DNA of 64,000 nucleotides from Verrucomicrobium sp. Its GTDB lineage: Bacteria; Verrucomicrobiota; Verrucomicrobiia; Methylacidiphilales; UBA1321. Of the stretch, positions 1 to 64,000 are shown one piece after another. Position numbers and translations under genes: made by a program. Location of the stretch: the NCBI GenBank assembly GCA_017849585.1, contig JAFIGT010000042.1, positions 124,001-188,000 on the forward strand, given 5' to 3'. Under the pieces are notes generated by a model. The model saw only the letters and a program-made list of their open reading frames with translations. It was not told the DNA's origin and did no database searches. Position 1 is the first letter of the stretch; every line of letters starts with the position of its first letter.

Positions 1-3000
1 AAGCTGTTCAAGGGCGTCCGCAACTCGTGCGACATGTTCGCAAGAAATTCCGATTTGTACTTGGAGGTTAACGCCAGTTGCTTTGCCTTTTCTTCGAGAG
101 CCTGACGAGCCTGCTCCACCTCGGAATTTTTGCGTTCCACCTCGACATTTTGATCTGCCAGCAGCTTCGCCTTTTCTCCCAACTGCTGATTGGTTTGCTG
201 CAATTCGAGCTGCTGGCTCTGCAACTCCTTGGCAAGCGATTGAGATTGCTTGAGCAAATCCTCGGTTCGCGTATTGGCTTCGATCGTGTTGAATACGATC
301 CCGATACTTTCCGTCAACTGATCCAGGAAGGCATGGTGCGTGGGACTAAACCGATCAAAGGACGCCAGTTCAATAACCCCTTTTACCTGCCCTTCAAACA
401 CCACTGGCAAAACCAGAATGTTGACCGGACTCGCCTTGCCCAGTCCGGAGCTGATTGTCATGTAATTTTTTGGCGCGTTTGTAATGACAATTTTCTCCTT
501 CTCTAAGGCACATTGCCCCACCAAACCTTCTCCCAACTTGAAAGTGTTGTCGGGATTGCCCCGCTCCCGGTGCGCATAGCTCGCCAGCAATTTCAGATAG
601 AGCTCTCCATCGTCCTTGGATGAATCAATTGTATAGAAAACGCCCTGTTGCGCCGAAACGACCGGTGCCAGCTCTGACAAAATCAATTTCCCCACGGCCA
701 GCAGATCCTTCTGTCCCTGCAACATTCGGGAGAATTTCGCCAGATTGGTCTTCAACCAGTCCTGCTCACTGTTCTTCAATGTTGTATCCTTAAGGTTTCG
801 AATCATCTCATTGATATTGTCCTTCAAGGCCGCCACCTCACCCAGCGCCTCCACGGTGATGGAGCGGGTCAAATCGCCTTTCGTCACGGCCGTGGCCACC
901 TCGGCAATCGCTCGCACCTGCGTCGTCAGATTCGCGGCTAGCTGATTGACATTGTCCGTAAGATCCTTCCACGTTCCCGCTGCGCCGGGTACGCTGGCCT
1001 GACCACCCAGCTTGCCTTCGACCCCTACTTCGCGGGCTACTGATGTCACTTGATCCGCAAAGATAGCCAGCGTATCGGTCATTCCGTTAATGGTGTCAGC
1101 CAAAGCGGCAATTTCACCCTTCGCCTCCACAGTCAGCTTTTGCTTGAGATTGCCGTTGGCGACTGCTGTGACGACGAGCGCAATACCACGCACCTGATTC
1201 GTCAGGTTGCCCGCCATCAGATTCACATTGTCCGTTAAGTCCTTCCACGTACCAGCAACGCCCTTCACATCGGCTTGACCGCCCAGCTTGCCTTCCGTGC
1301 CCACCTCGCGCGCCACGCGCGTTACTTCCGACGCAAAGGAACTCAATTGATCCACCATCGTGTTGATCGTGTTTTTCAGCTCGAGAATCTCGCCCTTTAC
1401 GTCGACCGTGATCTTCTTCGACAGATCGCCTCGCGCCACGGCTGTGGTCACCGCGGCGATGTTGCGCACCTGACCCGTCAAATTACCCGCCATAAAATTC
1501 ACATTATCGGTCAGATCCTTCCACGTACCGGCAACCCCTCGCACATCGGCCTGACCACCGAGCTTGCCCTCCGTACCCACCTCGCGCGCCACGCGCGTCA
1601 CTTCTGAGGCAAAGGAGTTCAACTGATCCACCATCGTGTTGATCGTGTTTTTCAACTCGAGAATCTCCCCCTTCACATCGACCGTGATCTTCTTCGACAA
1701 ATCCCCCGTCGCCACCGCCGTGGTCACCGCGGCAATATTGCGCACCTGACCCGTCAAATTACCCGCCATCGAATTCACACTATCCGTCAAATCTTTCCAC
1801 GTACCGGCAACGCCCTTCACATCGGCCTGACCACCGAGCTTGCCCTCTGTACCCACCTCGCGCGCCACGCGCGTCACTTCCGCCGCAAACGAGCTGAGTT
1901 GATCGACCATCGTGTTGATCGTGTTTTTCAATTCCAGAATTTCGCCCTTCACGTCAACCGTGATCTTCTTAGACAAATCGCCTCGTGCCACCGCCGTGGT
2001 CACCGCAGCAATATTGCGCACCTGACCAGTTAAATTACCGGCCATGAAATTTACATTATCGGTCAGATCCTTCCATGTACCACCGACGCCTTTCACATCC
2101 GCCTGACCGCCGAGCTTTCCCTCCGTGCCGACTTCGCGCGCTACGCGTGTCACTTCCGAGGCAAAGGAATTCAACTGATCCACCATCGTGTTAATCGTAT
2201 CCTTCAGCTCCAAAATCTCTCCACGCACATCCACCGTGATCTTTTTTGACAGATTACCGTTAGCCACCGCTGTCGTGACATCCGCAATGTTGCGCACCTG
2301 CGCTGTCAAATTACCCGCCATCGAATTCACGCTGTCCGTCAAATCCTTCCACGTACCCGCCACACCCTCCACCTCAGCCTGACCACCCAGCTTGCCTTCC
2401 GTCCCCACTTCTCGCGCCACACGCGTCACTTCCGAGGCGAAGGAATTCAACTGATCCACCATCGTATTAATCGTGTTTTTCAGCTCAAGAATTTCGCCCT
2501 TCACATCGACCGTGATCTTCTTCGACAGATTCCCATTCGCGACCGCCGTCGTGACGTCCGCGATATTGCGCACCTGTGCTGTCAAATTACCCGCCATCGA
2601 ATTCACGCTGTCCGTCAAATCTTTCCACGTGCCAGCCACCCCCTTCACGTCCGCCTGACCGCCAAGCTTGCCCTCCGTACCCACTTCACGCGCCACGCGC
2701 GTCACCTCCGAGGCAAAGGAGCTCAACTGATCCACCAACGTATTGATGGTATTCTTCATCTCCAGAATCTCGCCCTTCACATCGACCGTGATCTTCTTCG
2801 ACAAATCGCCGTTCGCGATCGCGGTGGTCACCGTCGCGATATTGCGCACCTGCGCCGTCAAATTACCCGCCATCAAATTCACATTATCGGTCAGATCCTT
2901 CCACGTCCCCGCCACCCCTTTCACCTCGGCCTGCCCACCCAGCTTGCCTTCCGTGCCCACCTCACGCGCCACACGCGTCACCTCCGAGGCAAAGGAGCGC

Positions 3001-4331
3001 AACTGATCCACCATCGTATTAATGGTGTCCTTCAGTTCCAAAATCTCTCCACGTACATCCACCGTGATCTTCTTCGACAAATTGCCGTTGGCCACCGCTG
3101 TCGTGACATCCGCGATATTGCGCACCTGTGCTGTCAAATTACCCGCCATCGAATTCACGCTGTCCGTCAAATCCTTCCACGTACCCGCCACCCCTTTCAC
3201 ATCCGCCTGACCACCCAGCTTGCCCTCCGTACCCACCTCGCGCGCCACACGCGTCACCTCCGAAGCGAAGGAACTCAGTTGATCCACCATCGTGTTGATC
3301 GTGTTTTTCAGCTCGAGAATTTCTCCTTTCACATTCACGGTGATCTTCTTCGACAAATCGCCATTCGCCACCGCCGTGGTCACCGCCGCGATGTTGCGCA
3401 CCTGCCCCGTCAAATTACGCGCCATCGAATTCACATTATCGGTCAAATCCTTCCACGTCCCCGCAACCCCCTTCACCTCGGCCTGCCCACCCAGCTTGCC
3501 TTCCGTCCCCACTTCACGCGCCACGCGCGTCACCTCCGAGGCAAACGAACGTAGCTGGTCCACCATCGTATTGATGGTATTCTTCAGCTCCAAAATCTCC
3601 CCCTTCACATCGACGGTGATCTTCTTCGACAAATCGCCATTCGCCACCGCGGTGGTCACCGTCGCAATGTTACGCACCTGCCCCGTCAAATTGCCCGCCA
3701 TCGAGTTCACGCTGTCCGTCAAATCTTTCCACGTGCCCGCCACTCCCTTCACTTTCGCCTGACCGCCCAGTTTTCCTTCCGTGCCCACTTCACGCGCCAC
3801 GCGCGTTACTTCGGATGCAAACGAACTCAGCTGACTGACCATGGTATTGACCGTCTTGGCGGTTCTCAAAAACTCACCTTCCAAAGCCCGCCCCTCGATT
3901 TCCAAAGCCATGCTTTGCGTCAGATCTCCCTTGGCTACCGCTCCGATCACGCGCGCCGTTTCGCTGGTGGGATGGACCAAGTCGCCGATCAGCGCGTTGA
4001 TCGACTGAATGGAATCCGCCCACGAACCACTGACCTCCCCAATCGACGCGCGCTGACCGATCTTGCCCTCCTTACCGACCATGCGGCTCATCCGCTCCAA
4101 TTCCTTGGCCATCTTCTCATTGCGCTCCACCACATCATTGAACGCGTCCGCAATCTTGCCCGCTTTTCCATCCCATCCCACGGGGAGCCGAACCGAGAAA
4201 TCGCCTTTCTTCAACGCTGTCAGTGCCGTCAGCAAATGCGTCAGATTCATTTCACCGGATATCTCCGTTTCCGACACAATCCGCTTCCGTCTGGATCCTG
4301 ATTCAGGATATAGGACGCCGTTTTTTTTCAT
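1..4331 (-). CDS. Tandem-HAMP, GAF histidine kinase (3' part outside window)
   Basis: The reading frame opens at an ATG at 4331 and runs without a stop to base 1, giving 1443 residues before the window edge. There is no signal peptide or membrane segment, so it should be cytoplasmic. The order is: a divergent HAMP-like start (residues about 30-170), eleven 92-residue HAMP units (about 168-1180), a GAF domain (about 1195-1350), a glutamine-rich coiled coil, and a HisKA H-box with the sequence [10 protein letters not shown], in which His is residue 1435. ATPase and probably receiver domains are expected beyond the edge. The architecture resembles fungal Nik1/Os-1 type group III kinases and their bacterial relatives, where stacked HAMP units alternate conformations to relay signals to the kinase. 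The ligand is unknown. A terminator-like hairpin lies in the 5' leader. Confidence 0.9.
792..3827 (-). repeat. Eleven tandem 276-bp coding repeats (HAMP units)
   Basis: The anchor word ttccacgt (once ttccatgt) recurs at 967, 1243, 1519, 1795, 2071, 2347, 2623, 2899, 3175, 3451 and 3727. The period is exactly 276 bp, with no indel. Each unit encodes 92 residues with recognisable blocks ([33 protein letters not shown]). The boundaries given are arbitrary by phase. The very high similarity between copies implies recent duplication or ongoing gene conversion. Confidence 0.95.
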
Positions 4332-4736
4332 TTTCTACCTCTCGGTTGCACTCCAGATAACCCGTTCTGCATCGCAGAAAGTTGGGCATAAAAAAGGGCC
4401 TCCTTGGAATAGGAAGCCCCTTTGGCGTGAAAGCCATTTTGCAAAAATACGTAAAGTCAAAAGATGGATAATCTCCATCCATAGACTTAAACCTCTAGCC
4501 CAGTAACATCGCTTGTCAAAGCGTATTACAACAAGATCTAATACCCATATTAGATTCTAAATCTTGTTCAGCAATAAAGAGTTGCATTATGCAATACGAT
4601 CTCATGAGCATTTCAAGTTCACATCGAAGCAGCCATTTTAGAGCAAGCGACTTATATCAAATAAAGATCGTGGCATGCTTATTGCAGTCTGTCGTTCAGC
4701 GCGCATTGGCCCTCTGCAAAAAAAGTGAAAAAATAA
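4332..4736. other. Intergenic leader of the HAMP kinase with nested hairpin
   Basis: No convincing gene is seen in these 405 bases. Besides the terminator-like hairpin there is a nested inverted repeat at 4454-4488: aagtc/gactt on the outside and atggat/atccat inside. Both lie on the transcript leading into the kinase gene. I could not match the pair to a known riboswitch class. The stretch 4500-4700 is AT-rich and unremarkable. Confidence 0.4.
4388..4423 (-). terminator. Rho-independent terminator or leader attenuator
   Basis: Read on the minus strand this is a G/C-rich hairpin (arm 4411-4423 against 4393-4404, six-base loop with one bulge) followed by a T run at 4390-4395. It lies 57 bp upstream of the HAMP kinase start and about 310 bp downstream of the 91-aa gene stop. 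It can therefore end that gene's transcript or act as an attenuator in the kinase leader. Confidence 0.6.
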
Positions 4737-5012
4737 TTACAATGCCGCAAAAGCTTGCTGTTCTTTCATCCGAATTTCGTAGGAAAGATAGATCTCCCGA
4801 AGCATTTTTTTGCCTCGCTTGGTCTTTCGCAGAATGGCCTCCGCGGTTTCACGATTCACCTGCACGAGCGGAATAGCTGCGGGAATATCGTGCTGGTCCC
4901 AGATAATAAAGCGCCCGCGCCCCTCATCGGTTAAGTACGAACGACCATCAATAGGAATCGGCCCCTTCGTTCGATCCTGGGATTTGCGGGCATTCGAAGA
5001 AAGCGGTGTCAT
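4737..5012 (-). CDS. Small conserved-looking hypothetical protein (91 aa)
   Basis: The frame could open at 5081, but the ATG at 5012 has a clear GGAGG about nine bases upstream, so I start there (MTPLSSNARK). The protein is basic and without membrane segments. The central part (GRSYLTDEGRGRFIIWDQHD) and a helical Lys/Arg-rich C-terminus look like a compact folded domain, but I do not recognise the family. It lies between DUF3309 and the HAMP kinase on the same strand. The function is unknown. Confidence 0.6.
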   Translation of the reverse strand: MTPLSSNARKSQDRTKGPIPIDGRSYLTDEGRGRFIIWDQHDIPAAIPLVQVNRETAEAILRKTKRGKKMLREIYLSYEIRMKEQQAFAAL

Positions 5013-5123
5013 GCCTGGTACCTCCACGACTGTTCTGTTCAATAATGTTTTGCGACAGCAATTGATATACATAAGCGCCATTCCGTCGGCGCACAGTCCA
5101 TGAACATGCGCCGATCATTCATG

Positions 5124-5276
5124 TTAGATACGACCGAGCAAAAGCAGGATGAGGAGAACCAAAACGAGAAGTCCTGCGCCACCAGAAGGATAGTAGCCCC
5201 AGTTACGGCTGTAGGGGTAAATCGGCAACGCGCCGAAAAGGACGAGGAGGAGTAGGATGAGTAGGAGTAATGACAT
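5124..5276 (-). CDS. DUF3309 family small membrane protein (50 aa)
   Basis: This short gene reads MSLLLLILLLLVLFGALP at its start, then an aromatic Tyr/Pro/Gly patch (YPYSRNWGYYPSGG), then a second hydrophobic helix and the terminal LLLLGRI. That is the pattern of DUF3309 proteins: two short transmembrane helices joined by a W/Y/G-rich turn. A good ribosome binding site (AAGGAAAT) sits seven bases before the ATG at 5276. A longer overlapping frame at 5039-5311 on the same strand is a shadow of this gene. The family is often found near stress-related genes, but its role is unknown. Confidence 0.85.
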   Translation of the reverse strand: MSLLLLILLLLVLFGALPIYPYSRNWGYYPSGGAGLLVLVLLILLLLGRI

Positions 5277-5636
5277 AGATATTTCCTTTTATTGATCTTT
5301 CCATCACTCACTCATCTCCCATGCCAACCGTCATGGCTTTCGCCAACTCCTACGCACGCACCTTGTTGGAATATATTCTAGAAAGTGGCCCACACGACAA
5401 GGACTGCATTCTGCATTCACCCGCCAAGTAGAGTGCATGAAAGGAAGGCCTCGCACTTTTACGTGGGGAGTATACCTTGCCCGTCACACCTCATCCATTT
5501 CGCACGCACGAGATTGCACAATGCACTTGAAAGCGGGCAGCTGACGTTGGGAGCGTTTTGGTGCATGCCTTTGTAATTCATCACATTATTCCAACCCAGC
5601 GTGGATGGCACGTTCCTTGCATTCCTATTGAGTACT
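5277..5636. other. Intergenic region between divergent small stress-type genes
   Basis: These 360 bases separate DUF3309 (minus) from the YqjD-like gene (plus) and should hold both promoters. I see no supported gene, repeat or RNA. The frame at 5385-5576 has no homology I can recognise. Confidence 0.5.
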
Positions 5637-5960
5637 ATGCAAACCGAAAATCCAGGAACCCCCTTTCAAACCACCAAGAATGATATTTCCAAAATCAAAG
5701 AGACGGCAGCAGAAGCCGCGCACGACCTGAAGGAGCGTGCGGCGACTCATATGGAAAAAGCCAAGGATGAATTTGGCACTCTTGCCAAGGATGCGCAGGC
5801 CGAAGGAAAGAGAGAGATCGAAAATGCAAAAGTAAAATTCGCGGACATTGTCTCCTGCGCGAAGAACTATGTTTCCGAACGCCCCATAGTGGCGGTGGGA
5901 GCCGCGCTCGCGATTGGCTTTCTGCTGGGAAACTGCCGCAGTCATTCGAGTAAGCTGTGA
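5637..5960 (+). CDS. ElaB/YqjD-like (DUF883-type) membrane-anchored protein
   Basis: From the ATG at 5637 (MQTENPG) the 107-residue product has a long, charged amphipathic helix rich in Ala, Lys and Glu, and then a single C-terminal membrane segment (PIVAVGAALAIGFLLGNC). This is the layout of the YqjD/ElaB/DUF883 family. In E. coli these proteins sit in the inner membrane by the C-terminal helix and bind ribosomes in stationary phase. The frame extends 12 codons upstream to 5601, but that extension (MDGTFLAFLLST) is atypical for the family. The neighbouring DUF3309 gene and response regulator suggest a stress-related locus, which is an inference. Confidence 0.8.
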   Translation: MQTENPGTPFQTTKNDISKIKETAAEAAHDLKERAATHMEKAKDEFGTLAKDAQAEGKREIENAKVKFADIVSCAKNYVSERPIVAVGAALAIGFLLGNCRSHSSKL

Positions 5961-6019
5961 GACACCTGCCCAACAATATTAAAAGCGCGCTGATTTAGCC
6001 GCGAGCCGCATGAATTGAA

Positions 6020-6493
6020 ATGGACATCCCTCCTTCTCTCCATGGGCCTGCCATCAGTGTGGTTGTCGTGGAGGACAATGAAGACGACCAAGAACTCCTG
6101 GTCCGTCAGCTTCGTCGACGCAACCTCGCGAATCACGTGCGCTTTTTCTCCAATGGGAAGGAGGCGTTAAAGTTCTTGTCCGAATTGCCACCGCCTGCTC
6201 CCTTTATTGATCTGACGGCCATATTTCTGGATTTGAAACTGCCCGGGATGAACGGGATCAAGCTTCTTCAGGAAATCCGGCGTATGCCACGAGTGCAAAA
6301 TATTCCAGTCATTATCATGACAGCCTCCCTCGATCCGAAAGATTTCGAGGCCTGCCTCGAACTCAAAGTCGCCGCGTTTATTCCCAAGCCTGTTACGTTC
6401 GATCTTTTTACGGCGGCTCTCACACATCTGCCGTACGTGTTACCGCCAGTCTACAGTCCCCCGCCTACGCAATCCACCGCGCGTCCGGATTAA
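6020..6493 (+). CDS. Single-domain response regulator (Rcp1-like)
   Basis: This 157-aa protein is a lone CheY-like receiver. It has the acidic cluster VVVEDNEDDQ, the phospho-acceptor Asp in IFLDLKLPG, the Thr of IIMTAS and the Lys of FIPKPV. No output domain follows, only a short Pro-rich tail. The spacing and the DDQELL helix resemble Rcp1-type regulators that partner with cytoplasmic phytochrome-like or hybrid kinases. The HAMP-array kinase on the opposite strand nearby is a possible partner, but nothing proves it. It converges on glgX with a shared hairpin. Confidence 0.9.
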   Translation: MDIPPSLHGPAISVVVVEDNEDDQELLVRQLRRRNLANHVRFFSNGKEALKFLSELPPPAPFIDLTAIFLDLKLPGMNGIKLLQEIRRMPRVQNIPVIIMTASLDPKDFEACLELKVAAFIPKPVTFDLFTAALTHLPYVLPPVYSPPPTQSTARPD

Positions 6494-6497
6494 AGTT

Positions 6498-6525
6498 CTG
6501 AGAGCCTGTTTAAGCAGGCACTCAG
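6498..6525. terminator. Hairpin between convergent genes
   Basis: CTGAGAGCCTG pairs with CAGGCACTCAG around a six-base loop, with one A-A mismatch. It spans the glgX stop codon and follows the response regulator stop by a few bases. There is no long T tract on either side, so termination is plausible but not certain. Confidence 0.45.
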
Positions 6526-8642
6526 GAAGCTTTCCACACCACCACGGAACTCCCCGTCACACTCACTTCTTCGCCCGCTTGATGAAGGATGGGTGTCTCC
6601 AAAAAACCTGTCTCCAGATCTGTGTTCAAAATCTGCATCCAAGCCCCATCCGATGCCGGGAGGAAAAAATCAACCGGCCCTGAGTCCGAGTTAAACGCAA
6701 TGTAGAACGCATCATCGCTGATCACCTCGCCAAAATAATTGGTCAATCCCATGGCCGAACCGATCAAAAGCAATCCGAGCTGATGTTGGGTCGAATCCGA
6801 CCAGGCTTCACTTGTCACCCTGCTGCCATCGGGTCGCAGCCATGTCAAATCGCGCATGCTACTTCCCAGAACTTCGCGATCCTGGAAAAAGTGTGGGCGA
6901 TGAAAGACCGGATGACCATTCCGAAACTTGATGAGCTTCTCCAGGAATGCTTGAAAAGTCGCTTGCTCCTCGTCGCGCTTCCATTCCAACCAACTCGTTT
7001 CGTTGTCCTGACAGTAGGCGTTATTATTACCATTCTGGCTGCGTCCGTATTCATCGCCCGCGCAAAGCATCGGTACACCCTGCGATAAAAAGAGACTCGC
7101 CAGAAGGCTTCGCCGCAGTCGCCGCCGCAAACGATTGACCGCCGCATCGTCTGTTTTCCCTTCGACCCCGCAATTCCATGAATGATTGCGCGTTTCGCCA
7201 TCGCGATTTCCCTCTCCATTATTTTCATTATGCTTTTCTGTGTAAGACACCAAGTCCGACAGAGTGAATCCATCATGGCAGGTGATGAAATTGATGCTGG
7301 CGGTCGGCCGCTTACTCGACGGCGCATAAAGATCCGGACTTCCCGTCAAGCGATAGGCCAGCTCCTTGAGTTGCCCATCCTCGCGTTTCCAAAAACGCCG
7401 GATCGTATCGCGGTAGCGCCCATTCCATTCGCACCACAGAACGGGAAAATTCCCCACATGATAGCCCCCTTCGCCAATGTCCCATGGTTCCGCGATCAAC
7501 TTCACCCGGGAAATCACCGGGTCCTGGTGAATCACAGCAAAGAAGGCGGAGAGCTTGCTGACAGCATGACTCTCCCGGGCCAACGCCGGAGCCAGATCAA
7601 AACGGAAACCGTCCACATGCATCTCCGTCACCCAATAGCGCAAACTATCCATGATTAATTGCAAGACACGAGGATGGGGCGCATTGAGGGTGTTTCCCGT
7701 ACCCGTGTAATCCTGATAATAGCGCGGATGATCGCGCACGAGCCGATAATACACCTGATTATCGAATCCCCTCATGGATAACGTAGGACCCAGATGATTG
7801 CCCTCGGCCGTGTGGTTATAAACCACATCGAGAATGACCTCGATTCCTGCCAAATGCAACCGACGCACCATCTCCTTGAATTCCGCGACCGCAGCTCCCG
7901 GACCGCGTTGATGGGCATAAGTGCCCTGCGGCGCAAAGAATCCGAGCGTGTTATATCCCCAGTAATTGCTTAGCCCCTTCGTCGGCAGGAACGGCTCGTC
8001 CGAGTGCGCATGGATTGGCAGCAACTCCACCGCCGTCACTCCCAGTCTCAGCAAATAATCAATCGACCTCCCGCTGGCCAAACCGGCATAGGTTCCCCGC
8101 AACTCGGATGGCAATTCCTCCCAAAGCTTCGAGAACCCCCGCACATGGGTCTCATAAATCACTGTATCCTCCAAGGATCGTGCCGGTCGCTCATCCCCCT
8201 GCCAGTCAAAAGCCGGATCAACCACCACGCCCTTGGGCACCGCAGCGGCATTATCAACCGGGCTGAATTTCAAATCAGCCTCCACATGGCCTTGTTCGTA
8301 CGCATACATGGCTGGCCCCCATTGCACGCGCCCGTGAAGCGCACGCGCGTAGGGATCAACCAGTACCTTGAATGGATTAAATCGCGCGCCCTGTTCGGGC
8401 TGCCATTCCCCATGCACGCGATAGCCATAAAGCTGGCCAGGACGAATCGTGGGGAGGAAAACATGCCAGACCTCATCCTGCCGCTCGGTCAGCGGAAGGC
8501 GCTCCACCTCATGCCCAGGATCAGCCGCATCAAACAAACATAATTCGACCCCTGTGGCATGCTGGGAAAACACAGCAAAGTTGACACCATCTCCCGTCCA
8601 GGTTGCCCCAAGAGGATACGGATTCCCTTTCCATGTTTTCAT
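6522..8642 (-). CDS. glgX: Glycogen debranching enzyme GlgX (GH13 isoamylase type)
   Basis: The 706-aa product has an N-terminal CBM48-like domain (about 1-140) and a GH13 TIM barrel. Visible motifs are DVVYNHTAEG (region I), GFRFDLAPAL (region II, nucleophile Asp), AEPWDIGEGG (region III, acid/base Glu) and NFITCHDGFTLSDL (region IV). Length and motifs fit GlgX/TreX enzymes, which cut alpha-1,6 branches of phosphorylase-limited glycogen in the cytoplasm. The start at 8642 has a GGGGGA ribosome site. It lies 21 bp downstream of the PBP gene on the same strand, so co-transcription is likely although no functional link is obvious. Glycogen synthesis partners (GH57 enzyme, DUF4912) lie 14 kb away. 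Confidence 0.95.
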   Translation of the reverse strand: MKTWKGNPYPLGATWTGDGVNFAVFSQHATGVELCLFDAADPGHEVERLPLTERQDEVWHVFLPTIRPGQLYGYRVHGEWQPEQGARFNPFKVLVDPYARALHGRVQWGPAMYAYEQGHVEADLKFSPVDNAAAVPKGVVVDPAFDWQGDERPARSLEDTVIYETHVRGFSKLWEELPSELRGTYAGLASGRSIDYLLRLGVTAVELLPIHAHSDEPFLPTKGLSNYWGYNTLGFFAPQGTYAHQRGPGAAVAEFKEMVRRLHLAGIEVILDVVYNHTAEGNHLGPTLSMRGFDNQVYYRLVRDHPRYYQDYTGTGNTLNAPHPRVLQLIMDSLRYWVTEMHVDGFRFDLAPALARESHAVSKLSAFFAVIHQDPVISRVKLIAEPWDIGEGGYHVGNFPVLWCEWNGRYRDTIRRFWKREDGQLKELAYRLTGSPDLYAPSSKRPTASINFITCHDGFTLSDLVSYTEKHNENNGEGNRDGETRNHSWNCGVEGKTDDAAVNRLRRRLRRSLLASLFLSQGVPMLCAGDEYGRSQNGNNNAYCQDNETSWLEWKRDEEQATFQAFLEKLIKFRNGHPVFHRPHFFQDREVLGSSMRDLTWLRPDGSRVTSEAWSDSTQHQLGLLLIGSAMGLTNYFGEVISDDAFYIAFNSDSGPVDFFLPASDGAWMQILNTDLETGFLETPILHQAGEEVSVTGSSVVVWKAS

Positions 8643-8663
8643 TGTGAGTCCCCCATTGGCTGA

Positions 8664-11600
8664 TTACCGATTCGTCTGGGTCAACGCAGATGGCGCCTCC
8701 GCATACGCTTGACCAAACATTTTTCCCGCCACTGGCGCCGCGTCTTCACCACCGTGCAAATCCTCCCCCCAATTTCCTTCCACCATCACGGCGAATGCGT
8801 ACTGCGGTGCATTCGCCGGAAGGAAACCTACCAGCCAAGCCACTTGCCGCGGACGATTCTTTGTACCGACCTGTGCTGTACCCGTTTTGGACGCAACACG
8901 AATTCCCGCCACACGGGCCGCCTGCGCGGTCCCCTCTTCAGTCGCCGCGACCAGCCCATTCGTCAAGATCCTGAGCTGTTCCGGATCAATCTCCATTTTA
9001 CGAATCACTTCCGGCGGAAAAAGTTTGATTGGTTTACCCGAACGATTCTCCACCTGCCGCACCAAATGCGGACGATAGAGAGTTCCTCCGTTGGCCACCG
9101 CGCCCATCAGCGACACCATTTGCAAGGGCGTCACCAGCACATCTCCCTGCCCGATGGATGCGTTTGTCACATCTCCCGGCCCCATGACCCGATGATGTAT
9201 TTTGCGCACGTAAGGATCATCCGGCATTACTCCGCTCAACTCACCCGGCAGTATGAAGCCCGTAGGCTGGCCAACGCCAAAATCCCGCGCGGTTTGCACC
9301 AAAGCCTCGCGTCCCGCCTTGAGGCCGAGTGTAAAAAAATAGGTATTAAATGACCGCGCGATCGCCGTGCGAAACGACACCGGAGAACTCACTTCCCGCG
9401 GAAGCTCATAACGCATCTCCCCAACGTCGAAGTAGCCCGGACATCGCACCGTTTGCGCCGGATCAAAGACGCCCGCCCGCATGGCCGCAAGAGTCGTGAC
9501 CACTTTGAAAATGGACCCCGGCGGATTGTGCTGCCGATAGACTCGATCCAACAAAGGCTTGCCAGGATCCTGATTCAGATCCTGCCATTTTTGACTCGTA
9601 AGCACTGGCAGAAATTCATTCGGATTAAAACTGGGGCGAGACGCCATTGCCAGGATGTCCCCGTTGCGCACGTCCGTGATCACGACCGCGCCGGATTTCA
9701 CCTCCTTCAAGGCATTTTCGGCGGCCGATTGGATCCGGGAATCAATGGTCAAGCGCAGCGTATGGCCCATCGACGCGGGCGCTACGACAATCGCTTTCCT
9801 AGTAAAACCCTCCCGGGTGGTTTCAATCGTCAACTCCCCCTCCTGCCCGCGCAATTCACCGTCAAAACAATCCTCCAATCCGGCCCCTCCGCGATAATCC
9901 GCGTAAATGACATCTCCCGCCATATAGGCTTTCGCATTGCGCGTCTGACTCCGCTGCAAGTACCCCACCGCATGCGCCAAAACGGTTCCCTCCGGATACA
10001 CCCGGCGCGGCACGCCCTGAAGCGAAAATCCGTTCTGCACCAGAATGCTTTTACGAAACTCGCTCACCTCCGCCGCTGTCAGATCGTTGGCCACAATCAC
10101 CGGATGGAATCGCTGGAAACGATAGAGAGAACGAAGCTCCTCCTCCGATAATTCCGTTTTTTTCTTCAGCCACTCCTCGGCCAATCCCAGTCGATGCCGC
10201 ATCCACCTGAGGGCCGCCTCTTCATCCTCCGCCACCTCAGGCGAGGGCCATGCCAGCACCAAATCCTGCGATTGCTTCGTAGTGGCCAATACTTTTCCAT
10301 CATCCGTCACAATGTCACCACGCAATGCCGGCAACCGGTACGTCACCAACGGAGGAATATCTGGAAGCACATCGGACCGCGGAGCAGGCATTGCTCCTGC
10401 CGGACTGGCCATCAGCGTACTCAACCACTGCGTCCAATCCGGTGCGCCTGCCTCTTTCCGGTCAGAGGCCCGCTTTTGCTCCAGAGTAATTTGCTCCGGT
10501 CGAAGATAAGCGAAAGTATGCCCCGGCCCCGGCGAGAGAAAGCCCTGACCTTGGATCTCTCCACTATTCCGGTCCACCTCCACTTTACTCAAACCTGCTG
10601 GCACAGGAAAACGGGCACGACCCGCAGCCTGATCTGAAATCTTGCCCATGAGATCGCCCCAGATTGACACGGCAGAACTCACCGCCGCCGCGCGCGGTTC
10701 GATGGGCAAAGACTTGTCGTAGCCGACCCAGACACCACAAACCACTGTGGGAGTAAACCCGATAAACCAGGCATCCCGATAACCGGACGAAAAACCGTTC
10801 ATGCCAGCAACTGGAGCAGCCACGCCGAACTCGCCACGCAACCGGGCTCCCACCCCTTCCTTCATCATCCCCTCGAGACTAAGCGTCATCTGATTCGCCG
10901 TCACCGGATCCAGCAAGGCCTGACCCGCACTTCGTTGCACTTGATAGAGCGTTTCTTCATTATGATTCAGGACGGTCTCAATGCAGTATGGCTGAATCCT
11001 CGAACCTCCATTACCCAGCATTTGATAAAGCGAAGTGAGATCATAAAGAGTCAGATCCGATGCCAGAGCCGGACTGTCCCGACTCGACCGGAAGATGCCC
11101 ACCCCTTCCAACCATTCGTCCACGATATCGATCCCCAACTCCGTCCTCACGCGAGCTGCCACGGAGGTATTACCCAACGCCATGGCATCCTGAATCATCA
11201 AAAATGGTTTGCCCAAATCCCGCCGCGGATCACCCAATCCCAACCTATCACCCCGTTTGACCGCGGTTTCATCCAGATATGAAGCGTTGATCCATGAGAT
11301 CGGCGATAACTGCAGACGTTCATAAGCGAGAGAATAAATCAACGGTTGAAGCACCGCTCCGTTTTCCCGCCGCGCCATGCGTGTCCGGTCAAAGGGACTT
11401 TTATCGAAATCGCGCCCCCCCACCAACACGCGAACGGCTCCACTCTGCATTTCGAGAGCAACCAAGGCCGCCTGCAATTCATCCACCATCGCACCCGCTG
11501 ATTGCCCCTCCGGATTTTTAAGAAGATTCAACTTGTCCAGTTGCTGGCGCGTCACCGCCTCCGCTGCACGCTGCATGCCGGCATCCAGGGTCGTCCGCAC

Positions 11601-12488
11601 AGTGAGTCCCTGAGGAATTGCCTCGTCTTCATCTAGGTCCAGTTGCTGGCGCAGCTCCTTGACCGCTAGCGCCATGAAATAACCCTGCCCTCGCACAGGC
11701 ACCTCTGGAATGATCCGGAGAGGCGCTGCCATGGCTTGTCCCGTGACTTCCGGCGGTAGCAGACCCTGCTCCACCATCAACATGAGTACATAGTCACGAC
11801 GCTTGATCGCCGCCGCCAGATTCCGACGCGGGGAATACGTATTGGGCGCCTTGATGATCGCCGCCAACGCCGCGCATTCGGAAAGAGTGAGATCACGCGC
11901 ATGCTTGCCGAAGTAACCCGTCGCCGCCGATTCCAAACCAAAATAACCTTTTCCGAAATAAATCCGATTCAGGTAAAGATCGAGAATCTCCTCCTTGCTG
12001 TAATGGCGCTCGATTCGCAACGCGAGAAAAGCCTCCACCAATTTACGGTCCAAGGTTCGCTCGAAACGACCGATGAGATGCTTTGCAATCTGCTGCGTAA
12101 TCGTGCTGCCCCCCTGCGCGCAACGCCAATTGCGGAGATTGTAATAAAAGGCCCGCGCCACGCCTTTCAGATCCACGCCCCAGTGGGAATAAAACCGCCG
12201 ATCCTCCATCGCTACGACGGCCTGCCGCATGGCCTCGGGAATTTCATCGTGTTTCAGCAAAACCCGGTCCTCGACAAACAGACGCCCGATCTCGGTTCCG
12301 TTTCGATCGTAAAAAAGGCTCGCAACATTATAATACCTCAGCTTCTCCAAATCATAGGATTGCGCCCGCTGGTAGTAAGGCTTCAGAATGAAATAGGCTG
12401 AAAAAACAATCACCAACAAGACCAGGGAGATTCCCCCCAGCCACATCCGCACCGCCCTCTGCGTAAAGAGGTGATCATGGATATTCAT
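8664..12488 (-). CDS. Three-module penicillin-binding protein: GT51 + dead transpeptidase + class B transpeptidase
   Basis: 1274 residues, far longer than a normal class A PBP. A membrane anchor (about 16-37) is followed by a GT51 glycosyltransferase (50-225; Glu95 in VVAMEDRRFYSHWGVD; the GGSTITQQIAKHL motif). A PBP1A-type transpeptidase domain (about 330-650) keeps the fold markers (YRDAWFIGFTP, GVWVGYD) but has lost all three catalytic motifs: SxxK is AVLQ (378-381), SxN is GNT (439-441) and KTG is MNG (563-565). Next comes a PBP2/FtsI-type dimerisation domain (RGDIVTDDGKVLA, about 722) and an intact transpeptidase with SIFK (Ser992, Lys995), SFN (1046-1048) and KTGTAQ (1201-1206). It should polymerise and cross-link peptidoglycan on the outer face of the inner membrane. 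It overlaps the upstream Lon-like gene by ATGA, so translation is probably coupled. Confidence 0.95.
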   Translation of the reverse strand: MNIHDHLFTQRAVRMWLGGISLVLLVIVFSAYFILKPYYQRAQSYDLEKLRYYNVASLFYDRNGTEIGRLFVEDRVLLKHDEIPEAMRQAVVAMEDRRFYSHWGVDLKGVARAFYYNLRNWRCAQGGSTITQQIAKHLIGRFERTLDRKLVEAFLALRIERHYSKEEILDLYLNRIYFGKGYFGLESAATGYFGKHARDLTLSECAALAAIIKAPNTYSPRRNLAAAIKRRDYVLMLMVEQGLLPPEVTGQAMAAPLRIIPEVPVRGQGYFMALAVKELRQQLDLDEDEAIPQGLTVRTTLDAGMQRAAEAVTRQQLDKLNLLKNPEGQSAGAMVDELQAALVALEMQSGAVRVLVGGRDFDKSPFDRTRMARRENGAVLQPLIYSLAYERLQLSPISWINASYLDETAVKRGDRLGLGDPRRDLGKPFLMIQDAMALGNTSVAARVRTELGIDIVDEWLEGVGIFRSSRDSPALASDLTLYDLTSLYQMLGNGGSRIQPYCIETVLNHNEETLYQVQRSAGQALLDPVTANQMTLSLEGMMKEGVGARLRGEFGVAAPVAGMNGFSSGYRDAWFIGFTPTVVCGVWVGYDKSLPIEPRAAAVSSAVSIWGDLMGKISDQAAGRARFPVPAGLSKVEVDRNSGEIQGQGFLSPGPGHTFAYLRPEQITLEQKRASDRKEAGAPDWTQWLSTLMASPAGAMPAPRSDVLPDIPPLVTYRLPALRGDIVTDDGKVLATTKQSQDLVLAWPSPEVAEDEEAALRWMRHRLGLAEEWLKKKTELSEEELRSLYRFQRFHPVIVANDLTAAEVSEFRKSILVQNGFSLQGVPRRVYPEGTVLAHAVGYLQRSQTRNAKAYMAGDVIYADYRGGAGLEDCFDGELRGQEGELTIETTREGFTRKAIVVAPASMGHTLRLTIDSRIQSAAENALKEVKSGAVVITDVRNGDILAMASRPSFNPNEFLPVLTSQKWQDLNQDPGKPLLDRVYRQHNPPGSIFKVVTTLAAMRAGVFDPAQTVRCPGYFDVGEMRYELPREVSSPVSFRTAIARSFNTYFFTLGLKAGREALVQTARDFGVGQPTGFILPGELSGVMPDDPYVRKIHHRVMGPGDVTNASIGQGDVLVTPLQMVSLMGAVANGGTLYRPHLVRQVENRSGKPIKLFPPEVIRKMEIDPEQLRILTNGLVAATEEGTAQAARVAGIRVASKTGTAQVGTKNRPRQVAWLVGFLPANAPQYAFAVMVEGNWGEDLHGGEDAAPVAGKMFGQAYAEAPSALTQTNR

Positions 12489-14614
12489 TGATGCGCGACC
12501 GGCGCCAGCCGCGACACCGGTGGATAAGGTGCATTAGCCGTAACCGCCGTGGGACCTAGATGAACCGGCTCGGGCGTCGGCCATAAACGCATCGGACCCG
12601 GAACATGCCCCACCTCATTCAGGGGCTCCCCCATCGCGCGGGGAAGCGCTCCAAGCTGCCAACTCAAATTCCCTAACAAGGCACAACGCCAATACTGGCG
12701 CACCCCTTCCAACAGCATGCTGCTTTCTTCCGCTGTTCGCAGTGTGGAAGCCGATTCATAAATGAGCGCCAGAATTGTCGTATCCATCCCGATGCTGCGC
12801 GCCTGCGCGATTCCACGCCGGGCATTCAGTTCGGCCACCTGCAGGAGATTCTGCAATGCCGCGCGATCCTCAATCCTCCACTTCATCGAATTCGACTCAT
12901 ACGACGCGCCCAAACGCCGGTATTTTTCATCCAGAATGGCGAGCTCGATATAATCATTCACCCACACCAGACTCTGCGCTGTCTCACTAAGTTGTCGCAT
13001 GGGAACAACCGGAGAAGGCGCTTTCGGAGGGCTGTACCCGTCCCCGGGATAAAAACCAATCTCGGCCGGCTTGATTTCCCGCGCTTTTTCTTGAGCCTCG
13101 ATTTCCTGCCGCTCCATTTCCCACGCCGCGCGATATCCCTGCAGGACGCTTTCAAAATTGCCGAGCCGCACATCAAATAAAAGTTTGTCGCCGAACTCAG
13201 GAGAACGAGATTGCAACCCCGAAATAAAATACTCCGCCGCCCCCAATTGCCCCATCCGCAAGTGCGGCAGCCAGAGACCGGCCCGGCCATAGGCCGAAAC
13301 GCCCTCCTTCGGCATCAGCAACGACGCACTCTCGACGAGAAAATCAGCCTCCTTCATTTGCTGCTCGGCGCTGGCCACGCTGCTCACCAAGAGTACTTGC
13401 GCCAGCCATTTTTGCTCCGCTGTCGATTCCGAACGCGGCGCGAATGCCTGTCGCGCCATGATCTGGGCGCCAATCACCGAAGCCGTCTGCCCATAGAGCC
13501 AATCGCCCTCCTCGGCCAACAGCAGAGAGCTCTGCAGTTCATTCGCGTCGAGGGCCGGCTTGACCAACCGGGCCGCCATCTTCTGGCGCACCACCCGACC
13601 GCGATCATCAAAAGCCCTGAAATCGAATTTGCTTCCGACCGCCTTAACTTCCGCCAGCCCCGCCACATTTCCCTGCGTCTGCCGCAACAACCGGTACGCC
13701 GCATACAATCGCCCCCCCCGATAAGCCTCCATTCCCAAGTCATAAAGCGTGTAGACATTCTTCCAGAGATGTCTCTCGGGAACCGACAACGCATTCCAGT
13801 GGCTTTCGGTTCTCGGCCACGATTTGCTCCCTTCGGCTAAAAGTGTCAATAGGCCCCGGCATTTCCCATCCAGCGTCGTCGAAATTTCCAGCGAATATCT
13901 CGGCATCGATTCACCCGTGGGAGTCGCCGGCAATTTACGCTGCAGAGCCAGTTCCGTTGCCTCCGCCAGATCCACCGCAGACACACACTCCAACCCCAGA
14001 TTCCTGGCCAGCACATCCACATCGCGACGCCCTTTTTGCCCCGTGCTATCGAACCGCTGTAAATGCGGGATGATCACCCGCTTGAACCCCGACGCGGCGA
14101 TCGCTTGCAACCGCTCGGGCAACCGATCCACCGCGCCGAGCGAGCCATCTGGAAGCAGCCGCCCGAGAATCACGGTGTCCGCTGGATAATTCACGCCGGC
14201 CGCCGTGGCGATAAGCCCCACACCCAACGCTACCCCATTGGAAGAAGCATCATTTCCCTCCGGTAAAGAATCGACAGTCCATTTGACCCCCAACCACGGT
14301 TGCTGCCAGGCGCTGCCGCTGATAATGGCGGAGATCCACAATTGCGAGAGGAACAAATCGGCCGTCGCCTCGCTCGATGTACTCTCAATCGCAAAAGGAG
14401 TTCCTGACTCCGCATCCGTTGGACTCTCGCACGTGAGCTTGATCCAGCTCGAAAGCATTTTGCCTGTACTCGACTGATAGGTAATCAGCGGAATCGCTTG
14501 GGCCGAGGGTTGAAGTGATCGCGTTAGAGCTGTCGCCTCCTCTTCCGCCCGGAGTGGAAGCCCCCCGGCGAAAAGGCATAGTACGAGCGCAGCCCAGAGT
14601 CGATACACGTCCAT
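12485..14614 (-). CDS. Secreted Lon-protease-like (S16) domain protein with TPR-type C-terminus
   Basis: A signal peptide (VLCLFAGGLPLRA) begins this 709-aa protein. Residues about 85-185 look like the Lon S16 proteolytic domain: EGNDASSNGVALGVGLIATA matches the DGPSAG serine region with Ser125 in place, followed by LLPDGSLGAVDRLPERLQAI. The position of Lon's catalytic Lys (EKLLAA) appears to be Arg168 (ERLQA), so peptidase activity is doubtful. The rest is alpha-helical and TPR-like, with many paired Ala/Gly helices and a Pro-rich C-terminus. It is encoded directly upstream of the PBP fusion with a 4-bp overlap, which suggests a periplasmic scaffold or regulator of that PBP. That role is inferred. 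Confidence 0.75.
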   Translation of the reverse strand: MDVYRLWAALVLCLFAGGLPLRAEEEATALTRSLQPSAQAIPLITYQSSTGKMLSSWIKLTCESPTDAESGTPFAIESTSSEATADLFLSQLWISAIISGSAWQQPWLGVKWTVDSLPEGNDASSNGVALGVGLIATAAGVNYPADTVILGRLLPDGSLGAVDRLPERLQAIAASGFKRVIIPHLQRFDSTGQKGRRDVDVLARNLGLECVSAVDLAEATELALQRKLPATPTGESMPRYSLEISTTLDGKCRGLLTLLAEGSKSWPRTESHWNALSVPERHLWKNVYTLYDLGMEAYRGGRLYAAYRLLRQTQGNVAGLAEVKAVGSKFDFRAFDDRGRVVRQKMAARLVKPALDANELQSSLLLAEEGDWLYGQTASVIGAQIMARQAFAPRSESTAEQKWLAQVLLVSSVASAEQQMKEADFLVESASLLMPKEGVSAYGRAGLWLPHLRMGQLGAAEYFISGLQSRSPEFGDKLLFDVRLGNFESVLQGYRAAWEMERQEIEAQEKAREIKPAEIGFYPGDGYSPPKAPSPVVPMRQLSETAQSLVWVNDYIELAILDEKYRRLGASYESNSMKWRIEDRAALQNLLQVAELNARRGIAQARSIGMDTTILALIYESASTLRTAEESSMLLEGVRQYWRCALLGNLSWQLGALPRAMGEPLNEVGHVPGPMRLWPTPEPVHLGPTAVTANAPYPPVSRLAPVAHQ

Positions 14615-14737
14615 TCAACAATATACAGCATGGGCCATACCTTCGACGTAACTACCTCTGATTGTGCGCACTCCCCTACCCGTAGCACGCAAAATGCATC
14701 CCATTCGCGCCACAACTGTGCAAGACGCAAGGCTCGA

Positions 14738-17020
14738 TTAGGAATCGAGCCACGCGAAGAACTTGCGGATCTGCTCGGCCGTTCCCAGAACAAGCAAGCT
14801 ATCGCTGCCCTGAATGACCTCGCCTCCACCGGGATTCAATGTCACCGAACCGCCGCGATCAATGGCGAGAATCTGCACGCCTGCATTGCGGAAGACATCC
14901 AGCTGCGCCAGCGTCTGCCCCACCTTGGAACTTCCATCCGGCACCAACACCGTGCCGAGTTCGCTTTCGTCAAACGTCGAGAACTCGCCATTGGACCCGC
15001 GCACCTGATGGAGGAACCGCTGCGCCGAGGCGACCTGCGCGGGAGAACCGAACAGCAATAATTTGTCTCCCGGAAAGAGTGACAACTCCGGCGTCGGATT
15101 TTGCACCAGCACGCCCTGCCGCTCCAACTGCACAATCGAGCACCCAAAACGCGAGCGCAACGCCAGCTCGATGATACGCTGACCACTGCACTGCGCATCA
15201 TCCGGCAACGTGCACTCCAGCAACTCCGTATTCCAGTTATCGCGGTACCGAAACACCGATTTAAAGCGGGCCGTCGGCGCATCCCCACCGCTTAACGCTT
15301 TTTCCATCTTGCCCAATACCAACCGGTGCCACTGCCCAAGTTGCTTCCACAGCAGCGCCGCGAGCAACACGCAAATGGTGGCCGTCGCCGCCATTTCCCA
15401 TGGACGCGCTATTCCAATCGGCACCAGCGGCAGCAGCAATCCCAACAGTAAAAGAACAATCAAGACACGCAACCCCCGCTCCACCAGCATCCGCAATCGA
15501 TCCTCCTGGATCGACCCACGCGTCGTCACATCCGCTAGCAACATCGCCAGAACATCCAGACTCTTCCACATCCCACCGAGAGGAAACACCACGAGAATCG
15601 TCAACACCACCCAGTACGCCACCTGCCAGCCGGGCAACACCAGATGTCCCAACTCGATCTTGCTCCCCAGCCAGTTGTAAAGCGGCAGGGAAAATCCCAC
15701 CAATCCTCCCACGATCAGCAACTCCGCCAAAGCGAAAGCAAGCCGCCGCTTGCTATGCTGCCAGATGATGTTCTGCCGCTGCTTATGGCTGACCTCCTCC
15801 AGCCAGACATGGTAGCGCTCAAAGAGGCGGCGCAGAAAAGCCGGTTGATGCGCGTCCACCCACCCAGCCAGAACCCCCGACTGCCGCACGGTCAAGGGCA
15901 CCGCCACGGCCGTCAACAACGACACCCCCACCGCCAGCGAATACGAAGTGTCGGGCAACACCTTCGCATCCACGCCCAACTGCGCAATGATGTAGGAAAA
16001 TTCCCCGATCGGAATCACCGTCAACCCGGATTTCAACGCATCCTTCAATGGAGCCCCCGTCACCGACAATCCCACAGTCGATGCCAGCAGGCGCAGGACA
16101 ATCACGAATACCGAGAAGAAAAGAATCCAGCCCGACATGTTCCACAAAGAGATTGGCTCGATGAGCATCCCGATCGAGACAAAGAACACCGCGCTGAACA
16201 TCTCCCGCGCCCCGCTGAAGGAACGCTCCACCGTTTCACGCGAGGCCGTCTCCGCAACCACCGTACCAAAGAGAAACGCCCCGAGCGCCAACGAATAACC
16301 CGCCAGATCGGCCAGCATCGCCGCGCCAAAAAGAATCCCCGCCACAAACAGAATCACCAAATCCGGAGCCCCTTGACGATTGAAGACACGGAACAGACGC
16401 GGCAACACCAATAACCCCACCACCATCGACAACACCACGAACCCCAACATCAGCCACAAGGTCTGGCCCAAGGCCCCCGTTGCCTGTCCATTCATGGCCG
16501 CCACGCGCGACGTCAGCAACGTCATCATAAACACCGCCACGATATCCTCCAACACCGTGATGCCCAGGGCGCGCTGCCCGTATTTCTCGTGGCTTTCCCC
16601 CGTTTCAGAAAGCACCTTGCTGATGATCGCCGAACTGGAAACCATGAACATCGCCGCAAAAAACATCCCCCGCAATTCACTCCACCCCATCGCCATCGCC
16701 AGGAAACGCGTGCCGTTAAAAACCAGAAGAGCCGTAATCGCCGTCGCCAAAATCAGTGACAAGCCGAGCCGCTTGAGACGCTGCAAACTCAATCCCATGC
16801 CGACCGAAAACATGAGAAACACCACACCCACTTCCGAAAGGGTATGAATGCGCTCCTGATCATCCACAAAGGAAAACGGAGGCGTATGCGGCCCGATCAA
16901 CAACCCCGCCAACAAATAACCCACCACGGATGACAGCCCCAAACGACGGGCAATCCAGCCGGCAATTCCGGCCACAAGCAACACAACCGCCAAATCCTGA
17001 ATCAAGGTAATGCCAGACAT
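14738..17020 (-). CDS. CPA2-type monovalent cation:proton antiporter with two TrkA-C domains
   Basis: 760 residues. The N-terminal half has 11-13 hydrophobic segments with CPA2/Kef signatures (GYLLAGLLIGPHTPP, FMVSSSAIISKVL, VLEDIVAVFMM). A second hydrophobic block follows at about 430-550. The C-terminus carries two RCK_C/TrkA-C-like domains (LFPGDKLLLFGSPAQV and VIQGSDSLLVLGTAEQI). No TrkA-N NAD-binding domain is visible between them, unlike KefB/KefC. It probably exchanges K+ or Na+ for H+ at the inner membrane, gated by a small ligand on TrkA-C. It is followed after 123 bp by the Lon-like gene on the same strand. Confidence 0.9.
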   Translation of the reverse strand: MSGITLIQDLAVVLLVAGIAGWIARRLGLSSVVGYLLAGLLIGPHTPPFSFVDDQERIHTLSEVGVVFLMFSVGMGLSLQRLKRLGLSLILATAITALLVFNGTRFLAMAMGWSELRGMFFAAMFMVSSSAIISKVLSETGESHEKYGQRALGITVLEDIVAVFMMTLLTSRVAAMNGQATGALGQTLWLMLGFVVLSMVVGLLVLPRLFRVFNRQGAPDLVILFVAGILFGAAMLADLAGYSLALGAFLFGTVVAETASRETVERSFSGAREMFSAVFFVSIGMLIEPISLWNMSGWILFFSVFVIVLRLLASTVGLSVTGAPLKDALKSGLTVIPIGEFSYIIAQLGVDAKVLPDTSYSLAVGVSLLTAVAVPLTVRQSGVLAGWVDAHQPAFLRRLFERYHVWLEEVSHKQRQNIIWQHSKRRLAFALAELLIVGGLVGFSLPLYNWLGSKIELGHLVLPGWQVAYWVVLTILVVFPLGGMWKSLDVLAMLLADVTTRGSIQEDRLRMLVERGLRVLIVLLLLGLLLPLVPIGIARPWEMAATATICVLLAALLWKQLGQWHRLVLGKMEKALSGGDAPTARFKSVFRYRDNWNTELLECTLPDDAQCSGQRIIELALRSRFGCSIVQLERQGVLVQNPTPELSLFPGDKLLLFGSPAQVASAQRFLHQVRGSNGEFSTFDESELGTVLVPDGSSKVGQTLAQLDVFRNAGVQILAIDRGGSVTLNPGGGEVIQGSDSLLVLGTAEQIRKFFAWLDS

Positions 17021-17248
17021 ATTGTAAAAAAACGATTATAAAGCTGCGTGCTCTTTCTTTAGTGGTCAAGAGATGTAGTCGGTTATTTTATCTAGTACGT
17101 AGCCCCGTACCTGATTTCACATTAGCCATCCCTCTCCATCTTGCTCTTCACTAATACATTAACCCGCCATTAACTATACAGTGGCAAAAATACAACGAGT
17201 ATTCTATTTCCATAGGAGTGTCACATTGAGCCCCAGCTTTTCGCAATT

Positions 17249-18013
17249 ATGAATTCCCAGTATTTCTCCTATGCAACTCTCACACTCACCATACTGTGGC
17301 TTCTGCTGCCTTCGCATCAGGCCTTCGGTGTTACCGAGAGTTTTGATAGTGGCATACTCCAACCGAACTGGCAATCAGCCTACCAGACTGGCACCAGCAA
17401 TCTTACTCCTACAAATCAACGGCTCGAATTCACCAATACCAGTCCCAGCCTGAGTGCTACCTATCTCAACTGGGGCTCGCCCTTAGCCTCAACTCTAAAT
17501 TGGAGCATTACTGTGGATATTTTCTTAAACTCTACATGCCCAAGCACAACACACCTCGATCTGCTAGTCGGCAAAAACGACTTCAACCTCATTAATAGCC
17601 AAGCATATGCTTCCACTTACTTTAAAGTAAATTCCTCGCGATATTATTTTGATTATGTCTCCGTAACGCCTGATGGCCCTACCATGGCCATGCACACAGC
17701 ATCCGGCACATCTGTAACATTTCGCATGCAATACTCCAGTTCGACCGGCATCTTATCCATGGATTATCGCCCCGAAGGGGGAAGCTGGAATACACTATCC
17801 AGTCAAAGCATCTCCCTCTGGAACATGACCGAATCTGACAACTTCCAAATCAGCATTGGCGGCGAATCAAACGCGGTTGTTGCCAGCGGAGAAGCCTATT
17901 TTGATAATTTTACCGTCACCACTCAAAGCACGCCAGAGCCGTCCTCTTGGGCATTATTAATACTTAGTTTAGGCGCTTTCTCTCTTATTCATTACTCTCG
18001 AGTGAGAGACTAA
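17249..18013 (+). CDS. PEP-CTERM sorted secreted protein
   Basis: 254 residues with a Sec signal (LTLTILWLLLPSHQAFG) and a beta-rich, Ser/Thr/Asn-rich body that resembles a concanavalin-like jelly roll (ESFDSGILQPNW near the start, AYFDNFTVTT near the end). It ends in a textbook PEP-CTERM signal: TPEPSSWALLILSLGAFSLI then the basic tail HYSRVRD. PEP-CTERM proteins are processed by an exosortase and are linked to exopolysaccharide production. No exosortase gene is in this window. The substrate or ligand is unknown. It stands alone, between the antiporter (divergent) and the aldo-keto reductase. Confidence 0.85.
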   Translation: MNSQYFSYATLTLTILWLLLPSHQAFGVTESFDSGILQPNWQSAYQTGTSNLTPTNQRLEFTNTSPSLSATYLNWGSPLASTLNWSITVDIFLNSTCPSTTHLDLLVGKNDFNLINSQAYASTYFKVNSSRYYFDYVSVTPDGPTMAMHTASGTSVTFRMQYSSSTGILSMDYRPEGGSWNTLSSQSISLWNMTESDNFQISIGGESNAVVASGEAYFDNFTVTTQSTPEPSSWALLILSLGAFSLIHYSRVRD

Positions 18014-18154
18014 AATCAAACTTCCTGAACTGTCAGACAAGTTCAAAAAAATGCTAATAGTGATCGAGCCTGATCATTAGCTCTGATTTTATTTGCCTGA
18101 TTAGCTCCGTTGGCATTTGAGCTTTGCCGTGCGCCCGGTAAAATAGTGGAACCT

Positions 18155-19186
18155 ATGAAGTTCCGTACTCTCCCCGGCACAGATATTCGCGTCTCCGAAG
18201 TTGGCTTTGGTCTCTGGACAGTTTCCACCGGTTGGTGGGGCCAGTTCACCGAAGATCAGGCCGTCGCCCTGATGCGCAAGGCGCTTGATCTCGGCATCAC
18301 CTTCTATGACGCCGCCGACACTTACGGCAATGGTTTAAGCGAGGAACTCCTCGCCAAGGCGTTCTCGGATAAACGCGACCAGATCGTCATCGCCACGAAG
18401 GTCGGCTACAATTTTTATGATCACGGTAATGAACGCCGTGGTCAGCGCGAAATCCCGCACGATTTCTCCGTGGACTTCATTCGTCGCGCCGTCGATCTCG
18501 CATTGCAACGCTTGAAGACCGACCGCATCGACGTGCTCCAGCTTCACAACATCCGCATGGAACAGGTCGATGACGACGCCCTCTGGCAACTGCTGGAAGA
18601 TCTCAAAACCGAAGGCAAGATTCTCTCCTACGGTGCCGCGCTCGGACCGGCCATCGGCTGGCTCTACGAAGGCATCGACTGCGTGACGCGCCGCAAGCCG
18701 CACATCATGCAGCATATTTACAACATGCTCGAGCAACACCCCGGCCAGCAGCTCATGGACGAAGGCAATGCCGAGAGCAAAAATACGCGCTACTTGATTC
18801 GCGTGACGCATTCCAGCGGCATGCTCGAGGGCAAGTACACCGCCGACACCGTCTTCCCGCCCAACGACCACCGCAATCATCGCCCGCGCGCGTGGCTGCT
18901 CAACGGCATCCAGAAAGTCGAGACGCTCCGCTTCCTCGAAAATCCCCAGCGCACGCTCGGCCAGGCCGCCTTGCAATGGCTGCTGGCCGATCCCCGCATC
19001 GCGAGCTGCCTGCCGAATATTTACAACGAAGAGCAACTTGTCGAATTTGCCGCCGCGCCCGACACGGCTCGCCTGACCCAAGCCGAACTTGATCGCGTCC
19101 GCGAACTCGCTGCCACGAATTTTGGCGTGACCGAAGAGCCCGGCAAATACAAAGGCACGATGCAACGCGATGCAGCCCCGGCGTAA
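18155..19186 (+). CDS. Aldo/keto reductase family oxidoreductase
   Basis: The 343-aa product from the ATG at 18155 ([20 protein letters not shown]) is a TIM-barrel NAD(P)H-dependent reductase. The AKR tetrad is visible: Asp in FYDAADTYG, Tyr four residues on, Lys in IATKVGY and His in VLQLHNI. The frame opens 15 codons earlier at 18110, but the typical AKR N-terminus and a GTGGA ribosome site support the later start. The substrate cannot be told from sequence; relatives act on sugars, aldehydes or ketones. It stands alone, with 165 bp to the redoxin gene. Confidence 0.9.
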
Positions 19187-19351
19187 TCTGAGGACTTTCC
19201 TTTCTCCATAGCTTTGACTTTTGACCTTTGCATTTTGACTTAAGTCTAGCTGTACTTCGGCCCGCTTCCTGCTACCCTGCTCTCAAGGAGTCAGACAGCA
19301 GACATGGGGAGCACGGAGTCGGTAACTTAACCATATTGGGAGACAGGACTT

Positions 19352-19912
19352 ATGAGCGCCACCATTGAAAAGCAGGAATTGGCCATCGGCAGCGAGGCAC
19401 CGGATTTCACCTTGCCCGGTATCGACGGCATCAACTATTCACTTCACACCCTGATCGATAGCAAGCAGGCTGTCGCGGTCATATTCAGTTGCAACCATTG
19501 CCCCTACGTCCAAGCCTATGAGGAACGCCTCATCGCCCTGCAGCACGAATTCGTCGCCCAAAATGTCGCCCTCGTCTGCGTCAATTCAAACGACGACACC
19601 AATTACCCGCAGGACAGCTATTCCGAGATGATCATCCGCGCGCAACGCGAGGAATTCAACTTCCTCTACCTGCGCGATCACACCCAGCAGGTCGCCCGCA
19701 CCTTTGGAGCAAAGTATACGCCCGAAGCCTACCTCTTCGACCATGAAGGCATCCTCCGCTATAATGGCCGGATTGACGACAACTGGCAGGACCCAGCCCT
19801 GGTAAAAGAACAGACCCTCCGCGACGCCATCCGCGCCGTCCTTTCCGACCAACCTGTCGCAAGCCCCGTCACTCACGCCATCGGCTGCACCATCAAGTGG
19901 AAGCAGGGCTGA
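19352..19912 (+). CDS. Thioredoxin-fold redoxin (PRX-like family)
   Basis: This 186-aa protein begins with the AhpC/TSA pattern GSEAPDFTLPGIDG and has the active-site CxxC as FSCNHCPYVQAYEERL. Typical of the PRX-like branch are the conserved VNSND and DNWQDP segments. It lacks a signal peptide, so it should be cytoplasmic, reducing peroxides or protein disulfides. It is followed by a hairpin and a convergent hypothetical gene. The start has GGGAGACAGG upstream, a good ribosome site. Confidence 0.9.
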   Translation: MSATIEKQELAIGSEAPDFTLPGIDGINYSLHTLIDSKQAVAVIFSCNHCPYVQAYEERLIALQHEFVAQNVALVCVNSNDDTNYPQDSYSEMIIRAQREEFNFLYLRDHTQQVARTFGAKYTPEAYLFDHEGILRYNGRIDDNWQDPALVKEQTLRDAIRAVLSDQPVASPVTHAIGCTIKWKQG

Positions 19913-19962
19913 GCCCTGCACCCCGTAACTGGCTCGCAAGGCTCGCCGCTGGGAATTGGCAC

Positions 19963-19983
19963 AGTCTCACAGCCCGTGAGACT
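19963..19983. terminator. Strong hairpin between convergent genes
   Basis: AGTCTCAC and GTGAGACT pair perfectly around a five-base loop, and flanking ggc/gcc may extend the stem. It covers the stop codon of the 163-aa minus-strand gene and lies 51 bp after the redoxin stop. No T tract follows. Confidence 0.4.
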
Positions 19984-20458
19984 GCCAGAAATCCTCTTCC
20001 TCGGTCGTCATATTCGGAATCCAGAATCCACGAGATTCCCCCTTCGCCGCGCGCCGCTCCCGCCAGGCCGTCGCGAAAGACTCCACCGCCTCCAACTCCA
20101 CCGTAAACGCAAAGTCACCGGGATTCACCAAAATCGCCGTCACCCCCACCGAACGAAAGCGGAGACAGTAATCCACCACCTCCGGCACCCGAATCGCTAT
20201 CTGCGCTATCCGCTCATTTTCCCCCCGACATTCTCCCACGAAATCCTGCAGTTTGCCTGAAGCCGAAAAGACCACCACGCATTTCACGGCGTCCAGCTCA
20301 ACGATCGCCGGATAGGGCGCCGTTTCGCTCCCTTGGTTGAGCAACCACCACTCCGAAAGAGCGAGAAGCGAGCCAAGTAAAAAATCAAGCTGCCGTTCCG
20401 GCGCGGCTTGTTTCGCCCGACGTACTTGCAGGTCAAAGGAATCAGGTATGGCCGCCAT
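19967..20458 (-). CDS. Hypothetical protein (163 aa)
   Basis: An acidic, soluble protein without signal peptide or membrane segments. It alternates predicted strands (YPAIVELDAVKCVVVFSASG, VTAILVNPGDFAFTVELE) with helices, as a small alpha/beta domain would, and ends in a Glu-rich segment. I do not recognise the family. It converges on the redoxin gene and is separated from DUF4912 by 293 AT-rich bases, which probably hold both promoters. Confidence 0.7.
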   Translation of the reverse strand: MAAIPDSFDLQVRRAKQAAPERQLDFLLGSLLALSEWWLLNQGSETAPYPAIVELDAVKCVVVFSASGKLQDFVGECRGENERIAQIAIRVPEVVDYCLRFRSVGVTAILVNPGDFAFTVELEAVESFATAWRERRAAKGESRGFWIPNMTTEEEDFWQSHGL

Positions 20459-20751
20459 TTTTACACTTTTTTATATATGACCCTAAAATTTCGATGGCAA
20501 CACGCCGTTGAATGACAAGTTCCATCACATGCTAAATAATTCAGACGGGAAAGCGACACTACTTTGTAACATAAGTGCTGATAATGACTTATTTTAATTT
20601 ATGAACAAAAATTCACTTAATTTTTCCTCGTCAATAAACTTGTATCATTCTAATCTGCAAGTGGTAATTCTAATATTGCCTGCCTTGGCTGATGATTTGG
20701 CTTGGGAATTGCTTTTAGACGCGATGAAACCGTAGAAGAGAGGGGATTAGT

Positions 20752-21954
20752 ATGGCCAGTAAAATCAAGATTCCAGCGAAAAAAACCACCCTGAAGCGCA
20801 AGCCATTGACGAAAGCCGTCGATGCCGCCCCGTCCAACCTTCACGCGTCCACCTCGAAAAACGACCCTCGGTTGAGCACTGAACCGATGCCGCTCGACCT
20901 GCAGGATCGCAAATTCATTCTCACCCCCCCTCCGGTCGAACCCAAGCATCACGAACCCCCGGCCTACGAATATCTTGGTGAGTTACCCGACTCCTATGGC
21001 ACCAAAAAGCTGTACCTCGTCTCACGCGATCCCCAATGGATTTTCGCCTACTGGGACCTGAGCTGGCAGCAATATCAGGAAGCCGCCCATGCCGCTCACG
21101 ACGGCAAGGTATTCCTGCAGGTTTATTGGGAAAACGGCCAGCGCGCCCAACAGATCCAGATCAACGAAGCCTCCCGCAACTGGTACCTCCATGTGGGGCA
21201 GCCCGACACGACCTTCTACGCCGAGCTCGGTTACTACCGTCACGACGGTGGTTTCGAAGTGATTTCCCGCTCGGGCAAGACAACCACCCCACGCGACAAT
21301 CTCTCGTGGAAGACCGATGCGCGCTTCGTCACGATTCCATTCCACTACAGCTTCGCCCAGCTCTTTGAGATGATCAAAGACCACATGCTGCCCGAAGAGG
21401 AACTCGCCGATGCCCTCGCCCGCTTGCAAGACGAAGGTTACCCCTTCCCCTTCGCCATCGGCCAGGGAGCACCACTCAACAAGGAACAGCACAACGAACT
21501 GGTCAACATCCTCGCCGGAGACTTCACCCGTCGCCGCTGGGTTGGCTCGCTCGAAATCACCGAGACGTTGCGCCGTCGCCTGCAGGAAATGGTCAGCTCG
21601 GGGCAGTGGACCTCCTCCGGTGGCGTTTCCAGCCTCAGCAGCCCATTCGGTGGCCCCCGCGAACGTGGCTTCCACATGCATGTCAACGCCGAGCTCATCA
21701 TTTACGGCGGCACCGATCCGAATGCGAAAGTCCGCATCGATGGCCAAGACATCACCCTGCGCCCCGACGGCACCTTCAGCTATCACTTCACCTTCCCGGA
21801 TGGCAAGTTCCACATCCCGATTGAAGCAGTCGCTCCCGATGGCGAAGAGAAACGCTCCGCGATGCTCTCCTTCCTCCGCATGAGCGCTTACGATGGCGAC
21901 GTGCGCAAGACCGGACAGCCTCCGCTTCCGGAACCGCTCGGACGTATCGACTAG
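20752..21954 (+). CDS. DUF4912 domain protein linked to glycogen branching enzyme
   Basis: 400 residues. A basic, Lys-rich N-terminus (about 1-45) precedes the DUF4912 core (about 75-200: LPDSYGTKKLYLVSRDPQWIFAYWD, then WYLHV, FYAELGYY). The C-terminal third contains a beta-sandwich-like segment (IYGGTDPNAKVRIDGQDI, LRPDGTFSYHFTFPDGKF) similar to carbohydrate-binding or Ig-like repeats. DUF4912 genes are commonly next to GH57 branching enzymes, as here, so a role in glycogen or alpha-glucan metabolism is likely. The biochemical activity is unknown. It is 239 bp upstream of the GH57 gene. Confidence 0.85.
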   Translation: MASKIKIPAKKTTLKRKPLTKAVDAAPSNLHASTSKNDPRLSTEPMPLDLQDRKFILTPPPVEPKHHEPPAYEYLGELPDSYGTKKLYLVSRDPQWIFAYWDLSWQQYQEAAHAAHDGKVFLQVYWENGQRAQQIQINEASRNWYLHVGQPDTTFYAELGYYRHDGGFEVISRSGKTTTPRDNLSWKTDARFVTIPFHYSFAQLFEMIKDHMLPEEELADALARLQDEGYPFPFAIGQGAPLNKEQHNELVNILAGDFTRRRWVGSLEITETLRRRLQEMVSSGQWTSSGGVSSLSSPFGGPRERGFHMHVNAELIIYGGTDPNAKVRIDGQDITLRPDGTFSYHFTFPDGKFHIPIEAVAPDGEEKRSAMLSFLRMSAYDGDVRKTGQPPLPEPLGRID

Positions 21955-22193
21955 GCTCGTCCCTCGACACACACGGACGTGCGCAGCATCCATGGGCTTT
22001 CTGTCGGGCGATTTGCAAAATCGCTCTGGGAAGCCCTCGCTTGCCCAACCGTCTTTTTCACTCACGCCCAGACGGCCTGCATGGCCCCGGCAGAAATTTC
22101 CCAGTCAAGAGCTTGCCACTCACGCAACTTAAGCCGTAGCATGCCCCTCGACTTCTTCCCGACGCCGCCATTTTCACAAGGAACGCATTCATT

Positions 22194-23777
22194 ATGACAC
22201 CCAAAGGTTATCTCGCTTTAGTGCTTCACGCCCATCTGCCCTTTGTCCGGCATCCCGAATACGACGAATTTCTGGAAGAAGACTGGCTCTACGAAGCCAT
22301 CACCGAGACCTACATCCCGCTCATCAACATGATGGACGGCATGCTCAACGACGGCGTCGATTTCCGTCTCACCATGTCCGTCACGCCGCCCCTGTGCTCG
22401 ATGCTCATGGACCCCCTCCTGCAGGAGCGCTACATCCGCACCCTCGACAAGCAACTCGAACTCTGCCGCAAGGAAATCGACCGCACACGTTTCGACCACG
22501 CCTATCACGAACTCGCCTGGTTCTATCACAACCGGCTGAGCAACTGCCGCGAAGTCTTCAATGACAAGTACGGACGCAACCTCATCAACGCATTCCGCAA
22601 ATTCCAAGACGCCGGAAAGCTGGAAGTCATCACCTGCGGTGCCACGCACGGCTATCTGCCGTTGATGACCGAATATCCCGAAGCCATCCGCGCGCAAATC
22701 ATGGTCGCCCGCGATCACTACCGCGAATGTTTCGGCCGCAACCCACGCGGCATCTGGCTCCCCGAGTGCGCCTACGTCCCCGGCATTGAAAAATTCCTGC
22801 AAGAAGCCGAAATCCGCTGGTTCATCGTTGACAGCCACGGCGTGCTCTTTGCCGAACCCCGCCCTCGCTTCGGCATCTTCGCCCCCATTTTCACCCGTAG
22901 CGGCCCCGCCGCGTTTGGACGCGACATGGAATCCAGCAAGCAGGTCTGGAGCGCAGAAGAAGGTTATCCCGGCGATGGGGATTACCGCGACTTCTACCGC
23001 GACGTCGGCTTCGACCTCGAGTACGACTACATCCGTCCGTACATCCAGCCCAATGGCCAGCGCAAATTCACCGGCCTCAAATATCACCGCATCACCGGCA
23101 AAACGATGGACAAGCAGCCGTACCGTCCCACCGTGGCGCGCGAGAAAACCGCCAGCCATGCCGGCAACTTCATGTTCAATCGCGAAAAGCAGATCGAACA
23201 CCTTAACGCCACCCTTGGCATTCCGCCCATCGTCGTGTCTCCGTACGACGCCGAACTCTACGGTCACTGGTGGTTTGAAGGCCCTGACTTCCTCAACTAC
23301 CTGCTGCGGAAAGTGAACTACGATCAGAACGTCTTCAAGACGATCACGCCCAGCGAATACCTCACGCAGTACCCGACCCAGCAACTCGCCACCCCCTCGG
23401 CCTCCTCGTGGGGCAACAAGGGCTATTGGGAAGTGTGGCTCGAACAATCCAATGCGTGGATCTACCCTCACCTGCACCTCGCAGCACAGCGCATGACCGA
23501 AATCGCGCGCCAGTACCGCGACTGTTACGGATTGACCGAACGCGCCATGAAGCAGGCGGCCCGCGAACTGTTGCTCGCCCAATCCAGCGACTGGGCCTTC
23601 ATCATGAAGACCGGCACCATGGTCCCCTACGCCGTCAAACGCACCAAGGACCACGTCCTGCGCTTCACCCGCCTCTACGAGCAGATCAAGGCCAACTCCA
23701 TCGACGAAGCCTTCCTCGCCAACTGTGAGTGGAGAGATAATATCTTCCCCAATATCAATTGGCGGTATTATATCTAA
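22194..23777 (+). CDS. GH57 1,4-alpha-glucan branching enzyme
   Basis: 527 residues of the GH57/DUF1957 type. The sequence opens with GYLALVLHAHLPFVRHPEYD (region 1, HAHLP). Later come GATHGYLP (region 2), the catalytic Glu in GIWLPECAYVPG (region 3) and the Asp region VVSPYDAELYGHWWFEGP (region 4). The C-terminal helical domain ends in SSDWAFIMKTGTMVPYAVKRT, which is characteristic of GH57 branching enzymes. It makes alpha-1,6 branches in glycogen in the cytoplasm. It is paired with the DUF4912 gene just upstream, and with GlgX elsewhere in the window it gives branching and debranching capacity. Confidence 0.92.
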   Translation: MTPKGYLALVLHAHLPFVRHPEYDEFLEEDWLYEAITETYIPLINMMDGMLNDGVDFRLTMSVTPPLCSMLMDPLLQERYIRTLDKQLELCRKEIDRTRFDHAYHELAWFYHNRLSNCREVFNDKYGRNLINAFRKFQDAGKLEVITCGATHGYLPLMTEYPEAIRAQIMVARDHYRECFGRNPRGIWLPECAYVPGIEKFLQEAEIRWFIVDSHGVLFAEPRPRFGIFAPIFTRSGPAAFGRDMESSKQVWSAEEGYPGDGDYRDFYRDVGFDLEYDYIRPYIQPNGQRKFTGLKYHRITGKTMDKQPYRPTVAREKTASHAGNFMFNREKQIEHLNATLGIPPIVVSPYDAELYGHWWFEGPDFLNYLLRKVNYDQNVFKTITPSEYLTQYPTQQLATPSASSWGNKGYWEVWLEQSNAWIYPHLHLAAQRMTEIARQYRDCYGLTERAMKQAARELLLAQSSDWAFIMKTGTMVPYAVKRTKDHVLRFTRLYEQIKANSIDEAFLANCEWRDNIFPNINWRYYI

Positions 23778-23805
23778 CTCAGAACCATAGCAACAGATCG
23801 ACCGA

Positions 23806-23824
23806 CCGCCCTCAACGAGGGCGG
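23806..23824 (+). terminator. Hairpin after GH57 gene
   Basis: CCGCCCTC and GAGGGCGG form a perfect eight-base stem with a three-base loop, 28 bp after the GH57 stop. A T-rich stretch follows only after about 13 bases, so termination is likely but unproven. Confidence 0.5.
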
Positions 23825-23942
23825 CTACATTCGGAGTTTCTTTCGGGGTGCCTGCCGCGACAGCGTAGCACCCGTTCGCCGAACCGTCCGTCACCCACTT
23901 GTCGCCTGACAAATCTCCCCGGCGTGCGCTAGTATCGCCGCC

Positions 23943-25487
23943 ATGTTCTCACCGCTCTCCCGTCGACAGGCCTTAAAACTCGGCGCAACCGCTGCCGTCG
24001 GTGCGGTCTCGCTTCCCCTCGTCTCGTGCACGCGTTCCAGCGCGAAACCGAAGCATATTATCTTCATGGTCTCCGACGGCATGAGCCTCGGTGTACCGAC
24101 TCTCGCCGAAGCGTTCTCGCGGCTTCTCGGCAAAGGCGAAACAAACTGGCACGCCCTCGCCCGTCGACCGGAAACCGTCCACGGGTTCTTCGACATGGCG
24201 TCGCTCAACTCCATCGTCACCGACTCCGCCCCCGCATCCTCATCCTGGGGCACTGGTTCCCGCATCTTCAATCGCGTCATCAACGTCCTACCCGATGGCA
24301 CCGCGCTTCAGCCCATCGCACACGCGGTAAAAGCCTCCGGTCGCTCGATGGGACTGGTGACCACCGCCACGATCACGCACGCCACGCCGGCCGGATTTGC
24401 AGCGGTGTCGCAGAACCGGGATGATGAAGCGCTCATTGCCACACAATACCTGAATCTCGTCGATGTCCTGCTCGGGGGCGGACTCGGCTTCTTCGACCCG
24501 GAAGTGCGCGAAGATACCCGAGATCTCCTTGGGGAATACAAGCAGGCAGGGTATGCCGTGCTCAAGAATCGCAGCGAACTCACTGCCGCGTCCGGCCAAA
24601 AGAAAATCCTCGGTCTGTTCGATCCTCACTTTCTTCCATTCACGGTGGACTGGAACAATTCCACCGCCTTGCAACAACGCGTACCGACTCTCGCCGAGAT
24701 GTCCACGCTGGCGCTCCAATCGCTCCGGCAAAATCCGAACGGCTTTCTGCTTCAGATCGAAGGCGCCCGCGTCGATCACGCAGCCCATGCCAATGACCCC
24801 GCCGCGATCCTGTGGGATCAACTCGCCTTTGACGCGGCGCTCGGTGTCGCACTCGATTTTGTACGCAGCAATCCGGATACGTTACTCATCGTCACCTCCG
24901 ACCATGGCAATTCCAACCCCGGCCTCAACGGCATGGGCAAGGAGTACTCCCAATCCAACGCCTGCTTCGCACGGCTCAAAGACTTCCGCGCCTCAACGCT
25001 CCTCATGCTCAGCGACCTCCAGCGGATCGTGCGCGTCACCAAGACAGTGAAGCCGGAGGAGGTCCTCGCCCGCGTGAAGGATGGCACCGGCCTCACCCTT
25101 GCTCCCGAGCAAGCCCAAGCGCTGGCTGATCTCCTCACCAATAAACCGGTCAGCGTCGGCAACCAGCAACACGCTAATTTTGTCGGCTTGCTCGGTGAAT
25201 TCACCGGCAACCACACTGGTATCGGCTGGACCGGCACCACCCATACAGCGGACTATACGCCGATTCTGGCCCTGGGCCCCGGAGCCGAGGGTTATCACGG
25301 ATTGCGGCTCAACACGGACAGTTACCCGCACCTTACCGGCCTGATGGGCGTACCGCATCGCAATCCATCCATAACACCGGAAGAAGCCGCGCGATTCCGC
25401 AAAGAGCTGGCCTCAGCAGAGAACGAACACTGGCAACGTCACGATCTGGCCGCACTGGCCCGGCCCGGCCAACATTGGGCCACCTGA
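23943..25487 (+). CDS. Alkaline phosphatase (PhoA-type), Tat-exported lipoprotein
   Basis: The N-terminus SRRQALKLGATAAVGAVSLP is a twin-arginine signal, and LVSC ending at about residue 29 is a lipobox, so the protein is probably exported folded and anchored to a membrane. The mature part has the PhoA-type metal and nucleophile motifs: MVSDGMSLG, VTDSAPASSSWGTG (nucleophile Ser in DSA), EGARVDHAAH, TSDHGNSNPG and TGNHTGIGWTGTTHTADY. 514 residues fits the family. It should release phosphate from organic phosphomonoesters outside the cytoplasm. The 3' end overlaps the convergent hybrid kinase gene by 49 bp. Confidence 0.92.
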   Translation: MFSPLSRRQALKLGATAAVGAVSLPLVSCTRSSAKPKHIIFMVSDGMSLGVPTLAEAFSRLLGKGETNWHALARRPETVHGFFDMASLNSIVTDSAPASSSWGTGSRIFNRVINVLPDGTALQPIAHAVKASGRSMGLVTTATITHATPAGFAAVSQNRDDEALIATQYLNLVDVLLGGGLGFFDPEVREDTRDLLGEYKQAGYAVLKNRSELTAASGQKKILGLFDPHFLPFTVDWNNSTALQQRVPTLAEMSTLALQSLRQNPNGFLLQIEGARVDHAAHANDPAAILWDQLAFDAALGVALDFVRSNPDTLLIVTSDHGNSNPGLNGMGKEYSQSNACFARLKDFRASTLLMLSDLQRIVRVTKTVKPEEVLARVKDGTGLTLAPEQAQALADLLTNKPVSVGNQQHANFVGLLGEFTGNHTGIGWTGTTHTADYTPILALGPGAEGYHGLRLNTDSYPHLTGLMGVPHRNPSITPEEAARFRKELASAENEHWQRHDLAALARPGQHWAT

Positions 25488-27970
25488 ATTATCTTCGCAG
25501 CCAGTTCGGAAGGCAGGAACGGTTTGTGCACGAATCCGGCCAGATTTTTTTCCTGGAACTGCCACTCGATTTCCATGTTGCTATAACCGGAAGTCATTAC
25601 TACCAGGACGCTGGGGTCCATCGCGCGAAGTTGCGCAAAGGTCGCTTCCCCGCCCATGCCCGGCATCGTCAAATCCAACAAGACGACGGCGATCTCCTTT
25701 TGATGCGCCTTGAACAGCTCGATACCCGACTCTCCATCGGCCGCCTGCAACACCGTAAAGCCAGCCCCTTCGAGCACATCCGTCGCCAGCAGCCGGATCG
25801 TCTCTTCGTCATCGATCACCAAAACGGCACCGTCGCCTTCATACTTTTCAACCAAAGACTCCTCACCAGCACCGTGACCATTCGTAAAGAAAGAAGGAGG
25901 ATCGGTCCTCCGCAAGCTCGCCTCCACCTGCTTCACGGGAAAATAGACATGAAAAATCGTGCCGCAACCTGGACGCGATTCCACCGTCACAGCACCTCCA
26001 TGACCACGCACGATTCCCAGTAAAACCGCCAAGCCGAGGCCTCGCCCGGTAAATTTCGTGGTAAAGAATGGATCAAAAATACGCGCCACCGTTGCCTCAT
26101 CCATGCCGCAGCCACTATCCTCCACCGACAATTCCAGATAGCGGCCAGGAGACAACTTCTGTCCATTGAGCTGACCGCTCGCCAGCTCCAGTTCATTGAA
26201 GTCATGCAGGCTCGTCCGGAGCGCAATCCAACCGGGACGATTCTGAATCGCCTCGGAGGCATTCGTCACCAGGTTCAGGAGCACCTGTTCCACCTGTGTC
26301 GCGTCCACTTCGATCAGCGGCAAATCGGCTTGCAGATCGTAGCGAATCTCCACCCGCTTCGGGATCGAAATGCGCAAGAGGTCCGCCATCTCTTCCACCA
26401 GGTGATTGAGATTTACCTGCCGCACCTCAAATCGTCCCCGGCCCGAATACGCCAGCATCTGCGACGTCAAATCCGCCAATCGTCGTGCCGTACGGCCAAC
26501 ATTGTCGAGGTGTACCTTGAGGTCGGAATGCGGCCCCGCTTTTCGCAAAGCCAGATCGTTATGACCAATGATGGTCGTCAGCAGATTGTTAAAATCATGC
26601 GCGATGCCTCCCGCCAGCACCCCGAGACTCTCCAGCTTTTGAGTCTGCCGCTGCGCCTCCTCCTGCGCCAGCCGGTCCGTAATATCATCCCCCAAACTGG
26701 TCAGCATCTGTACCTCGCCAGTCGGGCCGCGGGAAATCACGTGATTCCACATGATCTGACGAATCTTGCCTTCCCGCGTCATCAGATTCATCTGGCGACT
26801 GATCTCCTGCACCTTGCCGGATAGAACATCCCGTCGCAATTGGCGGAAGGCACGTCGCTCCTGGGGAGGCGTCAACAACTCAATGGCATCCTTCCCGATC
26901 ACCTCCTCACGCGAGTAACCACACGTTTGCAAAAATCGATCATTGCAAAACAACACCCTCGCTTGGGGATCCAGAACCAAACCCAAAAGATGAATACGCT
27001 CCATCACCTCGTGAAAACGCTTTTCCGATGCCTTCACCACATCATGAGCATGACGGGCTTCTTCCAGAGCCCTCTTAAGGGCACGCTGCCGCCAAGACAA
27101 AACCGAGACGCCACAGATCACCAGGATGGTCGTGGAGCCGCCACAGATGACAATCCATTCCGGAGATTCCGTGTGCAGCACTTGATGCAATTCATCCTTC
27201 GGCCAGATCGAAAGCTGCCAGGCATCTTCTCCAAAGGGAAATTGCGCCGTTACATTGCGATCATGCTCGGATTCCGCATGCTTCCAGAACCAGTGATCAC
27301 TTCCAGCATTCTTATCCTCCGGCGAGGCATACAAAACCTCCCGCTGCGAATCGCTGATGCTGAAGCCCCAATACTTCAACACCTCCTCGCCGAAGATTTG
27401 CTTGATGCCTGCGGGAAGTGGAATGGACCCCATGACCACTCCAATGGTTTTTTCCTTTTTGAATACGGGAAAGAGAATCGTCACCCCCGTTTGATTGCAA
27501 ATTAAGTCCGTCCTTGAAAGAACCCGCAACCGTCCTGTTTGCACCACCTCCCGCAGCACTAGGTTCAACTCAGTCGCTTTCAAAATCCGGGCGGCCGCCG
27601 TCTTGTCGCCTTGGGGATAAAGCTGGCGCAAATTTCCCGCCGCATCGAAAAACAGAAAGCAGCAAAATTCCGGATAATCCTTTTGCAATCGTTGGCAGTA
27701 AGTGATGAATTCTCCATCGTCCACCTCTTCTGATCCCTCGTAAAAGGCAGCGGTCAGTTTCATCGCGACCACACGATTCCGCGTAAAGGATTGCACCCTT
27801 CGGGCCAGAGTCTGCGCCATGATTTCGGTATCGAGTCGAATCAGCCGATGCTCCGCCGCAATACTGCGGTGATACAAATAAAAAGTAAGCACCAAGACCG
27901 GTAAAGCGGTGACAATTAAGATCAACGCCAGTTGGAAATCGCTCCACCCAAGTCTTGTAGACTTACCCAT
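25439..27970 (-). CDS. Membrane hybrid histidine kinase (sensor, PAS, HisKA, HATPase, receiver)
   Basis: 843 residues. Two membrane segments (about 14-30 and 255-280) bracket a CHASE-like periplasmic sensor domain. A PAS domain (about 305-425, GLVLDPQARVLFCNDRFLQ) follows. HisKA has its His in GGIAHDFNNLLTTIIG. The HATPase has NLVTNASEAI, VEDSGCGMDE and GRGLGLAVLLGIVRGHGG. A C-terminal receiver (VIDDEETIR, LLDLTMPGMGG, HKPF) completes a hybrid kinase of the bacterial HisKA/HATPase/REC family. Its signal and downstream partner are unknown. Its last 49 bp overlap the alkaline phosphatase gene tail to tail. Confidence 0.93.
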   Translation of the reverse strand: MGKSTRLGWSDFQLALILIVTALPVLVLTFYLYHRSIAAEHRLIRLDTEIMAQTLARRVQSFTRNRVVAMKLTAAFYEGSEEVDDGEFITYCQRLQKDYPEFCCFLFFDAAGNLRQLYPQGDKTAAARILKATELNLVLREVVQTGRLRVLSRTDLICNQTGVTILFPVFKKEKTIGVVMGSIPLPAGIKQIFGEEVLKYWGFSISDSQREVLYASPEDKNAGSDHWFWKHAESEHDRNVTAQFPFGEDAWQLSIWPKDELHQVLHTESPEWIVICGGSTTILVICGVSVLSWRQRALKRALEEARHAHDVVKASEKRFHEVMERIHLLGLVLDPQARVLFCNDRFLQTCGYSREEVIGKDAIELLTPPQERRAFRQLRRDVLSGKVQEISRQMNLMTREGKIRQIMWNHVISRGPTGEVQMLTSLGDDITDRLAQEEAQRQTQKLESLGVLAGGIAHDFNNLLTTIIGHNDLALRKAGPHSDLKVHLDNVGRTARRLADLTSQMLAYSGRGRFEVRQVNLNHLVEEMADLLRISIPKRVEIRYDLQADLPLIEVDATQVEQVLLNLVTNASEAIQNRPGWIALRTSLHDFNELELASGQLNGQKLSPGRYLELSVEDSGCGMDEATVARIFDPFFTTKFTGRGLGLAVLLGIVRGHGGAVTVESRPGCGTIFHVYFPVKQVEASLRRTDPPSFFTNGHGAGEESLVEKYEGDGAVLVIDDEETIRLLATDVLEGAGFTVLQAADGESGIELFKAHQKEIAVVLLDLTMPGMGGEATFAQLRAMDPSVLVVMTSGYSNMEIEWQFQEKNLAGFVHKPFLPSELAAKIIQVAQCWPGRASAARS

Positions 27971-28123
27971 ATCCTAACTATAATTAATACCTTCTTTTAC
28001 TTACTTTTTCAACCCCATTAAGCAATCTTACACTTATCGGCATTTAAGGCTTGCCTCTTGAGAGGAAAATCAATTGCTACAGAAGGGATTGCACAGACCG
28101 TCGGCTTTGTTTAGAACTGCGGG

Positions 28124-29017
28124 ATGACTGTCGAGGAAGCCTACGCCCATTGCACCGCCCTGGCCCGCTCTCATTACGAGAACTTTCCCGTAGGCCGCCT
28201 TGTTCCCGGTCATCTCCAAAAACATGTTCACGCCGTCTATGCCTTTGCCCGTTATGCGGACGACATGGCAGACGAAGGATACGTTGACGACGGCATGCTG
28301 ACGGGTTCGACGCTTCAACTCGCCCCCGGAGAACGCCTCTCCCCCGAGCAACGCCTCCTCGCGCTCGACGAGTGGCAAAGCCACCTGTCCAAACCGATCA
28401 CCCGCAACACCCCCCCCACCTTCATTGCCGTCCAAGCCACGATCAATGACCTCGATTTGCCCATTAGTCTCTTCACCGATCTGATCTCCGCCTTCAAGCA
28501 AGACGTCGTCAAGCGCCGCTACGCCAATTTTGCCGAAGTGCTCGACTACTGCCGTCGCAGCGCCAATCCTGTAGGCCGCCTCGTCCTCCTGCTGCACGGC
28601 CATCGCGACTCCCATCAACATTGGATGTCGGATCAAATCTGCACCGCCCTCCAACTGGCCAATTTCTGGCAAGACGTCTCCGTCGATCTGCGCAAAGACC
28701 GCATCTACCTGCCACAAGAAGACCGCGAAGCCTTCGGGGTGACCGAGGAAGATCTGTTCGCCCACCGCACCACCCCCGGCTTCCGCCGACTCATGCGCTT
28801 TCAGGTCGACCGCACCCAATCGATCTTCGATCAGGGAGAGCCCCTTTCCGCCACCCTGCCCGGCCTACTCCAGTGGGAAATCCGCCTCACCTGGCTCGGC
28901 GGCGCCTCGATTTTACGCAAAATCGAGGACCAAAATTTCGACACCCTCACCGCCCGCCCAAAAGTCGAAAAAACCGAATTCGCCACCCTGCTCGCCCAAG
29001 CCTGGCTGAGCGCCTAA
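28124..29017 (+). CDS. hpnC: Squalene synthase HpnC
   Basis: 297 residues of the trans-isoprenyl diphosphate synthase (head-to-head) family. Two Asp-rich motifs are visible: FARYADDMADEG in the first and NFWQDVSVDLRKDRIYLP in the second. In hopanoid producers HpnD makes presqualene diphosphate from farnesyl diphosphate, HpnC converts it to hydroxysqualene and HpnE reduces that to squalene. The next gene starts three bases after this stop and encodes HpnD and HpnE as one polypeptide, so the three steps form one operon. No hopene cyclase is in the window. Confidence 0.92.
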   Translation: MTVEEAYAHCTALARSHYENFPVGRLVPGHLQKHVHAVYAFARYADDMADEGYVDDGMLTGSTLQLAPGERLSPEQRLLALDEWQSHLSKPITRNTPPTFIAVQATINDLDLPISLFTDLISAFKQDVVKRRYANFAEVLDYCRRSANPVGRLVLLLHGHRDSHQHWMSDQICTALQLANFWQDVSVDLRKDRIYLPQEDREAFGVTEEDLFAHRTTPGFRRLMRFQVDRTQSIFDQGEPLSATLPGLLQWEIRLTWLGGASILRKIEDQNFDTLTARPKVEKTEFATLLAQAWLSA

Positions 29018-29020
29018 TCC

Positions 29021-31216
29021 ATGTCCGATTCCCCTTCTCCCGCCCCCTCCAGCGCCCAAATCACCGCCGCCAGCGGTTCCAATCTCGCCCTCGCCTTCTT
29101 CTCCCTCCCGCCGGAGAAACGCCGCGCGATGTCCATTTTCTACGCCTTTTGCCGCGTCATCGACGACATCGCCGATTCGGAAACACTCACACTCACCGAA
29201 AAAGCGGAGCAACTCGAGGCATGGCGGCAGGACATCAATCGCGCCTACCGCAACGAAACGCCCGTGATGCCGCTCGGCGTCGAACTCGGGGAAATCATCC
29301 ACGCGCACCAAATCACCCATTCCTATCTCGAAGACATTCTCGTCGGCGTGGAAACGGATCTCACCAAGACCCGGCAGGCCACCTTCGCCGAACTGGAACG
29401 CTACTGTTACGGCGTGGCCAGCGCCGTGGGCTTGGTCAGCATCGAAATCTTTGGCTACAGCGAACCGCAGACACGCGAGTACGCCATCGCCCTCGGCATG
29501 GCCTTCCAACTCACCAACATCCTCCGCGATGTGAAAAAGGACGCCACGCTCGACCGTATCTATTTGCCACTCGACGAACTCGAAGCGTGGGGACTCGCCC
29601 AATCCGACATCATCGAATCCCGCTGGTCGCCGAAGATGCAGCAATTCCTCCGCTTCCAGCACCACCGCGCCCGCCATTATTTCGCCAAGTCCTGGCGCCT
29701 GCTCCACCCGAAGGACCGCCCCAACATGATCGCGGCGGAAGTAATGCGGGAAGTCTACAGCGGCATTCTCGACAAGATCGAACGCAAGGGATTCAACGTC
29801 TTTCACGAGGAAACCCGGCTCAATAAATTCGAAAAAATCTGGCATATCCTCGGCGCTCTCCGCCGCGAAAAGAAACGCGCGCCCATCCCGCCCGCACCGA
29901 AGAAAGTCGTCATTCTCGGCGGTGGCTATGCGGGACTCTCCGCCGCAACCCAGCTCACCCTCCGCGGTCACGCCGTGACCGTACTCGAAAGCCGCAACCT
30001 GTTCGGCGGTCGCGCTCACAGCTTTATCGAACCCCGCACCGAGGAAGAAACCGACAATGCGCAGCACGTTCTGATGGGATGCTACCATCAATCGCGCGCC
30101 CTGCTCGACACCCTCGGCGTCAGCGACCGGCTTCTCGTCCCCAACTCGCTTGATGTTCCCTACGTCAGCAATCGCGGCTCCAGCGAACTCAAAGCTCCCG
30201 CCCTTCCCGCTCCCTGGCACCTGCTCTTCGCCCTGATCGGCTTCAAGGAACTCTCCTGGGCCGATCGCTGGTCCGCGGCGCGACTTTCCATTCGCCTGCA
30301 GCTTGGGCAAAAGCCATTCGCGACGGAAACGGTCGCCGCCTGGCTGGAACGCTGGAAGCAAACTCCAAACTCCATTCGAGCGATCTGGGAACCGCTCTGC
30401 CTTGCCGCCTTGAACGAACCGATTGCCACCGCAACCGCGACACTCTTCGCCACGGTCATTTCCCGCGCCTTGTTGGGCTCGGCGGACGACTCGAAAATTT
30501 TGATCTCCAAGGTCGGCTTGAGCCAGCTCTTCGCCCCACAAGTCGAGCAATTGCTGCATCTCTGCGGCGCGAAAATCGAACGCAACAAAGTCGTCAGCCG
30601 ATTCCATTTCGACGGATCGCGCCTCGCCTGGGTGGAAACCCAGGACGGCGCCGTCTATGAAGCGGATCATTTCCTCTCCGCACTCCCGTGGAACGCCCTG
30701 CGCGGCTTACTCCCGGCCGACAGCACCCTCGCCACTCAATGCCGCGCGATCAAGGACGCTCCGATTGTCAGCGTGCAACTCTGGCTGGATCGCCTGATCA
30801 TGGATCGCCCTTTTATTGGCTTTCTGGATTCCCCCTTGCACTGGATTTTCAGCAGCAGCCATATTCACGGCCCCCAACCCGATGCCAAGAATGGCTATCG
30901 CTACGCCCTGATCGTCAGCGGAGCCACGGATCTCATCGACATGCCGAGCGACCAGATTGAAGCGCTGGCTCTGCGCGAACTGCATCGTCTTCTGCCCCTC
31001 AGCCACGGCACGCGCGTCCTGCACCGGCTCATCTACAAATCCCGCGCCGCCACCTTCGCCACCACGCCTGAAATGGAGCCGCTCCGCCCCAGCACAGCAA
31101 CCGCGTGGTCGAATCTCTGGCTGGCGGGGGACTGGACCAATACCGGACTCCCCGCCACGATTGAAGGCGCCATTGCCAGCGGCTGCACTGCAGCCATGGT
31201 GATAGATCAGGCTTAA
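29021..31216 (+). CDS. HpnD-HpnE fusion: presqualene diphosphate synthase + hydroxysqualene dehydroxylase
   Basis: 731 residues made of two complete enzymes. Residues about 15-280 are a head-to-head prenyl synthase with VIDDIADS and NILRDVKKDATLDRIYLP. A short Lys/Pro-rich linker (about 283-293) leads to an FAD-dependent amine-oxidase-like enzyme (about 294-731) that opens with VVILGGGYAGLSAATQLTLR and has the GGR motif of HpnE. Fusion would couple the first and last steps of squalene formation, with HpnC encoded just upstream. The two enzymes are usually separate genes. It converges with the tag gene, only two bases apart. Confidence 0.9.
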   Translation: MSDSPSPAPSSAQITAASGSNLALAFFSLPPEKRRAMSIFYAFCRVIDDIADSETLTLTEKAEQLEAWRQDINRAYRNETPVMPLGVELGEIIHAHQITHSYLEDILVGVETDLTKTRQATFAELERYCYGVASAVGLVSIEIFGYSEPQTREYAIALGMAFQLTNILRDVKKDATLDRIYLPLDELEAWGLAQSDIIESRWSPKMQQFLRFQHHRARHYFAKSWRLLHPKDRPNMIAAEVMREVYSGILDKIERKGFNVFHEETRLNKFEKIWHILGALRREKKRAPIPPAPKKVVILGGGYAGLSAATQLTLRGHAVTVLESRNLFGGRAHSFIEPRTEEETDNAQHVLMGCYHQSRALLDTLGVSDRLLVPNSLDVPYVSNRGSSELKAPALPAPWHLLFALIGFKELSWADRWSAARLSIRLQLGQKPFATETVAAWLERWKQTPNSIRAIWEPLCLAALNEPIATATATLFATVISRALLGSADDSKILISKVGLSQLFAPQVEQLLHLCGAKIERNKVVSRFHFDGSRLAWVETQDGAVYEADHFLSALPWNALRGLLPADSTLATQCRAIKDAPIVSVQLWLDRLIMDRPFIGFLDSPLHWIFSSSHIHGPQPDAKNGYRYALIVSGATDLIDMPSDQIEALALRELHRLLPLSHGTRVLHRLIYKSRAATFATTPEMEPLRPSTATAWSNLWLAGDWTNTGLPATIEGAIASGCTAAMVIDQA

Positions 31217-31218
31217 GC

Positions 31219-31791
31219 TTACCGGCGGCGGCAGAAACAACCCGTCACGTGATCATCCACGAGACCGACCGCCTGCATCCACGCATAGATAATCACTGGC
31301 CCGACGAATTTGAAGCCCCGTTTTTTCAGCGCCGCAGAAATCTCTTCGGATAAGGCCGTCTTGGCTGGAATTTGCCCCGGCTGTGTCCAGTGGTTGCGGA
31401 TCGGCTTGCCACCCACCATGCCCCAGATGAACTCGGAAAAATCCTCCCCGTTCTTCTGCATTTCCAGATAGGCCTTGGCATTGCCGATGGTCGCCTCGAT
31501 CTTGGCGCGGGAGCGGATGATGTCCGCATTGGCAACCAACCGCTCCACATCCTTCGGGCCGAATTTCGCCACCACCTTGGGATCAAACCCCTTGAAGGCT
31601 TTGCGAAACCCCTCGCGCTTGCGCAGGATGATCAACCACGATAATCCTGCCTGGAAACCATCCAGCATGAGCTTCTCCCAGAGCGCTCGGCTGTCTCGCT
31701 CCGGCACTCCCCATTCCGCATCATGATAAGCCTGCAACAGCGGATCGTGAGTCGCCCACGTGCACCGCACCACAGTCTTTGGTTTTTTCAT
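31219..31791 (-). CDS. tag: DNA-3-methyladenine glycosylase I
   Basis: 190 residues. The N-terminal CTWATHDPLLQAYHDAEWGV and C-terminal YAWMQAVGLVDDHVTGCF contain the Cys and His zinc ligands of Tag. The central LMLDGFQAGLSWLIILRKRE is the family core that stacks on the methylated base. It excises 3-methyladenine from alkylated DNA as the first step of base excision repair in the cytoplasm. Length matches E. coli Tag. It is a single gene between the squalene operon (convergent) and the alpha-galactosidase gene (same strand, 25 bp away). Confidence 0.95.
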   Translation of the reverse strand: MKKPKTVVRCTWATHDPLLQAYHDAEWGVPERDSRALWEKLMLDGFQAGLSWLIILRKREGFRKAFKGFDPKVVAKFGPKDVERLVANADIIRSRAKIEATIGNAKAYLEMQKNGEDFSEFIWGMVGGKPIRNHWTQPGQIPAKTALSEEISAALKKRGFKFVGPVIIYAWMQAVGLVDDHVTGCFCRRR

Positions 31792-31816
31792 GAGAACAGT
31801 CCGGGGAGTATCACCA

Positions 31817-34018
31817 TCACACCGCCTTCAAATGCCAGATCTGGCTGAAGAAATCGCACGTCGGCATCGTGATCGAAAGACCACACTGCATGAGCAAATC
31901 GCCACGATACACTTCCTCCGTACCGACCACGCGATACGACCGCTTCGGATCAAGTCCGCGCAACGTAACGTAATCGATGCCACAGCTCGGCTGGCAAAGA
32001 ATCGTGACATGCGTCGCGACCGCTTCACTCTGGTCAGCCGCCACCACAATCCAGGCACTTTCATTCGAGGTGAACGGACTCTTCAGTCGATAGAGATCCC
32101 CATTCATCAGCAACCCCCGCACCTGTTTGTAAAACTTCACCTGTTCGATGGCCTCCGCGCGATCCTCTGCGCTCACCGCCGAGAGATCCATCTCGTAACC
32201 AAACGCCCCCGTCATCGCCACATGCCCACGCGTACGGAACGGCGTGACGCGCCCCACCTGATGATTCGGCACCACCGACACGTGCGCCGCCATAGTGCTT
32301 AACGGATAGGCCAGGCTCGTGCCATATTGAATGCGCAGACGGCTGATCGCGTCCGAATTATCACTCGTCCATATTTGCGGCATGTAATAGAGAATGCCCG
32401 CATCGAAACGTCCGCCACCACCCGAGCAACCCTCGAACAGGATGTGCGGAAATTCCTTCGTGAAATATTCCATCATCGAATAAAGGCCCAACACATAACG
32501 ATGCGCCGTTTCCTGCTGCCGTTCGGGCGGAAGCGCGGCGGAACCGCACTCCGTCATATGCCGGTTCATATCCCACTTCACATACGAGATCGGCGCTTCA
32601 CGCAAGATTTTACTGATACTGCGCTGGATCTCCTCCCGCACCTCGGGACGCGAGATATCCAAAATATACTGCGAGCGGCCTTCCGTCCGTTGACGGCCTG
32701 GCACATGCACGCACCAATCCGGGTGCGCCCGGTAGAGGTCACTGTCCGGGGAAATCATTTCCGGTTCGAACCACAGGCCAAACTTCATCCCCTGTCCATT
32801 GACCCGCTTCCCAAGATCCGTCAATCCATTCGGCAGCTTGTTGCGATCAACCACCCAATCGCCCAGCGACGTGCGGTCATCATTGCGGCGGCCAAACCAG
32901 CCATCATCCAGAACAAACAACTCGAGTCCAATATCCGCCCCCGCCTTCGCGATACGCTCCAGCTTCTCCGCATCAAAATCAAAATAGGTCGCTTCCCAGT
33001 TATTCACCAAAATCGGCCGCTCCTTGTCCTTCCACTCCCCGTGCAAGAGATGAGCACGGTAGAAGCGGTGCAACTGGCGCGACATCTCGCCCAAGCCGTT
33101 CGGCGAGAAAACCAGCACTGCCTCCGGCGTCTGGAACGTCGCTCCCGAGTCGAGCTGCCAGTCGAAATCAAACGGGTTGATCCCGATCTGCGCGCGCACG
33201 CAGTCATGCGAATCCCGCTCCACCGTCGCGATAAAGTTGCCGCTGTAAATGAGATTGAAGCCGTACACATTGCCATGCTCTTCGTTCGCGCCGAGCTCAG
33301 TCAGCGCAAAGAAAGGATTCTGTTGGTGACTGCTAACTCCACGCTTGCTGTCGACCGACTGGATACCGCGGCGCAACGGCGTGACAATGACATCGCGCTC
33401 ACGAGCCCACGCCCCACTCAGTTGCAGAAAATGATAATTCGCATACGAAGAGGTAAAATCGACCGAGCTGGACAACGCGCGACGGATGTTCAGCGAATCC
33501 TTGCCCCGATTCACAAAACGCGTTGACCGCGTCAGTACCGGATAGGCGGCAAACACCGAATACAGCACCTCCACCGACAACCCCAATTTCGCATCCTCCA
33601 GCACCAACACCAGCGTCTCCGCATCCTCCGACTTGTTGGTGAACGTGGCGGGAAGTCCTTCCAGCGCCGGCTTGCCGCTCTCGATGCGATGCGACTTGTA
33701 ACGCAGATCCAGAATCCGCGATCCATCCACCGGCTGGTACACCTCCACCGCTGGCTGGCGATAATCCGATGTACCGTAAACGGGACACTCCTGCGGCGCG
33801 CCATCAAGACTGAACAAACGATCCCCCGGCACCACATTCGGCCCGAACGACCGATCACGCCGCACCACGAGACCGTCGACACTTTGCGGCGCTACCGTCG
33901 CCCCCCAATGCATGTGAAGGGGGAACCCCAACTCATGGATTTTGATGACATAGGTGGAATTCGCCGCCTGAAGAAAGAACGTCTTTGACTCCGAAAGATA
34001 AGTAATCAGCTTGCTCAT
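31817..34018 (-). CDS. Alpha-galactosidase, GH36
   Basis: 733 residues with the GH36 plan: N-terminal beta-supersandwich (about 1-320), TIM barrel with ELFVLDDGWFGRRNDD, the catalytic nucleophile Asp in YVKWDMNRHMTE and the acid/base Asp in TSDNSDAISRLRIQYGTS, then a C-terminal beta domain. No signal peptide is visible, so it probably works in the cytoplasm on imported alpha-galactosides (melibiose/raffinose type). It starts a series of glycosidase genes on this strand, but a tRNA gene and 550 bases separate it from the GH2 cluster. Confidence 0.93.
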   Translation of the reverse strand: MSKLITYLSESKTFFLQAANSTYVIKIHELGFPLHMHWGATVAPQSVDGLVVRRDRSFGPNVVPGDRLFSLDGAPQECPVYGTSDYRQPAVEVYQPVDGSRILDLRYKSHRIESGKPALEGLPATFTNKSEDAETLVLVLEDAKLGLSVEVLYSVFAAYPVLTRSTRFVNRGKDSLNIRRALSSSVDFTSSYANYHFLQLSGAWARERDVIVTPLRRGIQSVDSKRGVSSHQQNPFFALTELGANEEHGNVYGFNLIYSGNFIATVERDSHDCVRAQIGINPFDFDWQLDSGATFQTPEAVLVFSPNGLGEMSRQLHRFYRAHLLHGEWKDKERPILVNNWEATYFDFDAEKLERIAKAGADIGLELFVLDDGWFGRRNDDRTSLGDWVVDRNKLPNGLTDLGKRVNGQGMKFGLWFEPEMISPDSDLYRAHPDWCVHVPGRQRTEGRSQYILDISRPEVREEIQRSISKILREAPISYVKWDMNRHMTECGSAALPPERQQETAHRYVLGLYSMMEYFTKEFPHILFEGCSGGGGRFDAGILYYMPQIWTSDNSDAISRLRIQYGTSLAYPLSTMAAHVSVVPNHQVGRVTPFRTRGHVAMTGAFGYEMDLSAVSAEDRAEAIEQVKFYKQVRGLLMNGDLYRLKSPFTSNESAWIVVAADQSEAVATHVTILCQPSCGIDYVTLRGLDPKRSYRVVGTEEVYRGDLLMQCGLSITMPTCDFFSQIWHLKAV

Positions 34019-34169
34019 AAAGTGGTGGACTCCACGTATGGCAGGCCGCGCTTAATTGAAAAGACCGATTTTAAGCCGAGCTATTTAAGCTATGGACTTA
34101 CCCCGCTCCTCAAGCCACCAAAGCCCCCCCCTGTTTGACAAGGCGGGAAACAGGCTTACATTACTAATT

Positions 34170-34241
34170 GAAAGACCCGAGTGTGAAAGTCTGACGAGCT
34201 ACCCTGAGGTAGGCTTCAGGCCAGTTTCCACCGGGTCTTTC
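34170..34241 (+). ncRNA. Structured 72-nt element with three nested helices (class unknown)
   Basis: GAAAGACCCG (34170-34179) pairs perfectly with CGGGTCTTTC (34232-34241). Inside, CTGA/TCAG and CTACC/GGTAG stack around a CTGA tetraloop. A T-rich stretch (cctttttc) follows on the plus strand. No gene lies upstream on that strand, since the GH36 gene is divergent and tRNA-Thr is on the other strand. It could be a free-standing small RNA, or a terminator for the tRNA read the other way. I found no match to a known riboswitch or ribozyme. Confidence 0.45.
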
Positions 34242-34288
34242 CTTTTTCACAAGCGCGACACGAAGATCCCGCTAAAGGGGAAAGGGAG

Positions 34289-34360
34289 AGCCGCTTATCG
34301 GATTTGAACCGATGACCCGCTCATTACGAATGAGCTGCTCTACCACTGAGCTAAAGCGGC
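34289..34360 (-). tRNA. tRNA-Thr (CGT)
   Basis: The minus strand folds into a standard cloverleaf. The acceptor GCCGCTT pairs with AAGCGGC, the D-arm is GCTCAGTGGTAGAGC, the anticodon stem GCTCATT/AATGAGC surrounds anticodon CGT, and the T-arm has GGTTCAAATCC. The CCA end is not encoded. It reads ACG threonine codons. Confidence 0.95.
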
Positions 34361-34565
34361 ATTACTTGTCCAAGTCATTCTCGTCGAGAAAACCGGTAAG
34401 CGGATGACGTATGGTTGACACTAGAGTAGAAGTGGGGGCGTTCAAGAAAAAATGCGTCGAATTGATTGTTTAGGACGGGATATCGGTCCGTTTCCCACAT
34501 CCCCCTCTCCGCCGACAATCAAAAGAGCTTGGCGCCAAAACCTAAACACACACTCTCCCAAGCTG

Positions 34566-36845
34566 CTAGGACACCTCAATCAGGCGCGAGGCCTGCGAAA
34601 TGGATGGGCGGCGTTTCCGTAAACGTCGGCTGCCCTGCTGTTCTTTCTTCAGTGGCCGCACGTGAATCGTCAAATGCTGTGTCGGCAAACGAGGTGTGTT
34701 TGCCGTGATGCGGATGATTCCGGCACGACGTGCCGCCCTCACATACAGGGCCCCCCGTCCTCCCGGCAACGGAAAGGGATTGTCCCCCACAAGCTGGCCG
34801 GGACCTTGACACATCACGGTTACGGGCTGCGACGCATAGGGCAGCAGGTTACCGTGGGCATCCGTGATGCGCAATGAAAGCCGGGTCATGTCGGCGCCAT
34901 CCGCCCACAATTCCACATCGTCTGCCGCGAAGTGCAGTTGCGCGGGCACGCCGTCCGCCGCGACCAATCGCTCCGCCACCATCCGGTCACCGATATAACC
35001 GATCAAGCGCAAGGGCTGCCAATGGGATCCCCAGAGGCTGCCCAGTCCTTGAATGAGAAAGGGGGCATGTGGCAAGTGCGGATACTGGGCCTTGTCGGGC
35101 CATGCGGTGGTGCGTAATTCGGCCCCGACATAGACCTCGATTTTCTCGACATTGCTGAACACGACAAGCTGCTCGGGAGTGTCGCCATTTTTATCCCCCA
35201 TTTTCCAATAACTGGCCGGTTCCAGGATAACGCGCTTTTCCGGGGCCACCTGCGAGGCATAAAAATGGGCGGCAAATTTCGGTTGCCGAAAGATATCCAT
35301 CACGCCGTGGTAGCAAATCCGGTCGCCCGACCCGAAACCGGCATGGGTATTGTAATCGAAAGCGCACCAGCCGATTCCCCCCGCAGACTTCATGCCGCCA
35401 ATGAGGCTGTGCGCGCGGGCATGGCGCAAGGCGTGCTGTTGCACTCGCTCCTCCTGGTCAAACGACTTGGTCGGGAACATATGGCCGCCAAATTCTGTAT
35501 TGAGGTATCGTGCCGCCGCCGGGGGTTTCAAGTCATAGCCGAAGTCGTTCATCGTATAGACGTCCTCGAGTAATTCACTGTCCCAGATACAGCGAATACC
35601 ACCCGTCGCGCGCGTGGGATCGAGCTGCCTCGCCAGCGCATTGGTACGCGAGTAGAGCTCATGATGATCGGGTGATTCGTTGATGCGCACTCCCCACAGA
35701 ATGATCGAGGGGTGATTGCGGTCGCGACGGATCATCGCCTCCACATCACGGATCACCAGCTCCTGCCACGCGGCGTCGCCGATATGCTGCCAGCCCGGAA
35801 TCTCTTCCAGCACCAACAAGCCCAACTCGTCGCAGCGGTCGAGGAAATGGCGGGATTGCGGATAGTGGCTTGTGCGAACCACGTTGCAGTCGAGCTCGTG
35901 CTTGAGGATATCCGCATCGCGCCGCTGCAAGCGGGCAGGAGCCGCCGCCCCGATGTAGGGGAACGTCTGGTGGCGATTCAACCCGCGCAGCTTGAGCGTC
36001 CGTCCGTTCAAGTAGAACGCACCGTCCTCGCGAAACTCCGCCTGACGAAAACCAAACCGCGTGGAGAAAGAATCCCCATTACCGAGCGTGGCCCGGATTT
36101 CATAGAGACAGGGGTTATCAATATCCCAGAGCTGAATGCCAGCCAGCGATTCCAATGTGACCGTCGTCTGCCCTGTCGCCTTCGCCTCGACGGAAACAGG
36201 ACAGTCGACCTGGCGGCAAACTTCGCCATTCAGATGGCACAGTTGCACGGCCAGAGTGGTGTGATGGCGTTGATCGCCGTGGTTCTTCAACCACACATCC
36301 ACCTCCAGCCGCTTACCGCAGGAAAGCAGATCGCGGGGACGAACAAAAAGCTCGTCAATATGCAATGGATCGACCGCGCGCAGATGCACATCCCGGTAGA
36401 TCCCCCCAAAGGTCAGAAAATCCACCGTCCCACCAAATGGCGGAATGTCGGGTCTCTCGGTGGAATCCACACGCACCTCGATCTGGTTTTCCTCCCCAAA
36501 GTGCAGGAATGCCGTGATGTCATGGGAAAACGGCGTATACCCCCCGCGATGCTCCGGGCCGGCTGGTTGCCCGTTGACGTAAAGCGTCGCCGCCGTCATC
36601 ACCCCTTCAAAATCCAGTAAAATCCGGTGCGACCGGAGAGACTCAGCTACAGTAATTGATTTGCGGTACCAGCTCACAAAGCAAAATTCCCGCTCCGAAA
36701 AATTATGGTAGGGCAACTCCACGTTAGTATGCGGCAAACTTACCCGAACAGGAACCGTCTCGTCCCTTTGCGACCGCGTCCATACGCCGCAGTCATACGG
36801 AAAATAGTCCCAATCCAAATTCAGATTTTGTGTCAGGCGTTGCAT
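34566..36845 (-). CDS. Glycoside hydrolase family 2 (beta-galactosidase-like)
   Basis: From the ATG at 36845 (MQRLTQNLNLDWDYFPYDCG) the product has 759 residues. It shows the GH2 order: N-terminal jelly roll (LYVNGQPAG, GGYTPFSHDITAFL), Ig-like domain, TIM barrel with GLNRHQTFPYIG, the acid/base Glu in GVRINESPD and the nucleophile Glu in YLNTEFGGHMF, then C-terminal beta domains. An upstream ATG at 36914 would overlap the preceding gene by 56 bp, so I prefer the later one. No signal peptide is seen. It ends the ROK-led minus-strand cluster, 13 bp after the TIM-barrel glycosidase gene. Confidence 0.88.
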   Translation of the reverse strand: MQRLTQNLNLDWDYFPYDCGVWTRSQRDETVPVRVSLPHTNVELPYHNFSEREFCFVSWYRKSITVAESLRSHRILLDFEGVMTAATLYVNGQPAGPEHRGGYTPFSHDITAFLHFGEENQIEVRVDSTERPDIPPFGGTVDFLTFGGIYRDVHLRAVDPLHIDELFVRPRDLLSCGKRLEVDVWLKNHGDQRHHTTLAVQLCHLNGEVCRQVDCPVSVEAKATGQTTVTLESLAGIQLWDIDNPCLYEIRATLGNGDSFSTRFGFRQAEFREDGAFYLNGRTLKLRGLNRHQTFPYIGAAAPARLQRRDADILKHELDCNVVRTSHYPQSRHFLDRCDELGLLVLEEIPGWQHIGDAAWQELVIRDVEAMIRRDRNHPSIILWGVRINESPDHHELYSRTNALARQLDPTRATGGIRCIWDSELLEDVYTMNDFGYDLKPPAAARYLNTEFGGHMFPTKSFDQEERVQQHALRHARAHSLIGGMKSAGGIGWCAFDYNTHAGFGSGDRICYHGVMDIFRQPKFAAHFYASQVAPEKRVILEPASYWKMGDKNGDTPEQLVVFSNVEKIEVYVGAELRTTAWPDKAQYPHLPHAPFLIQGLGSLWGSHWQPLRLIGYIGDRMVAERLVAADGVPAQLHFAADDVELWADGADMTRLSLRITDAHGNLLPYASQPVTVMCQGPGQLVGDNPFPLPGGRGALYVRAARRAGIIRITANTPRLPTQHLTIHVRPLKKEQQGSRRLRKRRPSISQASRLIEVS

Positions 36846-36858
36846 AATGGACGGGTTC

Positions 36859-39204
36859 TCATTTGGATTCCGACTGCACTTGCAACTCAAAGTAAGGTGT
36901 GGGGCCATTGGCAAGCCTGGCTGTATCCACCAAAGCCGTCGCCGTGCGACCAGAGATGGCCAGCGGGATTTCCTCGCGCCGCTGCCCGTTGGCGCTCAAG
37001 GCCCATAATTTCAATTTACCCGCTTGCGCGTGAGTCAGGCTGAACTGCACCTTGGCGACGCGGAGCAATACCGGAAAGGTTCCGAGATTGACCAATTTCA
37101 GGCGCTTTTCGTTTTCGAAAGTCATTCCGCTATTGAGAGCATCCGAACCCACAATCACGAGCAAACGGTCACTCTCCGCAATGGACTGCGCTGTCAGAGA
37201 CCCGACAAAAAACGTGGCTTCCGCGCCCAGATTGCGCACCGTTGCCACTCCCAGCTTTTGCTCGGGTGCCCCTTGCGGCAAACTCACACCAAGACTCCTG
37301 GGGGTAACAACTCGAATCTGCCGCTTCTTCTCATCCAGCAAAATCTGGCGCGTATCGCTCTCATAAATTCCTCGGGCAATATCCGTGACATTGTCCGGCC
37401 CGATGATCCCCTTCTCACGCAACTGCGCCACCCAGATGGCCAAATCCGCAGCCGATCCTCTCTGCCCCTCCAGAATCTCCTGCACCCCGTCGCGCGTGGT
37501 CACACGGTCCCCCTCATTTGGAGTGAGACTCCAATCCGCCCGATACGTCCCACGCTTGGCCGCATCCGGCCAGGCAGCAATTCGCACCCCCAGCCGCGAC
37601 AGCAACGCCAGTCGCGTAAGGGAGCCAGAGAGGGCGTCTTGCAAGGACAGCTTCTCCGGCAAAGTCGCGGGATCGACATTGACCTCAATGGTATGCGCCG
37701 ACTCCTGAACATCGCCACGGCGGTAAAACAAGGCCGACATGTATTCGGACGCACGCAATGGTGGATCATTGAAAATAGCAAATGATTTGATCGGCGAGCG
37801 GCTGCCGAGACTCACCGGATGGGCAAACTGGGTGATAAACTGCCAGCCTTGCAAGGAAGCATACGAGGGCAGCGTCAAGCCCGCCTCATGCCGCCACGGA
37901 TTCCAGAACACATGCCCCCATTCGGAACAGAAAAAGGGGCGACCCAATTGCCGAGTCCCCGCCATGAACTGGTAGTACCCCACGCCTCCCGCGGTCGAAC
38001 TCCCCCCCTGAATGGTAGAGCCCGGCGTAATGTAATTCGTCGGATGGTCATGATAAGCATGACTATCCACCAAGGGCATCACATCCCGCGCCAACGAGGT
38101 TTGCAGCGCATAACCATTGTTGTACTCAATAAGCGGCACCTTAACGCCGATTTCCCGGATTGTCTTCGACATCCACAACGCGGTTTCACGTTCGACATCG
38201 GTGAAGAAGAGTTGCAAATCGCGCGAATCCGGCCCCCGGCCATCGAAGCGCGGCCACCCCACCGTCTCCAGCGTCTGTCCCGAGCGCAGATAGGAAACCG
38301 ACGCATCCCCTTCCCGCCGCGTCCAGGCCTCCTTAAGCTTCTCCGTCGTGCCGTAGCGTTTTTTCAGCCACACACGGAAAACCTCCACCATCCCCGGCGT
38401 CACGCTGTTGGCGAAATACATCTTGAAGTTCAATCCCGATTCATTGCGCAACTGCACCACAAAAACCTGCGGCTCGTCCTTCAATGCCACACCGGTGTAA
38501 GGATTAACGTGCTCGAAAAAACGCTTCACACCTTCCTTCCAATGCGCACGCGCCGCCTCGTCATAGTACATCCTCGTCGACAAGTTTTTGGCATTCGCCT
38601 CCTTGCTCCACGGATCGCTCATCGCATAGTAGCTCGAAGGCGCCGTGGACGCGTCGATGTAGAGATAAACTCCGCGCTTCTTCAGCACCGCCGTGAAGTA
38701 ATCCCAGCTATCGAGCCGCTCCGGATTCATCACCAAGTCCTCCTTGCTGCCATGCATCAACGCCAAGTCGAGGAAGTGGGGACGACAGGCATTGTAACCA
38801 CCACGCACCAATTGGTCCGCATAACGCTCGCACTCCTCCTTGCTCAACATGTCCGATACCGGGACGGTATTCTTGTTCGGAGTCGCCGAGGAGCAACGAA
38901 AGCGCACCACCACATCCGGCTTCTTCTCAAAGACGAGATCACCCTTTTCATTGATCCGGGCAAAACCATCCGCCCCAGCCTCGCGCACAGGGGGAAAGAC
39001 AGAGGAGAGATCGAGAGCCGAACCCGCCAGCACTTCCAAGTCGCCCTGATCGGCCACCTTCCACACCTCATTGGCCACCACAGTCCAGGTGGAAGACTGA
39101 CCCGGGGCCGCCGCGGCCGATTCCGCGCGCATCGCGCCCGGCGTCAACGTGCTGGAAAGAAGACCAAGAACAAAACAACGACCCAGAAAAAAGGAATTCA
39201 TCAC
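36859..39204 (-). CDS. Secreted TIM-barrel glycosidase (GH42/GH5-like, family unsure)
   Basis: 781 residues with a signal peptide (LGRCFVLGLLSSTLTPGAMRA). The central part resembles clan GH-A beta-glycosidases: a helix-strand series, a probable acid/base Glu in FVVQLRNESGLNF and a probable nucleophile Glu in RPFFCSEWGHVFWNPW. The C-terminal region is beta-rich. The substrate is probably a plant or algal beta-linked polysaccharide, but I cannot assign a GH family with confidence. It sits between the 258-aa secreted protein (18 bp upstream) and GH2 (13 bp downstream), which points to one operon. Confidence 0.75.
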   Translation of the reverse strand: MMNSFFLGRCFVLGLLSSTLTPGAMRAESAAAAPGQSSTWTVVANEVWKVADQGDLEVLAGSALDLSSVFPPVREAGADGFARINEKGDLVFEKKPDVVVRFRCSSATPNKNTVPVSDMLSKEECERYADQLVRGGYNACRPHFLDLALMHGSKEDLVMNPERLDSWDYFTAVLKKRGVYLYIDASTAPSSYYAMSDPWSKEANAKNLSTRMYYDEAARAHWKEGVKRFFEHVNPYTGVALKDEPQVFVVQLRNESGLNFKMYFANSVTPGMVEVFRVWLKKRYGTTEKLKEAWTRREGDASVSYLRSGQTLETVGWPRFDGRGPDSRDLQLFFTDVERETALWMSKTIREIGVKVPLIEYNNGYALQTSLARDVMPLVDSHAYHDHPTNYITPGSTIQGGSSTAGGVGYYQFMAGTRQLGRPFFCSEWGHVFWNPWRHEAGLTLPSYASLQGWQFITQFAHPVSLGSRSPIKSFAIFNDPPLRASEYMSALFYRRGDVQESAHTIEVNVDPATLPEKLSLQDALSGSLTRLALLSRLGVRIAAWPDAAKRGTYRADWSLTPNEGDRVTTRDGVQEILEGQRGSAADLAIWVAQLREKGIIGPDNVTDIARGIYESDTRQILLDEKKRQIRVVTPRSLGVSLPQGAPEQKLGVATVRNLGAEATFFVGSLTAQSIAESDRLLVIVGSDALNSGMTFENEKRLKLVNLGTFPVLLRVAKVQFSLTHAQAGKLKLWALSANGQRREEIPLAISGRTATALVDTARLANGPTPYFELQVQSESK

Positions 39205-39222
39205 AATCTCAATTTGGCAGGA

Positions 39223-39999
39223 TTACTCCTCGTTCTTGAACGAGAACGTGGCTTCGCAAACATCCTTCATACCGGCGCGAAGAGAATACGCCGCCTTCCA
39301 CTCCCGCCGTGGAGAAAGATCAACGCGCAAGTAATCCCCCTTCCACGAACGACCATCGAGGACGCTCAACTGCGAATCGTCCGCAGGAATAATCACCAGC
39401 TTCTGCTTGCCTTTGGTAATCGTCACCCGGCGCGAACCATACGAGCGAATATCCAACGCCGTCGGGCCCACCGTGTACGTCTTTTCCAGCCCCTTGGACT
39501 CCTCCGTCACAATCGTGGCATCGCCATACTGCGAAACTGGTAGCAGCAGCGAAAAGAGAGGCGCTTCCGTCCACGCCCCATCCGTACTGGCGATCGTCTC
39601 CATGCGCACCGAAAGGACTCCGTCACTTTCCTTTTTATACCGGAGCTTGAATTCCACCTCCGGAGTATTGGGATCGCCCTTGTGCACCAAGACACCCTCC
39701 ACCGCCACCTCACCGGAACCACTCTCGCATTTAACCTTGTTCCCCAGCACGCTGCCCCAGCCTTGGTACATACCGAAAGACTGGTTCTTCTTGCGCCCAC
39801 CCAGGCTACCCTTGCCACTCAGGAGCGCACTACGCGACGTGATGCTCTCAATCGCCCCGTAATTATCAAACACGGCAATGAGATCGGGCGAAAGTCGCAA
39901 CTCTTCAGCTTCCGCAGCCCTGGCCGGCAGCCCAGGGCAGACAATCAAGAACAAGAGTGGCAGCGCGAAACGAAGGACATGTTTTCGGATGGTGTGCAT
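39223..39999 (-). CDS. Secreted beta-rich protein of unknown function
   Basis: 258 residues with a Sec signal (FALPLLFLIVCPGLPARA). The mature part is rich in alternating strands and charged residues (EVEFKLRYKKESDGVLSVRMET, SRRVTITKGKQKLVIIP), like a sugar-binding or super-sandwich domain. No catalytic motif can be named. It lies between a pseudopilin and the TIM-barrel glycosidase on the same strand, so it may help bind or process the same glycan. That is an inference from position only. Confidence 0.7.
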   Translation of the reverse strand: MHTIRKHVLRFALPLLFLIVCPGLPARAAEAEELRLSPDLIAVFDNYGAIESITSRSALLSGKGSLGGRKKNQSFGMYQGWGSVLGNKVKCESGSGEVAVEGVLVHKGDPNTPEVEFKLRYKKESDGVLSVRMETIASTDGAWTEAPLFSLLLPVSQYGDATIVTEESKGLEKTYTVGPTALDIRSYGSRRVTITKGKQKLVIIPADDSQLSVLDGRSWKGDYLRVDLSPRREWKAAYSLRAGMKDVCEATFSFKNEE

Positions 40000-40050
40000 A
40001 AGGATGAAATTAAAGCGTCAAAGTTTGGTACGATGGACCCACATTCAAAG

Positions 40051-40779
40051 TTAGTTACCACTCCAAAAGGGGGATAAATTGGCGTCGGAATAATCCTTGT
40101 CAGGAGGAATCTCCTTGTACGACATCCAACTCACGTGCCCGTCATAAAAAAGGACATTGGATCCGCCGCGGTGCGGGATCAACCCAAAGGCATTATGATA
40201 AGCCCACTGATTGCCTCCATTTTCATGCATCTCCAGCACCAACGCCGTATTGGCCGGACTTTTAATCTGCCCCATACGCATCGGGGTGCTGGCAACTCCA
40301 TAGAGCGTGCGCGATGGAGCGTTATTCATCGCGTACGACAGGCGATTCGCCACATTGTAGCTCAGCGGCACCGCAATCTCCTTGAATTTGCCCTTGGGGT
40401 AGCGCTTGGTGACGGGGCAATGGAAAAGATTCTTGTCCGCCCCCACATTCCCCTGCACATCATTTTCCGGATACTGGAAGCTCGACGCTTTATAACCCAC
40501 GTAAGTCCAAATAGCCGACGACCAGAAAGCACCCTGGTACAAGCTCGCTTTCGCCGGGTCGTTATCGATGGGGAAAACCCCTTCGTTATCGGAAGCATAA
40601 AGCATCAGACCGCTGCCGATCTGACGCAGGTTGGAGGCGCATACCCCCTGCTTGACCGAATCCATGGAGCGCTTGATTCCCGGCACTCCCAAGGCGACCA
40701 GCACCGCCACAATGACCAGCACCACCAAGATCTCCACCAAGGTAAAGGCCCTTGGTCCGCCTCGGGATAGTCGCTGCAT
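40051..40779 (-). CDS. Type II secretion-like pseudopilin with H-X9-DG motif
   Basis: From the ATG at 40779 the product begins MQRLSRGGPRAFTLVEILVV, a short basic leader, the prepilin peptidase site before Phe, the conserved Glu at mature position 5 and a hydrophobic helix. The C-terminal region has HRGGSNVLFYDGHVSW, the H-X9-DG motif of verrucomicrobial and planctomycete pseudopilin-like proteins. Upstream in-frame starts reach 40830. Such proteins are often encoded beside secreted glycosidases, as here, and may be displayed on the cell surface. It is the second gene after the ROK regulator. Confidence 0.88.
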   Translation of the reverse strand: MQRLSRGGPRAFTLVEILVVLVIVAVLVALGVPGIKRSMDSVKQGVCASNLRQIGSGLMLYASDNEGVFPIDNDPAKASLYQGAFWSSAIWTYVGYKASSFQYPENDVQGNVGADKNLFHCPVTKRYPKGKFKEIAVPLSYNVANRLSYAMNNAPSRTLYGVASTPMRMGQIKSPANTALVLEMHENGGNQWAYHNAFGLIPHRGGSNVLFYDGHVSWMSYKEIPPDKDYSDANLSPFWSGN

Positions 40780-40974
40780 GGTCACACTCGTCCACATACA
40801 CATCGGATAAATTCGGGCTCTCTTCAGCATTCATTCCACACCCAGGAGTGTGGCTTCGAGCGTAAGAATCGCATCGAATTTTAAATTTGTCAACAGTGTT
40901 TAATAAATAACCGCGCCAGCTGCGTTTCCGATCATTTTTCCTTTATGCCGTCCTGCTCGCGGAAGTGAGACCCG

Positions 40975-42234
40975 CTAGCCCCTGTCTTTCCATTCCTTCA
41001 CCAGGCTGTCCGATTCCGGCTCCTCCTTGGTGGCGCGTTTTTTCCAACCGCGCAAGGCGATCCGTGCCTGCAAGTGCTGATCAAAGGCCCATAAGGCCGC
41101 CCCCACCGCGTCGGTGCGGTCGCCCAGAATGGCAGCGGACACGGGTGGGTTGGCATCTTTCACAAAACTGGCGTGGGCAACGTAGCCTTCCTGCAATACA
41201 GCGTTCGTTTCCTCAATGGCGAGCGCCAGAATTTCCGGATTCCAGCCATTGAGGATGATCCGGTCAAACGGCAGGATAAGGCAGACATTGCGGATGACCA
41301 GCGCGAGCTTGCCCAACCCGCGTTTGATAAGCTTGCGTACCTCTTCGTCCCCTTTCGTCCACCGGTCAAACAACTCCTGCGTCTCCGCACGCTCGACCTC
41401 GGCTGTTGGCTTGGGACGGGTGCCGGGAACAAAACCATGCAGGCGATCATTCCAGGCTTCCACGCTCGCCGACTGCGCCAGTGCTCCCGGCAGCAGGGCT
41501 GGCGCTTCGCGTGGCGTTTGGGGGGCCTGCACGCGCCCCAGCCAGGCGCACCAGACGCTCGAACCACGAAAGAGTTTGCCTTGCAGCATGAGGCTAAAAC
41601 CGAGCCGGTCCCGCACGTAAAGCAGCGTAGGACGCGGGGGCAATGACCGGTTGCACCAGCGCTCGGAAATCAATCCCGTTTCCGTGTCGTGCACAAGCCA
41701 GACCGGCGCCTGAAATTTGCGGACCAGCTGCTGGCGGAATGCGTCCGCCTGCTCAGGAGAATCAAAGTCATTAACGACCTCAATCCGGCCGCTCTCGTAA
41801 TCAAAGTTGCCGCTAAAACTCATCCCGATACCGCGCAACTTTCCTTGCGACACCACGCTGAGCATCCGGGCAATAGCCTGAAAGAGCGGCGCAAAATAGG
41901 AAGCCTTCTTCGGCGCTCCCCAGAAGGTGATGGGCACGCGGGTGAAGTCGAGCACCTTGTTCTGGAGGTTGACGAGGGCCAACTCCACTTCCAAATGTTT
42001 GACCGATACGCCAAGCGCAAAACCCGCATTGGGTGCCAGCCGCGCCGCGCTCGAGGGACGTCCCGGCCCGCACTGTTCGATTTTGACAAACTCGATCAGT
42101 CCCGCGCGTTTCAACGCGGCAAAGCATTTATTGACACCCATCAGGGACAGCCCCAGTCGCTTCGAAAGTTGCTGATGCGTCATGGCATCATTCTCACGTA
42201 AAAGCTGAATGATGATACTCTGAGTGTCGTTCAT
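40975..42234 (-). CDS. ROK-family transcriptional regulator
   Basis: The product has an N-terminal winged helix-turn-helix (MTHQQLSKRLGLSLMGVNKCFAALKRAGLIE, about residues 18-48) and a ROK/actin-like ATPase-fold body with a RGIGMSFSGNFDYESG phosphate-loop segment. That is the NagC/XylR plan, in which a sugar or sugar phosphate controls DNA binding. The conventional ROK glycine signature is weak and the usual CxCGxxGC zinc motif is not obvious. I start at the ATG at 42234; a TTG at 42246 is also possible. It leads the pseudopilin/secreted/GH/GH2 cluster and probably controls it. Confidence 0.85.
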   Translation of the reverse strand: MNDTQSIIIQLLRENDAMTHQQLSKRLGLSLMGVNKCFAALKRAGLIEFVKIEQCGPGRPSSAARLAPNAGFALGVSVKHLEVELALVNLQNKVLDFTRVPITFWGAPKKASYFAPLFQAIARMLSVVSQGKLRGIGMSFSGNFDYESGRIEVVNDFDSPEQADAFRQQLVRKFQAPVWLVHDTETGLISERWCNRSLPPRPTLLYVRDRLGFSLMLQGKLFRGSSVWCAWLGRVQAPQTPREAPALLPGALAQSASVEAWNDRLHGFVPGTRPKPTAEVERAETQELFDRWTKGDEEVRKLIKRGLGKLALVIRNVCLILPFDRIILNGWNPEILALAIEETNAVLQEGYVAHASFVKDANPPVSAAILGDRTDAVGAALWAFDQHLQARIALRGWKKRATKEEPESDSLVKEWKDRG

Positions 42235-42387
42235 ATAAAGTGGCAAGGCCTTGAAAAAGACAGTGTTCCGTCCCTCTCACAACGGCCACCTTAGCGTGAG
42301 CTATAAAAATCTCACGCCCTAATTTCGAGCCCCGCCAGCGACATCCCTCCAACATGCGAGCCCTCCCCGGCTCTCATGTTCTGAAAT

Positions 42388-42998
42388 CTACTGGATCGTT
42401 GTCACCGTAAACGTATCGACCGAATTCCAATTTGATGAGGCCGTATCCAGATACAAACCGAAGGCCGTAATGGCGCCACTCAGATTCGACGAGGCTGTTG
42501 TCGTCAAGGCCTGCGCATTGGCATTGTACGGATTGGTTCCCGTCCCCAACACCAACCAGTTCGCCGCGTCTGTCGTATAAGTGAATGTCTTTTGCCCCGC
42601 CGTCGGCGCGTAGAATTTTTCCACGGACAAATACCAAATCCCCGCCACCCGGATCAGCACGCGCGTGTAATCCGTCGCCGCCTGCTGATACCAACTGAAC
42701 TGCAGCACCCTGCTGGCCCCAGGATCAAGCGCCACCGCATCGGTGTAGAGGGAAATCTGATTCTTGCCCCCGCCTGACGTGGTATACATACCGTTGGTCA
42801 GGCTCCGGGCTGGAACAGGCAACGCCGCGCCGATATTGCCGGACGTCGTGGTGAGTCCCGTCCCCGGGTTCAACCCAACGCCCATCCAACCCGCACCCGG
42901 ATTCCAGTTCCACGTCGTAAAATAGGATTTCCAGTCCATCCCCTGGCTTGCCAATGTCACGTAGCCGCCGGAGGCATTGCCGAACACTTGCTGGTAGA
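42388..42998 (-). pseudogene. Truncated copy of the PEP-CTERM protein encoded at 44147-44938
   Basis: The protein body (VIYQQVFGNASGGYVTLASQ to SNWNSVDTFTVT) matches the intact paralogue almost residue by residue. It lacks the signal peptide before VIYQQVFG and stops just where the paralogue continues into its PEP-CTERM tail. The open frame continues to 43068, but the extra N-terminal residues have no counterpart. Without export and sorting signals this is very likely a dead or recombining fragment. DNA similarity to the intact copy is high by eye. Confidence 0.8.
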
Positions 42999-43837
42999 TG
43001 ACCACCGGTTGCACATACTCCACTTCAAAGGCAAAGCCGCTGGCGGTATTAAAATCGACCGCAACCACCTTCCCCAGTGGACCACAAGCCTACGTCCAGT
43101 ACGACAACCTCACCCTCTACAGCGTTCCGAGCACTGTCACCACACTGACCGCCTCAACAGCCAACGCAACACACTCCGGTCAAATCTCCCTCGCATGGAA
43201 TCCAGTCGCCACCGCGACAGCCTATCTCATCGAGCGCGCCCCAAGTGCCGGCGGTCCCTACAGCCAAATCGGGGAAACCAGCACCACGACCTTCTTTGAT
43301 AACGAGCTCCTCGCTGGACAAACCTACTTCTACCGAGTTAAGGCATCCAATCCCGTCTACACAGCCGCTAGCTACAGCCCAATTTCCTCCGCCAGCCCCT
43401 ATCTTCCAGCCAACGTGAACGGCTGGCGCTACACCTACTTTAGTACGGAACAGAATAGCGGTTCTTCCGCTGATATGGCGGACCCCGACGATGACGGCAT
43501 TCCGAATCTCCTTGAATACGCCCTCGGCCTCTCCCCGCTAGTCTCCAACACTCCCACCACTCGACCACACACCCAGATACAAACTGTCGACAACGCCAGC
43601 ACACTTACCTTTACCTTCACACGCAATACCGCTGCCACCGACACCCAACTCACCGTCGAAACCACCAGCACACTTTCCGGCATGTGGAGCCAAATGAATC
43701 CTTTGCTCCCGGACAATCAAGTCAGCGTCGAGAACAACACGCCCGCTTCCGGTATCCAAACCATCACCGTCAAGGATACCCACCCCATCAGCAACGCCAA
43801 CCAACGCTATATGCGTCTGCGCGTCACAAAGCCTTGA
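42998..43837 (+). pseudogene. C-terminal remnant of a fibronectin-III surface protein
   Basis: This frame contains YVQYDNLTLYSVPS (the end of a LamG-like domain), a fibronectin type III domain (ISLAWNPVATATAYLIERAP, TYFYRVKASN) and DPDDDGIPNLLEYALG. The last is the Ca-binding linker common in verrucomicrobial secreted proteins, followed by a short beta domain. It has no signal peptide, and its first residues overlap, on the opposite strand, the broken end of the PEP-CTERM copy. The N-terminal part of the gene appears to be missing. Confidence 0.7.
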
Positions 43838-44072
43838 AACCACACGGCCAGTCCCTGCCGCCAATCAAAAGAGAATGACGTCAAGCACTGATGCTTTGCA
43901 GTATCGCCCGTGGCCATGACGCACATCGCTTCTTCGCCTCATCAGTTGAGCTTCCGATTGATCATCCCAAGACTGCCGCGGGATCGCACCAGCGCACTGA
44001 AAGGAGAACTTGCATCAGCCATCAACAGACTGGCTGCAAATACTTTCGTACCGAACAAAAATCTACACCCTG

Positions 44073-44128
44073 AAAAAAACGACGGAGCGGCCTTACCTAT
44101 GACTCAGGCCGCACCGCTCTGACTTTTT
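44073..44128. terminator. Bidirectional terminator between convergent genes
   Basis: GCGGCCT (44087-44093) pairs with AGGCCGC (44106-44112). The hairpin is followed by TTTTT on the plus strand (44124-44128) and by a T run on the minus strand (44073-44079). It serves the FN3 remnant (plus) and the PEP-CTERM gene (minus). Confidence 0.7.
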
Positions 44129-44146
44129 GACCGAATCGCGGAAGCT

Positions 44147-44938
44147 CTATAAAATGCGCTGCTTGCGGCGCAAGGCCAGTCCAAGCCATCCCGTGGCACA
44201 CACACTTAACAGCAATGTCGTCCCCGGCTCTGGAACAGCCGTCACCGCAAAAGTATCGACCGAGTTCCAACTCGCCGAAGTGGTATCCATATACAAACCA
44301 AATGCCGTGATGGAGCCACTCAAGTCCGATGAAGCAAGCGTTGTCAATGTCTGCACACTAGCATTGTATGGATTGCTACTAGTACCCAGCACCAGCCAAT
44401 TCGCCGCATCCGTAGTATAGGTAAAGGTCTCCTGAGTTGTCGTTGGCGCGTAGAATTTTTCCACCGACAAATACCAAGTTCCCGCTACACGCACCAAAAC
44501 ACGCGTATAATCCGTGGGAGAGAGCTGATACCAGCTAAACTGCAGCCCCCCGTATGAAGTCGGATCGAGTGTCAGCGTATCCGTGTAAAGCGAGATCTGG
44601 TTGGAACCTCCTGCAGACGTGGTGTACATGCCATTCGTCAGACTCGTTGGCGTGACAGGCAACGCCGCACCGATATTAAGACTCGAAGTCGTCAACCCCG
44701 CACCAGGATTCAAACCCAGCCCCCCCCACCCGGCACCCGGATTCCAATTCCACGTGGTGAAATAGGATTTCCAGTCAATCCCCTGGCTGGCCAACGTGAC
44801 ATAGCTACCCGATGAATTACCGAATACTTGCTGATAGATAACCTGAGCTTGCGCCGTACAACTCGCAAAAACCAGGACACAGAGGATTGCCACTCCCCGG
44901 CTCCACGCACGAGGACGATTAAACGGAATTGATTTCAT
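44147..44938 (-). CDS. PEP-CTERM sorted secreted protein (intact paralogue)
   Basis: 263 residues. A signal peptide (GVAILCVLVFASCTAQA) is followed by a Ser/Thr/Tyr-rich beta-sandwich body (QVIYQQVFG to SVDTFAVT). The sorting signal is VPEPGTTLLLSVCATGWLGL with the basic end RRKQRIL. Function is unknown; the body looks like a jelly-roll or concanavalin-type binding domain. A truncated copy lies 1.85 kb away on the same strand. A terminator with T runs both ways follows. Confidence 0.88.
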   Translation of the reverse strand: MKSIPFNRPRAWSRGVAILCVLVFASCTAQAQVIYQQVFGNSSGSYVTLASQGIDWKSYFTTWNWNPGAGWGGLGLNPGAGLTTSSLNIGAALPVTPTSLTNGMYTTSAGGSNQISLYTDTLTLDPTSYGGLQFSWYQLSPTDYTRVLVRVAGTWYLSVEKFYAPTTTQETFTYTTDAANWLVLGTSSNPYNASVQTLTTLASSDLSGSITAFGLYMDTTSASWNSVDTFAVTAVPEPGTTLLLSVCATGWLGLALRRKQRIL

Positions 44939-45025
44939 AGGAATCTGGATCGCCTTTCTTTTTAAACTTTCTTTAATAAATCTATCGAACCCCTAAAAAT
45001 CGTCAAGCTGTTTTTTGTCGTATTG

Positions 45026-45048
45026 GATTCTCGACTCGATCGAGAATC
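45026..45048. other. Perfect 9-bp inverted repeat
   Basis: GATTCTCGA and TCGAGAATC pair perfectly around CTCGA. It sits in the 280-bp gap between the PEP-CTERM gene (start 44938) and the sialate esterase stop (45219). No T tract is present, so it may be an operator or a remnant. Confidence 0.5.
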
Positions 45049-45139
45049 AAAAGAATCTGGCGCCTAAAGGAGACAAGAAGAACGTAGCCGTGTTCTCGCC
45101 TCAACCCTTCGATCGCACCGCCCCCTCAAAAGAACTCCC

Positions 45140-45157
45140 TTAAGAGATTTCCAGTTT
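45140..45157 (+). repeat. 18-bp direct repeat, copy A
   Basis: TTAAGAGATTTCCAGTTT occurs here and again at 55062-55079 in the same orientation. The second copy lies inside the integrase remnant. The pair brackets the second sugar cluster (about 9.9 kb). Confidence 0.7.
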
Positions 45158-45218
45158 CCCAGTACCGTCGCACCGGATGAGTTTGATGCCTACCTCCAGC
45201 CCTGAAGCTCCGGGGAAT

Positions 45219-46751
45219 TTATTTACCGGAAAACCAATCATCTGATCGGAATGGCGGCGCTGGCAGCCCCTCTTCGTTAAACAAGGTGGCAGTTGGATAA
45301 TCTCGATAACAGTAGCGAACCGCTATTGGTGTGGGAACTTGCGGGCAGGTCACGAGCACCCCTCCCTCCACAATTTCAGCGGTCGCGGGATAGAATTTTA
45401 GATCGCTACCACAGAGTTCAAAAGCGGTTCCATCCGTTTTCGGCGGCAGCAGAACTGTTTTTTTGCCACCACTATCAAGCTTTATCAACATGCCACTATC
45501 TTGCGCAGACGCAGAGAGAAAAATCGGTCCGCTCGAAACGATATTCTCTCCGAAAATTCTTTTTCGTGCCGTCAGGGCCAGCCTTTTTCCAACATCCTGT
45601 TTGTTTGCCGGATGAATATTGTCACGCTCTCCCAGTCCTATCGTCACAACAAAGTCAGCCATGCCTAACTCGATTACCGAAGCTTGCGCTTCTCGCAGTT
45701 GAGCCCACACAATTCCCCGGCCATCTCCACCGCGAAGGTCGGGAAGTTGCACGACCAGAACTGGCAGTTGCGGTGATTTCCAGCGTGAGCGCCAATCGGC
45801 AATCAGGGCATGCAGTTGCTTGCGATACTCCAGCGGATACTGCCAATTCGCTTCTCCCTGATACCAAAGAATACCCTTGAGTGCGAATGGTGAGAGCGGA
45901 GCCATCATGGCATTGAACGCTCCAGACGGCGTATTCCGATCGTCTGGACCGCCGCCGGGCGGATTGGGTTTGGCCTCTGTGAAAGGAGTGCGCGCAGCTT
46001 CGGCGGACTGCTTCTTGTTGTTCCATGCTGCAAGTAGCTTATCAAATTCCGCTTTTTTGACGGGGTAATCGGCCACTATTTTGCTCCACCGTTCGCTCAC
46101 CACACGAAACGCGGGATCGCTCGCCAGAGCTTCCGCGCCAAGCCAGGTGTGAATGGCCGTTCCGCCCCACGTGCAATTGATCAATCCCTGCGGCTGGTGA
46201 TTATTCTGATAAAGTTCGCGCGCAAAAAAATAACCGACTGCAGTAAATTCCGCACAGTTCTCCGGCGCACACACGACCCAGTTGCCGGCGGTCGATTGAA
46301 CGGGTTTAGCGGAAACCTTCGGTGGAATTTTAAAATGTCGGATGAGAGGAAATCGCGCCGCAGCCATCTCTTGTTCCGCATTAAGCGCCTTCTTCAAAGT
46401 GAACTCCATGTTGGATTGCCCACCGCAGAGCCAAACGTCCCCCGTGACAACGTCGCGACTGGTGACTTTCCCCGAGCCATCTTGAAACACCAACTCACCT
46501 TGCTTACCTCCCTCGAAAGGTCCGATTTGAAGTCGCCAGTGTCCGGTGCCATCAGCCTCAGTCGTCGCGGTGGCCTCATTGTATGAGACCGTGATTTTAT
46601 CTCCGGGATTGGCCGTGCCCCAGATGGGTAAGGGCGTGTCTCGCTGCAAAACGGCGTGATCTCCAAACAACGCATCCGGCACCGGCACGGCCGAGACGTT
46701 GATCAGACCCAAAAGCAGCGCCGCTGCCCATCGACTACTTTTCGCGACCAT
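45219..46751 (-). CDS. Sialate O-acetylesterase-like SGNH hydrolase
   Basis: About 510 residues with a signal peptide (AAALLLGLINVSAVPV). An N-terminal jelly-roll segment (LFGDHAVLQRDTPLPIWGTA) precedes the SGNH core: DVWLCGGQSNMEF (nucleophile Ser), INCTWGGTAIHTWL and ILWYQGEANW, with the terminal His expected near DNIHPANK. These enzymes remove O-acetyl groups from sialic acid or, in many environmental bacteria, from plant polysaccharides. Periplasmic or extracellular action is likely. The start could also be at 46757. It lies 21 bp downstream of the LamG gene on the same strand. Confidence 0.9.
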   Translation of the reverse strand: MVAKSSRWAAALLLGLINVSAVPVPDALFGDHAVLQRDTPLPIWGTANPGDKITVSYNEATATTEADGTGHWRLQIGPFEGGKQGELVFQDGSGKVTSRDVVTGDVWLCGGQSNMEFTLKKALNAEQEMAAARFPLIRHFKIPPKVSAKPVQSTAGNWVVCAPENCAEFTAVGYFFARELYQNNHQPQGLINCTWGGTAIHTWLGAEALASDPAFRVVSERWSKIVADYPVKKAEFDKLLAAWNNKKQSAEAARTPFTEAKPNPPGGGPDDRNTPSGAFNAMMAPLSPFALKGILWYQGEANWQYPLEYRKQLHALIADWRSRWKSPQLPVLVVQLPDLRGGDGRGIVWAQLREAQASVIELGMADFVVTIGLGERDNIHPANKQDVGKRLALTARKRIFGENIVSSGPIFLSASAQDSGMLIKLDSGGKKTVLLPPKTDGTAFELCGSDLKFYPATAEIVEGGVLVTCPQVPTPIAVRYCYRDYPTATLFNEEGLPAPPFRSDDWFSGK

Positions 46752-46772
46752 GAGCATTCACTCGTGACGGTA

Positions 46773-47690
46773 TTACTTCGCCTCCACGCGCGCAGCCGAC
46801 TTATTCACCAGGCGGCACGCGACAAGTATTCCCCCGCTCAGGAGAAGCAAGTCGGAGAGTTTGGCTTCCGGTATGGCCGCGACCTGAATGCCTTGAAGCG
46901 TAGAGAGGTCCAAGGCCCCACTGGCATCCGTTGTGGATCCATAGATTTGAATGTTGTCCAAGCTGGCGTTGACAAGCGCGCGATTATTGGCCGAAGTGCC
47001 GCTATTGAAAGAGTTCGCCAGCGCGATGACATCCAAATCGGTGGGAGTAACATAACCCGCGAGGGAACCTTGCGCGCCGCTGGCATTGGCTACTTGCGAA
47101 GCGCTGGCCGAGGTGGAGCCGACATAGAATTTTACGCCACTATTCAGATTGGATACAGTCGTGTCGACCGTGACGGCAAAGAAAACCCATGATCCTGCGC
47201 TATTAAACTGGGAAGTGGCACTGGAATTAACCAAGGCCAAAGACGTCCCAGTTGTACCCGCCTGAAGCGCCAAAGCCGAGTTGCCCGAACTCGAGCCGAA
47301 ATAGAGTTGCAGGAAGTCTCCGGAAGAAGTATTGCCAATCGCTAGGATGCGCCCACTGGGATTAGTCGCCGCAGCGTTGTACCAGCCCGTAATCGTATAG
47401 GACTTGAGATTCGCAAAAATACTGGAAGCTCCGGTAGCCTTGGCCACATTGCCATAGTTGCTGGCAGCGGCAGCCGTGTTCAGCGCGTAGCCAGTTCCAC
47501 CCACCCCGGGAGAAAGAAATGTGGTCCCTGACATGGTCAGCGCCAGACCGGAGGAACTGCTGTCCATCGTCGTCGTTCCACTTCCCTCACTAAATGAATA
47601 CGACGCAAGAAGCGCAGCTTCGCCCCGATTCGTACCGATGATAAGGAGGAAACTTACACACCCAGCGAATAGGACAATAATATGTTTCAT
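46773..47690 (-). CDS. LamG/concanavalin-type secreted protein with variant PEP-CTERM tail
   Basis: From the ATG at 47690 (MKHIIVLFAGCVSFLLIIGT) the signal peptide is standard. Residues about 25-240 are a LamG-like jelly roll (ALLASYSFSEGSGTTTMDSS, SYTITGWYNA, GSWVFFAVTVD, LDNIQIYGS), which usually binds glycans. The C-terminus IPEAKLSDLLLLSGGILVACRL plus a basic tail has the PEP-CTERM layout but PEA instead of PEP. The start codon lies in the palindrome TTTCATGAAA. It is divergent from the GH71/GH99-like gene with only 29 bp between start codons. Confidence 0.82.
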   Translation of the reverse strand: MKHIIVLFAGCVSFLLIIGTNRGEAALLASYSFSEGSGTTTMDSSSSGLALTMSGTTFLSPGVGGTGYALNTAAAASNYGNVAKATGASSIFANLKSYTITGWYNAAATNPSGRILAIGNTSSGDFLQLYFGSSSGNSALALQAGTTGTSLALVNSSATSQFNSAGSWVFFAVTVDTTVSNLNSGVKFYVGSTSASASQVANASGAQGSLAGYVTPTDLDVIALANSFNSGTSANNRALVNASLDNIQIYGSTTDASGALDLSTLQGIQVAAIPEAKLSDLLLLSGGILVACRLVNKSAARVEAK

Positions 47691-47694
47691 GAAA
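47677..47694. promoter_or_regulatory. Candidate LacI-type operator over divergent starts
   Basis: The palindrome TTTCATGAAA (47685-47694) recurs at 53902-53911 over the lacI-like start codon. The 13-mer ATAATATGTTTCA (47677-47689) recurs at 53825-53837, just before the GH2-malectin start. Both sites belong to genes of one putative regulon, so these may be operator pieces. The short words give only modest support. Confidence 0.3.
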
Positions 47695-47719
47695 TGTATT
47701 CTTTTACTTTTTCGCAAAA

Positions 47720-49888
47720 ATGTCAATAGTGTTATTCATGCCACTCTATTCCTCGCTTAAATTCAGACTCACCGCCTTCCTGCTCTCACTCCTATTATCA
47801 AGCAGTCCAGCTCAGGAATGGCGCAGTGTGGAGCAACTGCCCGTGGATCGTTTTGACCTGTACCGCGCGGGCGGATTGCCTCCTTATCCTTGGCGTGAAA
47901 TGGGAAAGATCGGTCCAGGAGTCGCGCTCTCTCTTCATCCGGATGGGGAGTCCGATTTTGTCAGAAACAAAACCAGCGGGAAGGGACTCGTTCTTCAAAC
48001 CCAGAAGGGTGCCAAGCCGACTGGTGTGGGAGTCAGCTCTCATTTCATCGCGCCACCGGCTGGCCCGCTTTATTTGGGATTTGATTTCCGACTTCAACCG
48101 GTTGAGCCGAACGGAACTACGCCCGATTTGCTGATGACTTTAGGTACCGCCCAAAAAGCAATCGTGCGTCTGCGAGCAGGCGCAGGCGCTATGACATGGA
48201 TCGGAGAAGACGGCGTGGAGAAAATCGCCACCAAGCTCGACTCGAATGTGTGGTATCACGTGGCTATTTCGATTTCCGAAAAAGGTGTCCCTACGCTCTC
48301 CTTGGTTGATGCAAGGCAAAAGACGCGGTCCACTCCCCTTGGCTCATTCCCGGCGATTAGCACTACGGCTTTGACGAGATTGCAAGTGAGCGCCGGTAGT
48401 GATTCCGATAATGGCGGCGGCTGGGCGCTGGATAACATTTGCATGTCCGGCAAGGTGGACGCGTCGCGAGAGGCATTTTTGCCATTCAAACCGGCGACCG
48501 CCAACAAGCTGAACGCGACGAAACGAAAAGTTTTTGCTTACTATTATCCGGTCTATCCGGCCGACGGCGCCAACGTTGATCCCGGACTCTCCTATTATGT
48601 GCTCGCTCTCTACAATCCGGACCAAGCCAGGCCCGACCGTAAAGACGCCGGTGGCCCACTGCTCTACATTCCCCTGCCCCGGCCCGCTGCGGAGCCCATG
48701 ACGAAAGAAGAAGCTCTCATTCGCTCCGCGGAGGACGAAGTGCGGATTGCGAAGCAAATGGGGCTCGATGGATTCCTGGTGGATTTTCAGGCATTCCCCA
48801 AAGAATCCAACAATACGAAGGTTCTGAATGATCGCGCCTTCGCACTCATGACCGCCGCGAATCGGGTCGACCCGACTTTCAAAATCATTCCCGCCATTTA
48901 CGGTCCGTCCTCTCAAAATGTCATCAAAGGAGAAGGCGACGTCGATGGAAGTCCGATTGACTATGCGCGTTCACCGGTCGTTCAACAAATCCTCGCGCAA
49001 CCGAATCTCTACCGGCTCGACGATGGACGCGTGGTTCTGTCCAGTTGGCTGCCAGAGCGCTACTCTACCGACTGGTGGAAACAGGCCTTGGCCGAGTTAA
49101 ACAAAATGGGACACTCCATTGCTTTTGTCCCGCAATTCAACAGCACAGGACGACTGACGGAATTCGCCCCCATCTGCGAAGGCATGGAACACTGGGGACG
49201 ACGCTCGCCCGTTGAAATGAATTGGATCGAGTTGGCGCGTCCGCTAACAAAAATCGTAGCGCTTTCCATCTGCGCCCAAGATATTCGCGCCCGTGGATGC
49301 AGTTACTGGGAAGCCGAGAACAGCAGCACTCTGCGCTCCCTCTGGATGGAGGCGATCGACAAAAAAGCCGACTGGGCCATTCTGAACACTTGGTCCGATT
49401 ACTCGGAACAAGCCATGGCACCGTCCACCACCATCGGATATGCAATGCATGACCTGAATACTTACTATCTTCAATGGTTCAAGTCCGGTGTCCAGCCTCC
49501 GATTACCAAGGACGTCCTCTACTATATCTATCGCCCCAATCGCACGGATGTTCCTCACCGGCTCGGTAAAGATTGGACGGTCCAGCGAGATCAAGGTCGT
49601 GCCGCCACGCCGCACAACGACATTGAACTGCTTGCCTTTCTCACCGCTCCCGGAACGTTGGGAATCGATATCAATGGAAAACTGCACACACTTAAAGCCG
49701 AAGCCGGCATCGTTTCCTTCAAAGTTCCCATTCCTGCCGGGGAAACCTTTGCGCCGGTTTTCTCCCTCGCACGCGGGGAGAAAACCATTCTCCGCGGCAC
49801 AGGGCGTTTTACTGTCCAAGGAAAAACCGAGTATCCGCAACTCTTCTATCACGCTGGCATCATCGCCGGTAACGAAGATGATCTGTAG
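47720..49888 (+). CDS. Secreted GH71/GH99-like glycosidase
   Basis: 722 residues with a signal peptide (FRLTAFLLSLLLSSSPAQ). Residues about 40-255 form a LamG-like carbohydrate-binding part (LYLGFDFRLQPVEP, WYHVAISISEKGVPTLSL). A TIM-barrel part follows with KVFAYYYPVYPADG, IAKQMGLDGFLVDFQAFP and LNTWSDYSEQAMAPST. This pattern is that of GH71 (alpha-1,3-glucanase) and GH99-type proteins, but catalytic residues are not certain. It is transcribed toward a pseudopilin gene 18 bp downstream, so the two form an operon. The promoter must lie in very little space next to the divergent LamG gene. Confidence 0.72.
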   Translation: MSIVLFMPLYSSLKFRLTAFLLSLLLSSSPAQEWRSVEQLPVDRFDLYRAGGLPPYPWREMGKIGPGVALSLHPDGESDFVRNKTSGKGLVLQTQKGAKPTGVGVSSHFIAPPAGPLYLGFDFRLQPVEPNGTTPDLLMTLGTAQKAIVRLRAGAGAMTWIGEDGVEKIATKLDSNVWYHVAISISEKGVPTLSLVDARQKTRSTPLGSFPAISTTALTRLQVSAGSDSDNGGGWALDNICMSGKVDASREAFLPFKPATANKLNATKRKVFAYYYPVYPADGANVDPGLSYYVLALYNPDQARPDRKDAGGPLLYIPLPRPAAEPMTKEEALIRSAEDEVRIAKQMGLDGFLVDFQAFPKESNNTKVLNDRAFALMTAANRVDPTFKIIPAIYGPSSQNVIKGEGDVDGSPIDYARSPVVQQILAQPNLYRLDDGRVVLSSWLPERYSTDWWKQALAELNKMGHSIAFVPQFNSTGRLTEFAPICEGMEHWGRRSPVEMNWIELARPLTKIVALSICAQDIRARGCSYWEAENSSTLRSLWMEAIDKKADWAILNTWSDYSEQAMAPSTTIGYAMHDLNTYYLQWFKSGVQPPITKDVLYYIYRPNRTDVPHRLGKDWTVQRDQGRAATPHNDIELLAFLTAPGTLGIDINGKLHTLKAEAGIVSFKVPIPAGETFAPVFSLARGEKTILRGTGRFTVQGKTEYPQLFYHAGIIAGNEDDL

Positions 49889-49906
49889 CAATCTGCTCGT
49901 GAAACT

Positions 49907-50620
49907 ATGAATCGCACGACCGAAAGACAACGCGGCGGTTTTTCGCTCATCGAAATGGCGGTGACTATATCCATCATCGCCCTGCTCACGGTGCTGCTGT
50001 TCCCCGCCATAAAAACAGTCCAAAAAAAAGCGGACCTGATACGCTGCACTTCCAATCTGCGGCAGTGTTTCACCGCCTTTTGCAATTACGCTGTGGAAAA
50101 CGACGGCTATCTCCCGGATGTCGGTAATAACGGCACCTACTGGCCCACGACGCTCGTTCCCTATTACTCCAACCAACCCGCCACGTATCAAGGCCTGTCC
50201 AAAGCACCACTCATTCAGAAATGCCCCACTCAAGCCCGCAACATCCGAGAAGCGTTTGGAAAGGATTACCCTGGTAACTACGGCATGAATTTCACGCTGG
50301 GCATTTGCACCGCCAACAATGTCACCCGTCGGCAAAAACTGACAGCATTGCCGGTCCCGTCCAATACCTTGCTGCTCACTGAGGGAAATTATAACGTCAA
50401 CTCTTCCATCTGCGTGATCACTGGATATGATTTAACACAAAGCGCTACGAATAAGAAAACGGGCTCTTATTTTGGCGGCGTCCACACGGGCGCGAATAAT
50501 ATACTATGGGCCGATGGACATATCACCATCTGGAAGGACGTTCAAACCTTGCCTCCCCCCGGAGGCAAATATGGCACCGACCTCGACCTGAATTTTTCGC
50601 CCGGCATCAAATTTCAATAA
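49907..50620 (+). CDS. Type II secretion-like pseudopilin with H-X9-DG motif (second copy type)
   Basis: 237 residues beginning MNRTTERQRGGFSLIEMAVT, with the peptidase site after Gly-Gly, Glu at mature position 5, and a hydrophobic helix (ISIIALLTVLLFPAI). A beta-rich head follows. The C-terminus has HTGANNILWADGHITIW, the H-X9-DG motif. Its place directly after the GH71/GH99-like gene copies the layout of the other pseudopilin at 40051-40779, which also sits among glycosidases. It converges on the GH2-malectin gene, 28 bp away. Confidence 0.88.
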   Translation: MNRTTERQRGGFSLIEMAVTISIIALLTVLLFPAIKTVQKKADLIRCTSNLRQCFTAFCNYAVENDGYLPDVGNNGTYWPTTLVPYYSNQPATYQGLSKAPLIQKCPTQARNIREAFGKDYPGNYGMNFTLGICTANNVTRRQKLTALPVPSNTLLLTEGNYNVNSSICVITGYDLTQSATNKKTGSYFGGVHTGANNILWADGHITIWKDVQTLPPPGGKYGTDLDLNFSPGIKFQ

Positions 50621-50648
50621 GCTCTCCAAGTGCTCTTCCAGCACCATT

Positions 50649-53600
50649 CTAGAGCGCAAAAATCTCGATCCCGCATAGTAGCGCTTGATTGACTCGTACA
50701 AAGGGAAACGAAAGCGTAATGAGTCCCTCCGTCGCTTCGACTTCAAAGTCCTGCACGACGGCGCGATGATCCCCGCCCGCCGCGCTCCAGATGTCAAAAT
50801 CCCGCCGTACAATACAGTCGTTGAGCGCGATATCGAACAAGCGCCAGGCACGGCAGTCTAATCCACCTCCCACTCCGAACCATGGCTCGGAGAAATGCAA
50901 TCGGACCAGATGCCGACCCGCAGAGCAACGAAAGAGATAGCGCAACTGGTGTCGTCCGTAGCGGTAGCGGCGATAGAGAGAGGCCTGCGCCGTTCCGCGC
51001 GTGGGTGTCATGGAAAAACCGCGACTTGCGAGGTCATTTTCTACATTATCAAAAGCATTTCCCCAACTGATCCATCCATAGCCGGACTTCTCATTCCACT
51101 CACTATCCGCCAACCACTGCTGCCCCAATTCATCCTCCGTCGAAGCCGACTCACCGCAGGAAAGACGATAGAGAGGTAGGCCCGGCTCAGGCGCCATGGA
51201 GCGCGATACTCCGCACCACTGTTGCATCGATTCTGGATCGGGCTGGAGATAATCCAAGACGATCAGATCCTCGACCGTCACAGCACCGCAGCGTCCGATC
51301 GCATGCAGGATGTTGGATTCCAACTCAACGTTCTCCCAGACAAAATGTCGTCCACGTCCCGGCTGTAGTCGTTTGCCCAGCGAACACTTTCGCAAACCAT
51401 TATAGAGTTCCACTTCTTCGCAATTACTATAGACCAAAATAGCGCGCGGCCCGGGTTTCTTCCACCGATCCGGCCAGCTATGCGAAACGATGTAGACCAT
51501 TGGTTCGCGTTGCGGATCCGCATAGTTTGAGCGAAAAAGATAATAGAGGTCAGATGGCTGATGCCATGCAGTAATCAGTCCCTTGTTATTAATCGAACCA
51601 ATTTTCCCATTGTCGGGTCCTTCGTGATTATTGGCAGTTCGCCCCGGATTGGGAAAGGAGTTGAAGACCCAGTGGAAATGGCCGATCGCTCGATCCCGGG
51701 CTTCCTCGCCAAGGCGAATCTTCGCCTCCATGGCATGGCACGCCCACGACTCACTGCGATCGTTTTCGTCTCCCACATACTTTGTTTCGGTATGAACGCC
51801 AAAGGAGCGCCACGCTCCGTATTCGCCCACCAGTTGCAGAGTCTCTAAGCGATAATCGTTGCAGTTTCCTCCATAAGTACCGCTCCACTCCTGCGGAACG
51901 TTCCAGTCCGAGCCCTTGCCACCATTACAAGTAACCGTCAACCGCCAGCGCGGTGAAGAAGGATCCAGTTCGCGAATCAAATCGCGGACCTCACGCGCAA
52001 ACGATTCCGGCAAGCTCGATTCATTCTGAATTCCCCAAAGAAAAATGCAGGGGTGATTGCGGCGCTCCCGCACCCATTCTTTGACACATTGCCGAAAATT
52101 GCGACGAAACTGGGGTGTATCAAACCAGACATGCGAGCCCATTTGCGTCCAGCATAAGATTCCCATTCGATCCCAGTGATCGTAGTAACGAAGGTTATGC
52201 GGATGGTGGGCGTCGCGGAAAGCGTTGAAGCCTGCCGAACGCATCATCCGCGCATTGGCTTCGATTTGCTCGGTCGTAAAAGCGTGATCGTTGCCCAATA
52301 ACGTTTCGTACTCGCAAGTACCGTTCAGAAAAATCGGAACGCCATTCAGGCGTAAAACTTTTTCCGCTGTTTGCGGCGGTGGCTCTGGCGTGAAAGTCTT
52401 TTCAAAGACCGGTCGGCCCAAATTAAGCGGCCCCGTGTTCACGCGAATGCCAAAAAGCGTTTCACTGCGCTCCAGCAATTCCCCATCTACCGCCCGCACC
52501 TCAACCAAAACCTTGTGCAAATAAGGATCCGTAGGCGACCACCCATGCGGATGCTGGATCGGGGGTACCGACCAGCACATCGAGCACTGCGGCTCAGAAA
52601 AATGCAATCGCTCGCGGTATTGATGAAAGAAAATCGTCCCCCCCTCGTTTTGGATTTCGCAGAACAACTCCACTTCGCTCCTGGGCCGCCCATCCAAATT
52701 CAATTCCACATTGATCGCCCCGCATTCCTCTCCCACTCGGTTGAAAACCGCGACTCCCATTGGCGCAAGGGCAACCATCGCATCAGCCTTGCGGTACAAA
52801 ACGTTCGTCAATCCATTATTGGCAGAAGTGCGTGGAACTTCCCCCGTTGAGATCACCTCTCCACGTTGGTCGGGACTGGCGACATTACGATCTGCATTCG
52901 GGTCGATGATTTCGGGCCATTCCAACCAGCGTAAACCAAAAGTGGTTTGCGCAATGTGCGAAATGACGCCCTGCACCCGCACCGTACTGTGGGCCGTGTA
53001 GAGTTGCGGAGTCTGCGGCGACCACAGCTCCACTGGGGTGATTTCCGGAAGTCGTTGACGAATTCGGCTCGTCTCGCCTGCACCCACCACAATAACTTCA
53101 GGCTCCACCGCGATTTCCACTCCCGAGGGCGAGAGCGTCCTCGTCTCCACGAGAACGCGTCGGGCGATCGCGGTGGGATTGCTGATCTCAGTACAGATTT
53201 CCACCACGGCCCGGGTGTGATCAATCTCGCGCGTGATCACGTGAACACCGAACGGCTCGATTCGCACCGGACCGGTATGCTCCAACCAAACGGGACGAAA
53301 AATTCCAAAAGGCTGCGATCCTTCCGAGTTGGGCGATCCCCAGCAGCCCCCACAAACAAACGGAAGATCGTCGATTTTTTCCGGATGATGGGCTCGCACG
53401 GCCAAGGTATTTTTTCCGGCTTTGAGCCCCGGTGTCAGGTCGACCGTAAACGTGGTGCGTCCTCCAGCATGCTCACCAAGGAGGACTCCATTGACAAAGA
53501 CCGACGCGTAACTGCCTACGCCTTCAAAGAAGGCATAGAGCCGTTCCTGCGAATCCTCACCAGACCAGTTGAAATCCGTCCGATACCAAGCCGTCCCATG

Positions 53601-53819
53601 GAGATTGCCGTGAGACACTTCATGATAACCGTGATAGTCCTCCCAATTATGCGGAATGCACACCGATCGCCATTCCAGCTCATCTCGTAGTGGCCCAGCC
53701 CACGATAAATCATCGCCCAAGCGGGATATCCAAGAAGCCAACGGTTTTCGTGAAACGGTAAAGTCCCCACGCTGAGTTTGCTTGGAGGAGTAAGTAGAAA
53801 AATGCAGCAGTTTAGACAC
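50649..53819 (-). CDS. GH2 beta-galactosidase-type enzyme with C-terminal malectin domain
   Basis: 1056 residues with GH2 organisation: jelly roll (VFVNGVLLGEHAGGRTTFTV), Ig-like domains, TIM barrel with LNGTCEYETLLGN, FRDAHHPHNLRYYD, the acid/base Glu in LWGIQNESSLPE and the nucleophile Glu in LVGEYGAWRS. The last 170 or so residues (HQLRYLFRCSAGRHLVRLHF, RLFDIALND, LITLSFPFVRVNQALLCGIE) match malectin-like carbohydrate-binding domains. No clear signal peptide is seen. It is divergent from the LacI-type regulator, with 86 bp between starts, so that protein is its likely regulator. Confidence 0.88.
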   Translation of the reverse strand: MSKLLHFSTYSSKQTQRGDFTVSRKPLASWISRLGDDLSWAGPLRDELEWRSVCIPHNWEDYHGYHEVSHGNLHGTAWYRTDFNWSGEDSQERLYAFFEGVGSYASVFVNGVLLGEHAGGRTTFTVDLTPGLKAGKNTLAVRAHHPEKIDDLPFVCGGCWGSPNSEGSQPFGIFRPVWLEHTGPVRIEPFGVHVITREIDHTRAVVEICTEISNPTAIARRVLVETRTLSPSGVEIAVEPEVIVVGAGETSRIRQRLPEITPVELWSPQTPQLYTAHSTVRVQGVISHIAQTTFGLRWLEWPEIIDPNADRNVASPDQRGEVISTGEVPRTSANNGLTNVLYRKADAMVALAPMGVAVFNRVGEECGAINVELNLDGRPRSEVELFCEIQNEGGTIFFHQYRERLHFSEPQCSMCWSVPPIQHPHGWSPTDPYLHKVLVEVRAVDGELLERSETLFGIRVNTGPLNLGRPVFEKTFTPEPPPQTAEKVLRLNGVPIFLNGTCEYETLLGNDHAFTTEQIEANARMMRSAGFNAFRDAHHPHNLRYYDHWDRMGILCWTQMGSHVWFDTPQFRRNFRQCVKEWVRERRNHPCIFLWGIQNESSLPESFAREVRDLIRELDPSSPRWRLTVTCNGGKGSDWNVPQEWSGTYGGNCNDYRLETLQLVGEYGAWRSFGVHTETKYVGDENDRSESWACHAMEAKIRLGEEARDRAIGHFHWVFNSFPNPGRTANNHEGPDNGKIGSINNKGLITAWHQPSDLYYLFRSNYADPQREPMVYIVSHSWPDRWKKPGPRAILVYSNCEEVELYNGLRKCSLGKRLQPGRGRHFVWENVELESNILHAIGRCGAVTVEDLIVLDYLQPDPESMQQWCGVSRSMAPEPGLPLYRLSCGESASTEDELGQQWLADSEWNEKSGYGWISWGNAFDNVENDLASRGFSMTPTRGTAQASLYRRYRYGRHQLRYLFRCSAGRHLVRLHFSEPWFGVGGGLDCRAWRLFDIALNDCIVRRDFDIWSAAGGDHRAVVQDFEVEATEGLITLSFPFVRVNQALLCGIEIFAL

Positions 53820-53824
53820 GATTC

Positions 53825-53911
53825 ATAATATGTTTCACAAAAGGTAAAATCAATTCCTTTCTCTAAGGCCTTGACCTGGCGGAAAATAGATTCAGAATAC
53901 TTTTCATGAAA
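53825..53911. promoter_or_regulatory. Divergent GH2/lacI control region
   Basis: 86 bp separate the start codons. The region holds the 13-mer ATAATATGTTTCA (53825-53837) and the palindrome TTTCATGAAA (53902-53911) that also occur at the LamG start. Autoregulation and control of GH2 by the LacI protein are plausible. Confidence 0.35.
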
Positions 53912-55030
53912 CGGAATGGAGAATTCGAGCCCACTTCACGAGTTACTGTCAAAGATGTGGCTCGCGTCGCGGGTGTCAGCCTCGGAACGGTTAGCCGCGT
54001 CATCAACGGCGCGGACGTGGGCGCGGAATATATCCAGCGTGTGAATGACGCCATTCAGCAGACCGGTTATCGCCCGAATCTTCTCGCGGGCACTTTAGCT
54101 CGCAAAAAAAAACCTCTCCGTACCTACCACGCCGGCAATGGTACGGACCAGATCGGGTATTTCACCAATGGCTTGGGAAATATGGATCAAGATGAAGCCC
54201 AGTTACACTTCTTGATCGGCGTCGAAAGAAAAGTCACCGCTTCTGGACGTCATCTGCTTTGCTCGGTCTTCAAGCAGGACTTGGAAACCGGCAAGCTGCC
54301 CATGGTCATTCAGGAACAAAAGGTGGACGGTGCCGTCCTCAAACTTGGTTACGACGAACCCGGAATGCGATTGGCGGCGGACATCGCCAAGGTGATGCCC
54401 GTCGTGCTGGTCGAAGCTTTGGCCGAAGACGCCTTTGCCTCCTCTGTACTCAACGACAGCTATTCCGACATTCGCAAACTCATTCAGCATTTAAGAGAGC
54501 TGGGGCACACGCGTATTGGCTTTTTCCATGTAAAGGATGTCGGCGGCCCTCCCCCGCATCGCCTCCTGGAAGAACGTCTGGAAGCTTTTCTTTCCATCCA
54601 GAGACGCAACGGAGTGTCGAACGAGGAATCAATGCTTTACATTTCCGAGCGGGATTGGAACAAGCAATCACTCGACGATGTTTCCGCTCAAGTGATCCAA
54701 CAACTTAAATCTCGAGGCTCCCAGGCACCCACCGCCATCATGTGCGCCAGCGATATTCACGCGGTATCCCTGTGCCAAGCGGCCGAAAAAGCCGGACTCA
54801 AGATTCCAGATCATCTCAGCATCACCGGCCAGGGAGATATGCGTCGACAAGAACCTCGCGCAGCCTTTCTCACCACGACTACGGAACCCGCTCTGGAAAT
54901 TGGAACAACTGCCGCCGAAGTCTTACTGAATCAGTTGGAGAATCCCGAAAAACCGGTGCAGCAAATCCGCATTGCGGGTAAACTGGTGATCCGGGGCTCC
55001 ACCAGCAAGCCGCGGTCAGGCGAACTTTGA
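53906..55030 (+). CDS. LacI-family transcriptional regulator
   Basis: 374 residues. The helix-turn-helix and hinge are clear: VTVKDVARVAGVSLGTVSRV then NGADVGAEYIQRVNDAIQQT and GYRPNLLAGTLARKK. The periplasmic-binding-protein-like sensor follows, with PTAIMCASDIHAVSLCQAAE and dimer-interface segments up to KLVIRGSTS. The ligand is likely a sugar from the neighbouring enzymes (GH2-malectin, GH71/GH99-like, esterase). Its last 15 bases overlap the broken integrase frame on the other strand, so its extreme C-terminus may have been changed by the insertion event. Confidence 0.9.
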   Translation: MKRNGEFEPTSRVTVKDVARVAGVSLGTVSRVINGADVGAEYIQRVNDAIQQTGYRPNLLAGTLARKKKPLRTYHAGNGTDQIGYFTNGLGNMDQDEAQLHFLIGVERKVTASGRHLLCSVFKQDLETGKLPMVIQEQKVDGAVLKLGYDEPGMRLAADIAKVMPVVLVEALAEDAFASSVLNDSYSDIRKLIQHLRELGHTRIGFFHVKDVGGPPPHRLLEERLEAFLSIQRRNGVSNEESMLYISERDWNKQSLDDVSAQVIQQLKSRGSQAPTAIMCASDIHAVSLCQAAEKAGLKIPDHLSITGQGDMRRQEPRAAFLTTTTEPALEIGTTAAEVLLNQLENPEKPVQQIRIAGKLVIRGSTSKPRSGEL

Positions 55031-55051
55031 CCTGCTCCCATGGAACTGCAT

Positions 55052-55150
55052 CAGGGGAGTTTTAAGAGATTTCCAGTTTTCCTTGCCACCAACAAAAAAT
55101 CTCGCGTAATATTGGTTATTGCGATGACTGTAAAGATTTGAAAACACTCG
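55052..55150 (-). pseudogene. N-terminal fragment of a tyrosine integrase
   Basis: The minus frame reads SNLYSHRNNQYYARFFVGGK followed by ENWKSLKTPL, the arm-type DNA-binding N-terminus seen in tyrosine recombinases of this phylum. The rest of the gene (core-binding and catalytic domains) is absent. The frame extends 55016-55243, but only this part is recognisable. It lies between lacI and the tRNA-Ser fragment, where an integration junction is expected. Confidence 0.65.
55062..55079 (+). repeat. 18-bp direct repeat, copy B
   Basis: TTAAGAGATTTCCAGTTT, identical to 45140-45157. Here it lies in the integrase remnant, where the minus strand encodes NWKSLK. Confidence 0.7.
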
Positions 55151-55286
55151 TTTTCGTCCAAATGGATGATTCTGCGTGTGCTGAGTTTTCAACGTTTTCC
55201 TTTCAAATTCAAGGAAGCCGCAGAAGACACTGCATAAAATCAAATCAGAGACTTGTTTCGCAACGTAAGTTGCTGAAGTCAGTAAT

Positions 55287-55328
55287 GGACAGGTGGCTGA
55301 GTGGTTGAAGGCACTCGACTCGAAATTG
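55287..55328 (+). pseudogene. 5' half of tRNA-Ser (CGA), truncated at the anticodon loop
   Basis: The sequence starts GGACAGGTGGCTGAGTGGTT, continues through a normal D-arm and an anticodon stem to CTCGAAA (anticodon CGA), and then leaves the tRNA pattern: the 3' stem reads TTGGA instead of TCGAG, and no variable arm, T-arm or acceptor follows. This is the look of an attachment-site remnant of an element that integrates at the anticodon loop. Confidence 0.75.
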
Positions 55329-55732
55329 GAGTTTTATTTTTTCAAGTTTTTCCGTCCTTTTCCAAATCTTTTCCATAAAGCGACTTGCGATAATTTTGAT
55401 TTCCGAGGTTTGCCGTGGTTTTTCGTATTTTTCCCGATTTTTAGAGCCAGACCGTATAAACACACCGTATAAAAATCAGGGGGCAACGGACAAAAACCCG
55501 GCTTCGTCCGATTTTTCACGTATGAAGTTCTAACTTTCCATGCCTGACAGAACATATAGCTGAATCAGAAAATTACGGCTTCATTGCCTCGAAAATTGAA
55601 GGCCAGCATCAAAGGCTGCTTAGTCGAGACAAAATAGATGTTTATCTTCCAGAGAATATTTGCATGAATCGCCCTATCCAGCGCACGGATCGAGCAAACT
55701 TTGGAACGAAATAAAAGGGGGAAGCACAAAAT
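55329..55732. other. AT-rich non-coding junction with a 13-bp-spaced direct repeat
   Basis: No convincing gene is seen. ACCGTATAAA occurs twice, at 55451-55460 and 55464-55473, three bases apart. The stretch before the GHKL gene includes its ribosome site GGGGGAAG at about 55718. Minus-strand frames here are short and Lys-rich without recognisable homology. Confidence 0.5.
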
Positions 55733-57781
55733 ATGAGTGATTATTTCACAATTAATAAACGACTGATTGCTGGGATACTTACCAAATATCGGACAACGCT
55801 GGATGCCTTTTGTGAATTGGTTACCAATTCAATTCAGGGAAAAGCCAAAAATATTTGGATCGAAATTGCTACGACCGAAATTTTGTCAGGTACTGTTGGT
55901 TCAAATTATAAAAAAATTCAAATAAAGGACGATGGCGTAGGCGTTTCTAAAAGTGAATTTAAAGCCAAAATTCTTGATATTGCTACAGACTCAAAAAAGG
56001 AACAAGGAGGGAAGGGTGTAGGTCGTTTCGCCGCGCTACAATTAGGCTCTAAGATGATGATCGAAACGATATCCAAAGATCCTTTAGATAATAGATACTA
56101 CAAAGCTGAACTGGTCGTTGATACCAAGCAATGGATTGACTCGAAGCCACTTTATGAAATTCCACTAAATGTAATATTTACAGAGGCTTCGCCTAGTAGT
56201 GTAACCGGATATTCTGTCGCGATTGATAATTTTTATTCAGCTAGCGAAACTAAACTCGAAAAACATCTCAGAATGCTAAAGTGTTTTGGGACTGATGAGT
56301 TCGAGAGGATATTATTTGAACGATACACAGATGTTATTTTAAGGGAGCAGGTATATTTCCATGTCAATGGAAAAAAAATAGATGCAAAAAATTATCTGAT
56401 AGGAGAAGTAGAATCATCTACCGCTACTTTTACAGCCCATGATGCTATCGAGCACGAATTATCTTTTCAGTACATGCAGGTAAAGGGGAATGTAAAAAAA
56501 CATAAAGTGTTCCTTAGGGTTCAAAACGGCACTATCTCTACCGTGGCGCATTCATATGACTATGCGGGAGATATTCCTGCAGATAATCAATGGATTATGT
56601 TTGTTGATTCACCTTATTTTGGAACAGATACAGATAGTTGTCGGGGACTATTTATGTCTGAGCTAAACCCAGACACGCCACTTATTACGTCAAAAATAAA
56701 AGAATCAATAGACACATTTTTTTCAAAGAAATATGAAAAATACTACGATTTCACCGCGAATCTAAAGAGTGATTCAGCGTATCCCTACCGCGAGAAGGCT
56801 CCTTCATCATCCTCAAAAAGTTCAGTCTTCAACCAACTGGCTTATTATATCGAAGAGGAACACCACCTCTTGAAAAAAAGAAGTGATCTAAGAAATTTGG
56901 TATATGGGCTTATCGATCGCTCTTTGAATATTGGCGGATACAATGAACTAATTACTACCGTCTTGAATATTAATGGTCCAACAGTTACGAAGTTTAAAGA
57001 ACTACTAGAGCAAGTGGATGTAGAGGATGTGGTTACTTTTTGCGATGAAGTTAGAGTGAAGGAGCAATTTTTAGATTTCCTTTTTAAAATCAATTACGAA
57101 AAAATCTCAAACTATGTTTATGAGCGATCTCAGCTGCACAAGATCGTACAAAAAAACTTATGGATCTTTGGAGAACAATACAATAATAGCCCTATTCTAT
57201 TTTCGGATAAGAATCTACAGAATAATCTGATACATATTCGTAGCAGCTTATTTAATTATGCTCCTACGGTGGAGGATGATAATGTTGTTGACAGCTTTGA
57301 TGAAGATCTTAAAGACATCACCGATTTATTTTTCTTTAATGAGAAGATAGTTGGTGACGCTCAAAAAGAAATAATGATAGTCGAGTTAAAAGCTCCAAGA
57401 GTTAAGTTAAATCAGAAAGAACTTAGTCAGGCCGAGCGTTATGCTTTTCAGATTAGAAGTACAGCCGCATTTCCTGATGGATTAGTTTATAAGATTATTT
57501 TGATTGGGTCTGATATTGCTCCATTCGTAAGAGAGAAACATGCTCAGATTGACCCCCGAAATCCCTTTCTTGTCTATCGGACGGCATCTCCTAAAATAGT
57601 GGAAGTTTGGGCCATGAAATGGTCTGACCTCATCGACGTAAACCACCGCAAGCTCTCATATATGAGTAACCAGCTTAAGACAAAAGATCGGGAAGTAAGC
57701 GAGTATTGGCAGGCTAATTATGGAGAGGTGCCGACAAAAGGAATTTTTTCGAGCCTTGAAAATGATAAGAGGGATGACTAG
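55733..57781 (+). CDS. GHKL-type ATPase fused to Shedu/DUF4263-like PD-(D/E)XK nuclease
   Basis: 682 residues. The N-terminus is a GHKL ATPase: Glu28 and Asn32 in FCELVTNSIQ (Mg-binding N-box), KDDGVGVS (G1) and GGKGVGRFAA (G2 lid), followed by an S5-like transducer region to about 250. This resembles MORC/Hsp90-type ATPases. The C-terminus has LHKIVQKNLWIFGEQY, an Asp in ITDLFFF, then Glu551-x-Lys553 in IVELKAPR and a Gln in AERYAFQI. These match the Shedu/DUF4263 nuclease order (D, ExK, Q). The gene is strikingly AT-rich compared with the chromosome and stands alone next to the integration junction. An ATP-gated anti-phage nuclease is the best guess, but this is inference. Confidence 0.8.
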   Translation: MSDYFTINKRLIAGILTKYRTTLDAFCELVTNSIQGKAKNIWIEIATTEILSGTVGSNYKKIQIKDDGVGVSKSEFKAKILDIATDSKKEQGGKGVGRFAALQLGSKMMIETISKDPLDNRYYKAELVVDTKQWIDSKPLYEIPLNVIFTEASPSSVTGYSVAIDNFYSASETKLEKHLRMLKCFGTDEFERILFERYTDVILREQVYFHVNGKKIDAKNYLIGEVESSTATFTAHDAIEHELSFQYMQVKGNVKKHKVFLRVQNGTISTVAHSYDYAGDIPADNQWIMFVDSPYFGTDTDSCRGLFMSELNPDTPLITSKIKESIDTFFSKKYEKYYDFTANLKSDSAYPYREKAPSSSSKSSVFNQLAYYIEEEHHLLKKRSDLRNLVYGLIDRSLNIGGYNELITTVLNINGPTVTKFKELLEQVDVEDVVTFCDEVRVKEQFLDFLFKINYEKISNYVYERSQLHKIVQKNLWIFGEQYNNSPILFSDKNLQNNLIHIRSSLFNYAPTVEDDNVVDSFDEDLKDITDLFFFNEKIVGDAQKEIMIVELKAPRVKLNQKELSQAERYAFQIRSTAAFPDGLVYKIILIGSDIAPFVREKHAQIDPRNPFLVYRTASPKIVEVWAMKWSDLIDVNHRKLSYMSNQLKTKDREVSEYWQANYGEVPTKGIFSSLENDKRDD

Positions 57782-57822
57782 GTTATTCCGCTTTCGGATG
57801 CGGATAATGCTGCTGTGACCGA

Positions 57823-57996
57823 CTAAACCATCCTGTCGGACACCATAATCATTTTGATATACGGTTCGTCCTCCCTGCGGTCCTCTTCTTTCATCTCCTG
57901 CACAAACTGAATCCCACATCCCAACAGCACATTGTATAGAGCAGTCAGTCTTTCCCCCTCAATCGTCACCACATGACCACTGTACGTCAGGACGAC
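57823..57996 (-). other. Open frame continuing past the TAG stop of the 62-aa gene
   Basis: After the TAG at 57997-57999 the same frame stays open for 57 codons: VVLTYSGHVVTIEGERLTAL then a helical, acidic stretch (EMKEEDRREDEPY) ending at TAG 57823-57825. The composition looks protein-like. It may be the second half of a gene split by a nonsense mutation, a readthrough extension, or a separately started small protein (GTG at about 57970). Confidence 0.45.
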
Positions 57997-58185
57997 CTAC
58001 GTAGCCTTCTTGTTTCTTCGCACGGCGTACAAGTACATATACTGAAACGCTTCCTCTGATCCGTCCAACCGACGTAAACTCAACATGAGTTCCCGGTTTA
58101 TCGGTGCTGGCTGGTCGCTTCCATAAGCGGGCACTTTATTTGGGTCTGTCTCGCCCGCGAATTTATCGAATTTTTCCACAGCCAT
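57997..58185 (-). CDS. Small protein downstream of relaxase (62 aa)
   Basis: Starts at an ATG with AAAGG upstream, four bases after the relaxase stop, so it is in the relaxase operon. The sequence MAVEKFDKFAGETDPNKVPA is followed by a short region ending in basic RRNKKAT. I do not recognise the family. The frame continues after its TAG stop (see 57823-57996), so the full protein may have been about 120 residues. Confidence 0.6.
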   Translation of the reverse strand: MAVEKFDKFAGETDPNKVPAYGSDQPAPINRELMLSLRRLDGSEEAFQYMYLYAVRRNKKAT

Positions 58186-58189
58186 AATT

Positions 58190-61069
58190 TTACCTTTCTA
58201 CCTGTTGTTTCATTTCCTGTTTCGGACTGCCTATGAGCAATTCCCGTATCCGCAAATGACGCCACGCCGTCAACGCCGTCTCCAAGATTCTTCGCGGAAC
58301 ATCACGAAATTCATGACCCGCACGCAACCAGTATCCTTTGCGTTGCCCGACAATCTTCGGTACCCAATCTGGCCGCAAATCCAGCGCAGCTAACCGTTCG
58401 CCGGAATTTCCGAACCCCTTCAGCAATTCCTCCTTATCAGGAGTATGGACCACACAACTTTTGCGGCCCCGCGACGTGCTCACATAGCCTGCCTTACGAT
58501 CCAATCTCGCCGCCCCCACAATTACATGATCCTTCGTTAACCCCTGGGATTTATGACTGGTGACGACGTACCCGTGGTTCAACGACCGAAAGCCCGCCGG
58601 AATTGTGGCATTGACCGTTACCTTCTGTTTCTGGATTTCCTTGAGCTGACTGATCTCGATACTTCCATCTTCGTTCACTTTCCTGACATCCCAAATCTCC
58701 CCGTTGATTAACCCTGCCTGCTTGTCATTAGCCCCCACCAATAGTTTTTCTCCCACCGCTATTTCGATCTCCCGCGCCTCACCTACCTCCATTCTCTCCG
58801 CTGTGTCCGGCGTCAGTTCGATTTCATTTATCTCCCCACGGTAGTTTTTCAGATGGATGATCTTCTTGTAACAGGTCCGAGCACTTGCCGCTCCCGACCG
58901 ATTCTGATGCTCCGTCTTGTGTTCCCGCAATTCTGTTCCCAGGATTTCATAACTCCGGGATTTTTCCCCACCCTTCACTTTTTGGGTGAACGTTACCAAC
59001 TGGCCCACACGGTAATTTTTCAAACTCTTCTTCTGTTGGATCGTCAAATTCAAACTCTGGGACACCACCATCGTCGTGCCGGAACCGAGCAAGCCGGACT
59101 GTTTCAATCCCTCCCGAATTTCCCGCGTCATGATCCGCCCTTCCTCATGTGTCGGAGCCACCGCAATCACATCTCCTTTTCCCTCTTTTCCCAACAGTCG
59201 CAAAAAATCTGTTGCCGCGTTTTTGAGATATTTACCCTTGCCCTCACGAATCCATCCCAGCCCGTCCAAGTCCTCAAATCCGCCCCGCACATCGCCCATC
59301 GCCATCCGCTTTTCCGCTGCACGATATTCCAAATCCTGTTGTCGCCAGATTTCCCTTAACTCTTCCTTCTGTATGGCCGAGTGCGTTTCCAGTATCCGCA
59401 GGAAATCTCCCGCCTCGACCGAGACGTGTTGTTTTGTATCTCCCACGAAGATCACCCGCGAATTGGATTGCTTCGCCAGTTGCAGCAGTTGTGCTCCCTG
59501 TTTGTTCGACTGCAAACCGGACTCGTCCACAATCAATACGGAGCCTTCCTTGAGGCCGTCCTTTTTCGCTACGATGAGAAATTTCGCTACCGTTGCCGCA
59601 TTCCCGAATCCCTCCCGGATCAATACATCCTTGGCCGCATTCGTCGGCGACAGATAAATGGTTTCGTGTCCGGCTTCGGTCAACCCGCGGTTCAATTCCT
59701 GCAACGTCGTCGTTTTCCCCGCTCCGGCAACGCCACGAAAGGAAATGACGCCGTTTCTCGATTTCAGGATATTCAGCACCGTCTTCGCTTGAGCTTTCGA
59801 TAATTTTCCAATGGGAATAAAAGGTAATTCCCTGAACGGTCTGAACCGTCCGTTGCTTTCATTCACCCGGTTCACCGACCATTGTTCCAGAGCCAGTCCT
59901 TCCTTTTTCGTAAACAGCGCCGAGAGCGGTTCCTTTTCCTCCAGCCGTATTAATCCTTCTCCGGCCAATTCTAACTTCAACTCATCCAGACCGACCCGCC
60001 CCAAACGCATGTTCAACGCCTCTGCCAGCACTCCATGCCCCGGCAAAACCGATGCCCGTTCGTACAGATGATTCACCGCCACCGCCAAAGCTTGCCTCTC
60101 CTGTGGCGACGCAGACGACTCCTGTCCATCGCGACAGTGGCCTCTGGTTTCATTCACCAATTGATGCAATTCCTCCTCTTCTTTTTCCAATAGTTGCCTG
60201 ATTTGCCTCGCTCTTACCTCCGGCGTCGTGGTTTCCGCCATGTGCGTTTTGCGCCGCGTTTCCCGGCTGATTTGCGATACTTCCCTTGTTGTCGGCTCCC
60301 GACCGTTGGCTTCCTTGAATTTCTCAATCCCTTCCTCGACTTCCTTTCGACGCTTTGAAAACCGTTCCAAGATTTCACCGGATACCCCCTTGATCTCAAA
60401 ACCGATGATGGCGTTTTTTTCGTCCCGCTTTTCCTCAATCCCATATCCCAGTTCCAAGCAAGCTCCCGCCAGTTCGTTTTGATAAACCTTACCGGCATAA
60501 CGGATCGCCCTGACCATCTCACTTTCAGTCAAGGCGTACCGCTTTCCATCCGGGGTCATCGTCACGTTGGCGATCACGAAATGCGAGTGCAACTGCGGGT
60601 CCAGGGTGCGGCTGGCGTCATGGGTGAATTTCGCCGCGCATAAATTGCCGGTACATTCCGCCTCCCGTCCCAACCCCGCACGCCGGGCCGCGAATTGCTC
60701 CAACTCCCGGAACCCAACCATCACCGCCTTTTCGTGCGCTTGCCTCAAACGGTCGTCGTTCATCATGACCGCCATGATGCTGACGGATTTTTGGGCACTA
60801 CATTGGAAATCGAAAAAGCGTACATCGCCCTTGCCGTCCTTCGTTCCTTTTCTTCGGCGCGGCGTCAACTTTTCCCGGCCATCCGGCGTTTTGTGATTAC
60901 GCAAATTCTCAAAACACTTGTCCCCACTCCGAATCTCCCGTCCCTCGATGCCGAAGGCAGCGGCACCCCGCCCGACCCATTGCCCGACCACCTGACCGTC
61001 TTTCTCGTAATAATCGTTGGCCGTCAGATGTTCATCAAGGTAGGCGCGACCCTCGTAAATTTTTGCCAT
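58190..61069 (-). CDS. MOBF relaxase-helicase (TrwC/TraI type)
   Basis: From the ATG at 61069 (MAKIYEGRAYLDEHLTANDY) the product has 959 residues. The relaxase domain (about 1-300) has the N-terminal tyrosine pair YY (about 20-21), His150 in FTHDAS and the His pair in PQLHSHFVIAN (about 161 and 163), which form the metal site. The helicase half has Walker A GVAGAGKTTTLQE (about 445), Walker B VLIVDESGL, and VVTSHKSQGLTKDHV with VSTSRGRKSCVV near the end, typical of SF1 RecD-like helicases. It nicks oriT and unwinds the strand to be transferred. An upstream ATG at 61078 is too close to the GAGAG ribosome site. Confidence 0.93.
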   Translation of the reverse strand: MAKIYEGRAYLDEHLTANDYYEKDGQVVGQWVGRGAAAFGIEGREIRSGDKCFENLRNHKTPDGREKLTPRRRKGTKDGKGDVRFFDFQCSAQKSVSIMAVMMNDDRLRQAHEKAVMVGFRELEQFAARRAGLGREAECTGNLCAAKFTHDASRTLDPQLHSHFVIANVTMTPDGKRYALTESEMVRAIRYAGKVYQNELAGACLELGYGIEEKRDEKNAIIGFEIKGVSGEILERFSKRRKEVEEGIEKFKEANGREPTTREVSQISRETRRKTHMAETTTPEVRARQIRQLLEKEEEELHQLVNETRGHCRDGQESSASPQERQALAVAVNHLYERASVLPGHGVLAEALNMRLGRVGLDELKLELAGEGLIRLEEKEPLSALFTKKEGLALEQWSVNRVNESNGRFRPFRELPFIPIGKLSKAQAKTVLNILKSRNGVISFRGVAGAGKTTTLQELNRGLTEAGHETIYLSPTNAAKDVLIREGFGNAATVAKFLIVAKKDGLKEGSVLIVDESGLQSNKQGAQLLQLAKQSNSRVIFVGDTKQHVSVEAGDFLRILETHSAIQKEELREIWRQQDLEYRAAEKRMAMGDVRGGFEDLDGLGWIREGKGKYLKNAATDFLRLLGKEGKGDVIAVAPTHEEGRIMTREIREGLKQSGLLGSGTTMVVSQSLNLTIQQKKSLKNYRVGQLVTFTQKVKGGEKSRSYEILGTELREHKTEHQNRSGAASARTCYKKIIHLKNYRGEINEIELTPDTAERMEVGEAREIEIAVGEKLLVGANDKQAGLINGEIWDVRKVNEDGSIEISQLKEIQKQKVTVNATIPAGFRSLNHGYVVTSHKSQGLTKDHVIVGAARLDRKAGYVSTSRGRKSCVVHTPDKEELLKGFGNSGERLAALDLRPDWVPKIVGQRKGYWLRAGHEFRDVPRRILETALTAWRHLRIRELLIGSPKQEMKQQVER

Positions 61070-61119
61070 CGTGAACATACTCTCAAATCTATTTACCTAG
61101 TGTTCGGTCACCCTTCAGC

Positions 61120-61156
61120 GCTTCATTTGCACTTTTTTCAAAAGGGCAAATGAAGC
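61120..61156. other. Near-perfect 17-bp hairpin: oriT candidate
   Basis: GCTTCATTTGC and GCAAATGAAGC pair perfectly. One A/G mismatch further in, CTTTT pairs with AAAAG, leaving a three-base loop. It is 51 bp upstream of the relaxase start in the divergent control region, where MOBF oriT hairpins usually lie. A second small hairpin CTAAGC/GCTTAG is at 61195-61209. Confidence 0.5.
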
Positions 61157-61230
61157 TGTTTTCTCTTTCTGCTTAGGCAGCAGACGCAATATCTCTAAGC
61201 CGAGCTTAGATGGAGAAATGCGATGCGAGA

Positions 61231-61346
61231 TTTTCATCACTAGTCATCACTCATCTCCAGTTCTCATCAGATGTGCCATCACTTTTCTCCGCTGTTCATC
61301 ACCTATCATTACTCGAAACACTACCTTTCATCGCTCGACATCACTT
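61231..61346 (+). repeat. Phased CATCAC direct repeats (iteron-like array)
   Basis: CATCAC or a one-base variant starts at 61235, 61245, 61265, 61277, 61297, 61307, 61329 and 61339. Most gaps are close to multiples of 10 bp, so the copies lie near one face of the helix. The array stands just upstream of the 118-aa/ParA-like operon. It is a probable binding site for the 118-aa protein or another element-encoded factor. Confidence 0.65.
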
Positions 61347-61417
61347 TTCACTAATAGATCGGCACTAAACGACGATTGTTTACATTGCGCACATTATAAA
61401 CGAAGGATCATAACTCG

Positions 61418-61774
61418 ATGTACGGAATACCTTATCGCTCGCAATTTGAGCCCCACTACGAACTTATCCGTGATGAACGACGTGCACGAAAGACGTGGAG
61501 GGACATCGCCGACAGGCTCAAACAGGAGCATGGACTCGATACCACCGGCAAAGTTGTCCAAGCATGGTTCAAACGCCGCCAGAAACGTCAATCTCTACCA
61601 TTGGGGTTTGAGGAAACTACACCGCAAACCAAACCCGGTAGAGACGGCGGACTGAAAAGGCCCGACATCAAACGAATCGAAAAGTTATTGAAAGCTCCCG
61701 CCGCTCCTTCCACGTCTTCTGATAAGTGGAATTTCGGGATCAGTCCCACCAATCCAACCCTCACCAAAAAATAA
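61418..61774 (+). CDS. Putative DNA-binding protein, first gene of ParA-like operon (118 aa)
   Basis: A basic protein with a helix-turn-helix-like segment, TWRDIADRLKQEHGLDTTGK followed by VVQAWFKRRQKR, and a flexible Pro/Thr/Lys-rich tail. No family was recognised. It lies directly downstream of the CATCAC array and six bases before the ParA-like gene, the position of a centromere- or operator-binding adaptor such as StbA in MOBF plasmids. That comparison is by layout, not by sequence homology. Confidence 0.6.
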   Translation: MYGIPYRSQFEPHYELIRDERRARKTWRDIADRLKQEHGLDTTGKVVQAWFKRRQKRQSLPLGFEETTPQTKPGRDGGLKRPDIKRIEKLLKAPAAPSTSSDKWNFGISPTNPTLTKK

Positions 61775-61780
61775 AATCCT

Positions 61781-62542
61781 ATGAACAAACACATCGTATT
61801 CACCCAGGGCAACAAGGGCGGTACCGGCAAAACCACGATTCTGTCTACCCTCATTGACTGGTATCGCCACCACGAGATTCCCATAGAAACAGTGGATTTC
61901 GACAGCGAAAACCGGAACAACGCCGGCTTGTCATTTTTCCACAAAGATGCCGAGAAGATTGATGTTCACATGAGAGAGGGCCTTGACGCTTTTTTCAAAA
62001 TTGCCGATGAGACCGAAGCCGCCGTCATCGTGGTCGATATGGGTGCCGGTTTCGGTCGACAAACCTCTGACTGGTTCAACGCCGCCTACGACGATTGTAG
62101 CGCCCAAGGGATCACCTTTACCTCCATTGGCGTTATCACCGATGATCCCGGTTCCGTTACCGGACTGCTCACTTGGGCACAGTTCTTGAAGGACCGGGTT
62201 AAATATGTGGTAGTGCTCAACGAGCAGTACAGCGAACGGGCTGATTTCAGCTTTTGGAAAGATACGACCGAGGCGGACCAGTTCCGCAAGATTGCCAGCC
62301 CGGAAATCATCCGCTTCCTGTCCATCAATCCCGAACTGCAACAGAACCTGCGCAATTACGGCGAATCGCTTTACCGCGTGGCCAAACACTTGACGGACAT
62401 CCCGGAATTACAAGGCACTATCAATGCGGTGCGAGCCAATCGCGTGATTCGCGCCGCCTTCGCCGAGTTTGACCGGGTTAAGCCTCTACTGTTGCCCGCC
62501 ATCGACGAGTTGCCGGGCAACGAAAAGAAAGGCCACCGATGA
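61781..62542 (+). CDS. ParA-like P-loop ATPase (TraL/StbB type)
   Basis: 253 residues with a deviant Walker A, NKGGTGKTT (residues 11-19), TVDFDSENRNNAG (the A' region) and VIVVDMGAGFG (Walker B). The rest follows the MinD/ParA fold. Such ATPases move or position plasmids and mobile elements, and several conjugative systems carry a ParA-like TraL or StbB protein beside the relaxase. The stop overlaps the next start by four bases, so translation is coupled to the 168-aa gene. Confidence 0.85.
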   Translation: MNKHIVFTQGNKGGTGKTTILSTLIDWYRHHEIPIETVDFDSENRNNAGLSFFHKDAEKIDVHMREGLDAFFKIADETEAAVIVVDMGAGFGRQTSDWFNAAYDDCSAQGITFTSIGVITDDPGSVTGLLTWAQFLKDRVKYVVVLNEQYSERADFSFWKDTTEADQFRKIASPEIIRFLSINPELQQNLRNYGESLYRVAKHLTDIPELQGTINAVRANRVIRAAFAEFDRVKPLLLPAIDELPGNEKKGHR

Positions 62543-63045
62543 ACACTAACCCCATCCCTGTTGTGACCAATCGCGCTAGGCTGCGTTATACCAATCTCTT
62601 TTTTCGGCGCGGGCGGCGGGCGGATATTTTGAGCCGTATCAACCAAGCCAGTTTCTATGAACTCAACCGGTTGATTCTGGCGCGATCACTGGAAAGCTCC
62701 AGTCTCAAGCCCCGGTCTTTCCTCCTGAAAGCTCTGGACGAACGAATCGACCATTGGAATAGAGCCAGCCAGATATTGAAGGAACTCGACGTTTGCAAAA
62801 CGTCTCACGCCACAGTTGCTCAAGTGCTGGAATGCGCCCGATATGCCATGTACTTTCTCTGGTTGGAACCCGACTACAGATCGGCAAAGCCCATTGAAAA
62901 AGAGGCCTTCCTTCAACGCTTGCAAGGACTTCATCCCACAGATCACATACTGGCCTACACGTCCAACCTGACTCTTTACTGCGGTGGCAAGGAAACCCCA
63001 TTGAAACGATTCGATGCGAACGAGCCATCCGGCGAGGAATCATGA
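62539..63045 (+). CDS. Hypothetical protein in ParA-like operon (168 aa)
   Basis: Starts inside the end of the ParA-like gene (ATGA overlap). The product is helical, basic at the N-terminus (RARLRYTNLFFRRGRRADIL) and acidic at the end. No motif or family is recognised. Its own stop overlaps the following start by ATGA, so the three genes form a tightly coupled unit, suggesting a complex. Confidence 0.7.
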   Translation: MNTNPIPVVTNRARLRYTNLFFRRGRRADILSRINQASFYELNRLILARSLESSSLKPRSFLLKALDERIDHWNRASQILKELDVCKTSHATVAQVLECARYAMYFLWLEPDYRSAKPIEKEAFLQRLQGLHPTDHILAYTSNLTLYCGGKETPLKRFDANEPSGEES

Positions 63046-63689
63046 CCACCAACCTTGATGCCCTCAGAAAGTTTGTTCAGGCCAATACTCCCGAACGGCT
63101 CGCCGATTTCGACGGTTTTTTGCTGCGTTACAAGGGGCTGCCCCACGATGACGACATTCTGTTGCTCATTGAAGCGATGGGTTGGAATTCCGTCATCTGT
63201 GAACAGATTCCCGGCCAATTAAGCGACTTGCTTAAACAAACCGAAGCTGCGGTCCAATCTTTGAATCAGGCCGTAACCAAGGCTGGAAATACCGCAACTG
63301 CCATCGGCACCGGCATGGAACAACTGGATCAGAGAGTTGCCAGCGCCATTACCAATATTAATACCAGCGAACTAGCGAAAAAATTCTTGGGAGAAGTTGC
63401 CGGAGTGCTAGCCCACACGAAGACCGCAAATGAACTGCTTATCCAAAACGCTGAGGCCGCTCAAAAAGCCAACAAGTTTCTTACCCGGTCTTTCGTTATA
63501 TATATCTTATTGGCCGGGATCATTGTCGGCTTGCTCGCTGGTTGGCAGTTGCAACGTGTTCTGGACCGACCTCTAGTGCACGATATGGCAGTGAGGTATT
63601 TGCTTCCGTCGAAATACGCAAGCAATTCCGTTCCTCTCGCCATCGTCAGAGCCTCTCGAATAAGCGGCGTCTACACCCTCCTCCTTTGA
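63042..63689 (+). CDS. Membrane-anchored coiled-coil protein in ParA-like operon (215 aa)
   Basis: Residues 1-60 are a small acidic domain, 55-145 a helical Ala/Gln/Asn-rich coiled coil (TEAAVQSLNQAVTKAGNTAT) and about 150-168 one membrane helix (FVIYILLAGIIVGLLAGWQL). The tail after the helix is short. It could tether the ParA-like complex to the inner membrane. No homologue is recognised. An opposite-strand frame overlaps its last 117 bases, so the true 3' end could differ. Confidence 0.7.
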   Translation: MTTNLDALRKFVQANTPERLADFDGFLLRYKGLPHDDDILLLIEAMGWNSVICEQIPGQLSDLLKQTEAAVQSLNQAVTKAGNTATAIGTGMEQLDQRVASAITNINTSELAKKFLGEVAGVLAHTKTANELLIQNAEAAQKANKFLTRSFVIYILLAGIIVGLLAGWQLQRVLDRPLVHDMAVRYLLPSKYASNSVPLAIVRASRISGVYTLLL

Positions 63690-63839
63690 TAAAGGGGTGA
63701 AATCGATTTTAGTGAATTGGGAAAGCATTTGGACATCCAATCCGCACGGTACCTTCTTTTCGTAAATATACTCCCGGATAGCTTCCAGAGGATCGAAATA
63801 ATAGCCAATAGGCGCTTCCCCGTAAGGCGCAAATGCTCT

Positions 63840-63986
63840 TTACTCGGTTTCTCCCCAGAGAATCCTGCCTGCAAATCCTTGAAAACTCAGGGATATGGAG
63901 CCGTTTATTGTTACCCGGATTTTTATTTTTGACTGCTGAAAACGCAAGTCATTGGAAATCAAAACGGCGACCTCAACGGGAGTCAT
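63840..63986 (-). CDS. Possible 48-aa small protein
   Basis: ATG at 63986, stop TAA at 63840-63842. The product MTPVEVAVLISNDLRFQQSK continues with alternating strands and ends FAGRILWGETE. The same frame remains open after the TAA for 89 more codons (63573-63839: APYGEAPIGYYFDPLEAIRE and onward). This suggests one gene with a stop mutation, or a remnant. The rest of the window's right end shows nothing else convincing. Confidence 0.35.
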   Translation of the reverse strand: MTPVEVAVLISNDLRFQQSKIKIRVTINGSISLSFQGFAGRILWGETE

Positions 63987-64000
63987 CAGTAATTTGAGTA

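What the first reader, a model, noticed from the sequence alone, without database searches (positions are those of the whole stretch)
55733..57781. Single-gene GHKL ATPase fused to a Shedu-like nuclease: candidate anti-phage defence system
Seen: GHKL boxes (Glu28/Asn32, DDGVG, GGKGVGR) at the N-terminus and the nuclease order D, ExK (551-553), Q at the C-terminus in one AT-rich gene placed at an integration junction. Known: Shedu/DUF4263 nucleases and prokaryotic GHKL/MORC-type ATPases are both found in conflict systems. Inferred: ATP-driven dimerisation gates DNA or RNA cleavage on infection. I am not aware of a characterised system with this exact two-domain layout.
Basis: partly seen in the sequence, partly recalled or inferred. 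Interest (0 to 1): 0.85.

Follow-up and report, generated by a model that had tools for sequence, protein, structure and literature searches.

The report
Mobile-element ATP-gated anti-phage nuclease gene
A mobile DNA element in this bacterium carries a single gene that joins a MORC/Hsp90-like ATP-driven clamp to a DNA-cutting domain; the same layout was predicted in 2008 and shown in 2025 to block phages in another bacterium, so this is a distant new member of a known kind of bacterial defence protein.

Summary
Window 55733-57781 (+) encodes an intact 682-aa protein with a GHKL ATPase (PF13589, 5e-15; E28, N32, DDGVG 66-70, GGKGVGR 92-98). It ends in a PD-(D/E)XK-type domain (D531, E551-L-K553, Q566, invariant in 18 aligned family members). 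An AlphaFold model matches MORC ATPase modules over residues 6-339 (Z 18); the nuclease half is modelled less well. The gene is the first one inside a 64.75-kb conjugative element inserted in the anticodon loop of tRNA-Ser(CGA). Related genes lie in restriction-modification clusters, conjugative plasmids, Pasteurella prophages and the E. coli P4 psu-int hotspot, so a defence role is likely. The novelty claim fails: the layout is paraMORC3 (Iyer 2008), and VcSduA of V. cholerae, with the same layout, needs its GHKL Glu and nuclease Lys for phage defence (PMC12137116). The "Shedu" label is partly right: this protein has no SduA/DUF4263 profile hit; the link rests on distant profile similarity and on relatives. 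What is new is small: a deep, well-supported clade (here plus Bacteroidota) with an ATP lid about 8-13 residues shorter and Gln replacing the usual N-box Asp. Activity, trigger and substrate are untested.

The parts
55053..55326 (+). attL: left copy of the ~275-bp imperfect direct repeat (83% identical to attR on the same contig, C23:243799-244076)
   Evidence: blastn of element ends, 279 columns, E 1e-68; alignment
55287..55326 (+). 5' half of tRNA-Ser(CGA), cut at the anticodon loop; [quoted passage not shown]
   Evidence: exact 27-base pattern occurs twice in the genome; ARAGORN finds the full tRNA only at attR
55715..55724 (+). Shine-Dalgarno-like AAGGGGGAAG before the ATG
   Evidence: direct reading of the sequence
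55733..57781 (+). GHKL ATPase - PD-(D/E)XK nuclease gene, 682 aa (paraMORC3-type, VcSduA-like)
55802..56098 (+). GHKL ATPase core (residues 24-122): E28, N32, DDGVG 66-70, short ATP lid, GGKGVGR 92-98
   Evidence: PF13589 5.1e-15; motif alignment
56384..56752 (+). S5-like transducer (about residues 218-340) completing a MORC-like ATPase module
   Evidence: AlphaFold model; VIA-align to MORC3 5ix2_A Z 18.1 over residues 6-339
56753..57097 (+). helical linker (about residues 341-455)
   Evidence: DSSP on the AlphaFold model
57098..57712 (+). PD-(D/E)XK-type nuclease domain (about residues 456-660): E464, D531, E551xK553, Q566
   Evidence: HSDR_N_2 3.5e-5; invariant residues
58190..61078 (-). MobF/TraI relaxase-helicase of the host conjugative element, convergent with the gene
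   Evidence: TrwC 3.9e-65, MobF NF041492 185 bits against a cut-off of 100
61781..62542 (+). ParA-like ATPase of the element (a ParB lies further right, outside the window)
   Evidence: CbiA/ParA 4.5e-5; ParB_N 8e-21

Best explanation
It is a paraMORC3-type, VcSduA-like single-protein defence nuclease carried as cargo just inside the left end of a conjugative element. Shown here: the GHKL+S5 module, the PD-(D/E)XK active-site pattern, carriage on the element, and the defence or mobile-element setting of relatives. Inferred, mainly from VcSduA and MORC/Hsp90: two subunits join through their ATP-bound GHKL domains and close a clamp on DNA, and ATP binding or hydrolysis licenses the C-terminal domains to cut invading phage (or rival plasmid) DNA. 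The trigger is unknown; in classical Shedu it is a DNA end sensed by the N-terminal region.
For: GHKL family match 5e-15 and nuclease match 3.5e-5, with catalytic-pattern residues invariant in 18 family members. Predicted fold of residues 6-339 matches MORC3/4/2 structures, Z 16-18. VcSduA has the same layout: GHKL E27A and nuclease K557A each abolish anti-phage activity, and growth curves indicate that host cells survive (PMC12137116). The gene lies inside a 64.75-kb element with integrase, MobF, TraC, coupling protein and TrbI. It is patchy: 1 of 60 near relatives (its own genome), 14 of 388 in its phylum, 17 of 395 in the class of Aquimarina. Relatives sit in an HsdM-HsdS-HsdR cluster (L082) and beside Eco57I-type methylases with GmrSD and PstI-type genes (L006) or a SNF2-type helicase and SMC-like ATPase (L077). 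Others sit beside a type ISP RM gene on a conjugative plasmid, in a Pasteurella phage and prophages, and between psu and int of an E. coli P4-like satellite, a known antiviral hotspot (PMC9122126).
Against: No activity has been measured for this protein or its close clade. The nuclease domain model is modest (pLDDT 64, Foldseek best E 0.03), so the fold match there is weak. No defence-system profile hits the window protein itself. Some clade members stand alone in ordinary chromosomal surroundings (L003, L078). The clade lacks the usual N-box Asp and has a shortened ATP lid, so VcSduA's mechanism may not carry over unchanged.
Confidence: 0.75

Rival explanations
1. A restriction endonuclease of the GHKL type (like BbrUII/HgiDII) that cuts a specific site and depends on a partner DNA methylase.
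For: The GHKL part gives a weak BbrUII/HgiDII match, several relatives hit PADLOC REase_II models through the GHKL domain, and some lie beside methylases.
Against: 18.2 bits against a cut-off of 550. No DNA methylase was recognised among about 25 element proteins scanned with Pfam (not every ORF), and clade members such as L003 and L078 show none alongside, judged by eye from the ORF list only.
Confidence: 0.1
2. A maintenance or transfer gene of the conjugative element that processes DNA or excludes rival elements, with phage defence a side effect or absent.
For: It sits next to the MobF relaxase and attL, and an Alisedimentitalea relative sits among type IV secretion genes.
Against: It is AT-rich cargo convergent with the relaxase, not in the transfer operon, and the wider family is mostly not tied to conjugation genes.
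Confidence: 0.1
3. A MutL-like DNA repair protein of the host.
For: GHKL matches to MutL/PMS2 structures by profile and a weak TIGR00585 hit.
Against: TIGR00585 scores 19 bits against a cut-off of 180; absent from all other near relatives searched; found on mobile elements.
Confidence: 0.03

Closest known systems
VcSduA of Vibrio cholerae WASA lineage (proposed Shedu type I-D; PMC12137116)
   Same: Single protein, N-terminal GHKL ATPase, middle clamp, C-terminal PD-(D/E)XK; near-identical positions of key residues (E27/K557 there, E28/K553 here); mobile island.
   Different: VcSduA is reported to carry the DUF4263 signature and is tested; this protein has no SduA profile hit and is untested.
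paraMORC3 family (Iyer, Abhiman, Aravind 2008; PMC2292703)
   Same: GHKL + S5 + C-terminal RE-fold nuclease with E-D-ExK; sporadic in bacteria; some in RM operons, some standalone.
   Different: This protein belongs to a deep clade with a shorter ATP lid and Gln for the N-box Asp.
Classical Shedu SduA (PF14082; PDB 8ps4, 8ti8)
   Same: PD-(D/E)XK core with D, ExK, Q in the same order; short profile-profile match over the active site.
   Different: Classical SduA has other N-terminal domains and no GHKL ATPase; sequence profiles do not recover the window protein.
Eukaryotic MORC ATPases (MORC2/3/4)
   Same: Predicted GHKL-S5 module of residues 6-339 superposes, Z 16-18.
   Different: MORCs have no fused nuclease; identity about 12-16%.

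Membership tests
paraMORC3 (GHKL-nuclease) | N-terminal GHKL domain with intact ATP-binding motifs | tested here: met
   PF13589 5.1e-15; E28, N32, DDGVG, GGKGVGR
paraMORC3 (GHKL-nuclease) | S5-fold domain after the GHKL domain | tested here: met
   AlphaFold model aligns with MORC3 5ix2_A over 6-339, Z 18.1, 288 residues, rmsd 4.4
paraMORC3 (GHKL-nuclease) | C-terminal RE-fold nuclease domain with E-D-ExK | tested here: met
   E464, D531, E551xK553 and Q566 conserved; HSDR_N_2 3.5e-5. The motif is met; the fold itself is only weakly matched
paraMORC3 (GHKL-nuclease) | wide but sporadic distribution, RM-linked or standalone | tested here: met
Shedu (SduA) | signature SduA_C/DUF4263 domain by profile search | tested here: not met
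   No PF14082 or PADLOC SduA hit to this protein at E<=1; two of 18 family members hit PF14082 weakly and three hit a PADLOC SduA model
Shedu (SduA) | homologous nuclease core at profile-profile or fold level | tested here: inconclusive
   hhalign 83.7%, E 8e-6, only 43 columns; VIA-align to Shedu 8ti9_C Z 5.0 among similar scores for other proteins
Shedu type I-D / VcSduA | GHKL Glu and nuclease Lys both needed for phage defence | not testable with these tools
   Shown for VcSduA only (PMC12137116); equivalent residues E28 and K553 are present
BbrUII/HgiDII restriction enzymes (NF050001) | score above curated cut-off (550 bits) | tested here: not met
   18.2 bits
MutL (TIGR00585) | score above curated cut-off (180 bits) | tested here: not met
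   19.2 bits

The most novel reading that the evidence does not exclude
The clade to which the window gene belongs is a mechanistically distinct GHKL nuclease: with a short ATP lid and no N-box Asp it may close its clamp differently (for example ATP binding without normal lid-gated turnover), and in some hosts it may work with the UvrD-type helicase encoded next to it (L002, L005).
Probability: 0.15. Interest if true: 0.5.

Novelty: new member of a known kind. Interest (0 to 1): 0.3.

Why it matters
It extends tested GHKL-nuclease defence (VcSduA) to a deep, untested clade on a conjugative element, and offers a natural variant (short ATP lid, Gln in the N-box) for asking how ATP turnover controls the nuclease. 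It also shows that the defence-gene profiles tried here (PADLOC 2023, Pfam SduA_C) miss this clade.

Tried and rejected
The whole-family alignment was too divergent for a viral-contig scan. PDB sequence searches with the single protein and with the nuclease profile found nothing. Fold search with the nuclease domain alone gave no match at E<=0.001; best rows were McrC, FokI, MspJI, EndoMS and Cap4 mixed with RPB5 and unrelated proteins, so it neither proves nor excludes the fold. A search of relatives with the chromosomal flank found mainly the tRNA half, so the empty site was not worked out in detail. The promoter scan was below the chance level. Gu et al. 2025, which defines Shedu types, is not held. 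RNA as target was considered and dropped: nothing points to it.

Full report
Observation. The gene at window 55733-57781 (+) is an intact 682-codon ORF with a good ribosome-binding site. Pfam finds HATPase_c_3 at residues 24-122 (5.1e-15) and HSDR_N_2 at 527-575 (3.5e-5, marginally below its curated cut-off). Eighteen full-length family members, this one included, align end to end; N32, D66, G68, G70, G95, G97, R98, W477, F479, D531, E551, L552, K553 and Q566 are invariant, and all 18 hit HATPase_c_3 while 14 hit HSDR_N_2. E28 is replaced by Gln in three relatives (L012, L019, L020), so it is conserved but not universal.

Structure. AlphaFold with 15 sequences gives mean pLDDT 73. Residues 6-339 align with the MORC3 ATPase cassette (5ix2_A, Z 18.1, rmsd 4.4, 288 residues), and MORC4, MORC2, TRAP1/Hsp90 and MutL-type proteins follow. 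This supports a MORC-like GHKL+S5 module. The nuclease domain folded alone is poorer (pLDDT 64); its best Foldseek rows include PD-(D/E)XK enzymes (McrC, FokI, MspJI, EndoMS, Cap4) but none is significant, and Shedu 8ti9 appears only at Z 5.0. The nuclease assignment therefore rests mainly on the sequence pattern and the HSDR_N_2 match.

Relation to Shedu. The window protein has no hit to PF14082 or to PADLOC SduA models. The family profile matches a Shedu profile built from four PF14082-type proteins with 83.7% probability (E 8e-6) over 43 columns around D-ExK-Q. A Photobacterium relative hits PADLOC SduA at 1.5e-8, and a GHKL protein in a same-class genome (L025/L046) reaches the SduA_C cut-off (27.5 bits with neighbours) and lies next to a HamA gene. 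So a common nuclease ancestry is likely, but the signature test is not met by this protein and it is not filed as Shedu proper.

What is already known. Iyer et al. 2008 described paraMORC3: GHKL + S5 + C-terminal RE-fold nuclease with E-D-ExK, partly in RM operons and partly standalone (PMC2292703). The 2025 Nature Microbiology paper PMC12137116 showed that V. [quoted passage not shown] E27A and K557A abolish it; growth curves indicate that host cells stay viable; the dimer is modelled as an entwined clamp, and ATPase control of the nuclease is hypothesised; homologues occur in about 1.2% of genomes examined. A 2026 review summarises classical Shedu as a DNA-end-sensing nuclease whose N-terminal clamp is thought to set specificity (PMC12904381).

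Setting. A 27-base stretch of tRNA-Ser(CGA) occurs twice in the genome, at C23:179299 and C23:244049. The two copies lie in ~275-bp repeats, 83% identical and ending at the anticodon loop; only the right copy has a complete tRNA. Between them are 64.75 kb, 51% GC, holding a MobF relaxase, ParA and ParB, a TraC-like ATPase, a coupling protein, TrbI, an integrase at the right end, two RND efflux pumps, a heavy-metal P-type ATPase and a protein with a weak CHAT-domain match. The gene is the first large ORF inside the left end, convergent with the relaxase. It is absent from the other 59 near relatives searched.

Relatives' contexts. Beside Eco57I-type methylase, GmrSD_N and PstI-type genes (L006); with a SNF2-type helicase, Eco57I methylase and SMC-like ATPase (L077); inside an HsdM/HsdS/HsdR cluster (L082); after a type ISP RM gene on a conjugative plasmid (L029); next to type IV secretion genes on a plasmid (L030); in Pasteurella phage Pmp14 among tail genes and in related viral contigs (L031, L034-L038); in an E. 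coli P4-like satellite between psu and int, 11 of 5,426 genomes (L054). Rousset et al. showed that the psu-int slot holds antiviral systems (PMC9122126). These contexts were examined as they came, not as a counted sample, so no enrichment figure is claimed; some members (L003, L078, a Streptomyces plasmid copy L090) have no obvious defence neighbour.

The clade. A maximum-likelihood tree of 25 proteins groups the window protein with four others (two in named Bacteroidota MAGs, one in Aquimarina, one in a same-class genome) at 100/100 on a long branch (1.79); the tree tool warns that long branches meet near this clade, so its place among the other groups is unsure. All five have Gln instead of Asp in the N-box (ExxxNSxQ) and lack most of the ATP lid; in three measured members the D-to-G spacing is 27-29 residues against 35 or more in the others measured. 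Two members (L002, L005) have a UvrD-type helicase gene directly downstream; the window gene does not. Several copies are broken (L005, L006, L059).

Verdict. A likely single-gene anti-phage nuclease of a known kind, in an unstudied clade, on a conjugative element. Function here is inferred by homology and context and has not been measured.

Noticed in passing
window 55053-55326; contig C23:243799-244126: The conjugative element is inserted in the anticodon loop of tRNA-Ser(CGA) and brings its own 5' tRNA half plus ~235 bp of upstream sequence, 83% identical to the other copy, which rebuilds the only copy of this tRNA matched in the assembly.
   Followed up: partly
L052:16338-17423 (C23:244338-245423): A second phage-type integrase gene starts just right of the rebuilt tRNA, suggesting another element abutting the first.
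   Followed up: no
L050/L051 (C23:203952-225428): The element carries two RND efflux pumps, a heavy-metal P-type ATPase and an unassigned ORF (C23:207341-208219) whose start looks like a cation-efflux transporter by eye (not scanned): probable metal-resistance cargo.
   Followed up: partly
L049:14480-18250 (C23:190480-194250): A 1257-aa protein with a weak CHAT-domain match (3.7e-5, just under cut-off) in the element; possible caspase-like peptidase.
   Followed up: no
L002:5135-7237, L005:12055-14148: UvrD-type helicase gene directly downstream of two clade members.
   Followed up: partly
L005, L006, L059, L007: Several relatives are broken by frame changes, a stop codon or (L007) an ORF on the opposite strand that looks like a transposase by eye only; loss may be frequent.
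   Followed up: partly
L003 and L004: 96% identical clade genes in MAGs labelled Cytophagales and Flavobacteriaceae, from recent transfer or binning error.
   Followed up: partly
L046:181-2789: A GHKL protein reaching the SduA_C cut-off stands beside a HamA (Hachiman nuclease) gene; a useful bridge between GHKL nucleases and Shedu.
   Followed up: partly
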